The position numbers and the translations under genes were made by a program. Shown here piece by piece: positions 1-25,197 of a stretch of 25,197 bases of DNA. The DNA comes from a virus: positions 1 through 25,197 of the IMG/VR virus record IMGVR_UViG_3300022902_000071. One strand, 5' to 3'. Position 1 is the first letter of the stretch, and the number at the start of each line of letters is the position of its first letter. Under the pieces are notes generated by a model. The model had not been told where the DNA came from and made no database searches. It saw only the letters and a list, made by a program, of their open reading frames with translations.

Positions 1-237
1 CAGAAAGATGATTTTAAAGCTGAACAGGTTAAAATCGAACAAAAATTAGCTGAAAAAGTTGATAATAAGGTTTTAAGTGAAATGATAAAAGCAATTCATA
101 TTCAACAATCAATTGATAATGAACAGTGGAAAGAACAAAAAGTTACTAATGATAAAGTACTTGAGAATCTTCAAGAACTTAATATTAATGTAATTAGGTT
201 AAATGATAAGCTAGAAATGGAAAATAAAATTAAATGA
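1..237 (+). CDS. Coiled-coil protein, 3' end only (5' part outside window)
   Basis: The reading frame is open from base 1 and closes with TGA at 235-237, giving 78 visible residues. The peptide is highly charged and rich in Lys, Glu, Gln, Ile and Leu with heptad-like spacing, so a coiled coil is likely. It has no transmembrane segment in the visible part. Its stop overlaps the ATG of the endolysin gene in an ATGA arrangement, which implies translational coupling and a role in or next to the lysis cassette. An inner-membrane spanin with its anchor upstream of the window is one possibility, but no motif proves it. The function is unknown. Confidence 0.7.
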   Translation, partial: QKDDFKAEQVKIEQKLAEKVDNKVLSEMIKAIHIQQSIDNEQWKEQKVTNDKVLENLQELNINVIRLNDKLEMENKIK

Positions 238-581
238 AACTCTCTGAAAAACAACAGGTATTTACGGTTTGTATAGGGAAGCTGATTTTATTCGCTTGTG
301 ATAAAGGTTATGGTTTAACACAAGGTGATGGATATAGGGATAAAAGAGTTTTTGGAGATTTTGGAGAAAAAAGAAGTTACTCAGCAGCAAAGAGTGTACA
401 TAAGATTCGTCTTGCACATGACTTTAATTTATTTATAGATAATGAATATATCTCAAACGGTGGGCATTTAGCATGGTTAGAACTTGGGGAATACTGGGAA
501 ACTTTGCACTCAGATGCCCGGTGGGGTGGAAGATTTGATGACGCTAACCACTTTAGTTTTGAACATTGGGGGTGTAAGTAA
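234..581 (+). CDS. M15-family peptidase endolysin
   Basis: This 115-residue protein resembles the single-domain L-alanyl-D-glutamate or D-Ala-D-Ala peptidases of family M15 used by phages to cut peptidoglycan peptide stems. The zinc-site pattern is visible: S54-x-H56 followed seven residues later by D63 (SVHKIRLAHD), then D103-x-x-H106 in the GGRFDDANHFS stretch. H56, D63 and H106 would bind zinc and D103 would be the catalytic acid, by analogy with phage T5 endolysin. There is no signal peptide and no cell-wall-binding domain, which suits a holin-dependent endolysin of a phage of Gram-negative bacteria. The gene starts inside the preceding stop and ends in a TAATG overlap with the holin gene. 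Confidence 0.88.
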   Translation: MKLSEKQQVFTVCIGKLILFACDKGYGLTQGDGYRDKRVFGDFGEKRSYSAAKSVHKIRLAHDFNLFIDNEYISNGGHLAWLELGEYWETLHSDARWGGRFDDANHFSFEHWGCK

Positions 582-1024
582 TGTTTGGAATAGGAACAGT
601 TTTAGGAAAGGTTTTTGGTACCGATAAAGCAGCAGCTTCTTTAATAAACAACGTATCGTCTGGACTTGACAAGCTTGTTTATACCAGTGAAGAAAAAGCA
701 GAAGATCAAGCAAAGGCTATTACGGAAGCTAGAACAATGCTTGTTAACTGGATGGATGCGACTAAAGGACAGAATTTAGCAAGAAGACTTATTGCTTTAA
801 GTATTGTATCTATTTGGTTATTTCAGTATATTGCTTGTATGTTTTTAAATGTTGTAGCTATTTGGGTAGCAAATTCAGATAAACTTATAGAGTCTGCAAA
901 TATTATTGGTGGGTATGCGGAGAAGATGAATGGAGCGGTTATGCTTATTCTTGGTTTTTATTTTGCTGCCCCGTATATGGGTAAAATGGTAGATGGTGCA
1001 ATGGCTAAGTTTAGTGGAAAATAA
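581..1024 (+). CDS. Holin, 3-TM type (GTA-holin-like)
   Basis: This 147-residue protein has an amphipathic charged N-terminal part, an ARR motif (residues 68-70) and then hydrophobic stretches at about 71-97 and 117-134. This is the layout of the three-TM holins related to gene transfer agent holins. It would form holes in the inner membrane and release the endolysin made just upstream. The start ATG shares its A with the endolysin TAA stop. The C-terminus is short and ends in lysine. The family call rests on membrane topology, the R-R-x-I-A-L pattern and the position beside an endolysin. Confidence 0.8.
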   Translation: MFGIGTVLGKVFGTDKAAASLINNVSSGLDKLVYTSEEKAEDQAKAITEARTMLVNWMDATKGQNLARRLIALSIVSIWLFQYIACMFLNVVAIWVANSDKLIESANIIGGYAEKMNGAVMLILGFYFAAPYMGKMVDGAMAKFSGK

Positions 1025-1059
1025 ATGGAACTGAATACTGAAATAAATTTGTTTTGTAT

Positions 1060-1117
1060 AGGGGATAGGGTAGCTCCTGAATTTCGACTATCTTCGGTCG
1101 ATTTCCCCTTATTAACC
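1060..1117 (+). ncRNA. Structured leader element A: three-way junction followed by ATTAACC
   Basis: The gap between holin and HNH gene can fold as follows. P1 pairs AGGGGA (1060-1065) with TCCCCT (1104-1109). P2 pairs AGGG (1067-1070) with TCCT (1075-1078) around a TAGC loop. P3 pairs TCGAC (1084-1088) with GTCGA (1097-1101) around an 8-base loop. The joint sequences GGGATAGG and CTCC(T)GAA recur in element B at 8774-8834. ATTAACC follows at 1111-1117, then the AGGAG of the next gene. The pairing is directly visible. That it acts as RNA, for example as a leader controlling translation, is inference, and it matches no riboswitch I can name. Confidence 0.5.
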
Positions 1118-1141
1118 ACGAAGAGTATTAGGAGAAATACT

Positions 1142-1624
1142 ATGAAAGAGATAAAATTAACGCAAGGTAAGATAGCTAAAGTGGACGATAAAAATTATGA
1201 AAAACTTATGCAGTATACCTGGGCTGCAGATCAGCATAGACAAAGATGGTATGCTGTAACTAATGTATTAAATGCTGGTAAGTGGACTAAACTATACATG
1301 CATAGATTTATTATGAAACCTATTGATGAGGAAGAAGTAGATCATAAAGATAGAGATGGTCTTAATAATCAAGAATATAATATGAGAAATTGTAGTAGAT
1401 CAATAAATGCTCAGAATCAAATAAGTAAAGATAGATTTCGTGGTGTATATGTTGATAAAAGAGATAATAGAATTTTTAGTTCTATTTGTGTGAATTATAA
1501 AAATATTTCTCTTGGAAGATTTGGTACAAGAAAAGAAGCGGCACTAGCCTATAATGCGGCTGCTTTAAAGTATTTTGGTGAAAATGCTGCAATTAATTCT
1601 ATGGACGAAGAAAATAATGGATAA
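1142..1624 (+). CDS. HNH endonuclease with AP2 DNA-binding domain (homing type)
   Basis: This protein has 160 residues from the chosen ATG. The N-terminus MKEIKLTQGKIAKVDD is the usual beginning of HNH-AP2 homing nucleases, and AGGAG at 1130-1134 sits seven bases upstream. An open frame extends back to an ATG at 1025, but that stretch is the structured element A. The HNH core shows MHRFI, then VDHKDRDGLNN and NMRNCSRSINAQN. The C-terminal half is an AP2 domain (FRGVYVDK...LGRFGTRKEAALAYNAAALKYFG). Its TAA stop overlaps the terminase start by eight bases. It probably cuts allelic sites lacking the insertion. A role in packaging, as for some terminase-linked HNH proteins, is possible but less likely given the AP2 domain. 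Confidence 0.88.
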   Translation: MKEIKLTQGKIAKVDDKNYEKLMQYTWAADQHRQRWYAVTNVLNAGKWTKLYMHRFIMKPIDEEEVDHKDRDGLNNQEYNMRNCSRSINAQNQISKDRFRGVYVDKRDNRIFSSICVNYKNISLGRFGTRKEAALAYNAAALKYFGENAAINSMDEENNG

Positions 1625-3086
1625 TGATCTTAATAAAACAGTTTTAGCGAAGCTTACTGAGTGGAAGAAAAGTGCTCTTACATTTGCAGTTGAGTGTATT
1701 AAAGTTACCCCTTCGACTCAGCAAATTGAACTTCTTCAAGCTATTTCAAACGAGAAAAGAGTTTCTGTACGAAGTGGTCATGGAGTTGGTAAAGATGCAA
1801 GTGCTTCGTGGATTGTACTGTGGTTTCTGGTTACCAGGCCTTATGCGAAAGTGGTTGTAACTGCACCGACAAATAGGCAGCTTAGAGATATATTTCTTTC
1901 TGAAATATCTAAGTGGTTACGTCAATCTACTGTAGCGGATGAATTTATAGTTAGAAAAGACTCTATTCAACATAAAGAAGCTCCGAAAGAATATTGGATG
2001 CGGCTGATTTCTCCTTCTATTCGGGCTACAAAAGAAGAGCAGGGTGAAACTTTAGCTGGTTTACATGGCGATCACTTATTGATAGTCTGTGATGAGGCGA
2101 GTGGTATTCCTGATCCAACTTACATACCTTTGGAGGGTGCAATTACTCAGCCTGATAATAAAGTACTTTTAATTGGTAATATGACTAAGAACTTTGGTTA
2201 TTTCTACGATACACATTTTCATGCTGAAATAAAAAAGCAGTGGAGAAAGTTTCATTGGGATTCAAGAAATTCCACAAACGTTGATCCAAGTATGCCTGAA
2301 TACTTTGCTATGAAATATGGTCTTGATTCGAATGTGTTTAGGATTAGGGTTGAGGGAAATCCCCCGCTTCAGGATGAAAATACGCTTATACCGCTTTGGT
2401 CTGCACAGCAATGTATTGGGCAACAGTTTGAAGTTGCTGAAGATGAGCCCCTTTACCTTGGTGTGGATGTAGCTAGATATGGTGATGATTGTTCTATTAT
2501 TTTACCGAGAAAAGGCTTACGAATTGATCCTTGGGAGACGTTTAGAAAGTTAAATACAATAGATCTTGGTGGGTTTATTAACCAGACTTATCAAGAGTTG
2601 AAAGCTGACGGGATTGGGATTGATTCTATTGGTGTTGGAGCCGGGGTTGCTGATTGGCTTGAGAAACGTAAGTTGAAGAATCTTTATCAAGTAAATGTAA
2701 CTATGGCTTCAAGTAATATTGCAAAGTTTCATAAACTTCGGGATGAGCTTTGGTGTAGAGTTAGAGATAATTGTTTACTTGGAAAATATTCATTTCCTGA
2801 TGTTAAGGTTAGTGGAGAGCCAGAAAGTCTTGGGCATCAGCTTGCAAATGAGCTTGCTACAGTTAGATATAGTTTTAATGCTCACGGCGGGTATGTTATA
2901 GAATCTAAAAAAGATTTAAAGACTAGAGGAATTGATAGTCCAAATATTGCTGATGCACTTTGTATTACAGAGTATTTTTCAAACGACAGCACAAGAGTGT
3001 TTGCTAAAGATAAGGAAAAATATTACTCGGAGTTTGGAAAGTATAGAGATTATCATAGTAGTGAATCTGCTTGGATGGGGAGTTAA
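1617..3086 (+). CDS. terL: Terminase large subunit
   Basis: This 489-residue packaging motor has an N-terminal ATPase and a C-terminal RNase H-like nuclease. The Walker A segment is SGHGVGKD (53-60) and Walker B is LLIVCDE (154-160), with E160 as catalytic carboxylate. The nuclease acids are probably D284 (LGVDVA), D336 (GIGIDS) and D446 (NIADAL). The residue after the Walker A lysine is Asp, not the usual Thr or Ser. I start at ATG 1617 (MDNDLNK). A longer frame back to 1575 runs inside the HNH gene and adds a poor N-terminus. The ribosome binding site is weak and the start overlaps the HNH stop, so coupled translation is likely. No small terminase gene is seen next to it. Confidence 0.95.
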   Translation: MDNDLNKTVLAKLTEWKKSALTFAVECIKVTPSTQQIELLQAISNEKRVSVRSGHGVGKDASASWIVLWFLVTRPYAKVVVTAPTNRQLRDIFLSEISKWLRQSTVADEFIVRKDSIQHKEAPKEYWMRLISPSIRATKEEQGETLAGLHGDHLLIVCDEASGIPDPTYIPLEGAITQPDNKVLLIGNMTKNFGYFYDTHFHAEIKKQWRKFHWDSRNSTNVDPSMPEYFAMKYGLDSNVFRIRVEGNPPLQDENTLIPLWSAQQCIGQQFEVAEDEPLYLGVDVARYGDDCSIILPRKGLRIDPWETFRKLNTIDLGGFINQTYQELKADGIGIDSIGVGAGVADWLEKRKLKNLYQVNVTMASSNIAKFHKLRDELWCRVRDNCLLGKYSFPDVKVSGEPESLGHQLANELATVRYSFNAHGGYVIESKKDLKTRGIDSPNIADALCITEYFSNDSTRVFAKDKEKYYSEFGKYRDYHSSESAWMGS

Positions 3087-3092
3087 GGGAAA

Positions 3093-3284
3093 ATGGAAAT
3101 AGTTAAGTATAATGAAAAGAAAAAAGTTTTATCTATGAAATTTAACACTGACGTTATATGGAAGTACAATGGTGTAGATAAAAAAGCGTATGATAAGCTT
3201 ATATCTGCGAAGTCATTAGAAAAAGCTGTTAAAGATTTACTACATAAACCACTTATAGTTGGTACACATAAAGAGGTAAAATGA
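3093..3284 (+). CDS. Small KTSC-domain-like protein
   Basis: This 63-residue protein follows the short KTSC pattern: a first strand around VKYNEKKKVLSMKF, an aromatic stretch DVIWKYNGVDKKAYDKL, then an A-K-S motif (residues 39-41) and a short helix ending near HKPLIVG. KTSC is a small domain often found alone in phages, sometimes beside terminase and portal genes. Its function is not settled. It has AAGGGA upstream and its stop overlaps the portal start in ATGA, so it is translated with the head genes. The position between terminase and portal would allow a packaging or portal-assembly role, but that is inference. Confidence 0.65.
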   Translation: MEIVKYNEKKKVLSMKFNTDVIWKYNGVDKKAYDKLISAKSLEKAVKDLLHKPLIVGTHKEVK

Positions 3285-5305
3285 TGAGCTCACAAGCGGA
3301 TAGAAAAATTCTTAAAGAGGTCCAAGATAGGTTTACAAAAGCTGTTGATGAAGATGAAGAGAATAATCGACTTGCTCTTGATGATCTTAATTTTGTTGGT
3401 GTAGATGGAGCTCAGTGGCCTGAAGAAGTAAAAGCTATGCGTACGGCTGATGGAAGACCTTGTTTAACTATTGATAAAATGTCCTCATTTATTGATCAGG
3501 TTGTTGGTGATCAGCGAATGAATAGGCCGTCTATTAAGGTTATTCCAGTAGATTCTAAAGGTGACCCCGAGGTTGCTAGGATTCTTGGTGGCTGGATTAA
3601 ACATGTGCAGCATGTTTCGAAAGCGGATATAGCAATAGATCATGGCTTTGAACACGCAGTTACTTGTGGTGTCGGGGCTATGCGGGTTGTGACTAAATAT
3701 ATAAATGATACTTCTTTTGACCAAGATGCTTATATTGAAAAGGTGGATAATGCGTTAGCTATTTATTGGGGTAAACATCTTGAGTATGATTGTTCAGACG
3801 CTAAATATTGTATTGTTGTTTCTGATATGGATAGAGATGAGTATAAAGAAAAATATAATAAAGAACCGATGGAGTTTAATACAGTTAGTAACGAATATGT
3901 TGCTGGTTGGTGTACAAAAGATACTGTTAGACTGGTAGAGTACTTTGTAAAAGAACCCCGGAAACAGGTTATTTATTTGCTTGATGATGATAGGGTTGTG
4001 AGTAAGCTGGAAGAGGGTGATGTGGTAAGTCAGAAAAGACATATAGAATCTTATGATATTATGTGGTATCTTGTTTCAGGTAATGAAGTGCTTGAGAAGA
4101 AAAAATGGGTAGGAAAGAAGTATATTCCTATTATTCCTATTTGGGGTAAAGAGTTAAACGTAGGTGGAAAGGTTAAAAGACGGGGTTTGATTAGAAAAGC
4201 TAAAGATGCTCAGCGTATGTATAATTATTGGAGCTCTACAGACACTGAAATAGCTACATTGCAACCAAAAGTTCCTTATCTTGTTACTCCGAAACAGATA
4301 TCTGGACACGAGTCACAGTGGAATGAAGCACAGAGAAAGAATTATCCTTATCTGCTGGTTAACTTTGATGAGAAAGCACCGGGGTGGCCTAAGAGAGAAG
4401 TACCCCCGCAGGCTTCTAGTGCAATGATTGAGAGGATTCAGACCACTGACCAGGAAATGCGTGATACAGTTGGGTTGCAGAAAGCAAGCCTTGGTATGCA
4501 AAGTAATGAAAGATCTGGAAAGGCTATTATAGAAAGGAAAAAAGAAGGTGATGTGGGGACTTTTTCTTTTGTGGATAATTTAGCTCGGTCTATTCAACAA
4601 CTTGGTAGAGTACTTGTGGATATGGCTCCGGGGTTGCTTGATACAGAAAGAGTCATACGACTTGGTCTGGATAATGGGGAGCAAGAGTTTGTTGGTGTAA
4701 ATCAAGAAGTAGAAGAGTCTGGAATTAAGCAAATTTTAAATGACACATCTGTAGGTACATATGATGTAGTAGTTACTGTTGGCCCAAGTTTTACTACACA
4801 AAGAACAGAAGCCCGGCAGTCTATGTCAGAGTTCATTCAGTACTACCCACAAGCTGCTCCAATTATTGGTGACTTGTTTGCGAAAGCTATGGATTGGCCT
4901 GGAGCGGAGGAAGTTTCAGAGCGGCTTGAGTTTCTACTTCCACCCGAGGTTAAAGAAGCTAAAGCAGCTAAAGATGCTAAACAAAGTGGTGAGGCGCCTC
5001 CTCCACCTACACCACCTCCTCCGCTCTCACCTGAAGATCAGCTTGCTATAGAAAATGGGAAGATTAAGCTCCAAGAAGGTCAGTTGAAATTACAGGCTGG
5101 GCAGGTTAAACTTCAAGAGGGAAATTTAGCACTTGAAGAACAAAAAGTTGCACTTGAAGAAGAAAAGGTTAAACTTGCTCAAGCGGAAGTAAAACTTATA
5201 CAGATACGACAAGAGACGAAAATGAAAGCTGTTGATTTTATTGAAGGGAGGAAAGAGAAAAAAGAAGAAACAGCTAAGATTGAAAAGACTAAGATTGAAA
5301 AGTGA
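3281..5305 (+). CDS. Portal protein, P22-like
   Basis: This 674-residue protein would form the dodecameric portal ring at the capsid vertex through which DNA enters and leaves. The N-terminal half matches the P22 portal pattern: acidic first helix, RPCLTIDKMSSFIDQVVGDQRMNRPSIKV around residues 53-81, then VTCGVGAMRVVTKY. P22 portal has 725 residues, so length is normal. After residue ~565 comes a proline run (GEAPPPPTPPPPLSPEDQ) and then a long heptad coiled coil with repeats like KLQEG and ALEE to the C-terminus, where a P22-type barrel would lie. ATG codons at 3281 and 3284 are both usable. The scaffold and coat genes follow. Confidence 0.93.
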   Translation: MMSSQADRKILKEVQDRFTKAVDEDEENNRLALDDLNFVGVDGAQWPEEVKAMRTADGRPCLTIDKMSSFIDQVVGDQRMNRPSIKVIPVDSKGDPEVARILGGWIKHVQHVSKADIAIDHGFEHAVTCGVGAMRVVTKYINDTSFDQDAYIEKVDNALAIYWGKHLEYDCSDAKYCIVVSDMDRDEYKEKYNKEPMEFNTVSNEYVAGWCTKDTVRLVEYFVKEPRKQVIYLLDDDRVVSKLEEGDVVSQKRHIESYDIMWYLVSGNEVLEKKKWVGKKYIPIIPIWGKELNVGGKVKRRGLIRKAKDAQRMYNYWSSTDTEIATLQPKVPYLVTPKQISGHESQWNEAQRKNYPYLLVNFDEKAPGWPKREVPPQASSAMIERIQTTDQEMRDTVGLQKASLGMQSNERSGKAIIERKKEGDVGTFSFVDNLARSIQQLGRVLVDMAPGLLDTERVIRLGLDNGEQEFVGVNQEVEESGIKQILNDTSVGTYDVVVTVGPSFTTQRTEARQSMSEFIQYYPQAAPIIGDLFAKAMDWPGAEEVSERLEFLLPPEVKEAKAAKDAKQSGEAPPPPTPPPPLSPEDQLAIENGKIKLQEGQLKLQAGQVKLQEGNLALEEQKVALEEEKVKLAQAEVKLIQIRQETKMKAVDFIEGRKEKKEETAKIEKTKIEK

Positions 5306-5314
5306 AGTAAGAAA

Positions 5315-5329
5315 GGTCAAATTTTGACC
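5315..5329. repeat. 15-base palindrome GGTCAAA-T-TTTGACC after portal gene
   Basis: A perfect inverted repeat with a one-base centre begins ten bases after the portal stop. The same palindrome with centre G lies at 25082-25096, again just after a gene end, and a looser copy lies at 20333-20347. ATTAACC follows two bases later. It may be a protein-binding operator or a weak terminator, although no T-run follows this copy. Confidence 0.55.
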
Positions 5330-5340
5330 AATTAACCCAA

Positions 5341-5382
5341 CAAGTAGCTAAGCTGCTTGCAACAAGTCAAAGGAGACTTGCA
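5341..5382 (+). promoter_or_regulatory. Two tandem hairpins; the scaffold ribosome binding site lies in the second
   Basis: CAAGTAGC (5341-5348) pairs with GCTGCTTG (5352-5359), eight pairs with one G-U. Next, CAAGTC (5363-5368) pairs with GACTTG (5375-5380), and the loop plus first stem base holds the AGGAG (5371-5375) for the scaffold ATG at 5383. CTTG at 5356-5359 could instead pair with CAAG at 5363-5366, so the two hairpins can compete. This could tune scaffold production against portal and coat. The pairing is visible and the regulation is inferred. Confidence 0.5.
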
Positions 5383-6351
5383 ATGTTAAAGACGTTAAAT
5401 GAAATTAAAGATGCAGAAATGTTAGACCCAGGAGTTGTTAATGGAATTGATAATCCTAACTTAGATTCTGTTGATTCAACTGAACCTATTTCGTCTGATG
5501 GAGACAATCTTACAGACGATGGAAAAGTTGCAGAAGGTGAAGTAAAAAAAGAGGAAAAGAATGACGAAAAAAAGACTGAAAAAAAGGTCGAAGAAGGGGT
5601 TAAAGCGGTCAAAGAAAAAAAAGAAGAGTCTGGTAAACCCAGCGAAGAACTTGATGTAAATGAAAGTGATTCAAAAACAGTACAAAAGCGAATTGGTAAG
5701 TTGACTAAAAAGTGGCGTACTGCAGAGCGTGAAAGAGATCTTAAAGAAGAAAAGATTGCTAAGTTAGAAGCAGAATTGCAAAAAGCAACTGCGAAAATTC
5801 CGGATGTAAGTAAACCGCTAAAAGTAGATTTTGAAGACGAAGATGATTTTATTGAAGCCTTGGCTGAATGGAAAGTTGATGCGAAGTTGAAAACTATTCA
5901 AAAAGGTGGAGAAAAGAAAGATGAAGAAAAAACTACAAAAAAAGATGTAGAAGAATCGTACGATGGGCTTGATGATGCAATGGATAGAGGAAAAGAAAAG
6001 TACACAGACTTTGATGATCTTGTACTTGATGATACTCTCATTATTAGTTCAGAAGTTACGCGTATACTTTTAGACACGGAAAGCCCGGAAGATGTTTTGT
6101 ATTATCTTGCGAGTAATCCTGAAAAGTCTGAAAAAATATGTAACCTCAGTTTGGTAAAAGCTGCTAGAGAAATTGGTAAAATCGAAGTAAGTTTGGGGAA
6201 GGTAGAACCGAAGCCTAAGCCCAAGCCGAACAAAAAACAATCAAAGGCTCCAGCTCCAATATCTCCCGTCAGGACAGATGGTGTGGTCGATAAAGACCCT
6301 GATCAAATGTCCCCGAAGGAATATAAAGCTTGGAGAGAAAGTAAAAAATAG
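5383..6351 (+). CDS. Scaffolding protein (predicted)
   Basis: This 322-residue protein is very rich in Lys, Glu and Asp with long predicted helices and no enzymatic motif. A low-complexity acidic-lysine region (about 50-100) is followed by a coiled-coil stretch (ERDLKEEKIAKLEAELQ, about 117-133). The C-terminus is proline and lysine rich and ends with DPDQMSPKEYKAWRESKK, a short basic helix like those scaffolds use to bind coat protein. Its place between portal and coat genes is the place of P22 gp8. It would direct procapsid assembly and leave before or during packaging. Sequence alone does not prove this; position and composition do most of the work. AGGAG at 5371 fixes the start. Confidence 0.78.
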   Translation: MLKTLNEIKDAEMLDPGVVNGIDNPNLDSVDSTEPISSDGDNLTDDGKVAEGEVKKEEKNDEKKTEKKVEEGVKAVKEKKEESGKPSEELDVNESDSKTVQKRIGKLTKKWRTAERERDLKEEKIAKLEAELQKATAKIPDVSKPLKVDFEDEDDFIEALAEWKVDAKLKTIQKGGEKKDEEKTTKKDVEESYDGLDDAMDRGKEKYTDFDDLVLDDTLIISSEVTRILLDTESPEDVLYYLASNPEKSEKICNLSLVKAAREIGKIEVSLGKVEPKPKPKPNKKQSKAPAPISPVRTDGVVDKDPDQMSPKEYKAWRESKK

Positions 6352-6362
6352 GAGAAAATAAC

Positions 6363-7580
6363 ATGGTTTCAAGTAATACATTATTGACTCCAACGATTAT
6401 AGCAAAAGAAGCTTTAATGCAGTTGACTAATAATCTTGGTATGTCTCAGCACGTTTATCGTTCGTATAAGAATGAGTTTAGAAAAGTAGGTGAAACTATT
6501 ACTATACGTAAACCTAATAAATTTAGAGTAACCAAAGCTCAGTCAAGAACTAATACCAATCTTTCTGAGCCTTCAACCACTCTGACTGTAAGTACACAGG
6601 CACATGTCTCCTGGGCATTTAGCTCTGTAGAACTTACACAGAATATTGAACAGTACAGTGCGAGGTATATTACCCCGGCTGCTCAGGCACTTGCGAATCA
6701 GGTAGATGCTGATCTTTGTGGCCTGTATGTTGATGTTTATAATTATGCTGGAACTCCTGGTACAACACCTGCAACTTTTAAGGTTCTTGGTGATTGTCAG
6801 ACAATTCTGGATAATGAATCTGCTCCTCAGGAAATGCGTTATGCAATGTTGAATCCTGCAGCACATTGGACTTTAGCTGATGGTTTGAAAGGTACATTTG
6901 CTGCGAAACCAGCACTTGATCTTCATACTAAAGGTTATCTTGGTACAGTTGCTAATCTGTCTCTGTATATGGATCAGAACATTAAAACCCATACTACTGG
7001 GGCATTTACTACAAGTGCAACTCCGTTAGTTGATGCAACTGCACCGGCTACTGGAGCAACTACATTTTCAACTGATGGTTGGAATGCGAGCTCTAGTACA
7101 GTTAAAGCTGGTGATATTTTTACTGTAGCAACAGTTAATCAGGTTAATAATATGTCTGGTGTAAGTACCGGTAACCTACATAGATGGATTTGTACAGCGA
7201 ATACTACCTCTAGTGGTGGTAATATGGCAACCCTAGCAATTTCACCAACTATTACATTTGCTGGTAGTGGTAATCTTGCTTATGATAATGTAGACGCTCT
7301 TCCAGTAGATGGCGATGCAATGACTTTTGTTGGTACAGAATCTACTGCTTATGCACAGAACCTTGTATTTCATCCTAACGCGTTTTGCCTTGTAACCCTG
7401 CCGCTGGAAATGCCAGCTAATGTTTGGGGTTCACGACAAACTGATAAAGATGCCGGTGTTTCCATTAGAGTGGTAAAACAGTATGATATAGATGCCGACG
7501 AAGAGATTATAAGGATGGACATATTGTACGGGATTAAGACTTTATACCCTGAACTTGCTGTAAGACTCTGGGGAGAATAG
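6363..7580 (+). CDS. Major capsid (coat) protein, P22 gp5-like
   Basis: This 405-residue protein begins with SNTLLTPTIIAKEALMQLTNNLG and GETITIRKPNKFRV, the recognisable N-arm and early strand of the P22 coat family (HK97 fold). P22 coat has 430 residues. The middle region, about 215-330, rich in Thr, Ser and Ala with VKAGDIFTVATVNQVN, corresponds in position to the inserted I-domain of P22 coat. The end has the usual RVVKQYDIDADEEIIRMDILYGIKTLYPELAVRLWG. A good AGGAG lies upstream of ATG 6363. A strong hairpin follows the stop at 7589-7628. Confidence 0.94.
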   Translation: MVSSNTLLTPTIIAKEALMQLTNNLGMSQHVYRSYKNEFRKVGETITIRKPNKFRVTKAQSRTNTNLSEPSTTLTVSTQAHVSWAFSSVELTQNIEQYSARYITPAAQALANQVDADLCGLYVDVYNYAGTPGTTPATFKVLGDCQTILDNESAPQEMRYAMLNPAAHWTLADGLKGTFAAKPALDLHTKGYLGTVANLSLYMDQNIKTHTTGAFTTSATPLVDATAPATGATTFSTDGWNASSSTVKAGDIFTVATVNQVNNMSGVSTGNLHRWICTANTTSSGGNMATLAISPTITFAGSGNLAYDNVDALPVDGDAMTFVGTESTAYAQNLVFHPNAFCLVTLPLEMPANVWGSRQTDKDAGVSIRVVKQYDIDADEEIIRMDILYGIKTLYPELAVRLWGE

Positions 7581-7588
7581 TAGTAAAT

Positions 7589-7628
7589 TGGTAGGTGTAG
7601 CTGACTAAGCCACAAGCTACATCTACCA
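7589..7628 (+). promoter_or_regulatory. Long hairpin between coat and solenoid genes
   Basis: TGGTAGGTGTAGCT (7589-7602) pairs with AGCTACATCTACCA (7615-7628), 14 pairs with a single G-U, around a 12-base loop. No T-run follows, so a simple intrinsic terminator is unlikely. ATTAA and then AGGAG (7649-7653) for the next gene come directly after. A hairpin behind a coat gene could protect the abundant coat message from 3' exonucleases or let only part of transcription through. The role is inference. Confidence 0.55.
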
Positions 7629-7661
7629 TAATTAAAGCAGGGCTTAATAGGAGATAAGAAA

Positions 7662-8762
7662 ATGGGTTTAAATTTAAGATATAGTCCACTTGAGTGGGAT
7701 GAAGCAACTAAAACATTGGAAATGGGAGCTGCTACTACGGGACTTTCATTAACTGGAGCTATTACTACACCGGTTTCAATAACTGGTGCTTTTACAACAG
7801 GTATTAATATAGCGGCTGATGGTACTACTGCTATAGCGGTTACCAGTGCGTTTACTGGTACAACTATGCTGTCGTTAGCCGGTACAGCAACAGATGGTAT
7901 TAAAATTAGTGGTATTTGTGCAGATGGTATTGAAATTTCTGCAGCTGCAACTACAACTGGTCTTAATGTTTCTGCAGATTGTGTGACGGGTATTACAGTA
8001 GCTGCTCAGACTACAGCTGGTATTACGATTGCAGCAACTGCTACTGGTTTACATATAACTGGTGCAACAACTACTGGTATTCATATTGCTGGAACTTCTA
8101 CAACTGGTTTGAATATATCCGGTGCAGCTACAAATGATATTTCTTTACAGAACGGCGCTACGATTACAAATGGTGCTGCTGCAGTTTTGACTATTACAGA
8201 GCCTACAGTTACAATGGCTTGCTCTACTAAATTCGATGTTAATGGTATGATTGATGTTGCTGATGTTCTGACTGGTGGAGCTTCTAATGGTAACATTATT
8301 AAGAAAACTCTTCAAGCCAGTGAAGATTATACAGGAACCACAGCAGGTTTAATGGTTAAATGTTATGGTGCTGATGGTACTGCGACAGTTTCAAGTGGTG
8401 AATTTACAGGACTTTATGTGAATGTTAAAGGTTTACATACTTCTCCAGGTAATAACGCTTCGTTGATTTCTGCTCATGCTCATGCAAGTAATACTACTGT
8501 GATTCATGCAGGATTATGGTTGTATGGAGATATGACTAATGGGGTGAAAGCCTCTGGTTCTACATTAACTTCTATGATTGATATATCAGAAGCTACAGCT
8601 GTAGCTAATTTTGCTGATTTTGCAGCGGGTTCACAGGGCACTCATTGCCTGTTTGCCGCTACAAATACCCCGGCGATTGCTACAACTCATGCTCTGCAAA
8701 TTGATGTTGGTGGAGTTGCTCATTATATTCCAGTCTATGATGATTATACATGGGCTAGTTAA
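7662..8762 (+). CDS. Repetitive beta-solenoid virion protein (possible head decoration or fibre)
   Basis: This 366-residue protein is dominated, from about 22 to 170, by a short repeat of nine to ten residues of the type T-T-G-[ILV]-x-[IV]-[STA]-G-A, for example TTGLNISGA and TTGIHIAGT. About fourteen copies can be counted. Such alternating hydrophobic repeats rich in Thr, Gly and Ala are expected to build a beta-helix. The C-terminal part is less repetitive and ends with HALQIDVGGVAHYIPVYDDYTW, a short final strand pair seen in phage structural proteins. Its place right after the coat gene suggests a capsid-surface decoration or head fibre. No enzymatic motif is seen, and the exact role is unknown. 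Confidence 0.72.
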   Translation: MGLNLRYSPLEWDEATKTLEMGAATTGLSLTGAITTPVSITGAFTTGINIAADGTTAIAVTSAFTGTTMLSLAGTATDGIKISGICADGIEISAAATTTGLNVSADCVTGITVAAQTTAGITIAATATGLHITGATTTGIHIAGTSTTGLNISGAATNDISLQNGATITNGAAAVLTITEPTVTMACSTKFDVNGMIDVADVLTGGASNGNIIKKTLQASEDYTGTTAGLMVKCYGADGTATVSSGEFTGLYVNVKGLHTSPGNNASLISAHAHASNTTVIHAGLWLYGDMTNGVKASGSTLTSMIDISEATAVANFADFAAGSQGTHCLFAATNTPAIATTHALQIDVGGVAHYIPVYDDYTWAS

Positions 8763-8773
8763 ATAATTTATAC

Positions 8774-8834
8774 TCACGGGATAGGAAGTATACTCCGAAA
8801 GGTTGATTCCTGGTCAGCCTTCCCGTGATTAACC
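8774..8834 (+). ncRNA. Structured leader element B: three-way junction followed by ATTAACC
   Basis: P1 pairs TCACGGGA (8774-8781) with TCCCGTGA (8821-8828), eight perfect pairs. P2 pairs GGA-(A)-G (8784-8788) with CTCC (8793-8796) around TATA. P3 pairs AGGTTGA (8800-8806) with TCAGCCT (8814-8820), one G-U, around TTCCTGG. The joints (GGGATAGG, CTCCGAA) match those of element A at 1060-1117, although the stems differ in sequence, and ATTAACC (8828-8834) follows. Stem changes that keep pairing argue for a real RNA fold. Its function, and whether it controls the gene at 8858, are unknown. Confidence 0.55.
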
Positions 8835-8857
8835 CCAGGAAACAGGAGATTAAAAAG

Positions 8858-9166
8858 ATGAAACTTGATGTAAGAGAAAGAATTATTTTAAGTCAGATTT
8901 TACCGAAAGAGGGGAGTTTTACAAATTTGAAACTTATTCGTGTAATGCAAGAGGAGTTATCATTTTCTGAGGCGGAGAATAAGATTTTAGACTTTAAACA
9001 AGCGGAAGATCGACTTACTTGGTCAGAGGATACTGTTGAGCAAAAAGATATTGAGTTTGGAGAGGTTATAGAAAAGCTTATAGTAAGTAAACTAACCGAG
9101 CTTGATAAAGAAGAAAAATTAACAAATGAACACTTTTCTTTGTGTGAAAAATTTATGGAGAATTAA
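8858..9166 (+). CDS. Small phage protein of unknown function
   Basis: This protein has 102 residues from ATG 8858, which has CAGGAG ten bases upstream (8843-8848). An upstream in-frame ATG at 8825 falls inside the P1 stem of element B and is rejected. The protein is acidic and helical: a start KLDVRERIILSQILPKEGSFTNLKLIRVMQEELSFSE, then charged helices. There is no signal peptide, membrane segment or motif I recognise. It lies among virion genes between the solenoid protein and the gp4-like adaptor, so a structural or assembly role is possible. Confidence 0.72.
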   Translation: MKLDVRERIILSQILPKEGSFTNLKLIRVMQEELSFSEAENKILDFKQAEDRLTWSEDTVEQKDIEFGEVIEKLIVSKLTELDKEEKLTNEHFSLCEKFMEN

Positions 9167-9168
9167 AA

Positions 9169-9459
9169 ATGGTTAGTAAAAATAATTTACTTAACTCGGG
9201 AATCAGACACGAAAGAGAAAAGTTAAGTATCAAAGATTTTGAAGAAAATGGTTGGCCTAAGCGTCTTTATCACGAAGACTTTAGAGCTGGTAAAGTATTT
9301 CAAACTTTAATAGAACAAGAAGAACAATTTAAAGAGGGTTGGGTTGAATCTCCAGCTGATCTTCCAGAAGAAGTAGAGGAAAAGGAAGAAGATTTCTTTA
9401 GTGCGTTTGAAGATAAGAAACCGAAGACTAGAAAAACTAGAAAGACTAAAAAAGGATAA
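9169..9459 (+). CDS. Small phage head-tail region protein, unknown function
   Basis: This 96-residue protein contains a pattern common in small phage proteins: WPKRLYHEDFRAGKV, then a charged stretch and EGWVESPADLP (about 57-67). An acidic segment and a Lys/Arg/Thr-rich tail (KTRKTRKTKKG) follow. The W-P-K-x-L-Y-H and G-W-x-x-S-P motifs are often seen in proteins next to connector genes, but I know of no proven function. GGAG at 9157-9160 supports the start. The basic tail could bind DNA or a partner, which is inference. Confidence 0.68.
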   Translation: MVSKNNLLNSGIRHEREKLSIKDFEENGWPKRLYHEDFRAGKVFQTLIEQEEQFKEGWVESPADLPEEVEEKEEDFFSAFEDKKPKTRKTRKTKKG

Positions 9460-9465
9460 ATAATT

Positions 9466-10179
9466 ATGCAAGTTTCCGCAATATTAAAATCAGCTGCAAG
9501 AAAAATAGGTGTTGTTGCAAGTGGTGAATCGCTTACTTCAGACGAGCAATCCGATGCTTTGACTGCGCTGCAATCTATGTTGCGGTCATGGGCAGCAGAA
9601 AAGATTAATGTTTTTTCTTCAGTAAGAGAGAATGTTACTTTGGTTGCTAGCACGTCTTTGTATACATGGGGTACTGGAGGAACTATATCTACGGCAAGAC
9701 CTAACCAGGTACTTAGTGCGTATATTGTAGATTCCTCCGGTACGTCTCATCCAGTAGATATTATTTCAGAGGGTAGATATAATCAGATTAGTTTAAAAAC
9801 TCTTGTAAGAAGACCACACTCTCTTTATCCTCAGTACACTTTTCCAAGAGTAAATGTTTATTTATACCCTGTGCCGGATGCAGCAGAAACACTTACAATT
9901 ACTAGTTTAAAACCATTTACAGAAACTAGTTCGTTTAGCTCTACATCTAGTACATTGTCTATGCCAGCGCAGTATGAAGAACCTATTATATATAATCTTG
10001 CTGTACGGCTTGCCCCGGAGTTTGGTAAGACCGTATCTAGAGAACTTGCATTAACAGCAATGAATTCGTATAATAGGTTAACAACACTTAACTCAGCAAA
10101 TTATGTTGAACCAGTAAAAATTGTTCTACCAGTAAGTGCTTCTGGTGGTTATAGTATAAATTCTGATTCTTATAGGTAG
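9466..10179 (+). CDS. Head-tail adaptor, P22 gp4-like
   Basis: This 237-residue protein begins with a helical part (SAILKSAARKIGVVASGESLTSDEQSDALTALQSMLRSWAAE) followed by a beta-rich region with LVASTSLYTWG, FPRVNVYLYPVPDAAETLTI and LSMPAQYEEPIIYNLAVRLAPEFG. This is the pattern of P22 gp4-type tail accessory factors, which dock as a ring on the portal after packaging and close the head. P22 gp4 is shorter, at 166 residues. The next gene encodes the gp10-like hub, which binds gp4 in P22. Start ATG 9466 has AAAGGA ten bases upstream. Confidence 0.85.
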   Translation: MQVSAILKSAARKIGVVASGESLTSDEQSDALTALQSMLRSWAAEKINVFSSVRENVTLVASTSLYTWGTGGTISTARPNQVLSAYIVDSSGTSHPVDIISEGRYNQISLKTLVRRPHSLYPQYTFPRVNVYLYPVPDAAETLTITSLKPFTETSSFSSTSSTLSMPAQYEEPIIYNLAVRLAPEFGKTVSRELALTAMNSYNRLTTLNSANYVEPVKIVLPVSASGGYSINSDSYR

Positions 10180-10186
10180 GTAAAAG

Positions 10187-11599
10187 ATGGAGATTCCCTT
10201 TGTCGGTGGAGCCTACGAAGGTAGGTCAAAAGATATTAACGCACAGCGGAGTATTAACTTATTCCCCGTTGTAGATAATGAAGAGGCTAAATCTGTTGTG
10301 GCTATGTATGGGACACCGGGGAATACTGTGTTTTGCACCTCAGGAACTACGGCTATAGTCAGAGGCATGCATGTTATGGGTAACTATTTATATTCGGTAG
10401 TTGGTAATACTGTATATCAAATAGTAGCTAATGGAACGCCGACAAGTCTTGGTGTTATTACCACAAGTACCGGGCATGTTGGAATGGCTGATAATGGTAC
10501 ACAACTTTTAATTGTAGACGGTACAGCTTTTGGGCATATAGTAACAACTGATACACTTACGGATATTTCTGATGGAGATTTTCCAACAGCTACTGACTGT
10601 GCATTTTTTGATGGGTATTTTATAGTTACTGTTGGAAGTACAGGGAGAATTAATATATCAGGTCTTTATGAAGGTACAACCTGGGATGCTTTGGAATATA
10701 CTACAGCGGAAGCAGTATCAGATGATCTTGTTGGGATAGGTACTACGTCACAGAATTTATGGCTACTTGGTGAAAGGTCTGTAGAGGTTTATTATAATTC
10801 TGGTAATACAACATTTCCTTTTGCACGAGTACCGGGAGCTATTACACCAATTGGTTGCGGGGCTGTAGATTCGATAGTAGAAATAAATGAAAAAATTTAC
10901 TGTCTCTCGAATAAAAAGTCTATTATGCGGAGCACGGGGTATAGTTTTGAAATTATATCTACTCCGACTATTAACTATCAAATTTCTTCGTATGCAACTA
11001 TCAGTGATGCGTTGGCATTTACTTATACACTGGAAGGCCGAGAGTTTTATGTAATTCATTTTCCAACTCCTGATAAAACGTGGGCTTTAGATGTTGAGTC
11101 GCTGTACTGGCATGAATGGCAAAGTCTTACGGGTTCCGTTGCAGGGGCATTTAGAGGAGTTACCGGTGTGGTTTTTAATTCTGCTCAGTTGGTAGGCGAT
11201 AGTGCTAGTGGAAAAATATATACTCTTTCAATGAATACTTATACAGATAATGCTTTGAATATTAGACGAATAAGAAGAACACAAACTATAAACAAAGAAA
11301 AATTCAATGTAATACATCATCAGGTTGAGCTGGATTTTGAATCCGGTGTAGGGCTTGATGTTGCGTCAACTGCTGACGGGTATGACCCACAAGTTACTTT
11401 AAAGTGGTCAGATGATGGTGGAAATACTTGGAGTGATGGTGAAGCAGTTTCACTTGGTAAGTATCAGAAATATAGTACAAGACAGCGGTGGAGAAGACTT
11501 GGTAAAAGTAGAAATAGAGTTTATGAGGCAACTATTGAAACTCCGGTGAAGGTTGTTTTACTTGGTAGTTTTGCTGAACTAGAAGAATGTGGACATTAA
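10187..11599 (+). CDS. Tail hub / packaged-DNA stabilisation protein, P22 gp10-like
   Basis: This 470-residue protein has the family signature at both ends. The N-terminus is IPFVGGAYEGRSKDINAQRS with INLFPV and the G-T-P-G motif, and near residue 407 it has WSDDGGNTWS, then KYSTRQRWRRLGKSRNRVYEA and a final PVKVVLLGS. The 472-residue P22 gp10 is almost the same length. In P22, gp10 forms the hub below gp4 and holds tailspikes and needle, preventing DNA loss. The middle is repetitive beta structure with V-x-G-N-x-[VL]-Y turns, consistent with a propeller. The gene starts seven bases after the adaptor gene ends. Confidence 0.9.
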   Translation: MEIPFVGGAYEGRSKDINAQRSINLFPVVDNEEAKSVVAMYGTPGNTVFCTSGTTAIVRGMHVMGNYLYSVVGNTVYQIVANGTPTSLGVITTSTGHVGMADNGTQLLIVDGTAFGHIVTTDTLTDISDGDFPTATDCAFFDGYFIVTVGSTGRINISGLYEGTTWDALEYTTAEAVSDDLVGIGTTSQNLWLLGERSVEVYYNSGNTTFPFARVPGAITPIGCGAVDSIVEINEKIYCLSNKKSIMRSTGYSFEIISTPTINYQISSYATISDALAFTYTLEGREFYVIHFPTPDKTWALDVESLYWHEWQSLTGSVAGAFRGVTGVVFNSAQLVGDSASGKIYTLSMNTYTDNALNIRRIRRTQTINKEKFNVIHHQVELDFESGVGLDVASTADGYDPQVTLKWSDDGGNTWSDGEAVSLGKYQKYSTRQRWRRLGKSRNRVYEATIETPVKVVLLGSFAELEECGH

Positions 11600-11610
11600 A
11601 GGTGATATAA

Positions 11611-13596
11611 ATGGGAATAGATTTATTAAGACCTCCTTTAGCTTCAACATTGTTTAATAAAGAAGGTAACATAACTCAAGTTTGGAATGAGTTTTTTACT
11701 TTGCTTGTTGGACAAACACAGATAGCTCAGATTGAAGATTTGTATGAGATTATAAATACTTCAGATGGGTTCTTTGCTGGGTCAGGTGCAACTAGAGTTC
11801 AGATGCAACCAGGTGTTGGCATATGGTGCGGGGCTGATGCAATTGGAGATGCTCCTTTTAGTGTAACAGTTGCAGGGGTTTTATCTGCTGCATCAGGTAC
11901 AATAGGTGGGTGGACCTTATCGGCTACTACACTGTATTCTGCTAATATTGTTTTAGATCAAGCAAATGATAGGATTAGAGTAAATTCACTGGTTATTGAT
12001 GGAGCTAATGATAGAATACAATCAGATAATTATGTATCAGGATACCTGGGATCGGGGTTTACTCTTTCTCCAGATTTACTTGAGGTGGGTAATATAGCTT
12101 GTCGAGGTATATTTAGAACAAGTGTTTTTCAAAAAGATACTATTAGTGTAGTTGGTGGAAATGTTCTTGTAATGGGTGGGGATGTTCTGGCTACGGATAT
12201 GACAGCGGATGATGATTCTACACTGACCATAGAAGGAAACGAGACATTTGGTATAAATGATGTTCTTAGGATAAAAACAGGGGAACCGGGGGTACTTGGT
12301 GATGATGAATGGCTTATAGTTAATAATATAAGCAATGCTCCCACGTATTCAGTTGCAAGAGATAAGGGTAATAACTATGGGGCAGATTCAAATCCTATAT
12401 GGACAAAGGGTTCAGCTGTAGTTAATTATGGTAATGATGGAGATGGTGGGATTTATATGACATCTTCTGAAACTAATGCCCCGTATCTCTCTGTGCTTTC
12501 ACATTATGGCTCTCCGTGGTACGCAATAAGTACAAAGTTACGTCTTGGAAATCTTAATGGTTTTCTTGGTTATACTACAGATCTTTATGGTATAGCTATT
12601 GGGGAAGAATCCGAGTACCTCAAATACGATTCAACTAATGGACTTAGAATTAAAGGAACAGTTTTAATAGAATCTGGGTCTAGTATTGAAGGTGTAGATA
12701 CCTCTGTTATAACAGGTTGGGTTCATCCGTCTGATACTACAAAAATAGATGGTGGAAGTATATATACCAATACAATTACAGCGGATATGTTTATATCTAC
12801 TCTTTATGGTGATTTAAATCAGGCAATGAGTTATGTAAAAACTGTGCTTGGTGCTGGAGATGAGTATAGTAATGCTATAGACGATACGGATTTGTCAGAT
12901 GAAACTTCGAGTCCCGTTACTATTGATGCGGATTCACATAGGGATTATGAATCTTCTGTTAGAATTGCAACGACAGTCTTATGGGATGAAGTTGGAGCAG
13001 TTTGGGATACAGGAACCTGGGATACACCGACTGAATCTACTGGGTCTATATATTTGCATGCTGATTTAGGTAGTTCACAAACAGTTCAAGCATCTTTTTT
13101 ATATACTTTGGAAGAAGATACCCCGGCGTCTACGTCTTATACTCTTTCTGCAATTTATTCAACAGATAATATAAATTGGGGAACAAACGCTGCTTTTGAT
13201 GATGATGTAGCTGAAGTATTAACTCCCGTGCAGGTTTCAGGAGATATTTATAAAATTTCAGGAACGCTTTTTACTTTTAGGTATGTAGCTATTTTTGTTG
13301 AGTTAGCTACTAGTAATACTGCACATAGAATTATATTACATAATATGATTATTTCAGGTAATGTAATTAATTTATTTAAACAAGTAACTGGACAGACAAT
13401 AGCAGCCAGTGGTGGAACAACTATTAATTATTCTGGGTTTAATTCTACGCCAGCAATAACAGTAACACCAGTTGGAGCGACTGTGCTAGTTCCTTTGATT
13501 ACTTCGCAATCTTCATCTTCAGCAACTATAAAATTATACAATATGTCGTCTACTGATGTAGGTGGTACTTGTAACATAACAATGATAGGAGTATAA
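11611..13596 (+). CDS. Tail fibre / tip protein
   Basis: This 661-residue beta-rich protein has an N-terminal LLRPPLASTLFNKEGNITQVWNEFF, a start often seen in podovirus fibre or tail-attachment proteins. In the middle it has SGTIGGWTLSATTLYSANI and ENAPYLSVLSHYG-like elements (here TNAPYLSVLSHYG), typical of trimeric fibre shafts and tips. The last ~85 residues (FKQVTGQTIAASGGTTINYSG onward) resemble small lectin-like beta sandwiches at fibre ends, suggesting host surface binding. It follows the gp10-like hub, where it could attach. AAAGGTGAT lies before ATG 11611. No needle (gp26-like) gene is recognised nearby. Confidence 0.75.
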   Translation: MGIDLLRPPLASTLFNKEGNITQVWNEFFTLLVGQTQIAQIEDLYEIINTSDGFFAGSGATRVQMQPGVGIWCGADAIGDAPFSVTVAGVLSAASGTIGGWTLSATTLYSANIVLDQANDRIRVNSLVIDGANDRIQSDNYVSGYLGSGFTLSPDLLEVGNIACRGIFRTSVFQKDTISVVGGNVLVMGGDVLATDMTADDDSTLTIEGNETFGINDVLRIKTGEPGVLGDDEWLIVNNISNAPTYSVARDKGNNYGADSNPIWTKGSAVVNYGNDGDGGIYMTSSETNAPYLSVLSHYGSPWYAISTKLRLGNLNGFLGYTTDLYGIAIGEESEYLKYDSTNGLRIKGTVLIESGSSIEGVDTSVITGWVHPSDTTKIDGGSIYTNTITADMFISTLYGDLNQAMSYVKTVLGAGDEYSNAIDDTDLSDETSSPVTIDADSHRDYESSVRIATTVLWDEVGAVWDTGTWDTPTESTGSIYLHADLGSSQTVQASFLYTLEEDTPASTSYTLSAIYSTDNINWGTNAAFDDDVAEVLTPVQVSGDIYKISGTLFTFRYVAIFVELATSNTAHRIILHNMIISGNVINLFKQVTGQTIAASGGTTINYSGFNSTPAITVTPVGATVLVPLITSQSSSSATIKLYNMSSTDVGGTCNITMIGV

Positions 13597-13597
13597 A

Positions 13598-14449
13598 ATG
13601 GCTTATGACGGCGGAAAACCTGCAACAGATGGAAGTCTTGTTTCGGCAGATATAAGAGAAAATTTTAGAGCATTAAAAGAAGATGATATTGTTGAGGGTG
13701 TAGTAGCCTTGGGTATAGTAGCAGGAATGGTTGGTGCTGGAGCTATTACCGAGACTAAGCTTGGAGCAGCTGCTGTTGCGCAGGCGAAACTTAAAACCAG
13801 TATGGGGAGTGTAAATGTAACAGGAACGCAAGCGAATATAACTCTTCCCGGAGGGGAATACGGTTTTTATCCTCAGACGAAAACTAATAGTACTAGTACA
13901 ACTAGAGAAGTTCTTGCTTCAATAGCCGGTGGAGATGGAACTACGGGGTCTACTTCTTACATTACTAATATCTTCCTTGGAAATGAAGACGCTTCGTTTA
14001 TAGGTTATGCTCAGCAGCGCTATGTTACATCATCTGGTGAGGTATTTTGGGTTTTTATTCTTCGAGATAAATCTACTAAAGCTATAAAAGCTATGTACCA
14101 GGCCCCGGATCATCCTTGCTTTGGAAATGGTGGAGACCCGGTGATTGTTCCTCATCCGTTTAGAAGTTATGATAAATCAACTTATGAAATTATTGTTATT
14201 AATCCCTCGAAAGAAGAAGTTGAAGCTATGTATAAGATATGTGATGCTGCGGTGGGTAAAGATTTACTTGAGGTAATTATAGAAGAATATGAAGTGGATG
14301 AAGAAGCAAAGGCAGATTGGTCAACTATTCCTGTTACAGTTGGTTTACCAAGAAACTATGAAATTGGTAAAAGCGTTAAAACAATTAAAAAAGTTATTCC
14401 TAAGCCTGAATATATTAAAATAAAAAAGCTAAAGAAAAAGGTGGCTTAA
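13598..14449 (+). CDS. Fibre-like virion protein, second in tail cluster
   Basis: This 283-residue protein starts MAYDGGKPATDGSLVSADIRENFRALKEDD, a short N-terminal segment common in phage tail and fibre proteins. A Gly/Ala-rich stretch and a Thr/Ser beta region follow. The later half differs: FILRDKSTKAIKAMYQAPDHP, VPHPFRSYDKSTYEIIVINP, an acidic helix and a very lysine-rich end (KKVIPKPEYIKIKKLKKKVA). I do not recognise an enzyme. GGAG before ATG 13598 and a one-base gap after the previous stop tie it to the fibre gene. Two enzymes follow at once, so it is a candidate for their substrate, which is speculation. Confidence 0.62.
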   Translation: MAYDGGKPATDGSLVSADIRENFRALKEDDIVEGVVALGIVAGMVGAGAITETKLGAAAVAQAKLKTSMGSVNVTGTQANITLPGGEYGFYPQTKTNSTSTTREVLASIAGGDGTTGSTSYITNIFLGNEDASFIGYAQQRYVTSSGEVFWVFILRDKSTKAIKAMYQAPDHPCFGNGGDPVIVPHPFRSYDKSTYEIIVINPSKEEVEAMYKICDAAVGKDLLEVIIEEYEVDEEAKADWSTIPVTVGLPRNYEIGKSVKTIKKVIPKPEYIKIKKLKKKVA

Positions 14450-15532
14450 TTGAAACTATGTCTTGTTTGCCATAAGTATGGAGTACCACTTGATGATATG
14501 TGCTGTTATCCGTTGGGGTTTATGTATGTTTCAGCGGTGTTAAAAGCTCAGGGGCATGAGGTAAAAGTATTAAATTATAACCTCTATGACTATGATTTTG
14601 TCAAGGAAGTTAAAGATCAAGATGCTGTACTTTTTACTGGTTTTGAAGAATTTATGCTACCTATTGTAAGGGATGCTAAGATATGTAAAGATCTTGAAAT
14701 TTATACAATAATTGGTGGAGCACTTGCTACGTTTATCCCGGAGATTATAGGGAAATATGTAGATCAGGTATGTGTCGGTGAGTTCGAAGAAACGTCAAAT
14801 ATTGACCATATCCCTTGGCCCGATTACGAGGGCTTCGGCATTGACGAGTACCATAAAAGGCATAGTAAAAGATATATGTCTATTTTGACTTCTAGAGGTT
14901 GTCCGCATAACTGTACTTTTTGTTCACAGACCTGTGTGTTTAGAGTACGGAAACTGGATAAAGTGTTTGAAGAGATTCAGTACTATAAAGATAAGTATAA
15001 AATAGATACAATAGTGTTTAATGATAATACTTTTAATTTGTCGAAGAAAAGGTTTTTGAAAATTTGTAGCTGGTTAAAAGGTAAAGATCTGGAATGGGGA
15101 GCAAGTTTACGTTGCGATATCTTTGATGAAGAAATGGCAAAGGCTGCAAAGGACAGCAATTGTAGCTATTTTATTGTAGGAATTGAGTCTTTTAATCAAA
15201 AAAGATTAGATAAAATGTATAAGGGAATTACTGTAAAAGATATTTATAGAACTTTGGATTTACTGAAGAAATATAAAATTAACTACCATGGAAATATTCT
15301 TCTTGGCTTTGAGGATGAAAGTTATTTGGATATAGCAATGGAGGTTAATAAAATTCCAAAGGGTTATAATGTTTTTCCTACTTTGGTGCAGCCGTTTATA
15401 GGTACAGAGAATGGGAAGACTCGCTTACTGACTGATCATGAGGTGGAGTATTTAAATGAGAATTTTCTCGAATATATAATAGATCAAGGGCTGTATCAGT
15501 ACCCAGTTCTTGGAAAACTAAGGGTGGTGTAG
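14450..15532 (+). CDS. Radical SAM protein with degenerate B12-binding-like N-terminus
   Basis: This protein has 360 residues. The cluster motif C151-x3-C155-x2-C158 in TSRGCPHNCTFCSQ would hold a 4Fe-4S cluster that splits S-adenosylmethionine. VFNDNTFNLSKKRFLKI (189-205) and VGIESFNQKRLDKM (243-256) fit the B12-binding radical SAM class. The N-terminal ~120 residues have the Rossmann-like order (LGFMYVSAVLKAQGHEVKVLN, then IIGGALATFIPEI) but no DxHxxG cobalamin motif. The start is TTG at 14450, directly after the previous TAA, with AAGGTGG upstream; a later ATG would cut into the fold. The substrate is unknown. Between fibre genes and a GNAT gene, it may modify virion or host surface molecules. 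Confidence 0.88.
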   Translation: MKLCLVCHKYGVPLDDMCCYPLGFMYVSAVLKAQGHEVKVLNYNLYDYDFVKEVKDQDAVLFTGFEEFMLPIVRDAKICKDLEIYTIIGGALATFIPEIIGKYVDQVCVGEFEETSNIDHIPWPDYEGFGIDEYHKRHSKRYMSILTSRGCPHNCTFCSQTCVFRVRKLDKVFEEIQYYKDKYKIDTIVFNDNTFNLSKKRFLKICSWLKGKDLEWGASLRCDIFDEEMAKAAKDSNCSYFIVGIESFNQKRLDKMYKGITVKDIYRTLDLLKKYKINYHGNILLGFEDESYLDIAMEVNKIPKGYNVFPTLVQPFIGTENGKTRLLTDHEVEYLNENFLEYIIDQGLYQYPVLGKLRVV

Positions 15533-15533
15533 T

Positions 15534-15980
15534 ATGATAAAAGAATGGACTGCAAAAGATGGTAGAGAAAGCATGAGACATACTGAATTTATGAAAGCTT
15601 TTGAAGAAGCTAGTGGTATGGTTAAGGTTAATATACAATACGCTCATGCTAGGTATCAAGAGTTACTTGAATCTGGAATTTGTAGAGTATTTTACGCCGA
15701 GACAGAAGATAAAATTATCCAAGGTTCTATAGGTTTTATTATTTCTAATGATTTACATGACGGGAAGAAAATTGCGATTGAAACTTTCTGGTTTGTTGAC
15801 CCAACTTATAGAGGAATCGGTAAGAAATTATTTAATAAATTTGAAGCTGAAGCACATAAACTTGGTTGTGAAAAACTTGCTATGATTCATATGGTTGACT
15901 CGTATCCCGATACCCTTAAAGCTTTTTATGAAAAGAATGGGTATAAATTACTTGAATCACATTATATAAAGGAGATTTAG
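15534..15980 (+). CDS. GNAT-family N-acetyltransferase
   Basis: This 148-residue protein carries the acetyl-CoA motif VDPTYRGIGKKLF (88-100; the R-G-I-G-K loop binds pyrophosphate) and motif B FYEKNGYKLLE (131-141), the core of the GNAT fold. Length is normal for a single domain. It would transfer an acetyl group to an amine, but the acceptor cannot be told from sequence. It starts one base after the radical SAM stop and precedes the ejection genes by two bases, so it is cotranscribed with virion genes. Small GNAT genes are often found in podovirus tail clusters. Confidence 0.88.
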   Translation: MIKEWTAKDGRESMRHTEFMKAFEEASGMVKVNIQYAHARYQELLESGICRVFYAETEDKIIQGSIGFIISNDLHDGKKIAIETFWFVDPTYRGIGKKLFNKFEAEAHKLGCEKLAMIHMVDSYPDTLKAFYEKNGYKLLESHYIKEI

Positions 15981-15982
15981 TT

Positions 15983-16642
15983 ATGTCAGTAGTTTCTGGA
16001 ATAGTAGGAGCAAAGGCATCTAAAAGTGCAGCGAGGGCTCAGTCTGATGCGAGTGTACGAGCTGCTGAAATTCAATCGGCTGCTAGTGATAGAGCAATTG
16101 CAGCTCAAATGGATATGTTTGAGACTGGTAATGAATTGACTAAACCGTGGCGGGAAGCTGGTGAAAAAGCACTTGGTACGCTGCAGGAGAAAATTAGTGC
16201 TGGACCCGGGGAGTTTACTGAAGACCCAGGGTATCAGTTTAGACTTAGCGAAGGTCAAAAGGCTATAGACAGAGATGCATCTAGGCAGGGAAATGTGTTA
16301 AGTGGTAGTACAACAAAAGCTGCTACACAATTTGGACAAGACTATGCTACGCAGAGTTACGATAATTTTCTTAACAATTATTATAAAAGTTTAACCCCGT
16401 TGCAGAGTGTTGCTGGTGTTGGACAAACCAGTGCGGGACAAGCTGCTGGAGCTGCGGTGTCTACAGGTGCTGGGATTGCGGGAACTGAAAGAGCTACAGG
16501 TAATGCCATTGCAGGGTATACTATAAATGCTGGTGAAGCTCAAGCAGCCGGGGATATTAATACGGCTAATGTTATTTCAGGTGCTTCGAGTTCAGCAATG
16601 GATAATTACTTGGCTTGGAAATATTTAAGTAAGTCAGGATAA
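15983..16642 (+). CDS. Ejection (DNA transfer) protein, P22 gp7-like position and motif
   Basis: This 219-residue protein is rich in Ala, Gly, Ser and Gln. A helical N-terminus (KASKSAARAQSDASVRAAEI) leads to TKPWREAGEKALGTLQ and then FTEDPGYQFRLSEG (78-91) and RQGNVLSGSTT. The D-P-G-Y-x-F-R-L and S-G pattern is common in phage internal virion proteins annotated as gp7-like DNA transfer proteins. Such proteins sit inside the capsid and leave with the DNA to help build a path across the envelope. GGAG precedes ATG 15983. It is the first of three genes ordered as P22 7-20-16. Confidence 0.82.
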   Translation: MSVVSGIVGAKASKSAARAQSDASVRAAEIQSAASDRAIAAQMDMFETGNELTKPWREAGEKALGTLQEKISAGPGEFTEDPGYQFRLSEGQKAIDRDASRQGNVLSGSTTKAATQFGQDYATQSYDNFLNNYYKSLTPLQSVAGVGQTSAGQAAGAAVSTGAGIAGTERATGNAIAGYTINAGEAQAAGDINTANVISGASSSAMDNYLAWKYLSKSG

Positions 16643-16653
16643 GGAGAAATAAA

Positions 16654-17883
16654 ATGCCAATACCACAATTAAATATACCGAAGTCTAACGCTTTAAATAC
16701 TATTATGAAGTTTAAACAGCTTGGTGAGTATGATGAATCGAGTGCTGATAGAAAAGTTAAAGCTGGGCAGAGGAATACTATTTTTGAGTTGGAGAAACAA
16801 AAGCTAGAGCATGAGTTAAGTCCAGAAACACAGAATTTTATTAAGTTAAAGGAAGAGGCTGAATTAGCTAAAGTTAAAGCTGATGCGGTTGGTAAAACTC
16901 TTGATAATAAACAAAAATATGCGGAGGGTATTCAAAAAACTTTACTTGGTATACGAGCTAAACTTCGTACTGACGGCGGGGATCTTTTTAAATTTAAAGA
17001 TATGGTTTTAAAAAATGAGGTTTTAAAAGATCATGCTTATATGATACCCGATATTTCTCAATTTGGAAAGCCAGATTCTTCCAGTGAGACAGGTTATCGG
17101 CTTGACGAAACAGCAATGAATAATTTAAAGTCTGTACTTTTGAATCTATCTTTAGATGCTAAAACTATAGCGGAAGGTGGAACAGCTGGAAAACAAACAA
17201 CAGTTTATATGCCGAATGGAAGAGGTGGGTATAATGCTACTGAGGTTAAGTTGAATTTAAAAACTGGTGATACCTTTGATCCAGTTGCGTATGGCTTACC
17301 GGAGGGTACTGTAACGGCTTTACCAAAAGAAGTGAAAGCCCCGAAGACCAGGACTATTAAAAAGGGTACTGAAACAATTACTGAAGAGTTTGTTGGCGGT
17401 ACTTGGAAAGAAATTGGTAGAGGCCCTTCGTTTAAGCCTACAGAAGAAAAACCTTTGACAGAGGCTCAAATAGCTGCTGGGAAAAGATCTGATACAAAAA
17501 GACTTTCAGATATTAGTGAAAAGTTTTCTAAGATAGATAAAAATGGTTACTCGATTTTAACTGATAAAGATGCTGGTTCAACTCTTGCTGAAGAACATAA
17601 TAAACTTGCTGAAAAAGGTGGAAGTAAATTTAGATACGAGTGGAAAGAAAACGGCGTGGAAGTAGATAAAGATGGAAAGGTTGCTGCAGTACAAAGATTT
17701 TTTGGTGGTGATCCTGGAACAGAAACAATTCCTGGTTACGCTAAAGTAAAGGTTGGAGCTAAAGCAGATAAAGTAAAAACTGAGTTAAGTGATGCAGATC
17801 TTGCAGTTTATAGAGAAGCTTATCCAGGTAAATCAGATGAAGAAATTAGAGCGGCGTATAGTAAATTATCTCAAAAGGAGTAA
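16654..17883 (+). CDS. Second ejection-type virion protein (gp20 position)
   Basis: This 409-residue, Lys/Glu-rich, mostly helical protein has no enzymatic motif. The N-terminus MPIPQLNIPKSNALNTIM shares the short motif LNIPxSN with the giant protein encoded next (LNIPASN). Helices follow (FELEKQKLEHELSPETQNFIKLKEEAELAKVKADA), then a middle part with Gly turns and a C-terminal lysine-rich region ending SDEEIRAAYSKLSQKE. AAGGAG lies before ATG 16654, and its own last codons supply AGGAG for the giant gene. Position between the gp7-like and giant genes supports an ejection role. Sequence similarity to P22 gp20 is not evident to me. Confidence 0.68.
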   Translation: MPIPQLNIPKSNALNTIMKFKQLGEYDESSADRKVKAGQRNTIFELEKQKLEHELSPETQNFIKLKEEAELAKVKADAVGKTLDNKQKYAEGIQKTLLGIRAKLRTDGGDLFKFKDMVLKNEVLKDHAYMIPDISQFGKPDSSSETGYRLDETAMNNLKSVLLNLSLDAKTIAEGGTAGKQTTVYMPNGRGGYNATEVKLNLKTGDTFDPVAYGLPEGTVTALPKEVKAPKTRTIKKGTETITEEFVGGTWKEIGRGPSFKPTEEKPLTEAQIAAGKRSDTKRLSDISEKFSKIDKNGYSILTDKDAGSTLAEEHNKLAEKGGSKFRYEWKENGVEVDKDGKVAAVQRFFGGDPGTETIPGYAKVKVGAKADKVKTELSDADLAVYREAYPGKSDEEIRAAYSKLSQKE

Positions 17884-17886
17884 ATC

Positions 17887-20800
17887 ATGCCTACGTTAAA
17901 ACTTGGTAATTTACCTGAACTTGATTTTAGTGGTGAAAAGTTTGGAAGTCTTCCGGGGTTGGATTTTGGAGAAAAAGAAGAAAAAGAAGAAAAGGGACTT
18001 TTCTCTAAGTTTGGTGTACCAGAATTAAAATTTGGGGAACCTACTGAAAAGTTAAATATTCCTGCGTCTAATCAAATTCCTGACATTGAAGGTGAGATAG
18101 CTATACCAGTGGAAACACCGGGTCAAGTAGCTAAACAAAACGAAGTTACTCCTTTGATGAAAAGTATAGCTGATCCGTTTGGTGAGTTCGAAGACGAACT
18201 TGGTAAGATTAAGCAAAGAACTCCTGAAGAGCAGCTAATTGTACCACCTACTGGAGAAGAGCTTAACATAGAAAATAAAAGTTTAACACAGCAGAATGAA
18301 GAAATAACTGATATTGCTGAAAAGCTTCAGTTTAAAGATAATGATTTAAGGGGTATGAGATTAGCACTGGAAAAAGAAAAACCTGAAAATAAAGAACAAC
18401 TTGAAGGATACAACGCTAGAGTTGGTATGTATAAACAACTAGCTAATGATTTTACTACCAGTGTGAAAGAGTATAATAAAAGACTTAAAGTTATTGGTAA
18501 ACAGAGTGAAGATTTTAACGCTAAAGTAAAAGAACATAATGATTTTTTAGCTCTTCCAGGACCTGAAGAATCAGTAAGAAAGAAGCTTCAAGGAGTAAAA
18601 GAAGTTGTTGCTAATGTGGTTGCAGGTGCCGCTACGTTTATACCAGTTGGGTTAGCTAAATACGGTACTATTGGAGCTTATAGGCTTGCGGATTATTTAG
18701 GTTTATACCCCGAAAGTGAAAGAGTTTCAGATGAAGTTATAGAAGACTATAAAAAATTTATTGATGATAATGTTCCTAGTCTTGGCGGAGCTTTAACAGC
18801 TAAAACGCAACTTGGTCAGAAAGCTCTTGAGAAAATTGCAGTACCTTTTGAAAAGTTACATGATTTTGCTAAAAACAAAGCTAGATTTATAGATGGAGAA
18901 AAGTATCCGAATCTTAAAGAATTTGCTACGTTTGGTGTTGAAGTCTTTATGTTTGGTCTTGTTGGTAAAGGTGCTAGAGATGTTAAAGCAAAAATTAAAG
19001 AACATACGAAGATGTATGAGATTATAGTAGAAACTATTGAAAGAGATATTCCTCCAGAAATGATGCAAAGTGAGCTGATTCGAAAAGGGGTTGATAAAGG
19101 TATTGCAGCTGAAATAGCTATAGCTATGAAAGAAAGACCGGTTACTGCTATTATTAGTGAGAAGGTTAAGATACAAAAAGATAAACCAGTTATTGCTGCA
19201 CTTAAAGAAAGACTTGGTATGGAACCAGGGGAGCAGGTTCAAGTTGGTAAAAAGTTTGACAGAAAAGTAGATTTGAAAGTAAAAAAATTACCGGAACTTG
19301 ATTTTAAAAAACCAGTGAAGAAAGAAGTAAAGGCTGAAGTAAAAACTGAAGTAAAAGAAGTTAAATCTGATCTTTCAGGAGAAGCTTTTGATATAGCCGA
19401 GAAAGCAGCAGATGTTAAAAGAGCAAAAGTAGTACCAACTAAAGACCTTAAACCTGAACAAAAAACTTTTATAGAAAAGAGAGTTCAAAAGCTTGGTAGT
19501 CTTGAAAAAGTTAAAAAAGAGTATAAAAATGATGATCCTGTAAGTATCTTTGCCAGAGAAACTGCGGCGAAGGTTTTTGGTGGAGATGCTGATATTAAGG
19601 GATTAAAACCTACGATTAAAACCACCCCGTTGTCCACTGGGTTTGAGGTTCAGGGCAGGGGTATGGATAAAGCTGGTAAGCTTGTAGGGTTTAAACATAA
19701 ATGGCAAGCAACTAGAGATATGAAAGTTGCAGCTCGGAAGTCTGGTGCTGATCCGGTGGAGTATGATGTGGTTGAAGGTGACAGTGGATGGACTTTTCAG
19801 AGAAGAGAGATTAAGGTTGAAAAGAAAGTAAAAATTCCTAGTAAATTATACAGAGGTTATGCTAAAGGAAAAGAGTTTAGAGGTGAAGGAAGCCCTATTT
19901 TCTTTTCAGTAAATAAAAAATCAGCTACTGGTTTTGCTAATGCGTCTAAACATCTTGGAGAGCCGGTAGTTGGAGAATATTCTGTTGACATTAAGAACCC
20001 AAAAGTATATTCAGGTCCACTAGAGAAAGGTAGATCTACTTTTGCTACGGGTAGTAAACAAGTTAAAGAACTTAAAAAAGAGGGTTATGATAGTGCGGTT
20101 TATGTTGAAAATGGAGTAGTTAAAGAAGTAATAACTTTTAATAAAAACCAGGTAATTAAAAAAGAAAAAGTTTTTTCTTTACAAACTCTCGGAAAACCCG
20201 GTTATAAGAAAGGTAAAATAGTTCCTTGGAAGATGGAAAGCTTTGCTATAAAAGCTGCTGAAAAAGCCGGTGAAAATTGGGAGGTTAAAAAACTTGGTGA
20301 AAAATCTTTTGTAATTGAAAAGTCGGGAGAAAGGTCAAAAATTGACCAAAAGTCTGAGAATATAATTGACGAAGCGAAAAGAGTACCAACAGAGCCACCA
20401 TTGGATTATAAGCCAATAGGAATTTATAACAAGAATTCTGGTATGATTTTTAAGCCGTCAGTAGAAGAAATTGGAAGCTTTACAAATCCTCTAACTTTAC
20501 ATTTTGACGGGACACATAGTGAGTTAGTAAACGCAGTTGATTTTAAATTAGCTTTAGATGATACAGCTGGGATGAAAAAAGCTTTAATTGATTTAGGCTA
20601 TGATAGTATACAGTTTGTTAAGATTAAATACGGTAAAGTTTATTATAATGGGGATAAGATTAGTATTAAAAAGCCGGGATTAAAAGTTGAAAAGCCAAGT
20701 AGAACTGTAACAACAAAAGAGATAGAAGAAGTCCTACAGTTTGTCCCTGAAGTTCCTGAATCAGTGGTAGAAATTGATCCTAAAACACAAACCCCGTATC

Positions 20801-23800
20801 AGCAATTAAAGTTTCTTGGAAAAAAATACAAAATAGGTACTAGTCGAAGTTATTATATGTTAAACACCTGGGTTGATCGTTTAACAGAAGCTGGAGCGAC
20901 TACAGAAGAAATAGCTCGCGTAACAGCTTGGAAAGATACTGTTAATAGAAGTAGAGACAAATGGAAAAAATTAAATGATGATGCTTTAGCAAAATTTAAT
21001 AAAAAGAAAGAAAAGAAAGTAGAGAAAATAATAAAAAGTAGTAAAGATTTATATGGTACTGGTAAAATAGCAGCATCTATTAATCCAACATTACAAAAGA
21101 AACAGGCTTTAAAAGATATTCTTGGTGTTAATCCTACAAGAACTATTGTTGGAGAGCTTTTACAAAATTCGTTTGATGCTATGAGAGACTATACTACAAA
21201 ACCATTAGAAGTATATATAAATGATGGTATTTTAGCTATGACAGACTACGGTAAAGGTATGTCACCGCAAATTGCAACATCTGATCTTGTAACTTTATTT
21301 GAGCAAGGTACTAAAGGTGCTGAAGATATGGGCGGTTTTGGTCAAGCTAAACTTGCGTTTATGGGTTGGCCTGATTCGTTTGATATTGTTACTGTAGGTA
21401 TTGATCCTACAACAGGAAAGAAAGTACAAAGCAAAATCTGGGGTACCAGTGAAGATTATATGCTTAAGAATAATGTTAATAAAGAAATAAAAGAAGTAGC
21501 AGATAATAGTAAAACCGGAACTAGAATTATACTTAAAAAGGGGCAAAATTCAATAGGTGAATATGGTATTCAACCACATAGAGTTCTTGCTGAACTAGAA
21601 ACTTTTGGTGAAGGACTTAGAACTGGGCAAACAGTAAAAGTAATGAAAGATTTTAAGTCAGATAAAGAACTAAAAGAAACTGGATTAACCCCTGGTATAG
21701 ATGTTAAAGTAGTTGATGTTAAATCACCTAAATGGGAAAATATAGATAGTATTTTTGATGTAGAAAAGTTTTCTGTTGAAGGTAGTGATGTAGAGATTAA
21801 ATTTCCTAAAACCGAACCGTATGGTTGGTCTGGTGAAGAAATGAAAGACGTAAGAGTAAAAGTATTTAATAAAGGTCTTCTTTTACCTGACGTACCTAAA
21901 CGTAGTAGTTTAAACTTTTCTATTGCTAAAAAACCTAATTTTGAAATTGAAATAAATTTTATTAAAACGCCAGAAGCTTCTGATATAGCAAATTATCCTT
22001 TTGTTGTAAATAGAACCACATTAACAGCTAAAGTTGAGTCAAAAGTTAAAAGTGCGATACGTAAAACTTTATCTGAATTAAATGAAAAAATTGCTGATAC
22101 AACTAAAAAAGATATACAAAGACTTTTTAATTCAGCACCAAAAATAAGTGATACAAAATTTATTATTCCTATTACAGGATCTACTGTAGAAGCTGTAAAA
22201 GTGTTAAAGCAGTATCCAAAGATGTTTAGTGAACTTGGTGAAATTACTAAATTACATAGCGATACAATTGGTAAACAGACTAACGTACCCCAACAAAATG
22301 TAGCAATTACAACTTACGCAGGTGTACACGGTTTTAGACCAAAAAGTGGTATACTTAAAGAGGATTATGTAGTGGTAAATCCGTTTACTTATTTAGATAC
22401 GTTTTTAAAAGATGTAGATGGATTACCTTACGGTACAAAAACTATAAATGAATTAACACCGACACAAATTAAAGCAAAAGATAAAGAATTAGAAAGTGCA
22501 GCTATTGGGTTAATTAGTACACTTACACATGAATACGCTCACACAAATGCAAATGGACATTATTTATCTTTTGTTCAAGAGTTTCATAGAATAGAAAGAG
22601 ATTTAGGATTTTCAAAACATAAAATGGAGGCACAAGCTTATGAGTTCTTTAAAAAATACGAATCAGATATCAGACACGCTACAAAAGCTCTCGAAGATAT
22701 ACAAAAAGCAGGGACGATCTCTCCGATCTTCTCTGAATATGTCCCTGAACAACGAAGGGTTGGACAATTCTCCGACGAGAAAAAATCTACAACAGATGTT
22801 GAAAGACATGGACAAGTACGGGATAGAGGTGGAGTAAAACTTACCTCCGGGTTTGATCCAGTTGAAGCTGTAAAAGCAATTCGGGACCTGGGAAAAGATA
22901 TAAAAGCAGCAATTCCACACCTGGAAACTTTAGGAAAACATTATTATACAGGTGAAAAACAGCGGTACTTCGATTGGCAGAAAAAGATGAAAGGAGCTCT
23001 AGGGGATCTGTGGACTAAGGTTAAGAAGTACATAGGTGAAGTTTGGAAAGGGTTAAAAAGACCCTTAAAAAATGAAAAGGGGGCTGTTACAATCCCGGTT
23101 AGAGAAATAAAAGCAGCTACAAAAAGAAACATTAAAAGAACTAAAAAATTACTAGATGAAAAACTTGGAGCACTCACTACCAGGCTTGAAAAGATAAGTC
23201 CAAGTATAAAGAATAAAATAATCGAATTTGAGTTAGACACCGGGGTTAAGGTAGAAAAAATAGCTAAAGATGTAATGCTTCCGTTTATAGAAAAAACTAC
23301 TAAAATGTCTAAGAAAGATTATGATACTTTTGATCTTGCGAGGAAAGAGCGGAACAAAAAAGAAATAGATGATTTGGTAGAGAAGTACGGGATGGAAGAA
23401 GAGTATAAAAAAGTTCGGGGTATGCTTGATGCTATTGGTAACGAAGCTAGAGCAGTTGGATATAAGTTTAATTATTTAAAAGATTACCATCCTCGGCAGA
23501 TTATAGATTTTGAAGGTCTTATGGATTATTTGTATGAGACTGGTAATAGGTCTACGATAGAATTTTTTATTGAAGCTAAAGAGAAAAAACTTGGTAGAAA
23601 GCTAACTAATGAGGAAGAAATTAAACTTGTAAATTCGTTGTTTAGAGGTTATGCTGATGAAAGAATTACGCTTTCTAAACCGGGACAACTAAAGCTTAGA
23701 AAGTTAAAGAAAATTGGCCCTGAAATAATGGAGTTTTACGGGGATTCTAACAGTGCTCTTTTACGCTATGTCAATGATATAGTTTTAGCAGTAGAAGCTA

Positions 23801-25074
23801 AAAAACTTTTTGGAGACTATAAAATAGAGGGCCTGGATTTAAACGAAACTATCGGGGCGTATATTTTAAGGGTGTCTAAAGAGAAGAGACTTACCCCGAG
23901 CCAGGAACTTGAACTAAGGTCAATGCTTCATGCTAGATTTAACCCCGTTGGAACTAGTGGAATTGTTACCACCTTTAAAAACGTAGCTGTGATAGATGTT
24001 ATGGGCTCCCCGGCGTCAGCACTTCGGCAAGTCGGTGATATTGGTTGGTCTATGATAGAGAACGGGACTTTTGCTTCAAGTAAAGCTTTTGGTAAGGCAA
24101 TGGTCGGTAACTTTATTTCGCAAAAATACGGCTCGGAATTTACAAAAGAAGATCTTGGGATTAGTAAAATTGGGGCGGAATTTAGTGATAAAACTTTGTC
24201 TGCAAAAGCTGTAGATAGTGTATTTAGAGTTATTTGGCTGACGAAAATAGATGCTATTGGGAAAGAGGTGTTAATAAATGCTGCGTATGATATAGCAGTT
24301 AGAAAGGCAAAGAGTAAAGATATTAAGGTTAGAGATGCTTTTATAAATAAACTCATACCTATATTTGAAAATCGAACAGATGCTTTAATGGAAGATTTTA
24401 GAAGTGGGGTAAAATCAAGAGATGTTAAACTTTATCTACTAAGAAAATTATCAGAATATCAACCTGCTACGCTTTCTGAACTCCCGCAGGGGTTTATAGA
24501 AGGTGGAAATGCTAGAATAGCTTATATGCTTAAATCTTTTGACTTGAAAAAGTTTGATGTATATAGAAGAAAGGTTTTTCAGCAAATAGCCAAGCCTGGT
24601 ACCAGAATACAAGGTATTAAAAACCTGTTTAAAATAGCATTCTTTTTAACCTTAATGGAAGCTACAGGGGATACTTTAATAGACTTGTTTCTTGGTAAAC
24701 CTATTAATATATCAGACACTGTTGTGGGTAGAATTTCGGGGCTGGCTATATCACGATATACTACGAGTAAGATTAGAAGAGAAGGTCCCGGGGCACTGCT
24801 TGAACAAATTCTTCCTCCTACACAGTTTATAAATTCTATATTCAGGGATGTGGTTTCAGCGGGTGACGGGAAGGGTCTTGAATTTACTAAGTCTATCCCG
24901 TTGGTAGGAAAGTTCTATTATTACCGTTGGGGTAAGGGACTTGAAAAAGTTGAAAAAGATAGAGAGAAGAATCAGAGTAAGAATGCTATTAGCAGAATTA
25001 GAAAGATTCAAAAACCTAAGGGTAAAAATGCTATTAGAAAAATTCAAAGAAAGAAAAGAAAAATTTCAAGATAA
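17887..25074 (+). CDS. Giant polyvalent ejection-type protein: ART, GHKL ATPase, metallopeptidase, C-terminal LPD region
   Basis: A 2395-residue protein. Residues 1-60 repeat L-P-x-L-[DK]-F; a hydrophobic stretch lies at 240-260. An ADP-ribosyltransferase-like domain (650-758) has LYRGY (R656), FFS (672-674) and GYD (733-735). A weaker copy (838-928) keeps NPL and LGYDS. A GHKL ATPase (about 1065-1240) has E1090...N1094...D1097, D1120-x-G-x-G, GGFGQ (1149-1153) and GTR (1211-1213). Its presumed transducer includes YPFVVNR (1370). A zinc site HEYAH (1548-1552) with H1558 has metzincin-like spacing. The C-terminal third, with YQPATLSELP (2191-2200), resembles the associated domain at the end of giant phage polyvalent proteins (LPD38 type, from memory). 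Genes upstream suggest it is packaged and ejected, as P22 gp16 is. AGGAG at 17876-17880 sets the start. Confidence 0.85.
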   Translation: MPTLKLGNLPELDFSGEKFGSLPGLDFGEKEEKEEKGLFSKFGVPELKFGEPTEKLNIPASNQIPDIEGEIAIPVETPGQVAKQNEVTPLMKSIADPFGEFEDELGKIKQRTPEEQLIVPPTGEELNIENKSLTQQNEEITDIAEKLQFKDNDLRGMRLALEKEKPENKEQLEGYNARVGMYKQLANDFTTSVKEYNKRLKVIGKQSEDFNAKVKEHNDFLALPGPEESVRKKLQGVKEVVANVVAGAATFIPVGLAKYGTIGAYRLADYLGLYPESERVSDEVIEDYKKFIDDNVPSLGGALTAKTQLGQKALEKIAVPFEKLHDFAKNKARFIDGEKYPNLKEFATFGVEVFMFGLVGKGARDVKAKIKEHTKMYEIIVETIERDIPPEMMQSELIRKGVDKGIAAEIAIAMKERPVTAIISEKVKIQKDKPVIAALKERLGMEPGEQVQVGKKFDRKVDLKVKKLPELDFKKPVKKEVKAEVKTEVKEVKSDLSGEAFDIAEKAADVKRAKVVPTKDLKPEQKTFIEKRVQKLGSLEKVKKEYKNDDPVSIFARETAAKVFGGDADIKGLKPTIKTTPLSTGFEVQGRGMDKAGKLVGFKHKWQATRDMKVAARKSGADPVEYDVVEGDSGWTFQRREIKVEKKVKIPSKLYRGYAKGKEFRGEGSPIFFSVNKKSATGFANASKHLGEPVVGEYSVDIKNPKVYSGPLEKGRSTFATGSKQVKELKKEGYDSAVYVENGVVKEVITFNKNQVIKKEKVFSLQTLGKPGYKKGKIVPWKMESFAIKAAEKAGENWEVKKLGEKSFVIEKSGERSKIDQKSENIIDEAKRVPTEPPLDYKPIGIYNKNSGMIFKPSVEEIGSFTNPLTLHFDGTHSELVNAVDFKLALDDTAGMKKALIDLGYDSIQFVKIKYGKVYYNGDKISIKKPGLKVEKPSRTVTTKEIEEVLQFVPEVPESVVEIDPKTQTPYQQLKFLGKKYKIGTSRSYYMLNTWVDRLTEAGATTEEIARVTAWKDTVNRSRDKWKKLNDDALAKFNKKKEKKVEKIIKSSKDLYGTGKIAASINPTLQKKQALKDILGVNPTRTIVGELLQNSFDAMRDYTTKPLEVYINDGILAMTDYGKGMSPQIATSDLVTLFEQGTKGAEDMGGFGQAKLAFMGWPDSFDIVTVGIDPTTGKKVQSKIWGTSEDYMLKNNVNKEIKEVADNSKTGTRIILKKGQNSIGEYGIQPHRVLAELETFGEGLRTGQTVKVMKDFKSDKELKETGLTPGIDVKVVDVKSPKWENIDSIFDVEKFSVEGSDVEIKFPKTEPYGWSGEEMKDVRVKVFNKGLLLPDVPKRSSLNFSIAKKPNFEIEINFIKTPEASDIANYPFVVNRTTLTAKVESKVKSAIRKTLSELNEKIADTTKKDIQRLFNSAPKISDTKFIIPITGSTVEAVKVLKQYPKMFSELGEITKLHSDTIGKQTNVPQQNVAITTYAGVHGFRPKSGILKEDYVVVNPFTYLDTFLKDVDGLPYGTKTINELTPTQIKAKDKELESAAIGLISTLTHEYAHTNANGHYLSFVQEFHRIERDLGFSKHKMEAQAYEFFKKYESDIRHATKALEDIQKAGTISPIFSEYVPEQRRVGQFSDEKKSTTDVERHGQVRDRGGVKLTSGFDPVEAVKAIRDLGKDIKAAIPHLETLGKHYYTGEKQRYFDWQKKMKGALGDLWTKVKKYIGEVWKGLKRPLKNEKGAVTIPVREIKAATKRNIKRTKKLLDEKLGALTTRLEKISPSIKNKIIEFELDTGVKVEKIAKDVMLPFIEKTTKMSKKDYDTFDLARKERNKKEIDDLVEKYGMEEEYKKVRGMLDAIGNEARAVGYKFNYLKDYHPRQIIDFEGLMDYLYETGNRSTIEFFIEAKEKKLGRKLTNEEEIKLVNSLFRGYADERITLSKPGQLKLRKLKKIGPEIMEFYGDSNSALLRYVNDIVLAVEAKKLFGDYKIEGLDLNETIGAYILRVSKEKRLTPSQELELRSMLHARFNPVGTSGIVTTFKNVAVIDVMGSPASALRQVGDIGWSMIENGTFASSKAFGKAMVGNFISQKYGSEFTKEDLGISKIGAEFSDKTLSAKAVDSVFRVIWLTKIDAIGKEVLINAAYDIAVRKAKSKDIKVRDAFINKLIPIFENRTDALMEDFRSGVKSRDVKLYLLRKLSEYQPATLSELPQGFIEGGNARIAYMLKSFDLKKFDVYRRKVFQQIAKPGTRIQGIKNLFKIAFFLTLMEATGDTLIDLFLGKPINISDTVVGRISGLAISRYTTSKIRREGPGALLEQILPPTQFINSIFRDVVSAGDGKGLEFTKSIPLVGKFYYYRWGKGLEKVEKDREKNQSKNAISRIRKIQKPKGKNAIRKIQRKKRKISR
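20333..20347. repeat. Intragenic palindrome GGTCAA-AAA-TTGACC
   Basis: This inverted repeat, with six-base arms and a three-base centre, lies in the linker between the two ADP-ribosyltransferase-like segments of the giant gene. It shares its arms with the copies at 5315-5329 and 25082-25096. In a coding sequence it may be chance or a binding site. Confidence 0.35.
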
Positions 25075-25197
25075 GTAAAACGGTCAAAGTTTGACCTTTC
25101 TTGGTGGATTTAGAAGGGTCAGCTTTTACCACAAATCCTCACTATATAATTGTGTATGTGCTTGCTGATTAATTAATAAACTATTAGCTTTTGCATA
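25075..25197 (+). other. Non-coding 3' end of the window after the giant gene
   Basis: There is no gene in these 123 bases. The palindrome GGTCAAA-G-TTTGACC (25082-25096) is preceded by GTAAAAC and followed by TTTCTT, which looks like a weak, possibly bidirectional terminator closing the late operon. A TATAAT at 25145-25150 could be a -10 box for a gene beyond the window, but no good -35 box stands 16-18 bases upstream, so a promoter is only a possibility. The last 40 bases are very AT-rich. Confidence 0.4.
25082..25096 (+). terminator. Palindrome GGTCAAA-G-TTTGACC with T-rich tail
   Basis: The arms are perfect and the centre is one base, so an RNA hairpin would have about five pairs around AAGTT. 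TTTCTT follows. It begins eight bases after the giant gene stop, the expected place for a late-operon terminator. The stem is short and only moderately GC, so efficiency would be low. An operator for a dimeric protein is the alternative. Confidence 0.4.

Follow-up and report, generated by a model that had tools for sequence, protein, structure and literature searches.

The locus and its giant open reading frame

The window, meaning the whole stretch of DNA that was analysed, is an entire IMG/VR virus record of 25,197 bases. It carries a giant open reading frame (ORF) of 2395 aa at positions 17887-25074; this ORF, its parts and the two ejection-type genes before it lie on the + strand. Upstream are TerL, portal, scaffold, coat and head closure genes. 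Two ORFs before the giant one is a gene for a gp7-like DNA ejection protein of 219 aa (15983-16642; phrog_598, E=4.1e-29), and between them lies a gene for a 409-aa protein (16654-17883) which has no family match in profile searches and which is placed in the slot of the second ejection protein (gp15/gp20) by position and size only. The giant ORF is the third and largest gene of this series. Since T7- and P22-like ejection operons are ordered small, middle and large ejection gene (PMC8954989), the order found in the window (219 aa, 409 aa, giant) supports an ejection-type setting. The window has three near-identical copies (L003, L004 and L005) and one distant relative, L006, in which the gene order is the same, phrog_598 included. 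Near most other members of the family described below phrog_598 is absent, and neither phrog_598 nor phrog_156 is a general companion of the module that defines the family. Podoviral gp16 (P22, T7) resembles the giant protein in that its gene comes third, behind a gp7-like and a mid-sized gene, and is the largest of them, and in its basic C-terminus, but gp16-like proteins in PMC8954989 have 609-1337 aa and there is no sequence match. Judging from sequence and gene order, the giant protein is probably injected along with the viral DNA. Two further genes sit between the structural and the ejection genes. One encodes a radical SAM-like protein (14450-15532; the GCPHNCTFC motif was read from the sequence and the PHROG match is only at E=0.077), the other an acetyltransferase (15534-15980; phrog_1249, E=3.2e-14).

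Like the polyvalent proteins of Iyer et al. 2017 (PMC5512222), the product of the giant ORF is a large multidomain protein with a zincin and an ART-like domain. The ART-PolyVal-like segment spans residues 666-756 (19882-20154; PF18760, E=9.6e-4, under the Pfam cut-off). A relative, L035, matches PF18760 at E=4.7e-7, just under the cut-off, and LPD39 is above the Pfam cut-off in two others (L033 and L052); both findings connect the family with polyvalent proteins. A preliminary description of this DNA had spoken of an ejection-type, polyvalent protein, and the operon order, phrog_598 and the ART-like and LPD39 domains support this (PMC8954989, PMC5512222). A possible second ART-like stretch (LGYDSIQF), judged by eye only, comes after it at residues 830-940 (20374-20706).

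The C-terminal region (22831-25038) is 67% identical to that of L006, whose ORF has 2634 aa; over the C-terminal 744 columns the identity is 65%. It contains a hydrophobic segment at residues 2250-2268. The tail is very basic (24952-25071), with 18 K/R among the last 40 residues. Basic C-terminal residues of T7 gp16 have been reported to be needed for infectivity (PMC8954989).

The ATPase, middle and peptidase domains

Residues 1058-1225 (21058-21561) are assigned to an Hsp90-like GHKL ATPase N-domain by motifs, alignment and profiles. Its motifs are ELLQNSFDA (1090-1098), DYGKG (1120-1124), GGFGQ (1149-1153, or GGFGQAK when read on from 1149) and GTR (1211-1213). All motifs of the ATPase and of the zincin quoted in the preliminary description were found at exactly the residues it gave in ORF 17887-25074. 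The GTR aligns with a GT of L006 in pairwise comparison but does not align in the multiple alignment.

Taken by itself, the window protein matches Pfam only below threshold (HATPase_c_3, E=3.5e-4, and the ART-PolyVal match already given, both of them fragments) and has no match for the peptidase, including WLM and YgjP-like; hence its relatives were needed for the claim. In the PDB, too, a profile search with this single protein gave no matches. Among the relatives, Pfam HATPase models match 28 of 29 aligned members (best, HATPase_c_3 at 1.8e-11), and a family profile of the ATPase and middle part finds TRAP1, HtpG, Grp94 and Hsp90 in the PDB with E=4e-16, over the N-domain. With E-x3-N-x2-D, DxGxG and GGxGxAK all present, and Hsp90 found by Foldseek as well, the GHKL identification holds.

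The ATPase is followed by a middle, transducer-like domain (21562-22110) with invariant Y1370, P1371 and R1376, which is Hsp90-like by whole-module fold only. Alone it has no sequence match in profile searches, to Hsp90 or otherwise, and thus gives no support for homology to Hsp90 on its own. We take its YPFxxNR loop, which contains R1376, to resemble the arginine loop found in the middle domain of Hsp90. An AlphaFold2 model of the window module (pLDDT 65.7) has Hsp90 chains as its best PDB matches in Foldseek (E=1.6e-9, at a low TM of ~0.3). Among predicted viral structures (BFVD) the best match is UniProt A0A516L4L2 (entry A0A516L4L2_1; E=1.1e-15, TMq 0.58), compared by fold alone, and many rIIA proteins come after it. 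The module therefore shares with Hsp90, HtpG and TRAP1 an N-domain profile and a whole-module fold match; it differs from them in having a zincin in place of the C-terminal dimerisation domain of Hsp90, and a middle domain without sequence match.

The zincin occupies residues 1436-1620 (22192-22746) and is predicted to consist of a helix, three strands, an active-site helix and a second long helix. In the model (pLDDT 78.7, pTM 0.76) HExxH lies in the first of the two C-terminal helices, and this order agrees with the zincin topology described in PMC5512222. The zinc-binding motif is HEYAHTNANGH (22528-22560), with H1548, E1549, H1552 and H1558. A profile of the peptidase part finds proabylysin first (0.0015) and then Wss1 (0.013) in the PDB. 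Weak Pfam matches, counted at E up to 0.1, are to YgjP-like in 22 of 29 members and to WLM in 11 of 29 (best 2e-4); the WLM scores of L017 and L035 are below the curated cut-off. No PDB fold is matched significantly by the zincin model. The top two by probability are both Wss1, over 31-33 residues, with a local fit of 31 residues at 0.6 angstrom. Profile searches thus give the Hsp90 group for one end of the module and zincin metallopeptidases for the other, which supports the GHKL ATPase and the zincin of the preliminary description. Structure prediction bears out the zincin topology and the local likeness to Wss1, which speak indirectly for H1548, H1552 and H1558 lying around one site, and supports an Hsp90 fold of the whole module at the low TM already mentioned.

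The same description placed the third His at metzincin spacing, and here it needs correcting. The Gly expected at +7 is missing (A1555) and Gly is not conserved there in the alignment, so membership of the metzincins was rejected. From its sequence, the peptidase would be better explained as nearest to minigluzincins, Wss1/WLM and YgjP, whose pattern HExxHxxxxxHxxxF it shares together with the profile matches and the local Wss1 fold match; unlike them it is fused to a GHKL ATPase, and the matches to them are weak. In two loci the motif reads HEINHTTESGE (L034) and HEINHTTVSGE (L069), with Glu in place of the third His at +10, and the sequences suggest that this Glu may be an alternative zinc ligand.

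Distribution and conservation of the fused unit

Relatives were sought in 2.9 million viral contigs with a degenerate DNA pattern for the N-box E-L-x-Q-N-S-x-D-A-[IM]. This yielded 54 viral loci, nearly all within giant ORFs. In most of them a DxGxG follows at a distance of about 38 residues, and in most of those with sufficient length HExxH follows after 430-720 residues. Once the kin of the window (L031 and L050) had been left out, the fusion could be assessed in 36 ORFs with at least 650 residues past the N-box. HExxH lies downstream in frame in 35 of the 36 against 0.26 expected from shuffling, the exception being L063, and the third His at +10 (HExxHx5H) is found in 31 of the 36 against 0.008 expected. 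The ATPase and the peptidase in one chain, as first noticed in the window, is a combination far above chance.

An alignment was made of 29 sequences, which had been selected by their N-box and HExxH; a few members without the His at +10 were left out. Its invariant positions are E1090, Q1093, N1094, S1095, D1097, A1098, D1120, G1124, G1149, G1152 and A1154 in the ATPase block, G1330, Y1370, P1371 and R1376 in the middle block, and G1482, H1548, E1549, H1552 and H1558 in the peptidase block. D1120, the GGxG and R1376 were not selection criteria, and in a wider set position 1558 is His in 36 of 40. These residues, together with the Pfam and PDB profile matches and the predicted topology, uphold the assignment to zincins. 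L006 is only 28% identical to the window over 696 columns spanning the ATPase, middle part and peptidase, and it keeps E1090/N1094/D1097, DxGxG, GGxG-AK, GT and H1548/E1549/H1552/H1558. The near-identical copies differ in the module by 6 nonsynonymous and 0 synonymous changes, which are too few to show purifying selection. Two loci left out of the alignment (L037 and L047, the latter with an ORF of 4737 aa) have the GHKL domain, a longer spacer of 708-715 aa, and an Asp after HExxH (GD at +9/+10).

Sixteen representative proteins were compared in pairs. They match within the module in 104 of 120 pairs and also outside it in 16; the representatives were chosen by the N-box, so that the count outside the module is the informative one. 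It follows that the module is constant and the rest of the protein mostly variable.

No phage with the fused module was found by tblastn in 50,697 phage records with the modules of the window, L006, L018 and L041 as queries, and plasmids gave a weak ATPase match only. Stricter peptide-pattern scans recovered near kin and L006 only. A scan of GTDB genomes with the module alignment, which was limited by its pattern, found no relative; a narrower N-box pattern, limited in the same way, gave three matches, of which two lack a zincin and the third lies in an open frame of 112 residues, too short to judge. PMC5512222, where zincins are the commonest domain of polyvalent proteins and a role in processing is proposed for them, says nothing of GHKL, Hsp90 or HATPase in its main text. 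No description of a GHKL-zincin fusion was found in the literature searched, most subscription journals lying outside that search. The window protein departs from polyvalent proteins as described there: its zincin is fused to an Hsp90-like ATPase, and the two form a constant unit.

Possible functions of the fused unit

We regard it as nearly certain that the product of this ORF is a polyvalent protein of the ejection type, with a constant core made up of an Hsp90-like GHKL ATPase, a middle domain and a Wss1/YgjP-like peptidase. What this core does is more speculative. Our tentative preference, which we would put somewhat short of an even chance, is an ATP-gated protease with self-processing as its main task. 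The giant protein would be packaged in the capsid. Hardly any ATP, if any, is to be expected there, and the module would stay silent. After ejection into the cytoplasm, binding of ATP could close the GHKL/middle part, and closure would switch on the attached peptidase. The peptidase might then chiefly cut the ejected giant polypeptide itself and set free the effector parts that vary, ART-like ones among them; it may cut neighbouring proteins as well. Self-processing by polyvalent zincins has been proposed before (PMC5512222).

The preliminary description had suggested that the protein is an injected effector, which captures and cuts host defence or housekeeping proteins by ATP-driven clamp closure. 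This we consider rather unlikely, even though zincins do act as effectors in conflict systems (PMC5512222), ART-type domains are present in the same chain, and GHKL proteins of the rIIA kind have been linked to counter-defence (PMC7824862). The module stays the same across proteins whose other parts vary. A common role in processing or delivery would account for this better than a host target that changes. Because the unit is constant amid variable neighbours, we favour processing, and self-processing of the giant polypeptide would be at least as likely as an attack on host proteins.

It is also conceivable, with a lower probability, that the two domains are inherited together and work separately, the ATPase as a chaperone that refolds the giant protein once it is past the portal, and the zincin as a processing enzyme at virion assembly with no control by ATP. 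Ejection proteins must unfold and refold (PMC8954989), and DdrB of phage P1 is processed before packaging (PMC5512222). Nevertheless, very different proteins keep the middle domain and the zincin side by side as one conserved block, which argues for coupling. Least probable by far is a counter-defence protein of the rIIA type with a peptidase-like tail devoid of proteolysis: among annotated phage proteins the nearest relative of the ATPase is an rIIA-like one, many BFVD fold matches are rIIA, and rIIA too has a GHKL N-domain and a variable C-terminal part, but H, E, H and H are conserved here, V13 rIIA has no HExxH, no rIIB partner was matched among the window ORFs scanned, and the unit is embedded in a 2395-aa ejection-type protein.

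Returning to the ATP-gated protease, the recurrence of the fused unit in dozens of otherwise mostly unrelated giant proteins from uncultured phages suggests an unrecognised ATP-controlled protease acting at the start of infection. A bolder and more doubtful generalization is that these proteins make up a class of ATP-gated proteases, delivered by virions, that is widespread and has gone undescribed, and in which an Hsp90-like clamp is joined to a Wss1-like peptidase and ATP of the host cytoplasm would be the signal that delivery is complete. If correct, phages control a protease delivered together with their DNA by means of a chaperone-like ATPase, and injected enzymes are held inactive before their arrival in the cytoplasm. 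It would also explain how giant polyvalent proteins mature. The role of zincins in polyvalent proteins becomes testable with one construct of 563 residues.

A few features of the giant proteins lie outside the module. At residues 9-49 (17911-18033) the window protein has a short repeated peptide, LPELDF / LPGLDF / VPELKF; with a fourth at residue 468, four copies are found against 0.0005 expected per protein from shuffling. Short peptide repeats are also seen at the N-termini in L017, L019, L026, L030, L049, L052, L055 and L056. These peptides are repeated two to four times and are specific to lineages (LPELDF, NPYLSLPD, KFVPL, TATNPxTG, FSFEEA, WWENDP and WEVVSEAP); possibly they are virion-docking or packaging tags. 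In further support of the ejection-type setting, the gene after the giant ORF in one relative, L024, encodes a pectate-lyase-like fold with a weak match to the N-domain of the T7 tail fibre.
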